DNA of 64,000 nt from Candidatus Tectimicrobiota bacterium. Its GTDB lineage: Bacteria > Tectomicrobia > Entotheonellia > Entotheonellales > Entotheonellaceae. Both the position numbers and the translations under genes were made by a program. The stretch spans positions 382,230 through 446,229 of the forward strand of contig BPKO01000002.1 of NCBI GenBank assembly GCA_026005175.1, given 5' to 3'. Below are positions 1 through 64,000 of this stretch, in pieces (position 1 is the first letter of the stretch; the number at the start of each line of letters is the position of its first letter). Under the pieces are notes generated by a model. It ran no database searches, was not told the DNA's origin, and was given only the letters and a program-made list of their open reading frames with translations.

Positions 1-1
1 T

Positions 2-172
2 GCCGTGCGCCGCGTCTACAGCGCCGTGCGTGACCTGCGCAACCCGCGGGCCTACCTGGCCTATCCCGGCTCCACGCCGCGGCCGGACTTCGTGCCGGCC
101 GCCTTTGGCACTCTCGAGTGGATCGACCAGGCGCGCTCGCCGCTGGCGCGTCAGGCGCAGCCGGTGGGCTAG
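2..172 (+). CDS. C-terminal fragment of an unknown protein
   Basis: The window opens inside a reading frame that runs in frame 2 to a TAG at 170-172, giving the last 56 residues of a protein (begins AVRRVYSAVRDLRNPRAY, ends RQAQPVG). Codon use matches the neighbours and the frame ends two bases before the stop of the convergent gene on the other strand, which supports a real tail-to-tail gene end. I do not recognise a family from this fragment, and no motif or membrane segment is visible. Confidence 0.5.
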   Translation, partial: AVRRVYSAVRDLRNPRAYLAYPGSTPRPDFVPAAFGTLEWIDQARSPLARQAQPVG

Positions 173-174
173 GC

Positions 175-3100
175 TCAGGCCAGGGCGGCCAGCAGCGCCT
201 GGGCCTCCTGCAAGTCGGCGGTGTCAAACCCTTCGCGAAACGTGCCGTACACGGCCTCAAGCAGTACCCGGGCCTCGTGGCGGCGGCCCTGCTGCTGCCA
301 CAGCCGCCCCAAGGCGGTGGCCGCCCGCAGCTCGACGCTACGCGCCCCCTGGCGCCGCGCCCACCCCAGGGCTTCCTGGAAGCAGGCGGCCGCCTCCAGA
401 GGGGAGGAGGATGCCAGCAGCTGGCCCTTGCCGCGGTAGAGTTCTGCCAGCCACAGGCGCTCGCCGCTTTTTTCCACCAGCGCAAAGGCCTCGTCGAGCA
501 GCGCCAAGGCGGCGCCCGCCTCTCCGCTGCCGGCGGTGGCCTCGGCCAGCATCAGCAGCACGTAGGGGTACCACAGTTCGGCACCCGTCGCCCGCCAGGC
601 CTCGAGTCCCCGGCGCAGCTCTGCCAGGCCGCCGGCATGCTCGCCCCGCTGCATCAGGGCCCCGCCGCGCAAAATGGTGGCCAGGGCGAGGTAAAGCGGC
701 AGGCCCTGCTCTTGCGCTTGGGCGGCAGCCAGGGTGGCAGCGGCCTGCGCCGCGGCGGCGTCGCGGCGAAAGAGGTGGATGAGGGCCACGTAGTTGGCCG
801 CAATCGGCAGGCTCAGGGGAGAAGGCGCCTGCTGCGCCAGGGCCAAGGCCTGCTGGCTCAGCTGCCGGGCCTGCTCGGCGTAGCCCTGGTGCCACAGGGT
901 CCAGGCCACATAGAAAAGGCAAGAGACCCGCGGGTCTTGGACGAAAACGCGGCCGTAAGCCTGCTGCGGGTCGTAGAGGGCCAGGCCTTGCGCGAGGTGG
1001 CTGCGCGCTGCGGTGAGCTCGCCTTGGTGGAACAGCGTCTCCCCCATAGCGGCATGGGCGCGCAGCTGCAGCACGGCGTCGTCGCTCTTTTGCGCCAGGG
1101 TGCGCAGCTGCTGCGCCAGGGCTAGGGCGGTGGGCAGCTGGCCGCGGATAAAGTAGAAGTTCCACAGCCCCACCAGCAGGCGCGGCAGCTGCACCGTTTC
1201 CCCTACCTGCTGCGCCAGCAGGCGGGCGCGGGCAAAGACTTGTTCCACTTCGGCGGCGGCGTAGCCCTTGGCCACCATCAGCGCCGCGCCCAGGGTGGTG
1301 AGCAGCAGCAGCTCGCGCTGGGCGCGCCAGGGGGTGGGCGGCAAGGGGTGCAGCAGCTCCAGGCCTCTGCGCAAATGGGCAATGGCTTCCTGGTTGGCGG
1401 CGCGGGCATAGGCGTGGCGGCCGGCGCGGTACCAGAAGGTGATGGCCTGCTCGGTGAGCCCGGCTTCGGTGGCGTGGTGGGCCAGCAGCTCGGGCTGTGC
1501 CGCCACCACGTCGGAAAACTGCGCCGTCAGCGCCTCGACAATCTGCTGGTGGTACTGCCGCCGCGTGCGGCGCAGCAGGGTCTCGTAGGCCACTTCCTGG
1601 ATGAGGGCGTGCTTGAAGAAATAGGTGGCGTGTGGCGGGGTGCTGCTCTCCAGCAGCAGCCCGGCGCTCACCAGGCGCTGCAACCCCTGCTGCAGCGCCG
1701 TCTCGTCGAGGGAGGAGACAGCCCGCAGCACGGCATAGGAAAACTGGCGGCCCAGGGTGGCGGCCAGCTGCGCCACCGCCTTGGCCGGCCCCAAGCGGTC
1801 CAGCCGGGCCATCAAGGAGTCACGCAGGGTGGCCGGAATGGCCGGGGCGGGCAGCGGCCCGGCGAGCTCGTAGCGGTCGCCGGCGTCGCGCAGGTAGCCG
1901 GCCTCAAGCACCATCTGGGTCAGCTCTTCCACAAACAGCGGCACGCCGTCGGTGCGGGCGGCGATGCGGGCCACCACCTCGGCGGGCAGGGCTTTACCGC
2001 CGGCCACCTGGGTGACCAGGGCTGTGACCTCTTCCTGGCCCAAGCGCTCGAGGAAAAGCGACGTACTGCCTGCGGGCAGCGGCCAGGGGGGCGCAAAGTC
2101 GGGGCGCGCCGTGAGCACCAGCAGCATGCGGGCGGTGACCACGCGCGGCAGCGACCGGGCCAGCAGTTCCAGCGTGGAAGGGTCGGCCCACTGCAGGTCC
2201 TCGGCCACTGCCAGCACCGGGTGGCGGGCGGCTTCGGCCAGCAGCCAGGCGATCAGCACCTCCAGCGTCCTCTCTTTTTGCCGCTGCGGGCTAAGCGGCA
2301 AGGGCAAGTAGGAGGCCGGCAGCGGCAGGGCTAGCAAGGCGGCCAGCAGCGGCACGGCGGTGGCCAGCGGGAAGCGGTAGGCGCGCAACACCCGCTCGAG
2401 CTTGGCCAGCTTCGCCGCGGGGGACTCGTCACGGCGAAACTGGAAGACGTGCTGCAAGTGTTCAACCAGCGGGTGCAGGGCGCTCTGCTGGTGGTAAGGC
2501 AAGCAGCGCACCACGATCGGCACGGCGTCCTGCTGCTCGGCTTCCTGGCGCAGGGCCTGCACCAGGCGGGACTTGCCGATGCCCGCCTCGCCGCGCAGCA
2601 GCACCACCTGGCCCTGGCCCGCTCGGGCCTGCGCCCAGAGCGCGCGCAGCCGGTGCAGCTCCTGGGCTCTCCCCACCAGGGGGGTAAAGCCGGCAGGGGG
2701 CGCCGCTTCCCGCAGGCCGGTGGAGGTAGCCGCGGCCTGCACGCGGTAGACGGCCATGGCTTCCGCCAATCCCTGGAAAGCGTGCAGGCCCAGGGGCTCG
2801 CACGTGAACCGGCGGCGGATGAGGCGGTAGGTGGTGGCGCTCACGAGCGCCGTGCCCGGCGCGGCCAGGCCCTGGAGGCGTGCCGCCAGGTTGGGCGTCT
2901 CGCCCAGGGCCAGGCGCTCCTGGCGGCTGCCGCTGCCCACCTCGCCGACCACCACCAGGCCGGTGTGGATGCCCACGCGCACTGCCAGGGGCAGCGGGGC
3001 GGTCTGGGAGAGCTGGCCTTGCAAGTGCCGGACAGCCTCGACGAGCGCCAAGCCGGCGTGTACGGCGCGCGCGGCATCGTCTTCGTGCGCCTGCGGGAAG

Positions 3101-3459
3101 CCGAAGTAGACGAGCAGTCCGTCGCCCAGGTACTGGGCGACGTGTCCGCCCAGGCGCTCGATGACCTCGCCACAGGCAGCCTGATAGGCGCGCACCACCT
3201 CGCGGTAGTCTTCGGGATCAAGCTGGCTGGCCAGGCGCGTCGACGCCACCAGGTCGCAAAACAGCACCGTAAGCTGGCGCCGCTCCGCCGGTGTGGCCAG
3301 GGGCGAGGCAGCAAGGGCGGTGCCGCAGCGGTCGCAAAACGCCGCCCCTGGCGCCTGGGCAGCGCTGCAGGTAGGACACGTCACGGCCAGCGGAGAGCCG
3401 CAGGCCGCGCAGAAGCGGGCGCCCTCGCGGTTGGCGTGCTGGCACTGCGGGCAGTCCAT
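175..3459 (-). CDS. Zinc-ribbon / class III cyclase / AAA ATPase / TPR signalling protein
   Basis: This 1094-residue protein has four parts. A double zinc ribbon (CPQC, CAACG, CPTC, CDRCG) fills residues 1-45. A class III nucleotide cyclase domain at about 58-240 has metal-binding FCDLV and GDGLLVYF and ends in ETPNLAARLQ. An AAA-type ATPase has Walker A GEAGIGKS near residue 290 and a Walker B-like AEDLQWAD. The C-terminal half is TPR-like helical repeats. The start is ATG 3459, not an upstream in-frame codon, because AAGGAGGG lies seven bases before it. The adenine-specifying Lys and its partner seen in true adenylate cyclases are replaced (RQERLALG), so substrate and activity are uncertain. 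Proteins of this architecture are usually stand-alone regulators; the ligand is unknown. Confidence 0.85.
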   Translation of the reverse strand: MDCPQCQHANREGARFCAACGSPLAVTCPTCSAAQAPGAAFCDRCGTALAASPLATPAERRQLTVLFCDLVASTRLASQLDPEDYREVVRAYQAACGEVIERLGGHVAQYLGDGLLVYFGFPQAHEDDAARAVHAGLALVEAVRHLQGQLSQTAPLPLAVRVGIHTGLVVVGEVGSGSRQERLALGETPNLAARLQGLAAPGTALVSATTYRLIRRRFTCEPLGLHAFQGLAEAMAVYRVQAAATSTGLREAAPPAGFTPLVGRAQELHRLRALWAQARAGQGQVVLLRGEAGIGKSRLVQALRQEAEQQDAVPIVVRCLPYHQQSALHPLVEHLQHVFQFRRDESPAAKLAKLERVLRAYRFPLATAVPLLAALLALPLPASYLPLPLSPQRQKERTLEVLIAWLLAEAARHPVLAVAEDLQWADPSTLELLARSLPRVVTARMLLVLTARPDFAPPWPLPAGSTSLFLERLGQEEVTALVTQVAGGKALPAEVVARIAARTDGVPLFVEELTQMVLEAGYLRDAGDRYELAGPLPAPAIPATLRDSLMARLDRLGPAKAVAQLAATLGRQFSYAVLRAVSSLDETALQQGLQRLVSAGLLLESSTPPHATYFFKHALIQEVAYETLLRRTRRQYHQQIVEALTAQFSDVVAAQPELLAHHATEAGLTEQAITFWYRAGRHAYARAANQEAIAHLRRGLELLHPLPPTPWRAQRELLLLTTLGAALMVAKGYAAAEVEQVFARARLLAQQVGETVQLPRLLVGLWNFYFIRGQLPTALALAQQLRTLAQKSDDAVLQLRAHAAMGETLFHQGELTAARSHLAQGLALYDPQQAYGRVFVQDPRVSCLFYVAWTLWHQGYAEQARQLSQQALALAQQAPSPLSLPIAANYVALIHLFRRDAAAAQAAATLAAAQAQEQGLPLYLALATILRGGALMQRGEHAGGLAELRRGLEAWRATGAELWYPYVLLMLAEATAGSGEAGAALALLDEAFALVEKSGERLWLAELYRGKGQLLASSSPLEAAACFQEALGWARRQGARSVELRAATALGRLWQQQGRRHEARVLLEAVYGTFREGFDTADLQEAQALLAALA

Positions 3460-3557
3460 AGGGCGCCCTCCTTGGCGGGCAAGGGAGAAGAAGCGGGCTC
3501 TGCTCCATTGTAGGGGGGGAGCTGTGGCCACACAAGGAAAAACCCCTCGCCGGTAGC

Positions 3558-4487
3558 TCAAGCCGCGGCGGGAGGCCAGTAAGCAAACGCCAGGCCGGTC
3601 TTGGCGTGGTGCGCCGGGATGTAGTCCACCACCTGCGCCGGCCGCTGCATGGCAGCGGCCACGGTGATCCAGGCGCGGATCTCGCCCGTGCCGCCGCGCA
3701 GGGTGTCAGAGTCAAACGTGAACAAGTGGGTGAGGGCCTCGCTGTCGTTGCGCGCCAGGCGCTCGAGCACCCAGCGGTCGAGCGGCTCGTCGATCCAGCC
3801 GGCGCGGGGCCCGAAGGGGTCGTGCGAGAGGCCGCCCGAGGCGTAGATGGCCACGCGCTCGGGCCGCGGCGCCAGGATGTCGCGCAAGGCCAGGCCCAAG
3901 GCATGGCAGCGCGCCGCGCTGGGCAGCGGGGGGAAGTACTCGTTGATAAACAGCGGGATGAGGGGGACGTCCAAGTCGGGGACGAGCCGCGGCACCGGCT
4001 GGGCAATGGCGTGTGAGACGCCGTGCTCCGGGCGTCCCAGCGGGCGAAAGACGGCGCTGGAGACGAGATCGAAGCCGCGGCGCACCAGCTCCTTGTGCAG
4101 CAGGCGGGCCAGCTCGGCGTGGCAGCGAAACGTCACCCGGCGGCGCTCAGCCAGCGGCCGGTACGGCGTGCCGTCTAGCCCCCACAGCGTCTCCCCGGTA
4201 AAAAGGCAAAAGGTGGGGTTGAAGCTGTCGTCGAACATGTCGCCCTGGTCGTCACCCACCACCAGGAGGGCGTCGGGGCGATAGGCGCGCAGCTGCGCTG
4301 CCAGCACGTCGAAAGCGGCGTTGATGCGCGCGATATAGCCGCGAATGACTTCTGGCGTCTCGAGTTGTGCCGTGTGGGGCTGCGAGGCTTTGGTGTACTC
4401 GGGAATGGCGCTGTAGATGAGCGGCCAGCGCTCTGCGGGTTCGAACATGGCCGGGGCGTGAGACGAAGCCAAGCCGAGCTCCAGCAT
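3558..4487 (-). CDS. LigB-like class III extradiol dioxygenase family protein
   Basis: The 309-residue product has the fold signature of the LigB subunit of protocatechuate 4,5-dioxygenase: SSHAP (His10), the core INEYFPPLPSA, the catalytic-His segment SGGLSHDPFGPRAG (His222) and GTGEI (Glu269). Family enzymes open catechol-type rings using iron bound by two His and one Glu. The second iron His expected in the NDH position is Gln81 here (VVGDDQ), so metal binding or chemistry may differ. The start is fixed by GGAGGAGAA before ATG 4487. It is the last gene of a minus-strand operon after an amidohydrolase and a CoA-transferase, pointing to catabolism of an aromatic or related acid; the substrate is unknown. 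Confidence 0.8.
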   Translation of the reverse strand: MLELGLASSHAPAMFEPAERWPLIYSAIPEYTKASQPHTAQLETPEVIRGYIARINAAFDVLAAQLRAYRPDALLVVGDDQGDMFDDSFNPTFCLFTGETLWGLDGTPYRPLAERRRVTFRCHAELARLLHKELVRRGFDLVSSAVFRPLGRPEHGVSHAIAQPVPRLVPDLDVPLIPLFINEYFPPLPSAARCHALGLALRDILAPRPERVAIYASGGLSHDPFGPRAGWIDEPLDRWVLERLARNDSEALTHLFTFDSDTLRGGTGEIRAWITVAAAMQRPAQVVDYIPAHHAKTGLAFAYWPPAAA

Positions 4488-4527
4488 CGGGTTCTCCTCC
4501 ACGTTGCGGGGTTGTCGCCACGCGTCC

Positions 4528-5734
4528 TCAAACCACCCCCTCGGCGCGCAGCTGCTCGATCTCGGCGGCGCTGTACCCCAGCAGGGTGGAGAGGACTTCC
4601 GCGGTGTGCTGTCCGATGCGCGGCGCCGGGGTTTCCACGGTGCCGGGGGTTTTGGAGAGCTTGAGCGCCGAGTTGGTGATAACGACGGGCCCCGTAGTCG
4701 GGGTGGGTGATTTCCACGTGCATGCGGCGTGCTTTGACCTGCGGGTCGTTGACCATCTCGGCAATGGTGTTCACCGGCGCTGCCGGCACGCCGTGGGCAG
4801 TAAGCAGCTCGACGGCCTCCTCCCGGGTTTTGTCGCGCAGCCAGGCCTGGATGATGGCGTCGAGCTCGTCGGCGTGCGCCACGCGGTCCATGTGCTCGGC
4901 AAAGCGCGGGTCTTCGAGCAGTTCGGGCTGGCCGATGAGGTGGCAGAAGCGCTCCCAGATGGAGGGGCTCACCAGCGCGAGGGCGATCGAGCCGTCGCGG
5001 GCTTCGTACTCGCCGTAGCCGGCAGCCAGGAAGTGGCGGTTGCCCACGCGCCGCACCACGCGGCCGGTCATGGTGTAAATCTCGGCAGCGCTGTCGAGGG
5101 CGGTGACCAGCGCGTCGAGCAGGGCAATGTCGATGTACTGTCCCTCGCCGGTCAGGTCGCGGTAGCGCAGGGCAGCCAGAATGGCCACCGCGCAGTGCAG
5201 GCCGGCAAAGTAATCGGCAATGGAGTTGCCGGTCTTGGTGGGCTTGCCGTCGGGAAAGCCGGTGAGATCCATGAGGCCGCTGCGCGCCTGCGCCAGCATG
5301 TCGTAGCCGCGGTGGTGGGCCAGGGGACCCGTTTGGCCGTATGCCGAGACCGAGGCGTAGACGATGCGCGGGTTGACCCGCCGCACTGCTTCGTAGTCGA
5401 CACCCAGGCGCTTGACAACGCCGACGCTGAAGTTTTCCACCACCACGTCGGCGTGGCGGCACAGGGCAAGAAAAATGTCCCGCCCTCGCGGGTCCTGGAG
5501 GTTCAGGGTCATGTGCTTTTTGTTGCGGTTGGCGTAGAGGTACCAAGTGGGCACCACTTCTCGCTTGCCGTCGCGCTCGCGCTGCGGCCCAACTTGCAGG
5601 ATGAACTCGGCGATTTCCCGCTCTTCCACTTTGATCACTTCGGCGCCCAGGTCGGCCAGCAGCATGGTGCAGTAGGGCAGGGCAATGATCTGTCCCATGT
5701 CGAGGACGCGGATGCCTTCGAGGGCCTTGCGCAT
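4528..5734 (-). CDS. CaiB/BaiF (family III) CoA-transferase, one frameshift
   Basis: This protein transfers CoA between carboxylic acids. The N-terminus (EGIRVLDMGQIIALPYCTM, DLGAEVIKVE) and the central ADYFAGLHCAVAIL with the likely catalytic Asp174 are typical of the family. As read, the frame breaks at the four-C run at 4690-4693. Removing one base restores DYGPVVITNSALKLSKTPG and a proper C-terminus (LLGYSAAEIEQLRAEGVV), giving 401 residues, the usual family length. AGAGGGG precedes ATG 5734. The downstream LigB-like gene starts 40 bases beyond its stop, so both are probably co-transcribed with the amidohydrolase. The break is probably a sequencing error. Confidence 0.88.
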
Positions 5735-5750
5735 GGCTCACCCCTCTCTG

Positions 5751-5784
5751 CCGGTCCCCGGCGGGCCGACCCGCCGGGGACCGG
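5751..5784. repeat. Perfect inverted repeat between amidohydrolase and CoA-transferase genes
   Basis: Arms CCGGTCCCCGGCGG (5751-5764) and CCGCCGGGGACCGG (5771-5784) are exact 14-base reverse complements around a 6-base loop. The hairpin begins four bases after the amidohydrolase stop and ends 17 bases before the CoA-transferase start. No T-run follows on the minus strand, so it is not a canonical intrinsic terminator. It may set relative expression or mRNA stability within the operon. Confidence 0.7.
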
Positions 5785-5787
5785 ACC

Positions 5788-6912
5788 TTACACCGTGAAG
5801 CCGTAAAGCTCGGCGCAGTTGTCGTGGACGATCTTGCGCGTTTCCTCCTCGCCCAGGTCTTTGAAGTCGCGGGCAATCACCTCGCGCGAGTGGGGCCAGG
5901 TCGAGGCCTGGTGCGGGTAGTCGCTCGACCACATGAAGTTGTCCGCCCCCACCAAGGCCACGGTGAAGGTGCCCACCGGGTCGTCCATGAAGGTGGCGTA
6001 CACCTGGCGGCGGAAGTAGGCGCTGGGCGGCATGGTGAGCGGCGTGGGGCTGAGGTGGCGGAAGCGCTTGTAGGCGCGGTCGGCGCGGTAGAGGTAGTAA
6101 GCTACCCAGCCGATGTCGTTTTCGGCCGAGACGATTTTGAGGCGCGGAAAGCGCTCCAGCACCCCGGAAAAGAGCAAGGCGGTGAGCGAGCGCTGGATCT
6201 CGGCCGGCTGGTTCAGGTTGCGCTGGTAGCGGTCCATCGACTCATCGGCCAGCCCTTTGCTTTCCCACCCCTGGCCGGTGAGGATGTGCAGGCTGATGGG
6301 CATGTCGAGGTCCTGGGCAGCGGCCCAGAAGGGATCGTAGTCTCTGCTGGTGAAGGGGCGCTCCGCGGGCGGCGAGGCCCAGATCATGGCGCCGCGCAGG
6401 CCCAGGCGGCGGCAGCGCTGCAGCTCCTCAACCGCGTGGTCAACGCGCCACAAGGAGATCAGCCCCAGGCCGGCAAAGCGCGTCGGGTCGTGGCTGACGA
6501 ACTCGGCCAGCCAGTCGTTGTAGACGCGGAAGCAGGCCTCCTGGAAGTCGGCGTCGGTGATCCAGAAGAGGTTGAAGCCCAGGCTGGTATACAGGACTTC
6601 GGCGGCCACCCCGTCCAGAGCCATGTCTTTGAGGCGCTCTGCTGGATCCCAGCCGCCGGGGCGTGCCGCCTCGTAGCCTTTTTTCCAGTGGTCGGCGAGC
6701 TCCTCGTCGGTTTTGCCGGCCCCAAAGAGCCCGGCAGCGCGAATAGGGGGAACGCCGGGGCCGCCGAAAAACCACCCGTTTTTGCCCTCGTCCCAGTAAA
6801 CGCGCGGGGCTCGCTCGCGGTAAGGGGCTGCAAGCCGCTGTACCCAGAGGTCGGGCGGCTCGAGCATGTGGGAGTCGGCAGAAATGATGGGGGTGGTTAC
6901 CGGTACGCTCAT
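5788..6912 (-). CDS. Amidohydrolase-2 family metal-dependent hydrolase (ACMSD-like)
   Basis: The 374-residue protein belongs to the amidohydrolase/ACMSD-like TIM-barrel group, which hydrolyses or decarboxylates small acids at a metal centre. Visible marks are the N-terminal SADSHMLEPPDLW (DxH metal motif), a mid-protein PISLHILTG (His), SAENDIGW and the C-terminal WSSDYPHQASTWPHS (Asp). The start was set at ATG 6912, preceded by GGAGG, leaving out 12 residues of an upstream extension. It is the first gene of a minus-strand operon with a CoA-transferase and a LigB-like protein. The substrate cannot be read from sequence. Confidence 0.88.
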   Translation of the reverse strand: MSVPVTTPIISADSHMLEPPDLWVQRLAAPYRERAPRVYWDEGKNGWFFGGPGVPPIRAAGLFGAGKTDEELADHWKKGYEAARPGGWDPAERLKDMALDGVAAEVLYTSLGFNLFWITDADFQEACFRVYNDWLAEFVSHDPTRFAGLGLISLWRVDHAVEELQRCRRLGLRGAMIWASPPAERPFTSRDYDPFWAAAQDLDMPISLHILTGQGWESKGLADESMDRYQRNLNQPAEIQRSLTALLFSGVLERFPRLKIVSAENDIGWVAYYLYRADRAYKRFRHLSPTPLTMPPSAYFRRQVYATFMDDPVGTFTVALVGADNFMWSSDYPHQASTWPHSREVIARDFKDLGEEETRKIVHDNCAELYGFTV

Positions 6913-7004
6913 GGGAGGCCTCCTCTGCCGGAAAGGGGATAGGCACACCTGCTTGCCGCTGCAGCGTACGCCGCTTCTCTGCCAAAGTCAACGCCGCGGT
7001 GGTC

Positions 7005-7033
7005 TTGACCGCCGCCTGCTTCTTCCCTAGAGT
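7005..7033 (+). promoter_or_regulatory. Putative sigma70-type promoter of the MFS gene
   Basis: TTGACC (7005-7010), a 17-base spacer and TAGAGT (7028-7033) lie 24 bases before the GTG start. The -35 box matches 5 of 6 and the -10 box 4 of 6 of the consensus. Confidence 0.5.
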
Positions 7034-7057
7034 GGGCGGGCACAGGAGAGGAGCCCG

Positions 7058-8290
7058 GTGGCAGCAGAGCAGCCCCAAACCACGGTCGGCCGCGTTGGGT
7101 ACTGGCGCCTGCTGCGGCGTAACGCCGCCTATCGCCGGCTGTGGCTCGGCGTGGTGGTGAGCATGGCCGGCGACTGGTTCCGCACCATCGCCCTGTACCG
7201 CCTGGTGCTGGCGCTCACCGGGACCTCTGGCCTGGCTCTGGGCGCTGTGCTGAGCGTCGAGATGCTGGCCATTTTCGTGTGTAGCCCCCTGGCCGGGGTG
7301 GTAGCCGACCGCTACAGCCGCAAAGCGGTCATGGTGGCGGCCGACGGGGTGCGGGCGGTATTGGTGCTGGGCTTTTTGGGGCTCACGGCCGACCGGCTGT
7401 GGCTGGCTTACGGGCTGGCGGCGGCGCTTATGGGCGCCGCGGCGTTCTTCCAGCCGGCCTACCTGGCCACCATCCCGCTGCTCACTTCGCGAGAGGAGCT
7501 GCTGGTGGCCAACGCCCTGGGCAGCGCCTCGTGGGCGGTGATGCTGGCGGTGGGCTCGGCCCTGGGCGGGGCGGTGGTGGCGGTGCTGGGTACCCAGGCG
7601 GCCTTTGTCATCGACGCCGTCTCTTACCTGATTTCGGCACTGTGCATCGCCACCGTGCCCATTCCTGCCGGCGGACAGGCGGCACGGATTCCCGGGGGCT
7701 GGCAGGCCCTGGGGCAGGGACTGCGCTACGTCGCGGCGCAGCCGCGCGTCAGGCGCCTGCTCACCGTGAAGGCCTGCGGCGCCGGACTGGGTGGGGGGAT
7801 GCTGCTGCTCTTTGTCCTCTTTGCCGAGGAGGTTTTTCATGCTGGCGCCCTGGGGCTGGGGGTGCTGTACATGACGCGAGGCCTTGGCGCGGCGGTGGGG
7901 CCAGTGTTGGCACGGCGGCTGGCCGGCGAGCGACCGGCGGCCATGGAGCAGGCCATTGGCTGGGCCTTTGGCCTTACCGGAAGCCTCTACGTGGCCTTTG
8001 CCCATACCCCCACGCTGCTTGCGGCGGCGCTGGTGCTGTGCCTTGCTTACATGGCGGCGAGCGTGCTGTGGGTCTTTAGCACCACCTTGCTCCAGGTGTG
8101 GGTGCCCGACGCCTACCGCGGCCGCGTTTTTGCTGCCGACTTCGCCCTCTTTACCTTCACCATGGCGGTGTCGGCGCTGCTGACCGGCTGGGCGGCGGAC
8201 ACCCTGGCGCTGTCGCCGCGCACCCTGGCCACCGTGCTCGGCATCCTCGTGCTGCTGCCAGCAGGCTTTTGGCTCTGGCCGCGCCGCTGA
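7058..8290 (+). CDS. MFS transporter (MFS_3/enterobactin-exporter-like)
   Basis: This 410-residue, twelve-helix major facilitator protein starts like drug/siderophore exporters of the MFS_3 type (NAAYRRLWLGVVVSMAGDWF). The loop between helices 2 and 3 has VVADRYSRKAVM, and helices run through to LGILVLLPAGFWLWPRR. The start is GTG 7058 because GGAGAGGAG precedes it with good spacing. It stands alone on the plus strand, divergent from the amidohydrolase operon and convergent with a small membrane protein four bases away. The cargo is unknown. Confidence 0.88.
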   Translation: MAAEQPQTTVGRVGYWRLLRRNAAYRRLWLGVVVSMAGDWFRTIALYRLVLALTGTSGLALGAVLSVEMLAIFVCSPLAGVVADRYSRKAVMVAADGVRAVLVLGFLGLTADRLWLAYGLAAALMGAAAFFQPAYLATIPLLTSREELLVANALGSASWAVMLAVGSALGGAVVAVLGTQAAFVIDAVSYLISALCIATVPIPAGGQAARIPGGWQALGQGLRYVAAQPRVRRLLTVKACGAGLGGGMLLLFVLFAEEVFHAGALGLGVLYMTRGLGAAVGPVLARRLAGERPAAMEQAIGWAFGLTGSLYVAFAHTPTLLAAALVLCLAYMAASVLWVFSTTLLQVWVPDAYRGRVFAADFALFTFTMAVSALLTGWAADTLALSPRTLATVLGILVLLPAGFWLWPRR

Positions 8291-8293
8291 GGG

Positions 8294-8875
8294 CTACCAC
8301 GGCGGCAGGGGCAGGTCCGGATCGTAGGCGGGGGGGGGCCGGGGGGCTTTAAGCGGGGGCGTATGGCCACCGCCCAGCAGCCGGGCCGTGGCGCCAAAAG
8401 AGGCGCTGACGCCCAGGAAGCACGGCAGGCACGCCAGCTTGGCGGCCTCGGCCAGCGGCAAGGCGTAGAGGAGGGTCAAGAGACGGGCAGTTGCCAGCGT
8501 CGCCAGCCCGCCCCACAGCAGGAGGCGAAAAGGCCCGGTGGCGCCGTCGTAGAGCGCCTGGCGCAGGCGCAGCAGCTGGCTGAGGCCGGCCAGCGCCAGG
8601 GTCGTAGCCAGGGCCAGGCCGGTGGTGATTAGGGTGAGGGGAAAGAGGCGGTGCTGGCCGACAAAGCGGGCCAGGCGCGGCAGCCCGCCGTGCATGGCGA
8701 CGTAGCGCGCCCCGATGGCCGTCTCCGGGTAAGCAAGCCAGAAAAGGGCATACTGCGAGAGGAAAATCCCCAAGAGGAGGGCAGCCAGAAGGTAGACCAC
8801 CCCCAGGTGCAGGAGGGCGCTGCCTGCCGCAGACAAAAAAGGCCGTGCCGGCTTCGTGCCGTCTCGTTGCCGCAT
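8294..8875 (-). CDS. Hypothetical integral membrane protein, four or five helices
   Basis: This 193-residue hydrophobic protein has membrane segments near residues 13-37 (SAAGSALLHLGVVYLLAALL), 76-99 (LFPLTLITTGLALATTLALA), about 119-140 and 145-165, and a proline-rich C-terminal tail (APRPPPAYDPDLPLPPW). ATG 8875 was chosen because everything upstream in the frame is basic and non-hydrophobic; only a weak GGAG precedes it. I do not recognise a family. It converges on the MFS gene with three bases between the stops. Confidence 0.6.
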   Translation of the reverse strand: MRQRDGTKPARPFLSAAGSALLHLGVVYLLAALLLGIFLSQYALFWLAYPETAIGARYVAMHGGLPRLARFVGQHRLFPLTLITTGLALATTLALAGLSQLLRLRQALYDGATGPFRLLLWGGLATLATARLLTLLYALPLAEAAKLACLPCFLGVSASFGATARLLGGGHTPPLKAPRPPPAYDPDLPLPPW

Positions 8876-8982
8876 CGTCGCACTCCACGCGCTTGCAGTG
8901 ACCAGTGCTGGCAAGGCGCGTGCCAGAGCCAAGTGTCTCGATATGCCTGGACTTGGCGGCTCGGTGCCTGCAGCCTGGGGTC

Positions 8983-9037
8983 TGCGGCATGAGACACCGC
9001 GGCGCTGCGGTCTCACCCTTGAGACCGCGGTGCCGCA
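8983..9037. promoter_or_regulatory. Leader with two mutually exclusive hairpins upstream of the amidase gene
   Basis: The segment GCGGTCTCA (9007-9015) can pair with TGAGACCGC on its right (9020-9028, 4-base loop) or with TGAGAC-AC-CGC on its left (8990-9000). Outer arms TGCGGCA (8983-8989) and TGCCGCA (9031-9037) are also complementary. A second small hairpin (CCCCGG/CCGGGG) follows near 9063-9081. It lies about 80-130 bases before the amidase start, as an attenuator would, but function is unproven. Confidence 0.4.
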
Positions 9038-9118
9038 CCAGGCAAGTTCAGCCGGTTTGTTTGCCCCGGGAGCTGCCGGGGATAAAGCAAGCCGCTTCAC
9101 ATGAAAGGAGAGATGCCT

Positions 9119-10537
9119 ATGGCAGACCAGGACCTGGCTTTTACCCCGGCTTCTGTGCTGCGCGAGTGGATCGCCAGCAAGCGTGTGTCGCCGGTAGAGC
9201 TCACCGAGCTTTACTTGCAGCGCATCGAGCGCCTTGATCCGCAGCTTCACGCCTACCTCACCGTCACCCACGAGGTGGCCATCAAGCAGGCGCGGGCGGC
9301 CGAGGAGGCGGTGATGGCCGGCAAACCCCTTGGGCCGCTGCACGGCGTGCCGCTTTCCATCAAGGACCTGGAAGTCACCAAGGGCATCCGCACCACGCTG
9401 GGGTCGCTGGTGTTCAAAGACACGGTGCCGGAAGTAGACAGCATCGTCGTCGAGCGGGTGCGGCAGGCGGGGGCGGTGATTCTGGGCAAGACCAACACCC
9501 CGGAGTTTGGCCTGCGCGGCACCACGGAGAACCGCCTCGGGGAGGCCTGCCGCAATCCGTGGCAGCCGGCCTGCACTGCCGGAGGCTCCAGCGGCGGTGC
9601 GGCGGCGGCAGTGGCGGCCGGCCTCTGCGCCCTGGCCACGGGCAGCGACGGCGGCGGGTCGATCCGCATTCCGGCGAGCTTCTGCGGCATTTACGGCCTC
9701 AAGCCGACGCAGGGGCGCGTGCCGCGCTACGGTGGGCTGGGGCGCCCGGTGGTGGCGCAGTTTTCGCAGTCTGGCCCCATGGCGCGCACCGTGCGCGACG
9801 CCGCCCTCCTGCTGCAGGTGCTGGCTGGCCCGGATCCCCGTGACGTTAGCTGCCTGCGCCAGCCGCCGCCGGACTTCCTGGCGGCTCTAGAGGGCGGGGT
9901 GCGCGGGCTGCGCCTGGGGTGGAGCCCGGACCTGGGCTACGCCGCCGTTGACCCGGAAGTGGCGCAAGTGGCCCAGCAGGCAGCGCAGGTCTTTGCCGAG
10001 CTGGGCGCGCAGGTAGACGCGGTGGACGTGCGGCTCGAAGAGCCCTTTACGCCGTTCTGGACTATCTTCAGCACCAACGCCTACGCCAGCTACGGCCACC
10101 TGCTGGCCGAAAAGGGCGAGCTGCTCACTTCTTATGCCCGCGACGCCCTGGAGTTTGGCGCGCGCGTCTCGGGGGCTGACTACGCGCGGGCGCTGCTCGC
10201 TGTGGAGCAGCTGCGGGCCCAGTTTGCCACCCTGATGCAGACTTACGATCTGCTCTTGACGCCCACTACCGCGGTGCCTGCTTTTCCCGTCGAGCAGCCG
10301 CCGGCCACCATTGCTGGGCGGCAAGTCAACCCCTTGTGGGGTTACTTGCCGTTTACTTTCCCGGTGAACATGGCCGGCCACCCGGCAGCCAGCCTCCCCT
10401 GTGGCTTTTCGGCTCGCGGGCTGCCCATCGGCTTGCACCTGATCGGGCGCTGGGGCGACGAGGCGACGGTGCTGCGGGCCTCGGCGGCCTTCGAGGCCGC
10501 CCGTCCCTGGGCTGGCCAGCGGCCGCCGCTCTCTTGA
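9119..10537 (+). CDS. Amidase signature family enzyme (GatA/AmiE-like)
   Basis: The 472-residue protein carries the amidase-signature catalytic set: Lys82 in LSIKD, Ser157/158 in GGSSGGAAAAVAAG and the nucleophile Ser181 in SDGGGSIRIPA. This family hydrolyses amides or works as the GatA subunit of tRNA amidotransferase. No gatB or gatC is nearby, so a free-standing amidase is more likely. ATG 9119 is used rather than 9101 because AAAGGAGAG sits six bases upstream of it. The gene is monocistronic, convergent with the aldo/keto reductase (3 bases apart), and preceded by a structured leader. Confidence 0.9.
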   Translation: MADQDLAFTPASVLREWIASKRVSPVELTELYLQRIERLDPQLHAYLTVTHEVAIKQARAAEEAVMAGKPLGPLHGVPLSIKDLEVTKGIRTTLGSLVFKDTVPEVDSIVVERVRQAGAVILGKTNTPEFGLRGTTENRLGEACRNPWQPACTAGGSSGGAAAAVAAGLCALATGSDGGGSIRIPASFCGIYGLKPTQGRVPRYGGLGRPVVAQFSQSGPMARTVRDAALLLQVLAGPDPRDVSCLRQPPPDFLAALEGGVRGLRLGWSPDLGYAAVDPEVAQVAQQAAQVFAELGAQVDAVDVRLEEPFTPFWTIFSTNAYASYGHLLAEKGELLTSYARDALEFGARVSGADYARALLAVEQLRAQFATLMQTYDLLLTPTTAVPAFPVEQPPATIAGRQVNPLWGYLPFTFPVNMAGHPAASLPCGFSARGLPIGLHLIGRWGDEATVLRASAAFEAARPWAGQRPPLS

Positions 10538-10540
10538 GGG

Positions 10541-11335
10541 TCAGGAAAAGGCGGCATTCAAGCGCTCGAGCTGCGCGGCAGAAAGGCGCCAGCCCGACGC
10601 CCCGCAGTTTTCTTCGATGCGCTCGCGGCGGTTGGACTTGGGAATGGCGATGACGTTGGGGTGGGCGATGCACCAGTTGAGCGCCACCTGGGCCAGGGTC
10701 TTGTTCACTTCGCGGGCGACGGCAGCCAGGACCTGCATGCGCGGCTGGGAGGAAGGCACGGCGAGGCGGCCGTCATCTAGCGGGGTGTAAGCAATCACGG
10801 TGATACCCTGCTGCTGGCAGTAAGGCAGCAGCTCGCGCTCGATGTCGCGGCGGTTGAGATTGTACAGCACCTGGTTGGACACGATGGGGTGGTGGCGCGC
10901 CGCCGCCTGGGCCTGCTGCAGCGCCTGGAGGGAAAAGTTGCTGACCCCCAAAAAGCGCACCTGCCCGCGATCCACCAGGGTCTCCATGGCGCGCAGGGTT
11001 TCGGCGATAGGCACGCGCGGGTTGGGCCAGTGGATCTGGTAGAGGTCGATCACCGAAGTGCCCAGACGGCGCAGGCTGGCTTCGGCGGCACGCAGCACGT
11101 CATCGTAGCGCAGATGGGCGGCGGAGACTTTGGTGGCCAGGAATACCTGCTCGCGGCAGTCCCGGAGGGCTTCGCCGACGACTTCCTCGGTGCCGTAGAT
11201 CTCGGCCGTGTCGATGAGCCGCGCGCCCAGGGCGATGCCGTGGCGCAGTGGCTCGACGCCGCCGCGGTAGCGCCAGGTCCCCAGGCCGATCTCAGGCACC
11301 AAGACGCCGGTGTTGCCAAGCGGTTTGTATTCCAT
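10541..11335 (-). CDS. Aldo/keto reductase
   Basis: The 264-residue NADPH-dependent oxidoreductase has the family pattern: LIDTAEIYG with the catalytic Asp and Tyr, VFLATKVS with the Lys, LYQIHWPN with the His, and cofactor-binding AIPKSNRRERIEEN near the C-terminus. It is slightly shorter than typical 270-330 residue members but looks complete. ATG 11335 is preceded by GAGGAG. The physiological carbonyl substrate is unknown; neighbours give no pathway context. Confidence 0.92.
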   Translation of the reverse strand: MEYKPLGNTGVLVPEIGLGTWRYRGGVEPLRHGIALGARLIDTAEIYGTEEVVGEALRDCREQVFLATKVSAAHLRYDDVLRAAEASLRRLGTSVIDLYQIHWPNPRVPIAETLRAMETLVDRGQVRFLGVSNFSLQALQQAQAAARHHPIVSNQVLYNLNRRDIERELLPYCQQQGITVIAYTPLDDGRLAVPSSQPRMQVLAAVAREVNKTLAQVALNWCIAHPNVIAIPKSNRRERIEENCGASGWRLSAAQLERLNAAFS

Positions 11336-11413
11336 GGCCGGTGCTCCTCAGGTTGACGCGTCTGCCTGCCTGCTCGCTTCCAGCATAGAGCGCTGGCGGT
11401 GGCCGTGCAAGCC

Positions 11414-11442
11414 TTGCCGTCGTACGGCTCGCGTGCTATGGT
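11414..11442 (+). promoter_or_regulatory. Putative extended -10 promoter of the nucleoside transporter gene
   Basis: TTGCCG (11414-11419), a 17-base spacer and TATGGT (11437-11442) preceded by TGC form a promoter 60 bases before the start codon. The TGCTAT core recurs upstream of at least seven other genes in the window. Confidence 0.5.
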
Positions 11443-11502
11443 GACCAGGACGGGTTCTCTGCACCTGTGGCCAAGTGCCTTGACGAGGCACGGTAGATCC
11501 CT

Positions 11503-12762
11503 ATGCCCGTTGTGCACAGCGCCTTCGGCTACCTGCTGCTGCTTGCCCTGGCCTGGCTGCTGGGGCGCCGCTCGCGGCGCCTCCCCTGGAAAACGGTGGT
11601 GGTGGCCACCTTGCTGCAGGTGGGGGTGGCTGGCGTGCTGCTGCGCACCGGGCTGCGGCGGGTGCTGTTTGAGCTTATTGGCACCCTGACCGAGGTGCTA
11701 CAGACCACTGCCTTGCAGGCCAACCGCTCGCTGCTCTTTGTCGGCGTCAGCAACCGCCGCTTCACCGAGACCTACGGGCCGATGATTGCCCTTGAGATTA
11801 TGGCCATTCTCGTCTTTGTGGCGGCGGTGGCGCGGCTCCTCTACCACTATGGCGTGCTGCCCTGGCTCATTGCCCGCTTAAGCCGCGCCATGCAGGCGCT
11901 GCTGGGCATCAGCGCTGCCGAGAGCGTGGCGGTGGCCGCCAACATTTTCCTGGGCATGACCGAGGCGCCGCTGCTGGTGCGGCCGTACGTGGCGCGCATG
12001 ACCGAAAGCGAGCTCTTCTGCCTGATGACTGCCGGGCTGGCCACCATTGCTGGCACGGTGATGGTGCTTTATGCCAGCATGCTGCAGCAAGCCCATCCCG
12101 ACATTGCCGGCCACCTTTTTACTGCCTCGCTCATCAGTGCCCCGGCGGCTATTGCCGTGGCCAAGCTCATGGTTCCCGAGACCGGGGTGCCGGAGACCGC
12201 TGGCAAGCGGGTGACGCTGTGGCGCGAAGACACCGTCAACGGCATCGATGCGGTGACGCGCGGGGCGGCCGAGGGCATGCAGCTGGTCATCAACATCATT
12301 GCCATGCTCATTGCCTTCATCGGGCTGGTGGCGCTGTGTAACTGGGGCATCGGCGCGCTGGACCGCTGGGTCAACGGGGCGCAGGCCGGCAGCTGGAGCC
12401 TGCAGGCCGCCGCCGGCTGGGTCTTTCGCCCCCTGGTGTGGCTGATGGGCATTCCCTGGTCGGAGACGGCACCCGTGGCCAAGCTCATGGGGCTCAAGAC
12501 GATCCTCAACGAGTTTGTGGCTTACGTCGAGCTTTCGGCCCTCATGCGCGGCCCGCATCCGCTCAGCGAGCGCCACTTCCTCATCACCACCTACGCCTTG
12601 TGCGGCTTTGCCAACTTCGGCTCGGTGGCCATTTTGCTTGGCGGCGTCGGCGGCATCGCGCCGAGCCGGCGGCAGGACCTTGCCCGCCTGGGCCTTCTCT
12701 CCCTCATTGGGGGCACCCTGGCCACCCTGCTCACCGGCGCCGTGGCCGGCCTCTACGTCTGA
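11503..12762 (+). CDS. Concentrative nucleoside transporter (CNT/NupC family)
   Basis: This 419-residue inner-membrane protein imports nucleosides with Na+ or H+. The CNT signature is clear: ESVAVAANIFLGMTEAPLLV, then PYVARMTESELFCLMTAG with AGTVMVLYASML, and later the YVELSAL segment and ALCGFANFGSVAILLGGVGG. About eight to ten membrane helices are visible and the length fits bacterial NupC-like proteins. The Gln or Gly of the usual GQTEAP motif reads GMTEAP here. The start at ATG 11503 has only a weak Shine-Dalgarno sequence. It is a single gene. Confidence 0.93.
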   Translation: MPVVHSAFGYLLLLALAWLLGRRSRRLPWKTVVVATLLQVGVAGVLLRTGLRRVLFELIGTLTEVLQTTALQANRSLLFVGVSNRRFTETYGPMIALEIMAILVFVAAVARLLYHYGVLPWLIARLSRAMQALLGISAAESVAVAANIFLGMTEAPLLVRPYVARMTESELFCLMTAGLATIAGTVMVLYASMLQQAHPDIAGHLFTASLISAPAAIAVAKLMVPETGVPETAGKRVTLWREDTVNGIDAVTRGAAEGMQLVINIIAMLIAFIGLVALCNWGIGALDRWVNGAQAGSWSLQAAAGWVFRPLVWLMGIPWSETAPVAKLMGLKTILNEFVAYVELSALMRGPHPLSERHFLITTYALCGFANFGSVAILLGGVGGIAPSRRQDLARLGLLSLIGGTLATLLTGAVAGLYV

Positions 12763-12791
12763 GCATTGCGGCTTTACAAGATAAAGTCTGG

Positions 12792-12835
12792 CCGCACTCC
12801 TGCCGATAGAAGGGAAGAACCCTAAGGGAGTGCGG
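12792..12835 (+). promoter_or_regulatory. Hairpin that overlaps the PilZ gene Shine-Dalgarno
   Basis: CCGCACTCC (12792-12800) and GGAGTGCGG (12827-12835) are perfect 9-base complements, extendable by one G-U pair, with a loop of about 24-26 bases. The right arm covers most of the Shine-Dalgarno AAGGGAG (12824-12830) before ATG 12839, so the folded mRNA would hide the ribosome site. Confidence 0.45.
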
Positions 12836-12838
12836 ACC

Positions 12839-13339
12839 ATGGCGCAGGTGCAGGAAAAAGGCGGCCCTGTCACCACTAGAGCCTTCGTCAACGAGCGACA
12901 CGAGGCCACCATTGTCTGTCCGGAGTGCGGGCGCTGGAAAACCATCGATACCACGCCGTTTGCCGCCCTGGCGCGGCCGCTGCGGGTCAAGTGCGGCTGT
13001 GCGTTGACGTTCTATGTGATCCTGGAGCGGCGCCGCTTCTATCGCAAAAAGACCGACTTGCCCGGCACCTATGTCAAAATCGGGGTGCCCGAGGCTACCC
13101 CGGAGCCCATGCGGGTGGAGAACCTCTCTTTGGGGGGGGTGGGGTTTCGCACCCGCTACCGGCACGATCTCAAGGTAAACGACGTGCTGGAAGTGCGCTT
13201 TGTGCTCGATACCGCCCGCCGTCCTGAAATCGTGCGCACGGTGATCGTTCGCAATGTGGACGATCGCTACATCGGGGCAGAGTTCCGCGAGCCGGATCCT
13301 TACGATGAAGAACTCGGCGGTTACCTTGCGCCTGACTGA
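12839..13339 (+). CDS. PilZ-domain protein with N-terminal Cys-rich segment
   Basis: The 166-residue protein has a Cys-containing N-terminus (CPECG, CGC; possible small zinc ribbon, residues 25-60). A PilZ domain follows, with the RRRFYRK switch region near residue 70 and ENLSLGGVGFRTR at about 98-110, matching the (D/N)xSxxG element. PilZ domains bind cyclic di-GMP and change motility or polymer export. ATG 12839 is preceded by AAGGGAG at eight bases, so it is preferred over GTG 12830. It stands alone ahead of the adenylate cyclase gene. A partner effector is not evident. Confidence 0.85.
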   Translation: MAQVQEKGGPVTTRAFVNERHEATIVCPECGRWKTIDTTPFAALARPLRVKCGCALTFYVILERRRFYRKKTDLPGTYVKIGVPEATPEPMRVENLSLGGVGFRTRYRHDLKVNDVLEVRFVLDTARRPEIVRTVIVRNVDDRYIGAEFREPDPYDEELGGYLAPD

Positions 13340-13382
13340 GGCGCCGCGGCTTCGCCCTGGCAGCTGCCACTTCCGGCGTGGC

Positions 13383-13400
13383 GGTGCCGGTGCCGGTGCC
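13383..13400 (+). repeat. Short tandem repeat, three copies of GGTGCC
   Basis: Three exact GGTGCC units lie in the 155-base gap between the PilZ and cyclase genes. Possibly only GC-rich simple sequence; no further structure is evident beyond a weak TGCCC/GGGCA hairpin near 13460. Confidence 0.6.
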
Positions 13401-13494
13401 TGAGGGGCAGACGGTTGTCTCTCTCCACAGGGTCCCCATACCGGATGGCTGCCTGCTCTGCCCGGTAGGGCAGGCATGAAGAGGACTGCCCTTC

Positions 13495-16405
13495 ATGGCC
13501 GAGGTCGAGCACCTGGAGGCCCTGCTGCGGCAAGGGCGTCGCGAGGAAGCCCTCGCTGCGGCACGCCAGCATCTGGCTACGGCTGCGGCGGCTGAGAAGG
13601 CAGCCCTCTGTTACTTTCTGGGCGCCTGCTTGCTTGCGCAACAAGACGAAGCCGCCTGGGCGGAGGGGGAAGCGTACCTGGAGCAGGCCAAGGCGCTCTA
13701 CCTCCAGCTGGGCCAGACGGAGCAGGCGGCACTGGCCTTGGCCGAGCAGGCGCGGCGCGCCCTCCACAGCGGCAGCGCTGCGGCCCTGCAAGCGGCGCTC
13801 AAAACCCTGGACCTGGCGCAGGCGCTTCAGGGCGAAGCGACGGGGAAGGCCGCTGCCCGCATTGCCCACTACCGCGCCGTAAGCTATGACCAGCTAGGAG
13901 ACAAGGCGCGGGCCTTTGAGTACTTCATGCGCGCTTACGAGCTGGCCCAGGATGAAGCCGAGGCCGCCCGTATCCTCGACGATCTTGGTCTCTATTACGC
14001 CTCCATCGGCAAAAGGCGCCTGGCCCGCTCCTGCCTGCGACAGGCCATGGCCAAAAAGGTGGCGGTGGGCGACCAGCAGGGACAAGCCCGCACCGCGGGG
14101 CGACTTGGCCGGCTGCTCCTTGAGGCCGGGGACATGGCCGCAGCGGTGACTGCCCTCGAGCAGGCCCTCGAGCTCGCCGAGGCGGTGGATGACGCCTACG
14201 AGCTGGCATGGGACTACTGCAGCCTGGCCCGCGCTTATATGGGCATGCAGGCCTACGCCCGTGCCGCCGCGTGTCTTGAGCGTGGTCTTGCGCTGGCCAC
14301 CCGCCACGGCTTTGCCACGCATATCGCAGCAGCACACATCGGCCGTGCCGAGCTCTTGCTGTGTCAGGGAGACGCCACGGCGGCCCTTGCCGTGCTACGG
14401 CAGCACGCCATTCCCGAACTCCGTGCCCGGCAACAGCCGCGGGAACTCGCCGCCGCCTACCACCTCGAAGGGCGCATTCTGGCGCGTCTAGGCCAGCACC
14501 ACGAGGCCGTGTCGGCGCTGCGTGAAGCCATCCTCCTCTACCACCAGCACCTGTGCCCTTGTGAGCAGGCCACGGTGACTCTGACCCTGGCGCGGCTTTA
14601 CATCGCCATGCGCTGCCCCGAGGAAGCCAAGGCCGCAGTGCGCGCCGTCGTCGAGATGGCCGAGACGCTGGGCCATACCCAGCTGGTGCGGGAAGCCGAT
14701 GAGCTGCTTGAGCAACTCGATCCCAAAGAAGCCGTGCAGCGCGCCTTTCGCCGCCTGACCGGCCAGGAGGCAGGCGGGCAGACCTTTCTCCTGGGCGGGC
14801 AGCGCGAAGAGCTCACCGTGCTGGCTTCGGACATCGTCGGCTTTACCGCTTACGCCATGCTGCAGGACCTGCAGGCGGTAACGCAGACCCTCAACGACTA
14901 CTTTGCCCTCATGACCGAGGTCATCCGGCGCCACCACGGCTACGTCGACAAGTACGCCGGGGACGGCTTACTGGCCATCTTCCGCCCTTTGCCCGGCGCC
15001 GCCCACCACGCCCACCGTGCCGTGCAGGCGGCCATGGCCATGCTCGACCGGCTGCACGACCTCAACCGCGAGCGGGCCATCCTTGGCCAGGAAGCGCTGC
15101 GCATTCGCATCGGCATCAGCTCCGGCGAAGCCATCCTCGGCAACATCGGCTGCTACGGCAAGATGGACTACACCGCGGTGGGGCCGCCGGTGATCCTCGC
15201 TTCGCGCCTGGAGGAATATGCGGCCGCCAATACCATCTGCATCAGCGAGGAGACGCACGCCCTGCTGGGCGGCCACTTCCACGTGGTGCCGCTGCCTTCC
15301 TTTACCCCCAAGGGCTTTCCCACGCCGCAGCGCGTCTGGCAGGTGCTGGGCAACCGCCCGCTGCTCAAGTACCCGGTTGCCTTCATGCCGCGGGACGCCG
15401 CGGCGTCCCTGCCGCCGGGGGCGATCGCCCTCAAAGTGCCGCTGCCGGCGCTTGAGGGGGCACCGGTGCTGACCTTTGCGGCACGAGAGGCGACTGCCTC
15501 GGTGGCGGCGCAGGTCTATGCCAATCCTGACCGCATTCGACACTACGCCGAAAGCGCCGGCAAGCAGGTTCACTTGCTCATGCCGCAGCAGCCCGACTTT
15601 GACACGGTGGTTGCCGCTTACCTGGTACAGGAGATCCTCGAAGCCGGCACCCTGCCGCGGGGTGCCAAGGCCCTGGTCGACTACGCCGGGCACGTGCTCG
15701 CCGATACCCTCCCGCCGCCTGCCGCCTGGTGGAACACTCCCTATGGCGTGGTGCTGGGCATCTGGGGGCGCAACGCCCGCTACTGTGCCGAGCATGGCCT
15801 GGGACCAGAGCAGCAGGATCTGTACAGCCTCCAGCGCCTCTTTTACTTCCTCCAGTATCTCCTTGGCCGCCTGGTTGCCGGCGTCGACCTCTTGCGTCCC
15901 GAGGCCAACCCGCCCCTGTTTGCCGACGGATTCCCGTTCCGCCCGCCGTTTGAGCGCGAGCGGGCGTTTGTCAAGCGCGACTACGAGGCTTATCAGCATG
16001 ATCTGACGTACGCCACCGTGTTTAACTTGCCACCGGCCACGGGGCCTTCTGCCACGGCAGTGGCGGTCGAAGCCCCCACCAGCACCCTGTTTGCTTTCTG
16101 GGGCCCACCACGACACCGGCCGCACGGAGAGCGGGTTTGCCCTGGTGCTTGTCTATACGGCAGGCCACTGCTGCCTGACCGTACGGCTGCCGCTGCGCCC
16201 AAGGCTTGCCGCCTTGTGCCAGGCCCTGGCGCAGGCCGAGCAGTCCCGATGGTGCCAGGCGGGCCTGGAGCCGCCGGCTGGCCCCCTCTGGCAAATACAA
16301 GCGCAGCCCGGGGTGGCCAGTCTGGAGCCCGCAGCCGGCAGCACCCGTCTCTCCCGAGAGGAACTCATCGCGGTGCTGCGCGATCCCGCCTCCTGGGAAG
16401 CCTAA
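13495..16405 (+). CDS. TPR / adenylate cyclase protein with extra C-terminal domain, one frameshift
   Basis: About 430 residues of TPR-like helices lead into a class III cyclase domain at roughly residues 435-620: LASDIVGFT and GDGLLAIF carry the metal Asp residues, and GKMDYTAVG carries the adenine-specifying Lys. The transition-state Asn of VNxxxR is Ile here (VILASRLE, codon 15193-15195). A C-terminal region of about 330 residues with MPQQPDFDTVVAAYLVQE and LVDYAGHVLAD faintly recalls DHH-type phosphoesterases; that is a guess. The frame breaks at GGGG 16100-16103; deleting one G joins the last 100 residues and gives 969 residues ending at 16405. ATG 13495 follows GAGGA. Confidence 0.82.
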
Positions 16406-16563
16406 CCTTGCCGGCGGGCAGCCGTCTTGTAGGCATCGCGCAGCAAGCGTGCTAAGATCCGCAAGCGCTTTGTGGCCTTGCGTGCAGGAAAAAAGTGCAC
16501 GCGAGGCGGCGTCCGACCCGGTCGCCTCACCTGGCGTGGCGGCCACAGCTTGCGGAGGAAGCC

Positions 16564-17820
16564 GTGCGGCCACCGCTACCCACAGCCGGCGTCTCTTTCC
16601 CGCACCTGGTGGGGCGGGTCTTTGTCCCCTTTGCCTGCGGCTACTTTCTGTCATACCTCTTCCGTACCGTCAACGCGGTAATTGCCGCCGATTTGGTGCA
16701 GGCCGTAGGCCTCACGGCCGCCCAGCTAGGGCTGCTGACGAGCGTGTACTTTCTTACCTTTGCTGCCTGTCAGCTGCCCCTGGGCGTGCTGCTCGACCGC
16801 TACGGCCCGCGGCGGGTGGAGGCGGCACTGCTGCTGGTGGCGGCGCTGGGGGCCCTGCTGTTTGGACTGGGCACACGTCCCGAAACGCTCGTCCTGGGTC
16901 GCGCCCTCATTGGCATCGGCGTTTCAGGGTGTTTAATGGCGGCCTTCAAGGCCTTTGTCCTGTGGTTTCCGGCGCCCCAGCTGCCGCTGGTCAACGGCTG
17001 TATCATGGCCTGCGGGGGACTAGGGGCCCTCATGGCCACGGCGCCGGTAGAGGCGCTGCTGCATCTCACGAGCTGGCGCGGTCTTTTCCTGGGGCTGGCC
17101 GGGGTGACCCTGGCGGTGGCCGGACTTCTTTTTGCTGCGGTGCCGGAGCACCCTGCAGGGCGTACCACCTCCGGCTTGGCTGCCGAAGTCCGCGGCGTGA
17201 TCACCGTGTTTCGCAGTCACTTTTTCTGGCGCCTGGCGCCGATCACCACTCTGGCCAATGCCGCCCTCTTCAGCCTCCAGGGCCTGTGGGCTGGCCCCTG
17301 GCTGCGCGACGTGGCCGGCTTGGAGCGCCAGGCAGTGGCCACCCATCTCTTTGTCATCGCCGCGGCCCTGCTCTGCGGATACTTGGCCCTGGGCGCCCTG
17401 GCCAGTCGCTTGCAGCGGCGTGGCCTTCCTCAAGGCCTGGTGGTCGGCGGCGGCCTGCTGGTTTTTCTGGTCGTCCAGGGGCTGCTCGCTTACGGTGTCA
17501 CTGCTGCCACCGCGGTGCTGTGGGGAATTTTTGGTTTCTGCGGTGCGGCGGCCATTTTGCCCTACGCGCTGGTTTCGCAGCACTTCCCCGCCGCGCTGGC
17601 CGGACGGGCCAACACGGCCCTCAACGTGCTGGTCTTTGTCGCCGCCTTTCTCTGCCAGTACGGCATGGGAGCCATGATCGCCTTGTGGCCGCCGGCGGCT
17701 GGCGGGGGCTACGTGCTGGCGGCGTACCGCGCCAGTTTTGGCGCGCTCTTGGGACTCCAGGCCCTGGCATACTTGTGGATGGTGTGGCCAAGACACGATG
17801 GGACGAGGAGGACAAGATGA
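16564..17820 (+). CDS. MFS transporter, anion:cation symporter/NNP-like
   Basis: The 418-residue protein has twelve hydrophobic segments and the MFS loop LLDRYGPRRVEAAL after helix 2. FRTVNAVIAADL near the start resembles MFS members that take up organic anions. GTG 16564 is chosen over an ATG 69 bases upstream because GGAGGAA lies just before it and the skipped part is arginine-rich and not membrane-like. TGCTAAGAT at 16450-16458 may be its -10 region. Its stop overlaps the start of the DUF423 gene by an ATGA junction, implying coupled translation. The substrate is unknown. Confidence 0.83.
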   Translation: MRPPLPTAGVSFPHLVGRVFVPFACGYFLSYLFRTVNAVIAADLVQAVGLTAAQLGLLTSVYFLTFAACQLPLGVLLDRYGPRRVEAALLLVAALGALLFGLGTRPETLVLGRALIGIGVSGCLMAAFKAFVLWFPAPQLPLVNGCIMACGGLGALMATAPVEALLHLTSWRGLFLGLAGVTLAVAGLLFAAVPEHPAGRTTSGLAAEVRGVITVFRSHFFWRLAPITTLANAALFSLQGLWAGPWLRDVAGLERQAVATHLFVIAAALLCGYLALGALASRLQRRGLPQGLVVGGGLLVFLVVQGLLAYGVTAATAVLWGIFGFCGAAAILPYALVSQHFPAALAGRANTALNVLVFVAAFLCQYGMGAMIALWPPAAGGGYVLAAYRASFGALLGLQALAYLWMVWPRHDGTRRTR

Positions 17821-18180
17821 GCACGACGGCATGCCTGCGCCTGGCAGCGATTTGTGGCTTTGCCGCCGTGGCCCTGGGGGCCTTCGGGGCTCACGGCCTG
17901 CGCCCGCTGCTGGCGGCCCATCACACCGAGGCGCTGTGGGACAAGGCGGTGCTCTACCACTTCGTACACAGCCTGGCCTTGCTGGCGCTGGCGCTGCGCG
18001 AGCCGGTGCCGACAGGGGCGGTGGTGAGCTTCTTGCTGGGCATCGTGCTGTTTAGCGGCAGCCTCTACGTGCTTGCTGTTACCAACCTGCGCTGGCTGGG
18101 TGCCATCACACCCTTAGGGGGGACCAGCTTCCTGGTGGGCTGGGGCCTGGGCAGCACTGAGCGCCGGGAGCGGGCGGTAA
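17817..18180 (+). CDS. DUF423 (YgdD-like) membrane protein, one frameshift
   Basis: The small membrane protein has the DUF423 look: ICGFAAVALGAFGAHGL at the N-terminus, YHFVHSLALLALAL in the middle, FSGSLYVLAVTNLRWLG and ITPLGGTSFLVGW near the end. As read, the frame runs on for 160 codons into the next gene. Removing one G from GGGG 18142-18145 gives a C-terminus WAWAALSAGSGR and a TAA at 18178-18180, for 120 residues, the normal size. Function of the family is unknown. It overlaps the MFS stop, and a separate promoter for the next gene lies just after it. Confidence 0.8.
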
Positions 18181-18194
18181 GCCACGCGGCAGGC

Positions 18195-18223
18195 TTGACA
18201 GCGGGGGGAAAGGCTTCTATCGT
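18195..18223 (+). promoter_or_regulatory. Putative promoter of the acyl-CoA dehydrogenase/SDR operon
   Basis: A perfect TTGACA (18195-18200), a 17-base spacer and TATCGT (18218-18223) stand 48 bases before ATG 18272. Its presence supports the corrected DUF423 end at 18180. Confidence 0.6.
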
Positions 18224-18271
18224 CGAGAGGCCAGGTGGGAAGCAGCGACGTTCACGAGTGAGGAGAGCGCC

Positions 18272-19486
<1,215 letters not shown>

Positions 19487-19501
19487 CGGGGGAGGCAGGG
19501 G

Positions 19502-20264
19502 ATGCGTCTGGCCAACAAGGTGAGCCTCATCACCGGTGCCGGCTCGGGGATCGGGCGCGCCACGGCGCTGCTGTTTGCCCGCGAAGGGGCCAAAGTCGTT
19601 GCCGCCGACTTGCGGCTCGAGGCGGCCCCAGGAGACGGTACGGCAGCTCCGCGATGCCGGGGGAGAGGGGCGCGCCGTGCAGGTCGACGTCAGCCAGGCG
19701 GCCAGCGTGCAGCGCATGGTGCAGGAGACAGTGGCGGCGTACGGCCGCCTTGACGTGCTGGTCAACAACGCCGGCTACGGCTTTGCCGCCACCGTGGAGG
19801 AGACCGAGGAGGCGGACTGGGACCGCCTGATGGCCGTAAACCTCAAAGGCGTGTACTTGGGCTGCAAGTACGCCATTCCGGTAATGCGTCAGCAAGGCGG
19901 GGGGGTGATCATCAACACCGCCTCGGTGGTGGCCCTAGTAGGCATCGAAAACCGCGCCGCCTACTGCGCCTCCAAAGGCGGCGTCGCCGCCCTCACCCGC
20001 GCCATGGCCGTCGATCACGTGCGCGACGGCATCCGCGTCAACTGCGTGGCGCCTGGGACCATCGACTCGCCGTACCTGGCACCCATTTTTGCCGCCAGCT
20101 CCGAGCCGCAGCGCCTGCGCGAGCAGTTGGCGCAGCGCCAGCTCATGGGACGTATGGGCACCCCGGAAGAGGTGGCCTACGCCATGCTCTACCTGGCTTC
20201 GGACGAGTCCTCGTTCACCACCGGCACCATGCTTGTCGTCGACGGCGGCATGACGGCCCGCTGA
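19502..20264 (+). CDS. Short-chain dehydrogenase/reductase (SDR), one frameshift
   Basis: This classical SDR has cofactor motif TGAGSGIG near residue 12, NNAGYG, a catalytic Tyr-Lys pair in YCASKGG and the VDGGMTAR C-terminus. The frame shifts at the CCCC run 19626-19629; deleting one C joins ADLRLEAA to [20 protein letters not shown] and gives 253 residues, the expected length. ATG 19502 follows a GGGGGAGG-type ribosome site. It lies 15 bases after the acyl-CoA dehydrogenase and probably works with it, possibly as a 3-hydroxyacyl dehydrogenase; this is inference. Confidence 0.9.
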
Positions 20265-20295
20265 CCCTGCCGCTGGGCAGCGGGCCCCGCGGGTG

Positions 20296-20314
20296 TGGTA
20301 TACTGTATACGTAC
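20296..20314 (+). promoter_or_regulatory. Promoter/operator of the toxin-antitoxin operon
   Basis: TGGTATACT forms an extended -10 element, and the same bases belong to a tandem palindrome GTATAC-T-GTATAC-GTAC (20298-20314) just before AGGAG and ATG 20331. Ribbon-helix-helix antitoxins commonly repress from such short palindromes, so autoregulation is likely. Confidence 0.55.
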
Positions 20315-20330
20315 AAAGCAGGAGTAGCCT

Positions 20331-20579
20331 ATGCGAAAGGCAACAACGACGATTACCATTCGCATTCCCGTGCAGCTCAAGGAGCGCCTAGAGCAGCTGG
20401 CGCAGACCACGGCACGGAGCAAATCGTGGTTAGCAGCGGATGCGCTTCGCACTTATGTGGAAGAGCAGGAATGGCAAATCCGAGAAATTGAAGCCGGCTG
20501 CCGCGCCGCCGATGCCGGAGACTTCGCCGCCGACGCGGACGTGGAGGCCGTCTTCACCAAGTGGACCGATGCCCCTTAA
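20331..20579 (+). CDS. Ribbon-helix-helix (CopG-type) antitoxin
   Basis: The 82-residue protein begins TTTITIRIPVQLKERLEQLA, the beta-strand and first helix of an RHH DNA-binding domain, followed by ARSKSWLAADALRTYVEEQ. The acidic C-terminal third would bind the toxin. AGGAG lies before ATG 20331. Its last 11 bases overlap the toxin gene, the usual antitoxin-first arrangement of type II systems. It is probably also the operon repressor through the palindrome upstream. Confidence 0.88.
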   Translation: MRKATTTITIRIPVQLKERLEQLAQTTARSKSWLAADALRTYVEEQEWQIREIEAGCRAADAGDFAADADVEAVFTKWTDAP

Positions 20580-20847
20580 ATGGACCCGTCTGGCGCTGGG
20601 CAGTGTGGAGGCCGAAGCCGCGCGCTTGGCGCGGGAAAACCCGCAAATCGCCAAGCGCACGGTGAAACGCATCCATGACGCCGTGCGTACGCTATGCAAG
20701 TACCCCGCCCTTGGCCGCCCCGGGCGCATTCCCGGCACGCGCGAGCTCTCCGTTCCCGCGGTGCCCTACGTGGTGCCGTACCGCGTCCGGGATGACCACG
20801 TGGAAATTCTCTGCCTGCTGCACGTAGCCCGCCGCCACGCGTCCTGA
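20569..20847 (+). CDS. RelE/ParE-family toxin
   Basis: The 92-residue basic protein shows the ParE/RelE layout: helices with RTVKRIHDAVRTLCKYPALG, then GRIPGTRELSVPAVPYVVPY and a terminal strand VEILCLLHVARRHAS. GRxGxxxGTRELxVxxxPYVVxY is the ParE-type core. ParE members poison gyrase and RelE members cleave mRNA; the PYVVPYRV strand favours ParE, but the target is not provable here. It overlaps the antitoxin gene by 11 bases, which suggests translational coupling. Confidence 0.88.
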   Translation: MPLKWTRLALGSVEAEAARLARENPQIAKRTVKRIHDAVRTLCKYPALGRPGRIPGTRELSVPAVPYVVPYRVRDDHVEILCLLHVARRHAS

Positions 20848-20870
20848 GGCGCCGACCCCGCAGGCCTGCC

Positions 20871-21572
20871 TCATCCCTCGCTGTCCTGCGGGGTCGCTGG
20901 CAGCCACCGGGCTTGCCAGCCCTCTTCGGGCTGTGCCAGGGCAAACGCCCACGGCTGGCCCCAGCGCTCCCAGAATGCCACGTGCTTGACCGGCTTGCGG
21001 CGCACCGGGCCGTGCCGGTCCCGCGGATAGCCCAGCGGCACCAGACAGTAAATCTCGTACGAGGCCGGGATGGCAAGTAACGCCGCCAGCTCCTCCGGCC
21101 GCACCAAGGGCAGGTTAAAGATCGAGGCCCCGAGGCCCAGGCCGCGCGCCGCCAGGAGCAGGTTCTGGACGGCAGGGAAGATGCTGCCTCCAGGGGTGTG
21201 GTGGCGCCCCCGCTCTCCGCATACCACGATAATCACCGGCACTTCGGCCAGGTGCTGCACCAGCCAGGCCACCGCCTTGAGCGCCAGCCGCGGCGTCCGC
21301 GGCAGCTGCTCCAGCAGCGCGGGCTCGGCCGCATAGCGCGGCTGATAGCGGGCCCAGCCTTCTGCCGCCCATGCCTGGAGCTGCCGCTTCACCGCCGCGT
21401 CGGTAACCAGGACAAAACGCCAGTCCTGGGCGTTGCGGCCAGAGGGGGCCCGAATGGCGGCGTCGAGCAGCTGGAAGAGCACCGCTTCGGGCACGGGGTC
21501 CGGCTTGAGACGGCGTAAGGCGCGGGTGGTGTAAAGGGCGGTAAAAAGGCCGATTTGTGGCGAGGGTTCCAC
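20871..21572 (-). CDS. Nitroreductase-family FMN oxidoreductase
   Basis: The 233-residue protein has nitroreductase marks: the N-terminal TTRALRRLKPDPVP, the FMN-binding SGRNAQDWRFVLV, the GGSIFPAVQNLLLAARGLGLG helix and the PLGYPRDRHGPVRRKPV C-terminal arm. Such enzymes reduce nitro groups, quinones or flavins with NAD(P)H. The start is GTG 21572, with GGGAGAGGAAG about ten bases upstream. The candidate selenoprotein gene lies just upstream on the same strand (41 bases). Physiological substrate unknown. Confidence 0.87.
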   Translation of the reverse strand: MEPSPQIGLFTALYTTRALRRLKPDPVPEAVLFQLLDAAIRAPSGRNAQDWRFVLVTDAAVKRQLQAWAAEGWARYQPRYAAEPALLEQLPRTPRLALKAVAWLVQHLAEVPVIIVVCGERGRHHTPGGSIFPAVQNLLLAARGLGLGASIFNLPLVRPEELAALLAIPASYEIYCLVPLGYPRDRHGPVRRKPVKHVAFWERWGQPWAFALAQPEEGWQARWLPATPQDSEG

Positions 21573-21612
21573 CGTGGTGCGCTTCCTCTCCCTGTGGCTT
21601 TGGTCTTGCCGG

Positions 21613-21975
21613 TCATAGGACGACGAAAAGGATGGTGAGGGCAGCCGCTAGCGCGGCACTGAATCCGACCAGATCGACGGCTTGCCGCCGCAGTTGCCGC
21701 GCGGCCGCTGCAGCGGGCCACCGCTCCACCTCTCCATCGAACCGGCGCGCGCCACGCGCCGCCAAGAGGACTCAGGTGCCAGTGCGGGCCTGGAGCAGGC
21801 CCAGCAGGCCGCTCCACAAAGGGAAAAAGAGCAGCCCGCGCCACGCTGGTGCCGCCGCGGTGATCAGAAAAACAACCCCCAGGACGGCGCTTACCGCCAG
21901 GCTCAGCACGCCCAGGAGACGACGCCGGCGCCGCTCCCCAGGCCCGATGTTGCCCATCTTGCCGGGCTGGTCCAT
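21613..21975 (-). CDS. Small membrane protein with in-frame UGA: candidate selenoprotein
   Basis: The frame from ATG 21975 gives a basic N-terminus (NIGPGERRRRRLLG), two membrane helices (about 23-44 and 46-64) and QARTGT. It then meets TGA at 21774-21772. The same frame continues, without any shift, into VLLAARGARRFDGEVERW, an amphipathic stretch and a third hydrophobic helix (VGFSAALAAALTILFVVL), ending at TGA 21613-21615: 120 residues in all. As I recall this uncharacterised family, a Cys occupies the UGA position (TCVxLAARG). Directly after the UGA, GGCGCG/CGCGCC (21755-21760 with 21744-21749) caps a 5-base loop TGGCG, with an outer CCTCT/AGAGG pair. This fits the bacterial SECIS layout. 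Read conventionally, it is a 67-residue truncated protein. Confidence 0.6.
21730..21770 (-). promoter_or_regulatory. Possible bacterial SECIS hairpin
   Basis: It begins two bases after the in-frame UGA. Outer helix CCTCT/AGAGG, inner perfect 6-base helix GGCGCG/CGCGCC, 5-base apical loop with G as second base, 18-19 bases from the UGA. These match the published bSECIS rules as I remember them, but GC-rich DNA forms hairpins easily. Confidence 0.4.
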
Positions 21976-22082
21976 CTCCAAGGGTCCTCTGGCCAGTCTG
22001 ATTCCCGGCCTGCCCTACAGCGCCTCAGAGGCAAGCGCAAGCCGGCTTCTTGCTTTGCCACCATAGCCTTGCCGACGGCCTT

Positions 22083-22886
22083 TCAGGACGCCGGGCGCTG
22101 CGCCCGCAGGGCGTGCACTTCCTGCACCAGACGCGGCAGCAGCTCCCCGGTAGGGCCGCGCAGGCTGAGGGTGCACAGGGGAGTCAGCTCGCTCTCGTAG
22201 AGATTCACTTCGATGAGCACGCCGCCTCGCTCGCGCACCGCCAGGGGAAACCAGGCAGCCGGGTACACGGTGGCCGAGGTGCCAGCCACCAGCATGCAGT
22301 CGCAGCGCTCGACTTCCTGGAAGCAGGCCTCCAGCACGTCAGCGGGGATGGGCTCCCCAAAGGCAACCGTGTCGCTCTTGAGAATGCCGCCACACTGCGG
22401 GCAGTGCGGCGGCAAGGTGTCCAGGGAGATGGTGTCGGCGGGAAAGCGAGCCGTACAGCGAATACAACGCACCAGGGTGTAGTTGCCGTGAATTTCCAGC
22501 AGGCGGCGACTGCCGGCGCGGCGGTGCAGGTTGTCGACGTTTTGGGTGATGAGCGCCCGCAACACCCCCATCTCTTCGAGGTGCACCAGCGCCACGTGGC
22601 CGGGGTTGGGCTGTGCCACGGCAATGGTGTCGCGGATTTCCTTGCTCGCGCCACTGGGCGCTAAGCGCTCCTCCCAGGCCTTTTTGGGGTCTTGCAAGAA
22701 GCGCCGGTAGCCGTCCATAGGCGGCTCGCCGTACTTGGTCCACAACCCGCCCGGGCCGCGAAAAGGCGGAATGCCGCTTTCCACCGAGATGCCGGCCCCA
22801 GTGAGGGCCACCACGTAGTCAGCGGCCGCCAAGAGCTCGGCTGCCCGGCGCAGGTCAGCCTGCGGGTTGGTCACTGCATGGCTCAT
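22083..22886 (-). CDS. Sir2-family NAD-dependent protein deacylase (CobB-like)
   Basis: The 267-residue sirtuin removes acyl groups from lysines using NAD+. It has GAGIS (residues 30-34), the GIPPFRG loop, TQNVDNLHRRAG with the catalytic His, two zinc CxxC pairs (CIRC and CPQC), and GTSATVYPAA. ATG 22886 is used, leaving out 11 basic residues of an upstream extension; a GGGGA-type site precedes it. Sirtuins often control acetyl-CoA synthetase and central metabolism. The neighbours give no specific target. Confidence 0.94.
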   Translation of the reverse strand: MSHAVTNPQADLRRAAELLAAADYVVALTGAGISVESGIPPFRGPGGLWTKYGEPPMDGYRRFLQDPKKAWEERLAPSGASKEIRDTIAVAQPNPGHVALVHLEEMGVLRALITQNVDNLHRRAGSRRLLEIHGNYTLVRCIRCTARFPADTISLDTLPPHCPQCGGILKSDTVAFGEPIPADVLEACFQEVERCDCMLVAGTSATVYPAAWFPLAVRERGGVLIEVNLYESELTPLCTLSLRGPTGELLPRLVQEVHALRAQRPAS

Positions 22887-22934
22887 TCCCCGTCCCCCAC
22901 GGCACAAGGCGCCGGCCACTGCGGGGCAGACGCC

Positions 22935-23285
22935 TCAGTGCTTGCTAAAGAGCGACATTTCGACCCGTTCGCGGCCGATGTACCAGAACAGAAGAATAGC
23001 CACCACCATCTTCAGCACGTTGGGCACGATCAGCGCCGCGTCTTCGTAGACGAGGGGCTGCAGCCATGCCTGGGCAAAGTAAACGACGATGCCTGACAGC
23101 AGGGTCACACAGACGCCAGCCAGCGCCCAGCGCTGCCGCACGAGCAGGCCCAGGCAGAAGAGAATGGCCGCCACCGAGACGATGCCTTCGGCAAGATTGG
23201 CATGGCGCAGCTGCAGCACGGCCAGCACGCCCAATACAATGGCAAAGAGAATCACGCCCAGGTAACTGCCCCTGCGTTCGCTCAT
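22935..23285 (-). CDS. Hypothetical four-helix membrane protein
   Basis: The 116-residue protein has hydrophobic segments near 9-24, 33-48, 53-72 and 83-101, with short loops and a charged C-terminus (GRERVEMSLFSKH). GGGAGGC precedes ATG 23285. On the minus strand TGCTATAAA at 23374-23366 is a plausible extended -10 region. The family is not recognised and no catalytic motif is visible. Confidence 0.7.
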   Translation of the reverse strand: MSERRGSYLGVILFAIVLGVLAVLQLRHANLAEGIVSVAAILFCLGLLVRQRWALAGVCVTLLSGIVVYFAQAWLQPLVYEDAALIVPNVLKMVVAILLFWYIGRERVEMSLFSKH

Positions 23286-23365
23286 CGCCGCCTCCCTTGC
23301 AGTGGTGGTCTTCGCTTGCTTCCGGCTTCTCCTGTGTGGTACGGCTTGTCGTATCCTGTGCCGTG

Positions 23366-23374
23366 TTTATAGCA
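23366..23374 (-). promoter_or_regulatory. Extended -10 element TGCTATAAA of the four-helix membrane protein
   Basis: It lies 81 bases before ATG 23285. The complementary strand over the same bases holds TATAGC with TTGTCG 16 bases upstream, a possible weak promoter for the small plus-strand gene at 23427. Confidence 0.45.
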
Positions 23375-23426
23375 GGCGTTCGTTGCCAACTCAAGAGCAG
23401 AAACCGCTCCACACGAGGAGATGGCG

Positions 23427-23607
23427 ATGGCCTATACCCTCTGGCACCAAGCCCCGGGCAGCGACACCTGGACTTTCGGCGGCCTTCAGACCGACAGCGA
23501 GAAGTTGGCAGAGCAGCTCTTCGCCATGTACCCCCTGGCTCCGGGCGAGGCCCTCCAGCTGCGCGATCCCGAAGGCGTGGTGATCGCCGAGCGCCGGGGC
23601 CCCGTGA
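23427..23607 (+). CDS. Small hypothetical protein, 59 residues, one frameshift
   Basis: GAGGAG sits six bases before ATG 23427, and the product begins AYTLWHQAPGSDTWTFGG and contains ALQLRDPEGVVIAERR. As read, the frame continues for 400 codons antisense to the GH15 gene, which is implausible. Deleting one G from GGGG 23596-23599 ends the protein at TGA 23605-23607. The product would be a compact acidic protein; the function is unknown. It is convergent with the GH15 gene. Confidence 0.55.
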
Positions 23608-23615
23608 GAGACGAT

Positions 23616-25433
23616 TCAGGCGCGCTGGCCGGCGGCCGACAGGCGGCGGTTGAGGTCGTAAGCGGCGCTGATCAGGGCCAGATGGGTGAAGGCCTGCGGG
23701 AAGTTGCCCAAGTGCTCGCCGCGCGGCCCCAGCTCCTCGGCGTAAAGGCCCAGATGGTTGGCGTAGCCAAGCATCTTCTCGAAGTAAAAACGGGCTTTTT
23801 CCAAATCCCCGGCACGCGACAGGCACTCCACGTACCAGAAGGAACACATCGAGAAAGTGCCCTCGCCGCCGTGCAGGCCGTCGGAGAAGCCGTGGTCGAG
23901 CCGGTAGCGATACACCAGGGAGTCCTCGACGAGCTCGGCTTCGATGGCCCGCAGCGTCGAAAGCCAGCGCGGGTCGGTGGGGCTGATGAACTTGACCAGC
24001 GGCATGAGCAGGCTGGCGGCGTCCAGCGTGCGGCCGCCGCGATACTGCACAAAGGCCTGCCGCTGCGCGTCCCAGAAGCCCTCGAAGATGTCGCGGTAGA
24101 TCTCGTCCCGCACCTTCAACCACCACTCCAGCGGTGCCGGGAAAGAGCGCTTCTGCGCCAGGCGAATGCCGCGGTCAACCGCCACCCAGCACATCACCCG
24201 CGAGTAGAGGAACTCGTGGCGGCCACCGCGCGTCTCCCAGATGCCTTCGTCTGGCTGGCGCCAGTTGGTACACACCCAGTCGATGAGCCGCACCAGATCG
24301 CGCCACAAGTCGTGCGAGATCGGGTCGCCGTACTTGTTGTAGAGGTAAACCGAGTCCATGAGCTCGCCGTAAATGTCGAGCTGCAGCTGCTGGTAGGCGT
24401 TGTTGCCAATGCGCACCGGCGCCGACTTGCTATAGCCTTCCAGATGCGGCAGCAGCGCTTCGCTCAGGTCGTGGCGGCCGTCGATGCCGTACATCACCTG
24501 CAGGGAGCCGTCGGGTTCGAGCTCGCCGCAGCGGGCCTCGATCCACTTCATGAACGCCGCTGCCTCCTCGGTATAGCCGAGGCGAATGAGGGCATAGAGG
24601 GTAAAAGAAGCATCGCGGATCCAGGTGTAGCGGTAGTCCCAATTGCGCACACCGCCGATTTCCTCGGGCAGGCCGAAGGTTGGCGCCGCCACGATCGAAC
24701 CGTAAGTCTGGGAAGTGAGCAGCTTGAGCAGCAGCGCCGAGCGGTGCACCATCTCGCGCCAGCGGCCGTTGTACGTCGAGCGGCCAAGCCAGCGGCGCCA
24801 GAAGTTGACCGTCTCCTTAAACGTGCGCGAGACGTAATCCGGGGCTGCTGAAGGCGACGCTTCCCCGGGGTAGGCCTGCTCGAGGACAAAGGCCGCCGTT
24901 TCCCCGGCGCGCAGGGTAAACTCGGCCACCACATCGCCGCCCACGACGCGCACCGGCACCGAGCTGCGCAGGCGTAAGGCGGTGCCGTCAGGCCCCTGCG
25001 ACACAAAGAGCACCTCGCCGTCGCGCTGCTCCACGCGATGGGCGGCGCGGGCATAATCGAAGCGCGGCGCACAGAGCATGCGGAAGTGGACTTCGCCGCG
25101 CACCGTCTTGGCCCGGCGCACCACGCTGTGGTAGTGGTTGGCCTCGGGCTCCACGGGCATAAAGTCGGAGATCTCGGCCACCCCTTCGGGAGAAAGAAAG
25201 CGGGTGAGCAGCACGTTGGTGTCGGGAAGGTAGAGCTGCTTCTGGCGCGCCCCGCCCAGCACCGGCGCAATCTGAAAGCGCCCGCCGCGCTGGTCGTCGA
25301 GCAAGGCAGCAAAGACCGAGGGGGAGTCGAAGTGCGGCAGGCACAGAAAGTCGATGGAGCCGTCCATGCCCACCAGGGCCACGGTGTGCAAATCGCCGAT
25401 GACGCCGTAGTTTTCAATGGGTTGGTACGTCAT
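23616..25433 (-). CDS. Glycoside hydrolase family 15 protein (glucoamylase/trehalase-like)
   Basis: This 605-residue protein starts with the bacterial GH15 signature ([20 protein letters not shown], then [15 protein letters not shown]) as an N-terminal beta-sandwich. An (alpha/alpha)6 catalytic barrel follows with [27 protein letters not shown] (general acid Glu) and [20 protein letters not shown] (base Glu). Members release glucose from maltodextrins or split trehalose, as does the mycobacterial GH15 trehalase. With treY/treZ/treS nearby, either role fits. ATG 25433 is chosen because the GH15 start motif begins there; its Shine-Dalgarno is weak. Confidence 0.9.
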
Positions 25434-25551
25434 GGATTCTCGCCGCTGCCGTGCGTGCGGTTGGCATGTGTTTTCCATTGTACAGCTTGATGGTGCCCCC
25501 AGCAAATGGCCGCCGCGGATACCCTGCCTCAACCGCGTGGGAGGAATGCCG

Positions 25552-26577
25552 ATGTGCCCTCGCTCATGCCTTGCTGCCCTCCTCCTTGGCACCCTCGTCG
25601 CCATGGGCAGCCAGAGTGTGGCCGACGAAGTGTACCTCGACAATGGCGACCGGCTCTCCGGCACGCTGCAAGCGCTGGCCGCAGGACGGCTGCACCTGCA
25701 CACCGACTACGCGGGCGAGCTGGCCGTTGCCTGGTCACGCGTGGTGGCGGTGCACAGCGAGCGCCCGCTGCGCCTCGTCTACCGCGACGGCCGCGTCAGC
25801 GTTGGCTGGCTGGTGCGCACCGAAGCCGGAGAAGGCCTCCTCTTGACCGAAGACGCGCAGTCCCCTTTCCGGCCGGAAGCCCTCGTGGCTTTGCAGCCTC
25901 TGCCGGAGCGCCCCGCGCTGCAGCGGCCGGCGCTTTGGCGCAGCGAGGTCGAAGCCGGCTTGCAAGCGCAGACGGGCAATACCGAGGCGGTGAACACGGC
26001 GCTTGCCCTGCGCACGCGGCGCCAAGCGGCGGTGTCGACGTTTACGGCCAGCGCTGCGGCCACCTTTGGCGAAGCCGAAGGCCAGCGCACGGCGCAGCGG
26101 GCGATGCTCGAAGCCCGCTTGCAGCGGGCGCACGGCGAGCGCTTCTTTTCCTTTGGGGTGCTCAGCGCCGAGCACGATGCCCTTCAGGAGCTCGCGCTGC
26201 GCACCCAGCAGGAGGCTGGCCTCGGCTATGTCTTGCTGCACACGCCACGCACCCGCCTGCAGGCCGAAGTGGGCTTTGGCTTGAGCCAGGAGCTCTTCCA
26301 GGCGCAGGCCCTGCGCCTTGAGCCTAGCGGACGCTTTGGCTTGGCCTGGACGCAAAAGCTCGGCACGGCCAGCGAGCTGAGCGCCAGCGTCGTCGTGCGT
26401 CCCGAGCTCGTCGACCTGGGCGACTACCGCCTGCAGGGGGAAACGACCCTGGCCGCGCCGCTGAGCCAGCGGCTGACGCTGCGCTTCAGCCTGCTGGCCC
26501 GCTTTCAGAGCCAGCCCCAGCCGGGAGTGGAAGCAAGCGACCTTGCCCTGCAGTCGTCGCTGGCGTGGGCTTTTTAA
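25552..26577 (+). CDS. DUF481-type outer-membrane beta-barrel protein
   Basis: This 341-residue exported protein has a signal peptide ([18 protein letters not shown], cut before DEVYLDNGD). A small beta domain ([20 protein letters not shown]) typical of proteins linked to DUF481 follows. Then comes a barrel with alternating strands ([20 protein letters not shown] and later pairs) ending in Phe (SSLAWAF), the usual outer-membrane sorting end. ATG 25552 is favoured over 25546 because GGGAGGA then has normal spacing. It probably forms a channel or structural barrel; ligand unknown. Its stop overlaps that of the convergent MFS gene. Confidence 0.83.
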
Positions 26578-28073
26578 GACTCTTGCAAGAAGTCTTTGAG
26601 CTTTTTGAGCGGCTTGGCCAGGCGGTCGACGAGGCGGGCCACCTGATGCTCGGAGCGCGCGGCCAGGGCCTCGGTGGCGGCATCGAGGCGGCGCAGTACC
26701 CCTTCGGTACGCCGCAGCTCCACCACCGCCACGTCCAGGGCACTGGCCAGACCCGCCTGCGGGTCGAGGTCGTTGCGCAGCTGCATGATCACCGCCATGG
26801 GCGTGGCGGCTCCCGCCTCCTGCACCCGCTGCAGCAGCGCCAGGGCAAGGAGCTGGAGCGCCGCCGAGAGCAAAAAGAGCACGTGCAGGTTGCTAAGGGT
26901 GATCCCGCCGATTATGGCCTGGAAGCCCTGCAGGGCCTGCGACAGGCTGCCACCCACCACCGGCGCCAGGCCGCCAATGAGGCCAACGGTGGCGTTGAAG
27001 ACGGCGATATAAACCGAGCGCCCCGCCGGCGGCGCCAGCTTGAGCAGAATGTTAAACTGGGAAAGCGAGGCCCCGGCCAGGCAGGCTCCGGAAAGCGCAT
27101 GCGCTACGGCCAGCGGCAGCGTGTATGCTGCAGGCGGGGCCAGGATCCAGAGGAAGGGAACCACCGCCAGCACTCCCCCGGCCACCAGGATCACCGGTTT
27201 GTTGCCCAGTCGGTCGGCAATCGGCCCCCAGCTTTTGAGCATCAGCATGTTGGCCAGGGTGGCCAGGGTCGACAGGGCCGTCATGAGGGAAAAGTCGGCG
27301 CGCAGGTGCTCGAGCATGAAGACGCCGTAAAACGGCGCCGCCAGCTGCGTGGCAAACGTCCAGGCCGCTACAAACAGGGTGAGGGTAAGGAAATTGGGGT
27401 CGCGAAAGGGCTGTCCAAAAAGGCGCAGGCGGAACCCCGGCCCTGTCGCCGCCGGGGGGAGGTCCGGCACGCGCGAGAGGAACCAGGCCGACACGCCGCC
27501 TGCGGCGATGCCGGCGGCAAAAAGGAGGAGAAAGCCGGTGGCGTGCCCCTCACCAAAGTGCTGCTCCCACAGCGACAGCACCTTGCCGCCCAGCAGCAGC
27601 GCCGCCATGCCGCAGGCCGCTGCCACCAGGTTGCGCTTGCCAAAGTACGTGCCGCGCTGCGCTTCAGGGACCAGATCGCTCATCCAGGCCATCCAGGCCA
27701 CTCCGCTCAGAGAGCTCAGAAGACTCGTCAGCGCCAGAATCCCCACCAGGGCCCACACCCGTCCCGCCGCCGGCAGGGGCAGCAGCGGCAGCAGCAGCAC
27801 GAGCAGCCACAGCGTCTTGCTCAACACCGAGCCCAGGAGGCACAAGCGCTTGCGCTGGCCGGTGGTTTCCACCAGGTACGAGCCGGCCAGCTGCACCAAG
27901 TTGGCCAGCGTGGGCAGGGCGGCCAGGACGCCGATTTGCTGCGGTTGCGCGTGCAGCACCTTGAGGGCAAAGCCGGTGAGAAAGACGCCGCCGGTGAGCG
28001 AGCCCATCACGGCGCTAAAGGCCCCGTCGAGCGTGGAGTCGCGCAGCGCCCGGGTGCGCAGCGTCGCTTCCAT
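26574..28073 (-). CDS. MFS transporter with C-terminal coiled-coil-like tail
   Basis: The 499-residue protein has twelve membrane segments and motifs SDLVPEAQRGTYFGKRN and FRDPNFLTLTLFVAAW, with a C-terminal 80-residue helical tail (LRRTEGVLRRLDAATEALAA). It is clearly homologous to the damaged MFS gene at 62089-63777. GAAGGGG lies upstream of ATG 28073. It is divergent from treY with 83 bases between starts, so a sugar-related cargo is possible but unproven. Similar MFS proteins are seen in diverse bacteria with unknown substrates. Confidence 0.85.
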   Translation of the reverse strand: MEATLRTRALRDSTLDGAFSAVMGSLTGGVFLTGFALKVLHAQPQQIGVLAALPTLANLVQLAGSYLVETTGQRKRLCLLGSVLSKTLWLLVLLLPLLPLPAAGRVWALVGILALTSLLSSLSGVAWMAWMSDLVPEAQRGTYFGKRNLVAAACGMAALLLGGKVLSLWEQHFGEGHATGFLLLFAAGIAAGGVSAWFLSRVPDLPPAATGPGFRLRLFGQPFRDPNFLTLTLFVAAWTFATQLAAPFYGVFMLEHLRADFSLMTALSTLATLANMLMLKSWGPIADRLGNKPVILVAGGVLAVVPFLWILAPPAAYTLPLAVAHALSGACLAGASLSQFNILLKLAPPAGRSVYIAVFNATVGLIGGLAPVVGGSLSQALQGFQAIIGGITLSNLHVLFLLSAALQLLALALLQRVQEAGAATPMAVIMQLRNDLDPQAGLASALDVAVVELRRTEGVLRRLDAATEALAARSEHQVARLVDRLAKPLKKLKDFLQES

Positions 28074-28156
28074 CTTGCAACCCCTTCCCTGCGAATCGCG
28101 CAAGAAAAAATGAGAACCGCGGCGACAAACGTCAAGACACCACGAGGAGACGCAGC

Positions 28157-31100
28157 ATGGCAGAGCAAGCAGACGAGCAGCAATGGCAGGCTCTGAGCGC
28201 GGCCCTGGCCCGGCAGCGACGCGTGCCGGTGGCCACGTACCGCCTCCAGCTGCATGCGGCCTTCCCCTTTGCCCAGGCACGGCGCCTGGTTCCCTACCTG
28301 CACGCCCTGGGAATCAGCGACTGCTACACCTCGCCTTACCTGAAGGCTCGCCCTGGCAGCCCGCACGGCTACGACATCGTCGACTACGGGGCGCTCAACC
28401 CGGAGCTGGGGACCCCCGAGGACTACGACGCCTTTGTTGAAGCCCTGCAGCAACACGGCATGGGCCACCTTCTTGACTTCGTGCCCAACCACATGGGGGT
28501 ACTCGAAGCCGACAACCCCTGGTGGCAGGACGTGCTGGCGCACGGGCCGGCGTCGCGCTACGCGCGCTTTTTCGACATTGACTGGGAGCCGCCCACCCCT
28601 GGCCTGCGACACAAAGTGCTGCTGCCCATTCTGGGAGCACCGTACGGGCAGGTACTGGAAAACCAGGAGCTGCAGCTTGCCTATGGCGAAGGCCAGTTTT
28701 TCGTGCACTACTACACGCACCGCCTGCCCCTGGCGCCCTGCACCACGCCGCAGCTGCTGCGCCCCTGTCTGGCCGCGCTGGAGGCCCAGCTTGGCCCCTC
28801 GCACGCGCATACCGAAGAGCTGCGCGCCATCCTTGCGGTTTTGCAGCAGCTGCCGGCGCGCACGGAAACGGCGCCTTCGCGCGTGGCGCAGCGCTATCGC
28901 CAGACGGCGGCAGCCCAGCAGCGCCTGGCCCGCCTTGAAGCCCAGTGCCCGGCGCTGCAAGCCGCCCTGGCGCAGACCTTGCAGGCTTTTGGCGGGGTGA
29001 AGGGGGAGCCGCGCAGCTTCGACGCCCTGCACGGCTTGCTCGAAGCCCAGGCGTACCGCCTGTGCTACTGGCGCGTGGCTGCCGACGAGCTCAACTACCG
29101 GCGCTTTTTCGACATCGCCCACTTGGCGGCGGTGCGCGTCGAGGACCCGGAGGTCTTTGCCGCCATGCACGCTTTTGTCTTGGAGCTGCTGGCGGCGGGC
29201 AAGGTCACCGGCCTGCGCATCGACCACATCGATGGCCTCTACGACCCGCAGGACTATCTGCAGCGGCTGCAAGCGGCTTACGTGGCGCGCTGGGGGCAGG
29301 GTTGGCTGGCGGCGCGCGGGGAGGCGGCGGCGCTGGAGGCGCTGGTAGCGCGCTTTGCCGCTACTTGCCGGCAGCAGCCACGGAACCCGGCGGCACGGCC
29401 GCTGTACGTGGTGGTGGAAAAAATCCTCGACGCCGAGGAGTCCTTGCCCGAGAGCTGGCCGGTGGAAGGCACCACCGGCTACGATGCCCTCAACGAGCTC
29501 AACGCCCTCTTTGTCGATGCCACCCAGGCCGAGGCCCTGCGCGCCCTCTACCTGGAGTTCACCGGCAGCCGCCAGCCTTTTGCCGACCTCCTCTACGAGG
29601 CCAAGCGGCTCGTGTTGCAGACCACCCTGGCGGCCGAGCTTGAGGCCCTGGGCTGGCAGCTGGCGCGCCTGGTGGCCGGCCAGCGCCGCTGGCGCGACGT
29701 CTCGCGGCGGGCCCTCACCGCCGCCCTGCGGGAAGTGGTCGCCTGCTTCCCCGTCTACCGCACCTACGTGCGGGAAGAAGACGACGCGCTGTCAGACGCC
29801 GACGCCGCGGTGCTCACCGCGGCCTTGGCCGCGGCGCGGCAGCGCTGCCCGGCGCTGCACGAGGCCTTCGACGTGCTGGCCGAGGTGCTTTTGCAGCGCG
29901 CACCCGAGGAAAGCAGCACCCGGCAGGCGCAGCGGCGCTTTGTGTGCCGGCTGCAGCAGCTCACCGGCCCTGCCATGGCCAAGGGCTTTGAAGACACGGC
30001 CCTGTACCGCTACACGCCGCTGGCTTCGCTCGACGAAGTGGGCGGCCATCCCGACCGCTTTGGCCTGGCGGTGGCCGAAGCGCACCGGCGCCACGGCGAG
30101 CGCCAGCGGCGCTGGCCGGCCACCCTGGTCGCCACTTCGACGCACGACACCAAGCGCAGCGAGGACGTGCGTGCCCGCCTCAACGTGCTTTCGGAGCTGG
30201 TGGCAGAGTGGCGCGAGGCCCTGTGGCGCTGGCACCGGCTCAACCAGCCCCATCGCGTGCTGGTCGCCGGGCGCTCGGTGCCTAGCCGCCAGGAAGAGTA
30301 CCTGCTTTACCAGACGCTGCTAGGGGCCTGGCCCCTGGAGCCCCTGACGCCGGAGGCCCGCATTGCCTTCCAAGAGCGCATCCAGGCCTACATGGTCAAA
30401 GCGCTGCGCGAGGCCAAAGTGCACACCAGCTGGCTGCACGTGGATCAGGCCTACGAAGCGGCGGTGGTGCAGTTCATCGACGCGGTGCTCGACGAGGCGC
30501 GCGGCGCCGATTTTCTGGCCGACTTTGGCCGCTTTCAGGCGCGCGTGGCCGCCTATGGGATGTGGAATGCCCTGGCGCAGACCCTGCTCAAGCTCACCGT
30601 GCCCGGCGTGCCCGACCTCTACCAGGGGTGCGAGCTCTGGGACTTCAGCCTCGTCGATCCGGACAACCGCCGCCCTGTAGACTACGCGCGGCGCGAGCAA
30701 TTTCTGGCCGAGCTGCAGCGGCGCTGGCAGGCGCCGCCGGCGCGCCTGCCGCTGGTGGCCGAGTTGCTGCAGCAGCCCCACGACGGGCGCCTCAAGCTCT
30801 TTCTTATCTGGCGCACCCTCCGCTTTCGCCGCCAGCAGGCCGCGCTTTTTCTCGACGGCGATTACCTGCCGCTGGCCGCCACCGGCAGCCGGCAAGAGCA
30901 CGTCTTTGCCTTTGCCCGCAGCGCTGCCGCGGCCGCGGCGGTGGTGGTGGTGCCGCGCCTGGTGGCCCGGCTTCAGCCCACTGCCACGGCGGCGCCACTG
31001 GGCGAGGCGGTGTGGGGCGATACCGCCGTGGTGCTGCCGCCCTCGCTGGCCGGCCACCCCTACCGCCACCTCCTTACTGGGGAAACGGTGGTCCCGCAGC

Positions 31101-31183
31101 GCCACCGCGGCCAGGAGGTGCTGCGGCTGGCCGAGGTGTGCCGCACCTTTCCCGTTGCCCTGCTGCAGCGCCTTGTTCCCTGA
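28157..31183 (+). CDS. treY: Malto-oligosyltrehalose synthase TreY
   Basis: The enzyme isomerises the reducing end of a maltodextrin to an alpha,alpha-1,1 linkage, the first TreY/TreZ step to trehalose. The N-terminus PVATYRLQLHAAFPFAQA, then DFVPNHMGVLEADNPWW, is diagnostic. The catalytic Asp (GLRIDHIDGLYDPQDYL, near residue 355), Glu (VVEKILDAEESLPESWPVEG, near 420) and ATSTHDTKRSEDVRARL are present. At 1008 residues it is intact and slightly longer than many TreY. GAGGAG precedes ATG 28157. It heads a possible operon with the STAS/RsbU/RsbW genes. Confidence 0.96.
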   Translation: MAEQADEQQWQALSAALARQRRVPVATYRLQLHAAFPFAQARRLVPYLHALGISDCYTSPYLKARPGSPHGYDIVDYGALNPELGTPEDYDAFVEALQQHGMGHLLDFVPNHMGVLEADNPWWQDVLAHGPASRYARFFDIDWEPPTPGLRHKVLLPILGAPYGQVLENQELQLAYGEGQFFVHYYTHRLPLAPCTTPQLLRPCLAALEAQLGPSHAHTEELRAILAVLQQLPARTETAPSRVAQRYRQTAAAQQRLARLEAQCPALQAALAQTLQAFGGVKGEPRSFDALHGLLEAQAYRLCYWRVAADELNYRRFFDIAHLAAVRVEDPEVFAAMHAFVLELLAAGKVTGLRIDHIDGLYDPQDYLQRLQAAYVARWGQGWLAARGEAAALEALVARFAATCRQQPRNPAARPLYVVVEKILDAEESLPESWPVEGTTGYDALNELNALFVDATQAEALRALYLEFTGSRQPFADLLYEAKRLVLQTTLAAELEALGWQLARLVAGQRRWRDVSRRALTAALREVVACFPVYRTYVREEDDALSDADAAVLTAALAAARQRCPALHEAFDVLAEVLLQRAPEESSTRQAQRRFVCRLQQLTGPAMAKGFEDTALYRYTPLASLDEVGGHPDRFGLAVAEAHRRHGERQRRWPATLVATSTHDTKRSEDVRARLNVLSELVAEWREALWRWHRLNQPHRVLVAGRSVPSRQEEYLLYQTLLGAWPLEPLTPEARIAFQERIQAYMVKALREAKVHTSWLHVDQAYEAAVVQFIDAVLDEARGADFLADFGRFQARVAAYGMWNALAQTLLKLTVPGVPDLYQGCELWDFSLVDPDNRRPVDYARREQFLAELQRRWQAPPARLPLVAELLQQPHDGRLKLFLIWRTLRFRRQQAALFLDGDYLPLAATGSRQEHVFAFARSAAAAAAVVVVPRLVARLQPTATAAPLGEAVWGDTAVVLPPSLAGHPYRHLLTGETVVPQRHRGQEVLRLAEVCRTFPVALLQRLVP

Positions 31184-31292
31184 CGCGCTCTCGTCACTTG
31201 CGGTGCCGGTGCGCTATACTTTGTACGCCGCACGTGGGGCGGCAGGCGAGCGGGGGCAGACACCGGTTCAGGAAGGGGAGCCAAGCGCAACC

Positions 31293-31637
31293 ATGGGGCT
31301 GAGTGTGCACGAAGAGCAAGGGGTGGCAGTGGTCGAAGTAAGTGGCGAGCTCGATGCCGCCCACCACAGCGAGCTGGGCGACACCATTGAGCGCCTGCTT
31401 ACCCAGGGGCAACGGCGTGTGGTGCTTGACTTGCACGACGTCCCGTTTATCGACAGCATGGGGCTGGCCACGCTGGTGCGTTGCTTCAAGCGGGTGCGCA
31501 GCGGCGCCGGGCGCTTGGCCCTTGCCTCCCTGCAGCCGGCGGTGCGGCGGGTGCTGGAGCTGACACGGCTCGACCGCGCCTTTGACGTGCACGGCGACGT
31601 CTCCGAGGCCATCCGCCATATGAGTGGCCGTACGTAA
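31293..31637 (+). CDS. STAS-domain anti-sigma factor antagonist (RsbV/SpoIIAA-like)
   Basis: The 114-residue protein is one STAS domain: GVAVVEVSGELDAAHHSELG, VVLDLHDVPFIDSMGLATLV with the phosphorylatable Ser55, and a C-terminal helix. When dephosphorylated such proteins bind the kinase/anti-sigma factor and free its partner. GAAGGGGAG precedes ATG 31293, and TATACT at 31215-31220 could be a -10 box in the 109-base gap after treY. It lies 21 bases before the RsbU-like phosphatase gene. Confidence 0.9.
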   Translation: MGLSVHEEQGVAVVEVSGELDAAHHSELGDTIERLLTQGQRRVVLDLHDVPFIDSMGLATLVRCFKRVRSGAGRLALASLQPAVRRVLELTRLDRAFDVHGDVSEAIRHMSGRT

Positions 31638-31658
31638 GCCTGCCAGGACTTCCTTTGG

Positions 31659-33215
31659 ATGTCACAGCAGCTTCTTGCCGCGTTGCATCCGCTCTTGGTG
31701 CGGCTTGCTACCGCCTTGCCCGCCCGCCTCGCGGTTACCGACGGCCGTGTGCTGGAGCTGGTCACTCCACCCCTTGCCGCCGGCCCCCAGACGGCGCCGG
31801 TGTACGACGCGCAGGCCGACCGGCTTGTCTGGCCCGAGGCAACAGGGTGCACGCAGCGCACGGTCCTCTGGTTGCCCGACGGCCGGCCGCGAACGCTCTG
31901 GGCCTTGTGGCCCGAGCAGGCCTGCGGCGACCTGGAGGCGGTGGCTGCCCTCTGTGCGCAATGGTGTCAGGCCCAGCAAGAGAAGGATGACTTGACGACA
32001 CGCATGCAGGCCACGCGCGAGGAGATCTCGCTCTTCTACGAGCTTGCCGAAACCCTGGGCGGGGCGAGGGAAGAGGCGCAGCTGTGCGAGCGGCTGCTCC
32101 AGCAAGCCCTGCTGGCCACCACCGCCCAGGGCGGGATGGTGTTGCTGCCGCGGGCGGAGGGGCTGGCGGTGATGGCCGCGCAGGGAGAGGTCTGTGCTTC
32201 CTTGCGGGAACGGCCGGTAGCGGTGTTTCCCGTGCTCGAATCGGCGCTGCAGCGCGGCCTGACTTACAACGTCGGGGCCATGCCAGAAGGGCAGCAGCCC
32301 GACCGGCCGACCATTATTGCCCCCATCCTCATTCAGCGGCGTCCCGAGGGGGCCCTTGTCTTGCAGAAGCAGGCAGCGGCGCCGTTTAGCGCCGGCGAGG
32401 CCAAAATGGTGCAGTCGCTGGGCACCTACGCTGGCGTCTTCTTGCACAACCTGCGCCAGGCGCGGCGGCTGGTCGAAGCGGAGCGCCTGCGCCAGCAGCT
32501 GGCCTTGGCCGAAGCCTTGCAGCGCCAGCTGTTGCCGGCGGCCGACGTGGAAGTGGCCGGCCTGGAGGTGGGGGTGGCTTACCTGACCAGCAACCGCGTG
32601 GGGGGCGATTACTACGACTTGCTGCCCCTGGGCCCGCGCCGCGTGGGTGCGGTGATTGCCGACGTCTCGGGCCACTCCATTGCCTCGGGGCTCCTGATGA
32701 CGTCGGTGCGCAGCGCTTTGCGGCTGCTGTGCCGCTACACGACGCAGCCGGCGCAGATCCTGCGGCAGCTCAACGACGCCCTGTACCGCGACCTCGATCA
32801 GACGGGCCAGTTCATCTCGGTGTGCCTCGTCCTCCTTGACCTGGAAGCGCACCGCCTGTGCTATGCCAGCGCCGGACACCATCCGGCGCTGCTGTACCGG
32901 CAGGCCAGCGGGGAGGTGGTGCCGCTGGCGGCCACGGGGTTCGTGCTTGGCTTTGTCGCCGAGGCGACCTTTGACGAGCGCGAGCTGCCCTTTGCGGCCG
33001 GCGATGCGCTGGTGCTCTACACCGACGGGGTGCCCGAGGCGCGAGGACCTGCCGGCACCCGCTTTGGCGACGAGCGGCTGCGCGCCTGCGTGGCCGCCGT
33101 GGGGCCGCGGCGGGCCCGCGACGCGGTGGGGGCGATTCTGGCCGAAGTGCGCCGCCACAGCCAGGAGCACCTCGACGACGACGTCACCCTGGTGGTGCTC
33201 AAAGCGGACGAATAA
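31659..33215 (+). CDS. GAF / PP2C (SpoIIE-type) serine phosphatase, RsbU-like
   Basis: This 518-residue protein has an N-terminal sensor region, a GAF domain at about 130-280 and a helix (LRQQLALAEALQRQLLP) that links to a PPM/SpoIIE phosphatase domain at 300-515. Metal motifs include NRVGGDYYDLL, ADVSGHSIASGLLM, YASAGHHPALLY, LYTDGVPEARG and DDDVTLVVLK. It would dephosphorylate the STAS protein encoded just upstream in response to a signal bound by GAF. The start ATG 31659 has only a modest AGGA. It forms a three-gene switch with the downstream kinase. Confidence 0.92.
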   Translation: MSQQLLAALHPLLVRLATALPARLAVTDGRVLELVTPPLAAGPQTAPVYDAQADRLVWPEATGCTQRTVLWLPDGRPRTLWALWPEQACGDLEAVAALCAQWCQAQQEKDDLTTRMQATREEISLFYELAETLGGAREEAQLCERLLQQALLATTAQGGMVLLPRAEGLAVMAAQGEVCASLRERPVAVFPVLESALQRGLTYNVGAMPEGQQPDRPTIIAPILIQRRPEGALVLQKQAAAPFSAGEAKMVQSLGTYAGVFLHNLRQARRLVEAERLRQQLALAEALQRQLLPAADVEVAGLEVGVAYLTSNRVGGDYYDLLPLGPRRVGAVIADVSGHSIASGLLMTSVRSALRLLCRYTTQPAQILRQLNDALYRDLDQTGQFISVCLVLLDLEAHRLCYASAGHHPALLYRQASGEVVPLAATGFVLGFVAEATFDERELPFAAGDALVLYTDGVPEARGPAGTRFGDERLRACVAAVGPRRARDAVGAILAEVRRHSQEHLDDDVTLVVLKADE

Positions 33216-33225
33216 GGAGCAAGGG

Positions 33226-33645
33226 GTGTCTTCGCAGCGTGCCACCCTCGTCGTGCCCAGCCGCCTGCGCCAGCTCCCCTACGTCCGCCGCTGGCTGCAA
33301 CGGGTGCTGCGGCGCTGGGCGGTGGCTGCCGACCTCATCGTTGACTTGAGCCTGGCGGTGACCGAGCTGTGTACGAACATCATCCGCCACGGCTACCGGG
33401 GGGAAGAAGAGGGAAGCATCGAGATCTGCCTCTGCCGCGACCCCGATGCGGTGCGCATCACGGTACGCGACAGCGCCCCGGTCTTCATTCCCGAGCGCGT
33501 CATGCCTCCGCCGCCCGAAATGCTTGCCGAAGGCGGCTTTGGCCTCTTTCTCATCCACGTCCTGGTCGACGACGTCCTTTACGAGCGGGGTAACGCGCGC
33601 GGCAACTGCACCACGCTGGTCAAGTACCTGCCGCCGACGCCGTAA
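33226..33645 (+). CDS. RsbW-like serine kinase / anti-sigma factor (GHKL ATPase)
   Basis: The 139-residue protein has a GHKL N-box (VTELCTNIIRHGYRG), a G1-like VRDSAPVF and GGFGLFLIHVLVDDV. It starts at GTG 33226 with TAAGGAG overlapping the RsbU stop. RsbW-type kinases phosphorylate the STAS antagonist and hold a sigma factor or other partner. The usual Asp-x-Gly is Asp-Ser-Ala here, so ATP binding may be altered. No sigma factor gene is nearby; the regulated partner is unknown and could even be a metabolic enzyme of the trehalose genes. Confidence 0.88.
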   Translation: MSSQRATLVVPSRLRQLPYVRRWLQRVLRRWAVAADLIVDLSLAVTELCTNIIRHGYRGEEEGSIEICLCRDPDAVRITVRDSAPVFIPERVMPPPPEMLAEGGFGLFLIHVLVDDVLYERGNARGNCTTLVKYLPPTP

Positions 33646-33646
33646 C

Positions 33647-36986
<3,340 letters not shown>

Positions 36987-37032
36987 CGGTGTCTCCTTGC
37001 TCGTCGGCGTCGTTTGCCCAACCGAGACGAAA

Positions 37033-37041
37033 AGCGTAGCA
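37033..37041 (-). promoter_or_regulatory. Extended -10-like TGCTACGCT upstream of treS
   Basis: It lies 47 bases before ATG 36986. It is a variant of the TGCTATnnT element found at other gene starts in this window, here C in place of the second T. Confidence 0.35.
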
Positions 37042-37094
37042 AGTTTTGTGCTGTTCCGGCAAGGCGCCGGCGCGTGCAGCCCTAGGGGGGCTGT

Positions 37095-37103
37095 GCTATG
37101 CTT
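37095..37103 (+). promoter_or_regulatory. Extended -10 element TGCTATGCT upstream of the MscK-like gene
   Basis: It lies 46 bases before ATG 37149 and is divergent from the treS element. No good -35 box is seen, consistent with an extended -10 promoter. Confidence 0.45.
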
Positions 37104-37148
37104 TCAAAACCCGGCCGTTTGCTTGTCCCTTCGGTAGAGGTTTCGGTG

Positions 37149-40100
37149 ATGAAGCGCATACTCCTGGGGATTCTCCTCTGTGCCCTTGCCGCTCTGGTTT
37201 CCTCGCAGGGGTGGGCGCAGGCGCCCCCGGCGCCGGCGCCCGATGCGGAGGCGGCGCTCTCGCCGCAGCGCCTCGCTGCCCGCCGTGACGCGCTGCAAGC
37301 CCAGCTGGAGGCCCTGGCCAAGTCGTCGCTGCCCAAAGAGGAAGTCGAGGCCACGCGGGCGCTGCTGGAGCAGCAGCTTGGCGTGCTGGCGGCCATCGCC
37401 GAAGCCCTGCAGCGGCGCGACGCCTTCCAGGCCCAGCTGGCGGCGCTGCCGCAGCGGCTGCAAGAGCTGGCCGCCCAGCGCAAGCGCCTGGAAGCCCAGG
37501 CGCCGCGCACGTTTGCGCAGGTCAGCGAGGCGCTGCGCGACGAGCTCGAGGCGCAGCTCAAGGCACTACAGGCCGAGATGGCCGAGCTGCAAAAGCGCAA
37601 TACGGCAGCCGAGGTGCGGCTAGCCGCCCTGCCTAAGGAGCTGGAGCAGAAGACGGCCGAGCAGGCGCAGCTAGAAAAAGCCTTGCTGGCGGCCCGTGCC
37701 AAGGCCGCCGGCAACGGACCGCGGGCCGTGCTGGAAGCGGAGTTGGTGGCCCTCAAGCGGCAGCTGGTGCAGGTCGAGCTGGAGGCGCTGGAAGCCGAGC
37801 GCGAGTGGCTGACCCGCCGCGGCCCCTTACACGACGCCTCCCTGGCCGTGGCCCAGCTGCGGTTGCAGCTGGCGCAGCAGGAGCTCGAACAGGTCCGCCA
37901 GGTCCTGGCCAAGGCGCTGGAGCGCCAGCAGACGCGGCTGAGCACCGCGGCAGAGACGCTGCAGCGCAAGATGGAACAGACGGCCGACCCGGCAGAGGCC
38001 CTGCGCCTGGCGGTGAGCCTGGAAACGGTGGACATTCGCAAGCAGACGGCCGCCTACCGGCAGCAGCTGCATGAGCTTGGCGAAACGATCCTGGCCCAAG
38101 AAAAGCGCCTGGCACAAGTGCAGCAGGACATGAACCGCCTCTTGTCGCTGGTGGAAAAGTATGCCAGCGGCGAGGGCGTGGCGCAGCGGCTGCTGGTGGC
38201 GTTCGAGCAGCTGCGCCGCGAGCGCTTGCGGGCCAGCGACAAGCCGCTGCAGGCCCTGACGGCGCGGCTGCGTGCCCTCACCGAGCAGCTCTTTGCCCTC
38301 GACGACCGCCTCTACGAGTTTGACCGCCAGGCCGAGGCGCGCCTGAGCCGCGGTGCTGCCGGTGGTGCAGGCGCAGCCGGTCGCGCCCCGCGAGGCCGCG
38401 TTGGCCAGCCTGCGCGGCGTGCTGGAGGAGCAAAGAGCGGCCCTGCGCGAACAGCAGCAGGTGCTGGCCGAGCTGGTGCAGGACACCAGCCGGCTACTGG
38501 CCCTGCACCGCGAGTACCGGCGGCTGCTTGACGAGAGCTACCTCGCGGTGCTGACCAAGATGTTCTGGCTGCGTGATGCCGAGGCCATTCGCGCGCCGCT
38601 GCTGCGCGCTGCCGTCGCCGGTGCCTTGCACCAGGTGGCGCGCCTGCGCGCCTTCCTGCGCACCGAGCGCGCCTGGCTCTGGACGACCCTGCGCGACACC
38701 GTCCCCCTGTGGGGCCTGCTGCCGCTGCTAGGGAGTGGCCCTGCCGTGGCTGGCAGTGCGCCTGCGCCGGCAGCTGCGCCGGGCCCTGGGTGCGGCGGTA
38801 GCCGCGGCCCAGCAGCGCGGGGAGCCGCCGCGCCTGTCTGGCGCCGTCCTAGCCCTGCTGCACGCCGCCGTGTGGCCGGCTTACGTGGCCTTGCTGGCCT
38901 GGATGCGCCGCCTCTTTTTGCCGCCGACGTATGCCGATGCCGAGTTTGCCCAGGCCCTGCTGGGCGGGGTGCAGGTGATCGCCCTGGTGCTGGGCGTGGC
39001 GTCGCTGGCGCGCACCGTGCTGCAGCCCGGGGGCTGGGGCCAGCACTTCTGGGGCATCGGGGCCGAGTTGTGTCGCTTCCTGCGGCGCAGCCTCGTGGTG
39101 CTGTGCTTTGCCGCCGTGCTGTTTCTCGTGCCGCGCCACGTGGTGCTCGTCGCCCCGGGGGAAGCGCAGGCAGCGGCAGGCAGCCTGGCGCTGGCACGCC
39201 TCCTGTTTCTGGCGTTTCAAGCCGTGGTGGTCTTGGTGGTGGGCGTGCTGGGCTGGCGCAGCCAGCCCCTGATGGCGGCGGTGCTCGAGCGCAGCCGCGC
39301 GCAGCAGGGCTTGCTGTGGCGCGTCTGGCCGCTGCTGCACGGCCTTCTGCTTGCCGGTCTGGTGGGCATCATGGTGCTCGACATCTTGGGCTACCGCTAT
39401 GCGGCCCGCTTCATCTGGTTCCGGGCTCTGGAGTCGCTGTCGGTGGTCCTGACCCTGCGCTTGCTGCTGGTGATGCTGGTGATGCGCTTGTTGCAACGGG
39501 CGGTGCAGCTGCTCTTCAGTGCCGGGGGGCGCCTGGGGCAACGCTACGCCGACATCGAAGCGACTGCTGAGCGCTACTTTACGGTAGGGCGAAAGCTGTG
39601 TAATGCCTTGCTGGGACTGCTGGCCGTAGGCATTATCCTCGAGCTGTGGGGCTTTTCGGTCTCCTGGTTCGTCACCTCGCCCTTGGGGTCCCAGATCCTC
39701 AAGCGTGCCGGAATCATCGTGCTGGCGGTGGCCTTAGTGGCGGTGCTCATGCAGATTAGCCGCGCTTTGGTGGAGTACCTGCTGCAGCCGCGCACCACTG
39801 CGGCAGGGGCGACGCGCGAGCCCGGCCGCAAGGTGAAGACCCTGGTGCCGCTCGTCCAGACGCTGGTCAACGTGGGGGCGGTGTTTGCCGCCGCTCTCGT
39901 GGTCCTAGAGCAGCTCGGCGTGGCTACCGGCCCCATCCTGGCTGGCGTCGGGATCTTCGGCCTGGCCGTGGGCTTTGCCTCCCAGTCTCTGATCAAGGAC
40001 GTGATCAACGGCCTCTTCATCCTCTTCGAGGACAGCCTGTCGGTGGGGGACGTCGTCATGCTGCGCGGCATCGGAGGGCAGGTGGAGAAAGTGACGCTGC

Positions 40101-40561
40101 GCACGGTCACCATCCGCGACCTCTCGGGCAACGTGCACGTCATTCCCAACAGCTCCATCGACTTGGTGACCAACATGACCAAGGACTTCTCGCGCTATCT
40201 GCTCGACGTGCGCGTGGCGTACCGTGAGGACGTGGATGCCGTAATCGCGGTGCTGCGTGAAGTGGACGAGGAGTTGCGCCGCGATCCGGCTTACGGCCGC
40301 GACATCCTGGAGCCGCTGGAAGTGCTGGGGCTCGATCGCTTTGACGAGTCGGCGGTGGTCATCCGCGCCCGCATCAAAACCCGACCGCTGCAGCAGTGGC
40401 GCGTGGGCCGCGAGTTCAACCGCCGCATGAAGCTTGCTTTTGATGCCCGGGGCATCCAGATTCCTTTCCCGCACCGCACGCTTTATTGGGGCCAGGCCAA
40501 GGACGGGATGCCGCCGGCCCTGCGGGTGATGATGGACGAGCCGGCGCGCCGGCTTGACTGA
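37149..40561 (+). CDS. Large MscS-family mechanosensitive channel (MscK/KefA-like), two frameshifts
   Basis: The protein has a signal peptide (KRILLGILLCALAALVSSQG), about 450 residues of periplasmic coiled coil, many membrane helices and a C-terminal MscS core. The core has the pore helix GVGIFGLAVGFASQSLIKDV and beta domain VGDVVMLRGIGGQVEKVTLRT with NVHVIPNSSI. These channels open under membrane tension and release solutes. Shifts at 38352-38353 (extra G) and near 38731-38735 split it; correcting both gives 1136 residues, the MscK size. GAGG precedes ATG 37149. It heads a four-gene operon with a porin-like protein, a GluR0-like channel and treZ. Confidence 0.9.
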
Positions 40562-40569
40562 ACTGGCCT

Positions 40570-41659
40570 GTGGTGCAGGGAGGGGCCGCGCGCCTGACGC
40601 GGCAAGTTACCCGTATTCTGATGCTGGCCGTGCTGTTGCCTTCCGCCTGCCGGCCTGCGGCATCTGCCCTGGCCTGGTGGCCGGCGCTTGCGGATGCCGT
40701 AAGGCAGCGCCTAGAAGGGCACGCCCGCCTGGCGGGTATCGTGCAGGCCCGTCTCGATTCCGGGGAGACGGCGGCAACCTGGTCGCTTGACCTCGAAGGC
40801 GGGCTGCGGCTTGACCGCCGCAGCCGGCTGTTCCTTCTGCTCGAAGCCGCTCAGGGGCCAGGACTTTCGGGAGACCTTGCCGAAGCCTTCTTCGGCGTCA
40901 ATGCCGAGGCTGGGCCACCGCATGCACGCCTGGGGCTGACGGAGCTCTGGTATATGTGGCAGGAAGGGCGCTTTGCCCTTACGGCGGGCAAGCTCGACCT
41001 TACCCGCTTTTTCGACACCAATGCCGTGGCCAACGATCCCTTGCTGCAGTTTCTGGCTCCGGGCTTGGTCAACGCCCCTGGCGTGGCCTTTCCTGATCCT
41101 GGTCCAGGCCTGCGGCTGCAGTGGCGCCCGGCGGCGGGCGCGGAAGTGGCGGCTGCTTGGGCCGCTGCGGACGTGGCCGGGCTCGTTGCCTCGCCGTTTG
41201 TTATCCTCGAGCTTGGCCTGCGCCCTTGCGGGCACTGGCTGCAAGGCCACTGCCGCCTCTACGGTTGGTATGGCGGGGAGACCGACGGCCCCCCCTTCTG
41301 GCCTGCCGTGGGGGGTGGGCCTTAGCTACGACCGCCCGCTGTGGTCGCCGGTAACGGCGTTTGTGCGCTGGGCCTACCAGCACCAGGCGGTTGCAATGAG
41401 CTGGAGTGCGGGGGTGCAGGTTGCGGGCACGCCGTGGCAGCGGCCTACCGATACGGCCGCACTTGCCGTGGGACAGGCCGTCCCGCACGGCGAGCTGCCG
41501 GCAACGGCGCCCGAGACGGTGGTCGAAGCGTACTACCGCCTTGGCTTTGGGCCTCACCTGGGCCTCTCCGTACACCTGCAAGTCCTGGCCCACCCCGGGG
41601 GAGACGCATCGCGGCAGCCAGCCCTGGTGGCGGGCATGCGCCTGCTCTTGGCGCGATAG
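40570..41659 (+). CDS. OprB-like carbohydrate-selective porin family protein, one frameshift
   Basis: After a hydrophobic N-terminal signal (ILMLAVLLPSACRPAASA), the protein shows the OprB pattern: ELWYMWQEGRFALTAGKLDL, RFFDTNAVANDPLLQFLAPG and GPGLRLQWRPAAGAEVAAAW. OprB proteins are outer-membrane channels for sugars. The frame breaks at 41302-41303; deleting one C gives FWLPWGVGLSYDRPLWSP and a C-terminal strand ending RLLLAR, 362 residues. It starts 8 bases after the MscK-like stop; GTG 40570 is tentative because no strong ribosome site is seen. It probably serves sugar or solute passage linked to the operon. Confidence 0.72.
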
Positions 41660-41695
41660 ATCTGGCTCACGACCCGCCTGAGGGAGAAGTTCGCC

Positions 41696-42784
41696 ATGTG
41701 GATCCAACACCTTCTCCTGACGTTCTTCCTTGCCGTGCTGCTTCCCTTCACGTCTTTGTGGGGACAGGCGCTAACGCCGCCGCAGCGCTCGCTCGTGGTG
41801 GGAACCAAGGAGGCGCCACCCTTTGCCATGAAGCGTCCCGACGGCACTTGGGAGGGTATCAGTATCGAGCTATGGCAAGCCATGGCCCAAGCCCTGAATC
41901 TGCCCTATGAGCTGCGTGAACTCGACTTGCAGGGGCTCCTTGAGGGGGTGGCCGCCGGCGAGCTCGATGCCGCCGTGGCAGCGCTGACGGTCACCGCCGC
42001 TCGGGAAAAAGTGATGGACTTCACGCATCCCTTTTACACCACTGGCTTGGGCATTGCGGTAGCACGGCGGGCGCGTAATTTGGGGCTAGGAGTGCTCGAG
42101 GGCTTCTTCTCTTGGCCCTTCGTGCGTGCCGTGGCCGTGCTGGCATGCGTGCTGTTCGCGGTGGGCGGGGTGGTCTGGTGGTGTGAGCGGCGGCGCAATC
42201 CGGCCCACTTTGGTGGCAGTGTGGCCCAAGGCCTGGGCTCCGGCGTGTGGTGGGCTGCCGTGACCATGACCACGGTTGGATACGGGGATAAAGTCCCGGT
42301 AACGAGGTGGGGCCGTGCGGTAGCCCTGGTGTGGATGTTTGCGTCCATTATTACCATTTCAGGGTTCACCGCAGCGATTGCCACCGCGTTGACGATCAAT
42401 CAGCTCGGCGTCGTGGTGCGGGGGCCCGAGGACTTAGCGCGCGTGCGCGTGGGAGCGATTCAGCATACCACCAGTGAAGCCGCCTTGCGTGAGCGCCGCC
42501 TGCTCTTCCGCCTCTATCCCACTCCGCAGGTCGCCCTTGAGGCGATCCAGCGCGACGAGATTGACGCCGTGGTATACGATGCCCCCCTGCTACGCCACCT
42601 GGCCCTGACGGCGTTTCGCGATGTGATCGAAGTTCTCCCTGTCACGTTTGAACGACAGGACTACGCGATTGCCTTGCCTCCGGGCAGCCCGCTGCGCGAA
42701 GCCCTCAACCGCACCTTGCTCGAGCAGTTGCGCCGGCCTCTGTGGCAAGAGCTGCTTTACCGTTACCTGGGCAAGCAGGGCTAA
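41696..42784 (+). CDS. GluR0-like prokaryotic ionotropic glutamate receptor / ligand-gated K+ channel
   Basis: This 362-residue protein joins a split periplasmic solute-binding domain to a potassium-channel pore. It has a signal peptide (1-24), S1 lobe (about 30-130; GTKEAPPFAMKRPDGTWEG, ALTVTAAREKVMDFTHPFY), TM1 (about 141-162) and P-loop with the K+ filter TVGYGD (193-198). TM2 (about 204-230) and S2 lobe (about 238-355; AIQHTTSEAALRERR, DEIDAVVYDAPLL) follow. This is the architecture of Synechocystis GluR0: an amino acid binds outside and K+ flows. Arg103 in TAARE matches the ligand-carboxylate Arg. It lies in an operon between the OprB-like porin and treZ. The ligand is not known. Confidence 0.93.
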   Translation: MWIQHLLLTFFLAVLLPFTSLWGQALTPPQRSLVVGTKEAPPFAMKRPDGTWEGISIELWQAMAQALNLPYELRELDLQGLLEGVAAGELDAAVAALTVTAAREKVMDFTHPFYTTGLGIAVARRARNLGLGVLEGFFSWPFVRAVAVLACVLFAVGGVVWWCERRRNPAHFGGSVAQGLGSGVWWAAVTMTTVGYGDKVPVTRWGRAVALVWMFASIITISGFTAAIATALTINQLGVVVRGPEDLARVRVGAIQHTTSEAALRERRLLFRLYPTPQVALEAIQRDEIDAVVYDAPLLRHLALTAFRDVIEVLPVTFERQDYAIALPPGSPLREALNRTLLEQLRRPLWQELLYRYLGKQG

Positions 42785-42790
42785 AACGCC

Positions 42791-44648
42791 ATGGCTTCGG
42801 CAGCGGCGCCGTCAGCCTGGACCCCCTTCCTAGGGGCCACGGTTACCTCCGCGGGGGTAGTCTTTCGCGTCTGGGCGCCGCTGGCGCAGCGCGTCGCCGT
42901 GGCGCTGCACACCCCCCGCCGGCAACACCTTCCCCTGCGGCAGGTCGCCGAGGGGGTGTGGGAGGTGCAGGTGCCGGCGTGCCCTCCCGGGACGCGCTAC
43001 ACGTACTGGCTCGACGACCGCGGCCCTTTCCCCGATCCCTACTCGCGAAGCCAGCCCCTGGGCGTGCACGGCCCCTCAGAAGTGGTCGATCCTGCCGCCT
43101 ACCACTGGCATGACCAGGACTGGCCTGGCCTTGAGATTCGCGGCCTGGTGCTCTACGAGTGCCACGTGGGGACCGCCACGCCGGCAGGCACGTGCGAAGC
43201 TCTCATCGACCAGCTTCCCCGCCTGCGTGCCTTGGGAATCGGTGCCTTGGAGTTGATGCCGGTGGCCGCCTTTCCAGGGCGCTGGAACTGGGGTTACGAC
43301 GGCGTCTACCCCTTTGCCGTCAGCGCCAACTATGGTGGCCCTCTGGCCCTCAAGCGCCTCGTCGACGCCGCCCATCAGTGCGGCCTGGGCGTGATCCTCG
43401 ACGTCGTCTATAACCACCTGGGGCCAGAGGGCAACTACCTGGGGCAGTTCTCGCCCTATTACTTCAGCACCCGCTACCGTACGCCCTGGGGCCCGGCGCT
43501 CAACTTCGACGGGCCGCACTGCGCCTGGGTGCGGCAGCTGGTACTCGACAACGCCTGCTTCTGGCTGCGCGAGTACCACCTCGACGGCCTGCGCCTGGAC
43601 GCCGTGTCGTACATGTACGACCGCACGCAGCCCCATATTTTGCAAGAACTGGTGCAGCGCGCGCGGGCTGCCGTGCCCCGGCCGGTGGTACTCATTGCCG
43701 AAACCAGCGACAACGACGTGCGCTACGTGCTGCCTCCTGCCGCCGGCGGCTACGGCTTTGACGCTGTCTGGGCCGACGACTTTGCCTGGGCACTGCACCG
43801 CTACCTTACCGGGGAAGGACAGGGCCGTTACCAGGACTACGCCGGTACCCTGGCCGAGGTGGCGCGCACCCTCCGCCAAGGGTTCCTCTACGAAGGGCAG
43901 TGGTCGTCGTACCTGGGCCGCCCCCGCGGCACGCCGGCGCGCCAGCAGCCGGCGTGGCAGTTTCAGTATTGCTTGCAGCACCACGACCACGTCGGCAACC
44001 GCCCCCTGGGCGAGCGCCTGCACCACCGCCTCGATCTGGCGCGCTACCGCGTCGCCTCGGCGCTGTTGCTGCTGCTGCCCTACACGCCGCTGCTCTTTAT
44101 GGGCCAGGAGTTCGTTGCCTCGTCGCCGTTTTTGTACTTCACCGACCACCCCCCGGCCCCTCGGGCGCCGCGTGGCCGCTGCGCGCCGGCGCGAGCTGGC
44201 AGCGGTGGCCACAGCCGAGGTCCTGGCACGGCTTCCCGATCCCCAGGACGAGGCAACCTTCCGGCGCTGCAAGCTGCCGCTTCATGAAAGCGAGCAGTCC
44301 CCCGGACGGGAAATGCAGCGGCTCTATGCCGACTTACTGCGCCTGCGGCGTGCCGATCCCGTCCTTGCCCAGCAGGACCGCTTTCTGCTTGACGCCTGGG
44401 CGGCTACTCCCGATTTGCTGGTGGTGGCTTGGCGCCATCCCCGCACGCCCCGGCTGCTGTTGGCCAACTTTGGCGCTGCCACCCAGCTGCACCGCAGCGC
44501 GCTTCGCACCTCGCTGCCTCCCGGGGCCGGGCGCGTGCTGCTTGACACCGCGGCGCGGGATTACGGAGGCCGTGGCGCACGCAGCACCGTCACGGCCACC
44601 GCCCTTTCTCTGCCTGCGCACACCGCCTTGCTGCTGGCCTGGGATTAG
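42791..44648 (+). CDS. treZ: Malto-oligosyltrehalose trehalohydrolase TreZ, copy 1, one frameshift
   Basis: TreZ cleaves trehalose from the maltooligosyltrehalose made by TreY. The CBM-like N-terminus (FRVWAPLAQRVAVALHTP) leads into a GH13 barrel with [20 protein letters not shown], nucleophile region LDGLRLDAVSYMYD, LIAETSDND and QHHDHVGNRPLGERL. The frame breaks at CCCC 44157-44160; deleting one C restores HPPALGRRVAAARRREL and a full C-terminus, 618 residues. It starts six bases after the GluR0-like stop, so it is the last gene of that operon. A second treZ lies at 48698-50545. Confidence 0.93.
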
Positions 44649-44665
44649 CCAGGCCGCGCTGCGCC

Positions 44666-47097
44666 TCAGGCCTCGAGGCGCAGGGCCAGCAACGTGCAAA
44701 GGGAGCGGAAGTGGGTCAGCCACTGCTCGGCTTCTGCGTCGTGCTGCTCGGCGCGGGCGCGCATCTCGCCGTAGTGCCGCTGCACCAGGTCGTAGCAGAC
44801 GTTTTGCACCTGCCACAAGTCCACCTCAAAGGGCAGCCGGTGCACCATGCTGGCCGCGGTTTCTAGCTGCTGGAGCAGGGCCAGCGCGGTGGGCTGGGCG
44901 TGTAGCTGCGTGGCCAGGCGGTTGAGGCTCTGAGTGATGGCAAAGCTCAGGGTGGCGGCGTCAAAAGCAATGCCTACCAGCCTGGCAGCCTCAAGCAGGG
45001 CATCGAGGCGTTCGGGGTCGAGGGGTTCGGTTTCGAAAACGCGGCGCAGGTCGCTGTTGAGGACAAACTCGGCTGCCGCCTGGAAGGCGCGCGGCAGGGG
45101 AATGTGCAGGTCGGTGAGGAAGCGCATGAGCGGGGCGCGATTTTCGTAGATCTGGCGGTAGATGGCTTCCGTCTCGGCCAGCGTCGCTTCCAGGATGCGG
45201 TGGGTGATTTGCCGCTGCTCGTCACGAAAGAGCGAGCGCAGGGAGTACGTCGACTCGCCAAAGTGGCGGTCCAAGAGGCGGATGAGTTCGGGAAAGTCGG
45301 CGCGGGAAAAGGCTTCGGTCAGCTCGTGCACCGTGTTGTCGTAGGTGGCGTCGTCCACAAAAGGCCGCACGCCGCCGTTGAGGTTGTGATCGCCAAAGTA
45401 CAGTACGCCAAAGCTGAGGCGGGCCGTCTCCAGGGTGATCGTCGAGGCGAGACGGGCTCGCCCCACCACCAGCTTGGCTTTGCCTGCTTCCAGGCTGCGG
45501 TAATCTTCGACGTCGGCGGTATAGCAGTAAACGCGGGCGTGTTCGGGATAGGGTTCAAAAAGCGAGCGCACCGCGTAGTGGGCCCCGATTTTCTCCCAGT
45601 CCACCATGGCCGGCTTTACCCACTTCTCGTAGAGGTGGCGGCCGTCGCGGTGTTCGGGCAAGTTGCTCTTGGCCGCCGCGAGGCGCTCGAGGAACTGCGC
45701 TTCGAGGGTGTCCCCAAAGAGCTCTTGCGCCAGCTGCACGGCGCGGCCGGCGTACTGGATGACCTGCATGGTTTCGAGGCCGGAGAGCTCGTCGAAGAAC
45801 CAGCCGCAGCTGGTGTACATGAGCATGGCGTGGCGCTGCAGTTCGAGGAGCTTGAGCACGGTGGTGGTCTCGGTTTCGCTCAAAGGGCGCCGCGCGTGCC
45901 GCTCGAAAAACGCCGCCAGCCGCTCGGGTGAGCGCTCGAGGACAACGTCGATGTAGTCGTTGCGCGCTGCCCAGGGGTCGTGCAAGAAGGGACGGGCGGC
46001 CTCTTCAAAGGCCGGCGCCAGGGTATCGCGCAGCCAGTCAAACGCCTGCCGCAGCGGCCCACGCCAGGCCTGGTTCCAGCCGGGATGGCCGCCAGAGTTG
46101 CAGCCGCAGTCGCTGCGCCAGCGCTCCACGCCGTGGGCGCAGCTCCAGGAGGTGTTTTCGAAGATCTCCACCTGGTGGGTGGGCGGGTGCTTCTCCAGGT
46201 ACTCGCCGTAGTTGGTGAGCTGGGCCAGCTGGTGGTGCTCGATGTAGTGCAAGGCGTAAGCCAGCGCCATGTCGCCGTGGCGGTGGTGATGGCCGTACGT
46301 CTCGCCATCGGTGGCGATGTGCACCAGCTGCGGCCAGGAGCGGGTTTCGGAAAAGGCGCCCACCAGGCGCTGGGCAAAGGCCTCGCCGCTAATAAGCAAG
46401 CGCTCGAAAGCCACCGCCCGCGAGATGGGGCCGTCGTAGAAGAAAAGGGCAATGCTGCGCCCCGAGGGCAGGCGCAGCAGGTAAGCCTGGGAAGGGTCGA
46501 TGCGGCCGCCGCTGACGTCGCGCCAGGAGCGGCTGCCCAGGCGGCGCACGCGGCTGGCCTGCGATGGGGGCCAGGATGGTAAAGGCGAGGCCCAGCTCGG
46601 CCAGAATGTCGAGGGTTTCCAAGTCGACGGCCGTCTCGGGCAGCCACATGCCCTCGGGCTTGCGGCCAAAGCGGTACTCGAAGTCGCGCAGCCCCCACAG
46701 CACCTGCGTGTACTTGTCGCGGCGGTTGGCCAGCGGCAGGATCATGTGGTTGTAAGCCTGCGCCAGGGCCGAGCCGTGGCCGGAAAAGCGCTGCTGGCTC
46801 TCGCGGTCGGCTTCGAGCATGGCGCTGGTAGACGTCGGGGGCGTGCTCCTCCAGCCAGCTAAGCAGGGTGGGGCCGAAGTTGAAGCTGATTTTGCTGTAG
46901 TTGTTGACGATTTGCACGATGCGGCCGTCGCCGTCGAGAATGCGCGAGGTGGCGTTGGGGGCGTAGCACTCGGCGGTGATGCGGGCGTTCCAGTCGTGGT
47001 AAGGGTACGCCGAGTCCTGCAGCTCGATGGCTTCTAGCCACGGGTTCTCCCGCGGGGGTTGGTAAAAGTGGCCATGAATGCAGATGTAGCGTTCCAT
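44666..47097 (-). CDS. GH57 family protein with DUF3536, two frameshifts
   Basis: The protein begins with the GH57 start YICIHGHFYQPPRENPWLE. It has GMWLPETAVDLETLDILAE, FTILAPSQASRVRRLG and DGETYGHHHRHGDMALAYAL, followed by a long helical DUF3536 region (SCGWFFDELSGLETMQVIQY). GH57 enzymes act on alpha-glucans as amylases, branching enzymes or glucanotransferases; the exact activity of this subgroup is unsettled. Extra bases near 46820 and in GGGGG 46566-46570 break the frame; correcting both gives 809 residues. GGGAGG precedes ATG 47097. It is convergent with treZ copy 1 and likely trims or branches the same glucan pool. Confidence 0.88.
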
Positions 47098-47149
47098 TGC
47101 CGCCTCCCGTCGCACGTCGGCCGCCGCCTCGCGGCACGCCGGAGTGCAT

Positions 47150-47158
47150 ATCATAGCA
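47150..47158 (-). promoter_or_regulatory. Extended -10 element TGCTATGAT upstream of the GH57 gene
   Basis: It lies 53 bases before ATG 47097 and matches TGCTATnnT exactly. Confidence 0.5.
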
Positions 47159-47188
47159 CGAATTGCTGGCCGTTTCCCGACCGGGACA

Positions 47189-47217
47189 TTGACAGGGCGC
47201 AGTCGAGTGCCTACAGT
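47189..47217 (+). promoter_or_regulatory. Putative sigma70-type promoter of the GYD-domain gene
   Basis: A perfect TTGACA (47189-47194), a 17-base spacer and TACAGT (47212-47217) lie about 100 bases before ATG 47315. Confidence 0.55.
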
Positions 47218-47314
47218 GGGTCATACCCCTGGCCGCCGGCACGGCGGGGGATCTGCATGGCTGCCCGCGGCGGGCAGTCGGGCAGCGCTGGAGGTGCCGC
47301 AGAAGGAGCAGGCT

Positions 47315-47623
47315 ATGCCTACGTACGTGCTGTTGAGCACCCTGACGCCCGAAGGACGCCAGACGCTGCACAAAAACCCCGGCCGCCTGGAGGAAGTCAA
47401 CCGCGAAATCGAAGCCTTTGGCTGCAAGCTGCTGGCCCAGTACGCCCTGCTGGGGCCTTACGACTTTGTCAGCGTCATCGAAGCCCCGGACAACGAAACC
47501 GTCGCGCACCTCTCGGTGGATCTGGGCTCGCGGGGTACGGTGAACATCATGACTCTGCCTGCGATTCCGCGCGAGCAGTTCCTAGCCAAGCTCAAGGGCC
47601 AGCCGCAGATGGGCAAGAATTGA
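47315..47623 (+). CDS. GYD-domain protein
   Basis: This 102-residue protein matches the GYD family: PTYVLLSTLTPEGRQTL at the start, VNREIEAFGCKLLAQYALLG and the GPYDFVSVIEAPDNETVAHL segment with the GxYD motif. The family is a dimeric alpha/beta ferredoxin-like fold found in many environmental bacteria, function unknown. AAGGAG lies six bases before ATG 47315. A strong hairpin follows its stop and a monooxygenase-like small protein comes next. Confidence 0.88.
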   Translation: MPTYVLLSTLTPEGRQTLHKNPGRLEEVNREIEAFGCKLLAQYALLGPYDFVSVIEAPDNETVAHLSVDLGSRGTVNIMTLPAIPREQFLAKLKGQPQMGKN

Positions 47624-47638
47624 GACCGAGAAGCTAAT

Positions 47639-47678
47639 GGGCGCTGCCGGAAGCCAGCGCCGGCTTTTGGCAGCGCCC
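47639..47678. repeat. Strong hairpin between the GYD and ABM genes
   Basis: GGGCGCTGCC (47639-47648) and GGCAGCGCCC (47669-47678) are exact 10-base complements, with inner AAGCC/GGCTT (47651-47655, 47662-47666). No T-run follows, so it may be a weak terminator or an mRNA-stabilising element 28 bases before the ABM start. Confidence 0.6.
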
Positions 47679-47706
47679 TGGCACGGCACCACACGGGAGA
47701 CCCGTC

Positions 47707-48012
47707 ATGATCATGCGCATTACTTGGGGCAAGCTGCGCCCTGGCCAGTGGGACGCTTTCGAGCAGGCCTATCGCCAGGCGGTGGTGGCCAAGAGCTCCC
47801 GCCTCAAAGGGCTGCGGGGCCGCTGGCTGGTGCAGGACGTCCAGGATCCCGACGCCGGCTATGCCGTGAGCCTCTGGGACAGCCTGGAGGACATGCGCGC
47901 TTACGAGCAAAGCGAGTTTTACCAGCGCGAGATCCTGGCGCCCTTGCAGCCTTTTTTTATCGGCGAGTTCAAAACCAGCTACTGTGAGGTGAAGTACGCG
48001 CAGCAGTTTTAG
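47707..48012 (+). CDS. Antibiotic biosynthesis monooxygenase (ABM)-fold small protein
   Basis: The 101-residue protein has the dimeric alpha/beta-barrel pattern of the ABM family: MIMRITWGKLRPGQWDAFEQ, GLRGRWLVQDVQDPDAGYAV, SLWDSLEDMRAYEQSEFYQR. ABM-fold proteins include quinone-forming monooxygenases and heme-degrading enzymes, but many have no known role. GGGAG precedes ATG 47707. It lies after the GYD gene and is convergent with the universal stress protein gene. Confidence 0.8.
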   Translation: MIMRITWGKLRPGQWDAFEQAYRQAVVAKSSRLKGLRGRWLVQDVQDPDAGYAVSLWDSLEDMRAYEQSEFYQREILAPLQPFFIGEFKTSYCEVKYAQQF

Positions 48013-48052
48013 GCCCCCGGCCTTGCCCTGGGGCACGCAGGACCAGGGGGCC
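48012..48052. terminator. Possible bidirectional terminator between ABM and usp genes
   Basis: GGCCCCC (48012-48018) and GGGGGCC (48046-48052) form a 7-base stem, with a nested CCCTGG/CCAGGG option, in the short gap between two convergent genes. No clear U-tract on either side. Confidence 0.35.
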
Positions 48053-48059
48053 AGGGCCG

Positions 48060-48536
48060 TTATGCCTTGCGCTTGGGGGTGACCAGCACCACCGTGCATG
48101 GCGCGTGGCGGCTCACGTACTGCGCCGTGCCCCCCAGGGTGATGTCGAAAAGACCGCGCTTGCTGTGGCTGCCGATCACCAGCACGTCGGCGTTAAGATG
48201 GGTGGCGGTTTGTACGATGAGGTTGCGCGGACTGCCCACGCGCAGCAGAGCATTCACTTCCAGGCCGGCCGCTTTAAGGGGTGCTACGAATTCGTCGAGC
48301 TTCTGCCGCATCAGGCTGTCGGTGCGCTGCATCTGCTCCTCGCGCAGCCTGGCGGCCAGCTCTGGCGAAAACCCGCTCGAGGGGGTGGCGAACTCGTAGT
48401 CGTAAACGCTCAGCACGTGCAAGCGCCGCCCTGCGCCTTTGGCCAGGGCCACGGCCACGTCACGGGCTGCCAGGGCATGGGCGCTGTAGCGCTCCCACTT
48501 CTGTAGTGCCACGGCGAGCAGGATGACCTCGTACAT
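48060..48536 (-). CDS. Universal stress protein (UspA family)
   Basis: The 158-residue protein has the UspA fold: an N-terminal strand YEVILLAVALQKWERYSAHA, LHVLSVYDYE, and the ATP-binding C-terminal GSHSKRGLFDITLGGTAQYV-S pattern (GxxG then GT/S). Such proteins bind ATP or AMP and support stress survival. GAGGAG precedes ATG 48536. It follows treZ copy 2 on the same strand after 161 bases, in which I see no clear promoter or terminator. Confidence 0.92.
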   Translation of the reverse strand: MYEVILLAVALQKWERYSAHALAARDVAVALAKGAGRRLHVLSVYDYEFATPSSGFSPELAARLREEQMQRTDSLMRQKLDEFVAPLKAAGLEVNALLRVGSPRNLIVQTATHLNADVLVIGSHSKRGLFDITLGGTAQYVSRHAPCTVVLVTPKRKA

Positions 48537-48697
48537 CGGAGCCGCTCCTCTACAAGGGGAGGCCGTGGCCGGCCGGGGCCTCCTGAGCCAGATTCCGCGT
48601 CTGCTGGTGCCTCAGGGGTTCGCCAGCACCCGTGATCGTACCACGCGGCAGGCCTGGCGTCGATGGGAGAACCCCGGGCCGTGTGGTCTGCCTGCGC

Positions 48698-50541
48698 TCA
48701 GGGCTCTGTCTGCCGCTGCCACAGCACCACGCTCTGCGGTGCCGGGGTGAGGGTCACTTCGCCGTCCGAGTGCAGCACCTCGGGCAGGGGGCTGCCCGGC
48801 CCCTGCCAGCGCGCTGTGGCCGAGTCGAGGCGCTTGTGCCACTGGCCGGCAGGCAGCGGCACGGTGAGAGACGCCGGCGCGCTGCCGAAGCAAAGCAGCA
48901 GCAACACCTCGTCGCCGTCGTGCCAGCGCCGCACGCTGAGGGCACGGGCCCGCTCGTGGCGCACCACTTCCTGCGCCTCTTTGTCAAGGCTTGCCAGCGC
49001 CGGCAGCGAGGTGCGCAGACGCAGCAGCTCGCGGTAAAAGTCCTCGAGGACGCGGTGGTGCCCTTGCTGCCGCAAAGCGTGGTTGAGCTTGGCGCTGGCA
49101 AAGGTCGCCTCGTCTTGGGGATCGGGGGGCTCGCCCTGCCAGCGGAAGGCGGCAAACTCCTGGCGCCGTCCCTCGCGCACGGCAGCCACCAGGTCCGGAT
49201 CGCTGTGGCTGATGAAGTAGGGAAACGGCGCCGTCTCGCCGTACTCTTCGCCCATAAAAAGCAAGGGCAGGAAAGGCGACAGGAGCACCGTCCCGGCAGC
49301 GAGCTTTAGCCCTTCAAAGGAGACGAGCTGGCTTAGCCGCTCGCCCCGCATGCGGTTGCCCACCTGGTCGTGGTTCTGGGCAAAGACCACCAGCCGGTGG
49401 GCGGGGACGGCGCGCGAGGAGTTGCCGTGGTGGCGCTGCCGGTACGTCGAGTACTGGCCGTCGTAGACGTAGCCGAGGCGGAAGGCCTTGGCGAGGTGGG
49501 AAAGGGTGCCAAAGTCCTGGTAGTAGCCATGGCGCTCGCCGGTGAGCAGGGCATGCAGGGCGTGGTGGAAGTCGTCGTTCCACTGCGCATCAAGGCCGTA
49601 GCCGCCCAGGGCCGGCGGCCGCAGCAGGCGGGTGTCATTGAGGTCGCTTTCGGCAATCAGGTAGACGCGGCGGTGGAGGGCAGCGGCTTGCCGGTGCACG
49701 GCACTGGCCAGCGCTTCGAGGAAGTGGTGCGCCGAGAGGTCAAGAATGGCGTGTAGGGCGTCGAGGCGCAGGGCATCGACATGATACTCGGTAATCCAGA
49801 AGAGGGCGTTGTCGATGAAGTAGCGCCGCACCTCGGCGCTGTGGGGGCCATCAAAGTTGAGGGCGGCTCCCCACGGCGTGCGGTAGCGCTCCGTAAAGTA
49901 AGGTCCAAAGTCGCCTAGGTAGTTGCCTTCCGGCCCCAGGTGGTTGTAGACGACGTCGAGCACCACCGCCAGCCCCTGGCGATGACAGGCGTTGACCAGG
50001 CGCTTGAGGCCCGGCGGGCCGCCGTAGGCGTGGTGCACGGCAAAGGGATAGACGCCATCGTAGCCCCAGTTGCGGCTGCCGGGAAACGGGGCGACGGGCA
50101 TGAGCTCAAGGGCGGTAATGCCCAGGTCTTTGAGTCGGGGCAGGTGGGGAATGATAGCATCAAACGTCCCTTCCGGCGTAAACGTCCCCACGTGCAGCTC
50201 GTAAAAGACGTAGGCCTCCAGGGGCAGGCCCGGCCAGGCGGCGTCTTCCCAGGCAAAGGCGGGGTCAACGACTTGCGAGGGGCCGTGCACGCCCTCGGGC
50301 TGGGCTCGCGAGGCCGGGTCAGGGCGCTCCAGGCGGTCGTCGAGCCGGTAGCGGTAGAGGCTGCCAGGCGCCACGTCCTCCACCAGCGCCGTGTGGTAGC
50401 CGTGCGGCCGGGGTGCCATGGGGACGAGGCGCTCCCTGGGTGCCAGCAAGTGCACGGCGACGCGCTCGGCCCGCGGCGCCCAGACGAGAAAGCGGCAGCG
50501 GCCGTCGCCCAGGTAGGTGGCGCCGAGGCTGGCTTCCCAGC

Positions 50542-50545
<4 letters not shown>
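48698..50545 (-). CDS. treZ: Malto-oligosyltrehalose trehalohydrolase TreZ, copy 2
   Basis: This intact 615-residue enzyme has [18 protein letters not shown] at the N-terminus, [47 protein letters not shown] and [18 protein letters not shown], all as in TreZ. It releases trehalose from maltooligosyltrehalose. ATG 50545 overlaps the glgB stop as ATGA, so translation is coupled, and it ends the six-gene glgE operon. It is clearly diverged from copy 1 at 42791-44648 rather than a recent duplicate. No treY gene is in this operon, so it must draw on the product of the single TreY 20 kb away or on another copy outside the window. Confidence 0.95.
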
Positions 50546-52462
<1,917 letters not shown>

Positions 52463-52466
<4 letters not shown>

Positions 52467-54583
52467 GGTTCACCTCGTGGACGCAAGCGATTAAGCGTGG
52501 CCAGCGTGGTCTGCACCTGCGGTAGCTGCTGCAGGGCTTCCAGGCTGTAGCGCGCCTTGCGCTGCCAGTTGGGCCGTTCGCGGAAGGTGCCGGGCACGTT
52601 CTGGGGCGCGGTTTCCAGCCACAAGTCCTCCAGGGTGACCAGCACCACCTGGGCGGCGCTGGCGCCCAGAAAGGCCAAGCAGGCCTGCAGCGTGGCCAGG
52701 GGTGCCTCGTCTTCCGTGTCCAGCCAGCCGCGCTGGCGCAGAAACGCCTGCAGGGCCTGCCGCAGCTGCCGGCGCTGGCGGCGCTCCTGAGAGAGCTGGG
52801 ACGGGCGCAGCAGGCCCAGGGCCAGGCGCTCCTTGAGGTCGAGCCCCTGCCAGAAGGCGGCAAACGGCGGCATGTCGTGGGTGTTGAGGCTGGCCACGGC
52901 GTGCTGCGGCACGGGGCGCAGGGCGTAGCGGGCCTGCGGCCGCAGCTGGTACTGCACCACGTACATGCGGTACAGGCGGTGCTGGCGCATGGCGGCGGTG
53001 ACGTACGGCGGCACCGTGCCCAGGTCCTCGCCCACGACGCGCACGCGGTGGCGGTGCGACTCCAGGGTGACGATGGCGTAGAGCTCGGCGGCTGGGTAGC
53101 GCACGTAGACGCCGTGGCGGGCCTCAACGCCGTGGGGGATCCAGAAGAGGCGGTGCAGGCTCATGACGTGGTCGAGGCGCAGCAAGCCGGTATGGCGCAG
53201 CTGGTGGCGCAGGTAAGCGATGAAGTAGTGGTAATGCTGGGCGCGCAGCGCCTCGGGGTGCAGGGGCGGGAAGCCCCAGTTCTGGCCTTTGGTGAAGAAG
53301 GTGTCCGGCGGCGCCCCCACGGCGGCGTCGCGCACAAAGAGGGCGCGGTGGCGCCAGACGTCATAGCTGTCGGCGTGCACGCCCAGCGGCAAGTCGAGGT
53401 AAAGCTGCACGCCCTGCGCGCGGCCTGCGGCAGCCAGCGTGCGCAGCTGCGTGTGTGCTACCCACTGGGCGTAAAGGTGATACTGTCGGGCAGCCTCGTC
53501 GTAGTCTCCCGGCCGCAGCACGCCGTCGCGCTGCGGCGCAGGCCAGGCCGGCCAGGGGCAGCCCTGGCGCTCGCCGACGGCACGGAAGCGGGCGTAGTCT
53601 TCCACCAGGGGGTGGGTGGCCAGATAGTCCTGGAAGTCCCGGTGCTGCGCCGCCATGGTGGCGAAGAAGTGGCCGGCCACCGTTTCCAGCACCTGGCGCT
53701 TGAGCGCCATGAGGCGCCGGTAGTCGACCAGCGGCGCACGGCGCAGCGCCGCTATGGTTTCTTGCGTGGCGGCAGACGCCAGGCGCTGCTGCGCGGCCGG
53801 GCAGCCCTCCAGGCCGGGCAGGCGAGTGACGTCGACATAGAACTCGTTCCAGAAAAGGCGGCTCGCCGGTGCGTAGGGACTGGGATCGTAGGGCGTATCG
53901 AGAAACGCCGCCAGCAAGGGCAATGTGGCCACCACTCCGCCGCCTTGTTCTCCCACCCAGCGCAGCAGCGCTGCCAGGTCGGTGAAGTCGCCGCTGCCCA
54001 GGCTGCGCTGCGTGTGCAAGGCGTAGAGGGGCAAAAAGACTCCCCAAGTCCGCAGCGGCGCCTCACCGGTGTACGCGTGCAGGGGCGCCACCAGGAGCCG
54101 CGTCTCGTAGCGGTGCGCGCCGGCTTCGACGTGCAGGCGGTGGTATCCCCAGGGCAGCGCGGCGGGCAGGGAAAAGCGCGTGTCGAGGTAAACGACGCCC
54201 TCCACGTCGGCCGCCGCCAGCTGCCGGAGCCGGTCGCCGGCCACGGGGGCCTCCTGCACCGTGCCGTCTTCGAGCTCCAGTCGGTAGCGCAGGGGACCCT
54301 GGGCGGCCTTGGCCGGCAGGCGTAGCGCCACCTCAGCCGGGCGGCTGGCCCAGACGACGCTTACCGGCGGCAGGCCGCGCTGCCACAGGGCTTGGCGCCG
54401 CGCACGCAGGGCCTCAGCCAGGTCCCTCTCGCCGTGCAGCGGCGCCCCGAGCAGGCGCAGCACGGCAAGCAGGGCTTCTGGCTTTGCCTGGCGGCGGCGG
54501 CGCGTCACGTCGTAATAGGCCGTTTGTACCCCGTAGAGGGCGGCGAGCTGGGACAAGACCAACCCCCGGCGTTGCATCGTCAT
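52463..54583 (-). CDS. malQ: 4-alpha-glucanotransferase MalQ (GH77)
   Basis: The 706-residue amylomaltase transfers maltodextrin segments. It has an N-terminal extension typical of longer MalQ forms ([20 protein letters not shown]), then [80 protein letters not shown] (acid Glu) and [14 protein letters not shown]. It is intact. GAGGAG lies 11 bases before ATG 54583. It sits between the HTH regulator and glgB and would lengthen or recycle the chains used by GlgB, TreY and TreZ. Confidence 0.95.
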
Positions 54584-54598
54584 CGTGTCTAGGGCTCC

Positions 54599-55024
54599 TC
54601 AGGCTCGGTTGCCGCGTGAGGTCTGGCGCGGGCGCCGCGCCCGCGGTTTGGCCGCCTCGGCCTGCTGCAGTTCCTGCAGCGCCAGCTTGGCCAGGCCTCC
54701 AGCCACGTGCGTGCGCAGGGGACTGCCGGCTTTGGTGGCGGCCAGACGAGCCCGCACTTTTTCGGTATCGGCCGCAAGGATGTTGCGCACCGTTTGCCGT
54801 GACACCCCGAGTTCCTGCGCAATCTGCGCCGCCGTCTTGCCTGCCTCTTGGGCAAACACGACGACATAGGCAGCTTCCATGAGTGAGGGCAGCCAGGTGA
54901 GGTTGCGGTACTCAAAGAGCTGGCGCGGTCCGCCGAGAATGTCCAGGGTTTTCAGGAACACCTTGAGAGCCTGGCGGTCGCGTTCTTCCTCGTGGCTGGC
55001 GGGAGGGGCGACGACTTCTACCAC
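54599..55024 (-). CDS. Helix-turn-helix regulator, archaeal-type (AF0674-like)
   Basis: The 141-residue protein has FEYRNLTWLPSLMEAAYVVV followed by an HTH (KTAAQIAQELGVSRQTVRNI, residues 63-82) and a basic C-terminal tail (KPRARRPRQTSRGNRA). From memory this resembles a group of probable regulators best known in archaea and often encoded next to KaiC/RAD55-like ATPases. The start is GTG 55024 with AGAGGAGACC upstream. It lies 12 bases after the KaiC-like gene and 15 before malQ, so it may regulate this operon. Target DNA is unknown. Confidence 0.75.
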   Translation of the reverse strand: MVEVVAPPASHEEERDRQALKVFLKTLDILGGPRQLFEYRNLTWLPSLMEAAYVVVFAQEAGKTAAQIAQELGVSRQTVRNILAADTEKVRARLAATKAGSPLRTHVAGGLAKLALQELQQAEAAKPRARRPRQTSRGNRA

Positions 55025-55036
55025 GGTGGGTCTCCT

Positions 55037-55933
55037 CTAGGTGGCTTTTGGCAACACTGCCGCCAAGGGCGGGCCGATTTCCACCAGCCCGGCGGGGGTA
55101 ATCTCCAGCCAGTGCACGCGCGTGTCGTGACCGCAGAGGCGGCAGCCGTCGATGCGAAAGAGGCGGACGAGCTCCCCCAGCGGCTTGCCGTAAAGGCTCT
55201 GCTCGTAGCGCGACAGGATCTCTTTTTTAGTCAGCACGAGGGTGCCATCCACGATATGCCCCACCGCATAGCCACCGGCCGCCTCGGCCGTCAGCTCTTC
55301 GTGGCCGCTGCGTTTTTGCGAGATGAACAGCGCCGTCTGGTACCACTTCTTCATAAACGTGTACAGGGCCCGCACCACCTGGCGCGCCAGCATTTCTTTG
55401 GCTTCGTAAAGGCCGGTGACGGAATCGATGACCGTCGCTTTGACCCGATAGCTCTTGATGGCATGGGCCAGGGTGCTGAGCAGCGAGGGCACGTCGTCGC
55501 GCAGCGCCGCGTTGCTGGCCGCGTCGATGACCACGATGCGCGTTTCGATTTGGGCAAAAGTGACCCCCATGGCCGCGGCGCGCTGCCGCAGCGCGGCCAC
55601 CAGAAAGGGGGCCGGTTGCTCCGTGGTGACCAGACACACGGGATGGCCGAGGGCAGCCTGCTGCACCGCAAACTGTTCGCCCATGAGACTCTTGCCGGTG
55701 TCGGGCACGCCGGTGATGTGCAGCACACCCCGCTGGGGATAGCCCCCCAAGGGGACGGTACGGACTTGGCCGCGCTCGAGCTTGGTCACGAAAAACAGCG
55801 TGTCGAGGCCCTTGACGCCGCTGGGCATGCCGTGCAGCTCGGGCACCTCGGCGGTGAGGTCACGCAGCACCGCCACACTTTCGGGGTGCGCGCGGGGCTG
55901 GCGTTGGGTCACGTCGTCGGGCGCTGGCGGCAT
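55037..55933 (-). CDS. KaiC/RAD55-like RecA-superfamily ATPase
   Basis: The 298-residue protein has a single KaiC-like domain: GMPSGVKGLDTLFFVTKLER, GGYPQRGVLHITGVPDTGKS with Walker A GVPDTGKS (75-82), VCLVTTEQPAP, and Walker B VKATVIDSVTGLYE (Asp170). A conserved KKWYQTALFISQKRSG and a C-terminal CRLC pair follow. Single-domain KaiC-like proteins in archaea and deep-branching bacteria are thought to act as ATP-driven regulators. Full cyanobacterial clocks need double-domain KaiC with KaiA/KaiB, which are not seen. ATG 55933 follows GGGAGA. Its place between glgE and an HTH gene suggests control of glucan metabolism. Confidence 0.83.
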   Translation of the reverse strand: MPPAPDDVTQRQPRAHPESVAVLRDLTAEVPELHGMPSGVKGLDTLFFVTKLERGQVRTVPLGGYPQRGVLHITGVPDTGKSLMGEQFAVQQAALGHPVCLVTTEQPAPFLVAALRQRAAAMGVTFAQIETRIVVIDAASNAALRDDVPSLLSTLAHAIKSYRVKATVIDSVTGLYEAKEMLARQVVRALYTFMKKWYQTALFISQKRSGHEELTAEAAGGYAVGHIVDGTLVLTKKEILSRYEQSLYGKPLGELVRLFRIDGCRLCGHDTRVHWLEITPAGLVEIGPPLAAVLPKAT

Positions 55934-55953
55934 GGCCTTGGGTCTCCCTGACG

Positions 55954-57946
55954 TTACATGTAGTACTCGAAGTCCTGCTCGCGGCGCAGGCGCCGCCGCA
56001 GCCGAAAGACGTGCGCCGGCACCACCTGCGGGTTGAGCTCCACGTAGTTGCGCGGCCCGTGCCACAGGTAGCGGGCGTCGCTGAGCAAGTCGTGCACCTG
56101 GAAGGGTTGCGTGGCCTCTAGTCCCAGGCTGTCAAGATCGAGGTCGACCCAGCCGGCATGGGTGTAGTAGGGATTGAGGTTGACCACTACCAGGATAACG
56201 TTGCTCAGGTCGTCGGTGCTCTTGCTATAGCAGATGAGCTCTTCGTTGTCCGTGGGATGAAAGCGCAGGTGGCGGTCGCTCTGCAAGGCAGGATTGTCGC
56301 GCCGGATGCGGTTGACGCGGGCGATGAAGTCCTTGAGGCTGTCGGGCCGGTTGAGGTCCCAGAAGCGTAGCTGGTACTTTTCGGAGTCGAGGTACTCTTC
56401 GCTTCCCGGCTCACGCGGCACGCGCTCGCAGAGCTCGAACGCCGGGCCGTAAATGCCGTAGCTGGCGCCCAGGGTGGCGGCCAGCACGAGGCGGGCCATG
56501 AACGCCGGCCGCCCGCCCGACTGCAGGTACTCGGTGAGGATGTCGGGGGTGTTGGGCCACAGGTTCGGGCGGAAAAACTCGCGCACCTCGGTCTGGGTAA
56601 GCTCGGTAAAGTACTGGGTGAGCTCCCACTTGGTGTTGCGCCAGGCAAAGTACGTATAAGACTGCGTGAATCCCAGCTTGGCCAGGCGATACATCACCTT
56701 GGGACGGGTAAAGGCTTCGGAGAGGAAAATCACCTCCGGGTAGTCGCGCTTGATCTCGTTCAGGCACCATTCCCAGAAAGGAAAAGGCTTGGTGTGGGGG
56801 TTATCGACGCGGAAAATGCGCACTCCCTGCTCGATCCAGAAGAGAAAGATGCTTTTTAGCTCCTGCCACAGGCTGGCCCAGTGCTCGCTTTCGAAGTCAA
56901 AGGGGTAGATGTCCTGGTACTTCTTGGGCGGATTTTCGGCGTACTGCACCGTGCCGTCGGGGCGCCAGCGGAACCACTCCGGGTGTTCCTTGACGTAGGG
57001 GTGATCGGGGGAACACTGGAAGGCGATGTCGAGGGCGATTTCGATGCCGTACTCCTGTGCCCGCTGCACCAGGCGGCGAAAATCCTCCAGGGTACCCAGC
57101 TGCGGGTGCACGGCCTTGTGGCCGCCCTCGGCGGCGCCGATGGCCCAGGGGCTGCCCACGTCGTCGAGGGCGGCGACAAGGGCGTTGTTTTTGCCCTTGC
57201 GGTGGGTGCGGCCGATGGGATGGATGGGCGGAAAGTAAAGGACATCAAAGCCCATGGCGGCGACGTAAGGCAGGCGGGCTTCGACGTCGCGGAAGGTGCC
57301 GTGACGCCCCGGCTCTGGGGCACAGGAGCGCGGGAACATTTCGTACCAGGTGCTGAAGCGCGCCCGCTCGCGGTCAACCACCACGCGCAGCTCCTTGTCG
57401 TAGGTGGTGGCAAAGCGCCGGTCGGGATGGCGGGCCATCAGCGCGGCCAGCTCCGTGTCTAGCGCCAGTGCCACGCGGGCCACCGCGTCAGTGGTGTCGC
57501 GCAGCCGCGCCGCCCACTGCGCCAGCTGCGTCGCCTCTTCCCCGGTGGCGCGTTTGGTCGCCTCTTCGATGAGTTCCAGGCCGCTCAGCAGCTCCACGTG
57601 CACTTCCTGGCCGGCGGCCACTTTTTTCTCTAGGTTGCGGCGCCAGGTCTCAAAGGGGTCTACCCACGCTTGCACGGTGTAGAGGTACTGTCCCAGCTCG
57701 TCGACGGTAAAGCGGGCCGCGCCAGCGGTCGTTAACCAGCGGCGCCATCGGCGTTTCTTGCCACGCGGCGGCGTGCCCCGGGCGGTAGCGCAGCACGGCA
57801 GCGAGCACGTCGTGGCCGTCGGCAAAAATGTCGGCTTCGACCACTACCTCCTCGCCCACGGTGCGCTTGATGGGAAAGCGGCCGCTGTCAATCTCGGGTT
57901 TTACCCCTTCGATGACCACGCGCTGGCGTCCCTCAATGGCGTGCAT
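55954..57946 (-). CDS. glgE: Alpha-1,4-glucan:maltose-1-phosphate maltosyltransferase GlgE, one frameshift
   Basis: GlgE extends alpha-1,4-glucan using maltose-1-phosphate. It shows EGRQRVVIEGVKPEIDSGRF at the N-terminus, FSTWYEMFPRSCAPEPGRHG, FPPIHPIGRTHRKGKNNAL, the nucleophile IFRVDNPHTKPF and acid FLSEAFTRPKVM. The frame breaks in the GGGCC run 57714-57718; deleting one base gives DRWRARFTVDELGQYLYTVQ and 663 residues, normal for GlgE. AAGGGGAGGAG lies before ATG 57946. It heads a six-gene minus-strand operon; its donor would come from the TreS-maltokinase fusion at 33647-36986. Confidence 0.95.
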
Positions 57947-57976
57947 GCGCTCCTCCCCTTCTGGGTGTTTCTGTAT

Positions 57977-57985
57977 ACCATAGCA
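57977..57985 (-). promoter_or_regulatory. Extended -10 element TGCTATGGT of the glgE operon
   Basis: It lies 31 bases before ATG 57946. The next bases (TATACA) also resemble a -10 box. Divergent from the element at 58034-58042. Confidence 0.5.
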
Positions 57986-58033
57986 AAGGTGCCCCAGCCT
58001 GCCAAGGCGTTGCCGGCGGCCCAGCCCGGCGCG

Positions 58034-58042
58034 TGCTATACT
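58034..58042 (+). promoter_or_regulatory. Extended -10 element TGCTATACT of the Cys-cluster/Trk operon
   Basis: TGC directly precedes TATACT, 35 bases before ATG 58077. No strong -35 box at 16-18 bases. Together with the element at 57977-57985 it makes a compact divergent promoter region for the glucan and potassium operons. Confidence 0.55.
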
Positions 58043-58076
58043 GGGCGGCTGCACGGCTTAGAGAAGGATCCTGAAC

Positions 58077-58688
58077 ATGCAGAAGCAAAAGCCCGCCTTC
58101 CTCCCGCTGCGCCGGCCGTACCCCAGCCGCCACGGGGCGCCGGTGGTGGTGCGCGTCGATCCTGCCATCTTCGTGCAGACATACTTTACGCAGTGCTTGC
58201 AGTGCGCTTTTTGCCAGGATGCCTGCTGCACCTACGGGGCCTGTGTGGACCTGGCCAACGTCGAGCGCCTGGTGGCACACGCCGAAGCCCTGGAGGCTTA
58301 CCTGGGGCGGCCTCGCTCCCAGTGGCTGACGGGGAAGTACGTGCGCGATGCGGAGAGCGCCGGGGGCAGCTATACCCGCACCCAGGTGGTGGCTGGGGCC
58401 TGCGTCTTCTTGAACCGCCGTGGTCGTGGCTGCCTGCTGCAGACCTGGTGCGACACCGTTGGGCTAGACCACCACCTGCTCAAGCCGCTGGTTTGCAGCC
58501 TCTTCCCGCTTACCGTGGCGGCAGGTGTCTTGCGGCCGGCGCTGGAAGTGCGCGAGGAATCGCTGGTGTGTCTGGGCCAGGGCGGATCGCTGTACCACGG
58601 GGTGCGCGAAGAAGTACGTTACTACTTTGGTGCCGAATGCGTCGCCGAGCTTGACCAACTGGCAGCAGGCCTACCTCCGGAAGGCTAA
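58077..58688 (+). CDS. YkgJ-family cysteine-cluster protein
   Basis: The 203-residue protein has the zinc/iron Cys cluster CLQCAFCQDACCTYGACVD near residues 40-60, followed by later Cys residues (ACVFLNRRGRGCLLQTWC, LVCSLFPL, LVCLGQG) in the YkgJ/CxxCxxxCC pattern. The family probably binds a metal or Fe-S cluster; the role is unknown. AAGGA precedes ATG 58077. It is first in an operon with trkH, which begins five bases after its stop, so a redox or metal link to K+ uptake is possible but speculative. Confidence 0.82.
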   Translation: MQKQKPAFLPLRRPYPSRHGAPVVVRVDPAIFVQTYFTQCLQCAFCQDACCTYGACVDLANVERLVAHAEALEAYLGRPRSQWLTGKYVRDAESAGGSYTRTQVVAGACVFLNRRGRGCLLQTWCDTVGLDHHLLKPLVCSLFPLTVAAGVLRPALEVREESLVCLGQGGSLYHGVREEVRYYFGAECVAELDQLAAGLPPEG

Positions 58689-58692
58689 AGGG

Positions 58693-60513
58693 ATGCGGTG
58701 GCAGGCGGCGGTGCGGCGGCTGGCAGCGTGGCAGGTGGCGGTGCAGCTTGGCTTGCACTGGCTCTACGGCCGCCTCGACCGTCCCCTGCGCTGGATGGAG
58801 GCCACCCTTGCCCTGCTGGGCTTAGGTAGCCTGGTCGCCCTCTATGGCTTCTGGCTGTCGCCGGCGGCGCAAGCGGCCGTCCACACCCTGCAGGCGCTGG
58901 TGGTGTGGGGCTATTTTGCCTTCTTTCTGCTGCGCCTTATCCTGGTGTCGCCACGCCGCGCTTTCCTCAAGCGCCACCGCCTCCTGGCCCTCTGCCTGGC
59001 GCTGGTGCTGCTCGAGTGGCTTGCCCTGCGCACCCCTCTGGGGCACTACGGCCTCGGCGTGCTGCTGTCCCGCGTGGATGTCAAGCGCCTGGCGGTGCTT
59101 TACCTCGCCTTTATCCAGGGAACCCTCGTCTGGATTGCGCTGCTTGAGGGTGGCCGCGCTAGCCGCGTGGTGGCCACCTGGCAGCTGCGGCCGGCGCAGA
59201 CCCTGGTGCTTAGCTTCCTCGCCCTCATTGGCATAGGCACCTTGCTGCTCATGCTGCCCAGGGCCACCACCGCTTCCGGGGGGCTGTCGTTCCTCGACGC
59301 CCTGTTTACTGCCACCAGCGCCGTGTGCGTCACCGGCCTCATCGTCGTCGACACGGCCACTGCTTTTACCCCGCTGGGGCAGGGCATCCTCTTGCTGCTG
59401 ATGCAGCTGGGCGGGCTGGGCATCATCACCTTTGCCACCGTCATTGGCATGATGGTGCGCGGGGGCATCGGCGTGCGGGAAAAGCTGCTGCTTCAGGACT
59501 TCGTGGCCAGCCGTTACTTTGGCGAAATCAGTGCCACGGTGCGCCGCATCGTCTGGCTCACCCTGCTCATCGAAGCGCTGGGGGCGGCCGCCTTGTACTT
59601 GAGCTGGCGTACCCTGCTGCCCGACAGCACCCGCCGCCTGTGGCATGCGATCTTTCACGCCGTGTCGGCGTTTTGCAACGCCGGCTTTTCGACCTTTTCC
59701 ACCAGCCTGGCGGCCCCCGAGCTGGCGCGGCACCCCGGCACCACCCTTACCGTCATGGGCTTGATCGTGCTGGGCGGTCTGGGCTTTGCGGTGCTGTGGG
59801 AGACGCTGCAGTGGTTGGCGGGCAAGCTGCAGGGCCGGCCGCCGCGCCTGTCGGTACAGACCCGGCTGGTGTGGCTCACTACGGCGGTGCTAATCGGGCT
59901 GGGGGCGGGGCTCTTTTTGTTCCTGGAAGCGCCGGGGGTGCTGGCCGGCCGGCCGCTGGGAGAGCGGCTGCTGGGCGCCTTCTTTCAGGCGGTGACGGCG
60001 CGCACCGCCGGCTTCAACACCCTGCCCATCGAGCGCCTGGCGCCTGCCACCGCTTTTTTGCTCCTCATGCTCATGTTCATCGGCGCTTCGCCCGGCTCCA
60101 CCGGCGGCGGCCTCAAGACCACCACGGTGGCGGTGCTGGTCCTCACCACGGTGGCCACCATCCGCGGCAAAGCCCGCGTGGAAGTCTTTCGCCGCACTAT
60201 CCCGCGCCAGGTCATCGACCAAGCCTATGCCACGCTTTTCTTTGCTGTGGCCGTGGTTACCCTGTCCCTTTTTTTCCTCACCCTCAGCGAGCGCCAGCCC
60301 TTCCTTGACCTTTTCTTTGAGGAGGTGTCGGCCTTTGCCACCGTGGGGCTGTCGCGGGGCATCACCCCTGCGTTGACGGCCTTTGGCAAAGGTGTCATTA
60401 TTGTTTCCATGTTCGTAGGCCGGGTGGGGAGTTTAACGCTGGCCGTGGCGCTGGCGCGGCAGGTGACGACAACGGCTTACGAGTACCCGACCGAAACGGT
60501 GATGGTGGGCTGA
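58693..60513 (+). CDS. trkH: TrkH/KtrB-type potassium transporter subunit
   Basis: The 606-residue membrane protein has the four pore loops of the Trk/Ktr family: TATSAVCVTGL, HAVSAFCNAGF, QAVTARTAGFNT and EEVSAFATVGLSRG, with GASPGSTGGGLKTTT between the third and fourth. A hydrophobic N-terminal extension of about 150 residues makes it longer than KtrB. It imports K+ together with the TrkA-type subunit encoded next. ATG 58693 is preceded by GGAAGG; codons upstream belong to the overlapping end of the Cys-cluster gene. Confidence 0.94.
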   Translation: MRWQAAVRRLAAWQVAVQLGLHWLYGRLDRPLRWMEATLALLGLGSLVALYGFWLSPAAQAAVHTLQALVVWGYFAFFLLRLILVSPRRAFLKRHRLLALCLALVLLEWLALRTPLGHYGLGVLLSRVDVKRLAVLYLAFIQGTLVWIALLEGGRASRVVATWQLRPAQTLVLSFLALIGIGTLLLMLPRATTASGGLSFLDALFTATSAVCVTGLIVVDTATAFTPLGQGILLLLMQLGGLGIITFATVIGMMVRGGIGVREKLLLQDFVASRYFGEISATVRRIVWLTLLIEALGAAALYLSWRTLLPDSTRRLWHAIFHAVSAFCNAGFSTFSTSLAAPELARHPGTTLTVMGLIVLGGLGFAVLWETLQWLAGKLQGRPPRLSVQTRLVWLTTAVLIGLGAGLFLFLEAPGVLAGRPLGERLLGAFFQAVTARTAGFNTLPIERLAPATAFLLLMLMFIGASPGSTGGGLKTTTVAVLVLTTVATIRGKARVEVFRRTIPRQVIDQAYATLFFAVAVVTLSLFFLTLSERQPFLDLFFEEVSAFATVGLSRGITPALTAFGKGVIIVSMFVGRVGSLTLAVALARQVTTTAYEYPTETVMVG

Positions 60514-60525
60514 GGGAGGGCAGAG

Positions 60526-61205
60526 GTGGCGCGACAGTTTGCCGTCATTGGCCTTGGGGCCTTTGGCACTGCCATTGCGCGCGAGCTGGCGCGCCATGGC
60601 GGGGAAGTGATCGCTATCGACAAAGAGCTCGAGCCCGTCGAGCGCATCAAAGACGAAGTGGCGTACGCCATTCGCCTCGACGCCACCGACCCCAAGGTGC
60701 TCGAGGCCCACGACGTCCACAAAGTCGAGCGTGGCCGTCGTGGCCATCGGCCATGACTTTGAGGCCACGGTGCTGGTGGCGGTGGAGCTCATGCAGCTGG
60801 GGCCTCAAGAACCTTATTGCCCGCGCCGAAAGCGAGACGCAAAAGCGTATCTTGCAGCGCCTGGGAGTGCCCGAGATCCTGGCGCCCGAAGAAGAAGTGG
60901 CCAAGTACGTGGCGCGGCGCCTGCTCAATCCCGAAATCGTCGACCTCTTTCGCCTCTCCGACGACTACAGCATCGTCGAGGTGCGAGCACCGGAGCGCTT
61001 CTGGGGCAAGAGTCTTGCCGAGTTGCGCCTCCGCGAGCGCTTCCAGTGCAACGTCATCGCTATCAAGCGGCCGCCGCCGCAAGCCGAGGGCCAGGAAGCA
61101 CCACCCTATCGCCTCCTTGTCCCGCTGCCGCAGACGCGCCTGGCGGAGGGTGACACCCTGATCGTGCTGGGGCTGGCCAAAGACATCGAGCGGCTGACCG
61201 CGTGA
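60526..61205 (+). CDS. trkA: TrkA/KtrA-type potassium uptake regulatory subunit, two frameshifts
   Basis: This RCK protein gates TrkH by binding nucleotides. It has FAVIGLGAFGTAIARELARH (Rossmann GxGxxG) and VIAIDKE, then a C-terminal TrkA_C domain (VRAPERFWGKSLAELRLRER, LAEGDTLIVLGLAKDIERL). Extra bases near 60729-60731 and in GGGG 60799-60802 split it; correcting both gives HKVDVAVVAIGHDFEATVLV and QLGLKNLIARAESETQKRIL and 225 residues, the KtrA size. The start is GTG 60526 with GAGGGAGG upstream. It lies 12 bases after trkH. Confidence 0.92.
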
Positions 61206-61226
61206 GGCCGTGCCAGGAGGAAAGCG

Positions 61227-62078
61227 ATGGCGCAGGGCGAGCTCATCAAAGCGGTGACCGTGCATCCTTTGCAACAAGCCTGGCAGACGATTGTTGCGTA
61301 TTTGCCCCAGATCTTGGGAGCGCTGGCGCTGCTGCTGGTGGGGTGGGGTCTTTGCCCTGGTGCTGCGCAAGCTCACCGCCAAAGTGCTGCGGGCGTTGGG
61401 GCTGGACGTCATTGCCGAGCGTACCGGCGCCACGGCGCTGCTGGCGCGCGGCGGCGTGCCGCAGCGGCCCCTCACAGCTGTTGGGCTGGGGGGGGTCTAC
61501 TGGCTGATCCTGTTCTCTGCCCTGGTGGCCGCGTTTAACGCCTTGGGGCTGGAAGTGGCCAGCGTGCTCCTGCGGGCCATCGTGCTTTACATCCCGCGCT
61601 TGCTGGTGGCGATGCTGCTTTTCAGCCTGGGCTACTTTGCCAGCCGGTACGTGGAGACGCTGGCCACGGCGACGGCCACCGCCCTCAATCTGCCGCTGCC
61701 GCAGGGCTGGGGGGCGAGCAGCGCAGCTGCTGGTGCTGCTGCTGGCCAGCGCCATGGCCCCTGAGCGAGTTGGGTATTGCCACCACCATCGTCAGCTTTG
61801 GCTTTATTGTCTTCCTCGGCGTTGCCGGCAGCGCGGCCGTGGTGGCCTTTGGCTTGGGGACGCGCGACGTGGCGGCGCAGCTCGCCGCCGGGCAGTGCCT
61901 ACGCCGCCTGCTGCGTGTGGGGGAGGTGATCCAGTACGGCATGTACGAAGGCACGGTGCGAGAACTTGGCTTGACGCACGTGGTGGTGGAAAGCGGCGAC
62001 GGCTTGGTGATCATCCCCAACACCGAGCTCCTGCGCGCCACGGTGGTGAAGCGTCAGGCAGTGCCGCAGGCCACGTAG
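61227..62078 (+). CDS. Small MscS-family mechanosensitive channel, three frameshifts
   Basis: The protein has an N-terminal helix (YLPQILGALALLLVGW), several membrane segments, and the MscS-like segment VVAFGLGTRDVAAQLAAGQ followed by GEVIQYGMYEGTVRELGLTH and VIIPNTELL. Such channels release solutes on hypo-osmotic shock. Extra bases near 61346-61349 and 61710-61720, and in CCCC 61758-61761, break it; correcting three gives 282 residues, a small-MscS size. GGAGGAAA precedes ATG 61227. It follows trkA by 21 bases, so K+ uptake and emergency efflux are co-encoded. Confidence 0.85.
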
Positions 62079-62088
62079 CTCCCTGGCC

Positions 62089-63777
62089 ATGCCCGCCGTA
62101 CGGCAGGGGCGCGCCAGCCCGCGGCGCCGCGGGCTGGCCTTGGCGGTGTGCGAAGGAGCACTGGCCACCCGCCTTTACCGAGCTTACCGGTGGGGCGCGC
62201 CAAATTGGTTTTGCCTTGCTTTTGGGCGCGCGTGACGTGCAGGTGGGCCTGCTGGCGGCGCTGCCCTCCCTGGCCAACCTGGGCGCAGCTGCCGGCCTCG
62301 TACGTGCTTGAGCGCACCGGAAGGCGGCGGGAGCTTGCCTTGCTGGCGGCGGCGGGCAGCCGCCTGGTGTGGCTGGGGCTGCTACCGCTCCCGCTGGGGC
62401 TTCTCGGGTCGCCGCAGGCCTGGCACGCTTGGCTGCTGGTAGCGGCAGTGGCGCTGTCGGCCCTCTGTGCGGCCATCCAGAACGCCGCCTGGCTTTCCTG
62501 GCTGGGCGACCTGGTGCCTGCTCGCCTGCGCGGGCGCTACTTCGGGCGTCGCAACGCAGTGATGACCGGTGTCGGCATGGGGGTGGCGCTGCTGGCCGGG
62601 CTGCTGCTCGATGCCTGGCAGCGCCGGTGGCCACCGCCGCACGCCGGCGGCTTTGCCCTGGTCTTTGCTGCGGGTCTCCTCTGCGGCATGGCCAGCGTGG
62701 GGGTGCTCGCGCGCATGCCGCCGCTGCCCCTGGTGCCGGTGGCCGGGGCCGGGATTCTGGGCACGTCTGCCCTTACCGCTGCGCGATGCCAATTTTCGCC
62801 GCTTTCTCCTTTTCCACCTGTGCTGGAACTTCAGCGTCCACCTCGCCAGCCCGTTTTTTACCGTGTATATGCTCACCGAGCTCGGCCTGAGCTATACCAC
62901 GCTCACCCTCCTCACTTCCCTGACGGCGCTGGCCACCATGCTGGGCATGCGCTTCTGGGGACGCCTGACCGACCGCTACAGCGCCAAGCCGGTAAGCCTG
63001 CTGGGCGGCATGCTGGCCGCCGCCCTGCCCGGGCTGTGGCTGACCACGGCCATCCTGCCGCCGGGGCCTGGGTGTTGCCGGTGGTGCACGTGCTCGGCGG
63101 GCTGGGGTGGTCGGCCTTCAACCTCAACCTCAACACCCTGCTCCTGGCCCTGGCACCGCCGCGGGAACGTGCCCTTTTACCTTGGCGTTTATGCCGCGCT
63201 GAGCGGCCTTATGGCGGCAGTGGCGCCAGTGGTGGGCAGCTTGGCAGGGCCCGGCTCCTCAGCAGCGGCCTGCCCTGGGTGCCGGCGGGGGTCAGCCCCT
63301 ACTTGCTCTTGTTTGCCGTCTCACACGTGCTGCGGGCGCTGTCGCTGCTGCTCTTTCTGCGCGTGCGCGAGCCGCGGGAGGTGCCGCTGGAGCGGCTGCT
63401 CACCGTCTTTGGCAACCTGCGCACGCTTAACGCCATGATGGGCTTCGAGCCCTTGTACCACCACGCCTACTTGCTGGGGGCGCGGCTGGACCGCTTCATG
63501 GTGGCCAGCAGCCTGACGCTACGCCAGACCCTGACGCAAGTCGATCTCGCCAGCGGACGCCTATGCGGCGCGAGTGGAAGCCCGCGTGGCGCGCCTGGTA
63601 GGGGAGGGCGAGGGGGGGCTGCAGGCGCTACGGCGGTGGGGTGAGGCACTGGAGCGCTGCCTAGAGGCGTACGCCACCCGCAGTGAGGGCGCGTCCTGGG
63701 GCGGGCTGCGGCGCGCTTGGTGGTCTTGCTGCGGCGGCGCTGGCAGCGCTGGCGCCGCTGGCTGCGGGAAGGACTAA
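62089..63777 (+). pseudogene. MFS transporter, heavily frameshifted paralogue
   Basis: Pieces of one MFS protein are found in all three frames in order: ALAVCEGALAT, FTELTGGARQIGFALLLGA, RRELALLAAAGSRLVWL, DLVPARLRGRYFGRRNAV, LRDANFRRFLLFHLCWNFSV, FWGRLTDRYSAKPVSLLGG, VLPVVHVLGGLGWSAFNLNL, then a helical tail (VARLVGEGEGGLQALRRW). They align with the intact MFS protein at 26574-28073. At least eight single-base changes are needed, some insertions and some deletions, many at GGCC runs (for example GGGG 62745-62748). It may be a real gene with bad sequence or a decaying one. The start at ATG 62089 lacks a clear ribosome site; the exact end is uncertain. Confidence 0.75.
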
Positions 63778-63792
63778 GCGCAGGGTCAGGCC

Positions 63793-64000
63793 TCAGGGGA
63801 AGCCAGGGCGGGGACGATTCGCCGCGGCCAGGCGTGCCTGTCGGCGCAATAAAAACGCCTTTAAGATCTGCCCGCGCACGTCATCGGCTTCCTCTGGCCT
63901 GACTCTGAAGATGCCGTGAATGATGAGGCGGTCTTCCTTTTGGTACAAGGCCGACGTCGACGACCTCGTGCCCCGTAGCGGTAATGGCGGCCACCATGTC
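63793..64000 (-). CDS. C-terminal part of an unknown protein, probable frameshift
   Basis: On the minus strand a coding-looking tail reads EDRLIIHGIFRVRPEEADDV, then RGQILKAFLLRRQARLAAAN and a TGA at 63793-63795. Upstream of an AAAA run near 63946 the adjacent frame reads MVAAITATGHEVVDVGLVPK, which would join to EDRLII if one A is removed. The gene continues beyond the window. I do not recognise the family. It converges on the MFS fragment gene. Confidence 0.4.
   Translation of the reverse strand, partial: TWWPPLPLRGTRSSTSALYQKEDRLIIHGIFRVRPEEADDVRGQILKAFLLRRQARLAAANRPRPGFP

Follow-up and report, generated by a model that had tools for sequence, protein, structure and literature searches.

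The window, the whole stretch of 64,000 nucleotides analysed here from Candidatus Tectimicrobiota bacterium, carries a short gene on the minus strand whose frame starts with ATG at 21975, meets an in-frame TGA at 21774-21772 and ends with a regular TGA stop at 21615-21613 (Table 1). The part between ATG and the in-frame TGA encodes MDQPGKMGNIGPGERRRRRLLG..., while the part past the TGA encodes, in unchanged frame, VLLAARGARRFDGEVERW... and a last hydrophobic stretch. The product comprises 120 residues with UGA at position 68. ORF calling with translation table 11 returns only a 69-residue ORF (21772-21981). The reading given by the first-pass annotation, an in-frame TGA followed by a continued frame up to a normal stop, is borne out by the sequence.

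Table 1. Features of the selenoprotein candidate locus (positions of the window)
Feature	Positions	Strand	Basis
Putative selenoprotein gene, 120 codons and TGA stop, codon 68 = UGA (Sec)	21613..21975	-	
TGA, very probably Sec-encoding, residue 68; TGA or Cys codon in 53/53 relatives	21772..21774	-	
Core SECIS-like hairpin: GC stem of 7-8 bp, GG in apical loop, loop starts 17-18 nt past UGA	21743..21761	-	
Full predicted SECIS-like fold with lower stem	21733..21770	-	MFE structure of the window copy; conservation seen for the core
NIGP motif, residues 9-12	21940..21951	-	invariant in 52-sequence alignment
Helix 1, residues 12-39, predicted transmembrane	21859..21942	-	model, mean pLDDT 94
Helix 2, residues 43-65, predicted transmembrane; invariant Q62; Sec68 just beyond its putative cytosolic end	21781..21849	-	model and alignment
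Helix 3, residues 89-120, last part predicted transmembrane	21616..21711	-	model
Upstream neighbour, Sir2-family deacylase (PF02146); not a conserved neighbour	22083..22919	-	
Downstream neighbour, nitroreductase/BluB-like (PF00881); not a conserved neighbour	20871..21572	-	

A first search in 98 genomes identified three unambiguous relatives (E 5e-18 to 1e-11); in all three, a single in-frame TGA falls on the aligned position. The single protein as query gave no match in the genome contigs, while an alignment-based search succeeded. The alignment of the first relatives led to 52 loci from named genomes, of which L044 and L059 share contigs with L003 and L004; together with L005 they form the 53 relatives used for codon reading. 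The codon at the site is TGA in 36, TGC in 13 and TGT in 4 relatives, and no other codon occurs. The homologues do not end at the TGA position, their reading continues past the site, and Cys or UGA occupies it in all 53. The Cys context TCVxLAARG, named in the first-pass annotation, was found in the forms KTCVKLAARG and RTCVRLAARG. Gemmatimonadota, the phylum of G065 reached via the contig shared by L059, harbor the gene in 25 of 298 genomes: 21 carriers have one TGA, three are full-length without a stop and one is partial (TGA in 21 of 24 full-length copies). Rokubacteria/NC10 (phylum of G089, reached via L044) carry it in 28 of 95 genomes, with one in-frame TGA in each of the 28. Re-reading of the site in 39 members from Gemmatimonadota and Rokubacteria/NC10 yielded 37 TGA and 2 TGC.

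The invariant columns in the alignment of 52 proteins are N9, I10, G11, P12, R18, Q62 and the Sec/Cys column. With a best identity of 45%, the window protein sits on a long branch of the family. Predicted Sec forms occur in Acidobacteriota, Gemmatimonadota, Rokubacteria/Methylomirabilota, Myxococcota, Poribacteria, Zixibacteria, Chloroflexota and others. Cys forms occur also in Actinomycetota and one haloarchaeon; the family extends to archaea, perhaps by transfer. The haloarchaeal Cys form, from Haloparvum sedimenti (L082:3992-4366), is located upstream of the gene for ribosomal protein S15. Pooled over ten close pairs, pN/pS is 0.29 before the TGA and 0.26 after it, and on this measure the stretch past the TGA reads as protein under constraint equal to that on the upstream part.

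The genome of the window encodes the selenocysteine machinery, selA, selB, selC and selD, whose presence the first-pass annotation had proposed to check. The genes selA (E 9e-192) and selB (E 5e-117) are adjacent, and a tRNA-Sec (selC) with the anticodon TCA is located about 7 kb from them. The selD gene (G000 C9:120631-121554, L155) has one in-frame TGA of its own and is likely to encode a selenoprotein itself. With these four genes, one of them containing an in-frame TGA, this genome evidently uses selenocysteine outside the window gene. Across 50 genomes that carry the family, selA exceeded the cut-off in 31 of 33 TGA-form but only 7 of 17 Cys-form genomes (Fisher p = 9e-5); in L084, a Cys-form genome, a fragment of selA lies at the edge of a contig. 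The distribution of tRNA-Sec resembles that of selA, with a cut-off that also admits some weaker matches of 48-50 bits. Within Gemmatimonadota, selA was present in 20 of 21 TGA-form genomes, a co-occurrence that is merely consistent with the selenoprotein reading because 74% of the phylum is selA-positive anyway. A clear selA was not found in the TGA-form MAGs L063 and L071 and in the Gemmatimonadota genome G293, likely a result of draft incompleteness.

The GC-rich hairpin noted behind the UGA is real (21761-21743): its stem has 7-8 bp, its loop is GGC or UGGCG, and G is second in the five-base loop. It satisfies the constraints of a published bSECIS model, i.e. a loop of 3-9 nt, a stem of 4-16 bp, G in the first two loop positions, a distance of 16-37 nt from UGA to loop and an MFE of at most -7.5 (PMC13188914). 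The window copy has an MFE of -19.9 kcal/mol for 45 nt, which is not exceptional for GC-rich sequence (z -1.07; 29 of 200 shuffles are at least as stable). The significance of the hairpin comes from family-wide sequence comparison and not from this single fold. With gap-free indexing from the UGA (U = index 0), the Sec genes have the common core pairs 17-29, 18-28, 19-27 and 20-26, and GG at 21-22 of the loop in 51 of 53. The comparison comprised 53 non-redundant Sec genes, 18 Cys genes and 1000 rounds of synonymous recoding. The 4-bp core is complete in 50 of 53 Sec genes (94%) versus 22% of the synonymous recodings (maximum 43%) and in 6 of 18 Cys genes (33%; Sec versus Cys, Fisher p = 5e-7). 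Stability above the mean of the own recodings was observed for 52 of 53 Sec genes versus 10 of 18 Cys genes, which is chance level. Double changes keep the stem, with A-U or U-A at 17-29 in L058 and L122 and U-A at 20-26 in L145. Zixibacteria (L053, L005) have GLRR in place of AARG in the protein and an unchanged stem. The window copy prefers a register shifted by two, in which 13-19 pair with 25-31 around the loop UGGCG, or GGC with an extra U-G pair. The two Zixibacteria genes (L053:3998-4354, L005:1498-1854) also have a Cys two residues ahead of the Sec (CTUV) and the downstream motif FLGLRRARNLD, and keep the hairpin.

Mechanical ORF calling ends at the TGA, as expected for an ordinary stop behind a 67-residue protein, the remainder being a decayed remnant or a separate gene. 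This is very improbable in view of the open downstream frame under the same purifying selection as the upstream part, the full-length relatives with Cys, and a site that has TGA but never TAA or TAG. The window gene is known from a single assembly, which would leave room for an error in sequencing or assembly or for a nonsense mutation of recent origin; such an error is in practice excluded because dozens of independent assemblies from several phyla share TGA at this codon, followed by a hairpin under selection. Read-through of UGA is known in bacteria generally, and the codon might be read by near-cognate Trp suppression or in a code with UGA as Trp or Gly, without Sec insertion. Relatives, however, have Cys at the site and never Trp, Gly or Arg, the gene itself stops at TGA, the Sec machinery is present and co-distributed, and the hairpin is specific to the TGA forms, so that this decoding, too, is hardly credible. 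Ordinary stop, error and other stop recoding were all rejected on the codons at the site, the selection past the TGA and the specificity of the hairpin. The mid-gene TGA is, with very high probability, a selenocysteine codon and the window gene a selenoprotein gene, as the first-pass annotation had suspected; Cys or UGA in 53 of 53 relatives, the sel genes and the family-wide hairpin support this reading. Signals and machinery for selenocysteine are visible in the sequence, from which we infer the decoding step: SelB with Sec-tRNA(Sec), held by the hairpin directly 3′ of the UGA, would decode codon 68 as selenocysteine. The Cys versions may serve the same purpose, especially where a lineage has no Sec machinery.

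On a tree of the 52 proteins, the Sec/Cys state requires at least five changes, two of them forced by well-supported branches, versus 14 in shuffles; many branches of this tree are weak, and the one leading to the window sequence is long. In Pyrinomonadales, Sec and Cys versions are intermixed. Around the family loci, neighbouring genes are conserved locally at most, and none of them across phyla. At about ten loci of Pyrinomonadales (e.g. L038, L045, L049, L051), genes for a TolC-like outer-membrane efflux protein and a short lipoyl/HlyD-like protein precede the family gene, and the local neighbour in Chloroflexota is an ACP phosphodiesterase. Actinomycetota Cys forms (L067, L074, L075, L079, L080) are located directly downstream of genes for PLP enzymes of Cys/Met metabolism. 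No other neighbourhood observed has a link to sulfur.

The three-helix membrane architecture, already proposed from the letters, is supported by an AlphaFold2 model and by the charge pattern. Modeling on the family alignment gave a pLDDT of 94.3 and a pTM of 0.85, with a short helix (69-73) directly after the Sec; residue 68 was entered as Cys, and residue 121 of the model is the final stop read as Cys, a translation artefact. The mean number of K+R is 4.9 in the N-terminus, 0.7 in loop 1, 4.8 in loop 2 between helices 2 and 3, and 0.2 in the C-terminus. By the positive-inside rule, the basic residues of the N-terminus and of loop 2 would place Sec68 and NIGP towards the cytosol. Charges and model thus suggest an N-in topology; Sec68 would lie where helix 2 reaches the cytosol, on one membrane side with the invariant NIGP..RxxxR N-terminus. 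Sec68 is the sole Cys/Sec residue of the window protein. A Cys beside NIGP is present in 12 of 16 Cys forms and 12 of 36 Sec forms.

No Pfam or NCBIfam model matched significantly in a search with 52 members, and the PDB sequence search yielded no significant match. The fold search with the model revealed no clear match either: the best Foldseek hit had E 1.4, and the best VIA-align hit, to an Mrp subunit (Z 7.3, rmsd 4.5, 86 residues), lies within the helical-bundle background. The absent fold match does not demonstrate a new fold. A catalogue from 2026 comprises 119 prokaryotic selenoprotein families, none of them an entry of this description (PMC13188914). The new deep-Sep families (PMC12013277) are distinct from the membrane family, set apart by their descriptions. 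Targeted literature searches, with preprints and RefSeq/GenBank annotations outside their scope, did not bring up a description of the membrane selenoprotein family. Relative to the sources searched, it is probably new; GOS_A (PMC2398784) stands outside this comparison.

The protein may act as a membrane-interface selenol or thiol protein for redox or chalcogen chemistry. Its reaction partner is presumably an outside one, because most Sec forms are without a conserved second Cys and the window protein is free of Cys. Topology and Sec chemistry suggest such chemistry at the membrane, given a single selenol that would face the cytosol where helix 2 ends; redox and chalcogen handling are guesses of similar standing, and any particular biochemical function is tentative at best. 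A role as a selenol-dependent reductase of peroxide, lipid hydroperoxide or quinone in the membrane is possible, though doubtful: the Sec sits at the membrane interface and redox enzymes make up most selenoproteins of known function (PMC13188914), but a UxxC/CxxU motif, a thioredoxin fold and a conserved redox partner gene are all absent. Descent as a divergent three-helix offshoot of the YgaP-like/DUF2892 proteins (PF11127), which would imply binding, carriage or export of selenium or sulfur anions, is rather unlikely. Common features are the start N-x-G-x-x-(E/D)-R-x-x-R, two helices and a Cys ending helix 2. In E. coli YgaP this Cys (C159) is close to the thiocyanate-binding site (PMC4730233). 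PF11127 reaches members at E about 1e-3 (L100, the protein of L070), below its curated cut-off. The profile-profile comparison is weak (probability 8.6%, P-value 0.004, 18 columns of the N-terminal motif aligned), other, unrelated Pfam membrane models score similarly, and DUF2892 lacks the third helix and the LAARG motif. A widespread, previously undescribed membrane-fold Sec family with a lone Sec at the cytosolic face might conceivably perform chemistry unrepresented among known selenoproteins, e.g. the handling of selenium or sulfur anions, a tentative view.

The family is apparently absent from selenoprotein catalogues, although many lineages of soil, sediment and marine habitats carry it; standard gene calling turns its members into truncated ORFs. 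Small and membrane-bound, with neither a thioredoxin fold nor a conserved CxxU/UxxC motif, the protein raises the question of the role of a lone membrane selenol. The natural Sec and Cys versions within Pyrinomonadales make an advantage of Sec over Cys testable in one group.

Among known systems, DUF2892 (PF11127) resembles the window family in the N-x-G..R..R start, the helix pair and the Cys at the end of helix 2; the window family differs by the extra third helix, the NIGP and LAARG motifs and Sec in place of Cys, with a weak profile match. The eukaryotic SelK and SelS are similar in their general features, being small and membrane-anchored with a lone cytosolic Sec, but have a single membrane helix, the Sec near the C-terminus and a eukaryotic SECIS in the 3′UTR. 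In contrast to SelD, FdhA and others, the window family is a small three-helix membrane protein without a conserved UxxC/CxxU motif and outside the 119 families (PMC13188914). With SelD and FdhA, which depend on SelB for bSECIS decoding, it shares the UGA at a Cys position, the GG in the loop, the hairpin 17-18 nt downstream and the presence of SelA, SelB and tRNA-Sec.
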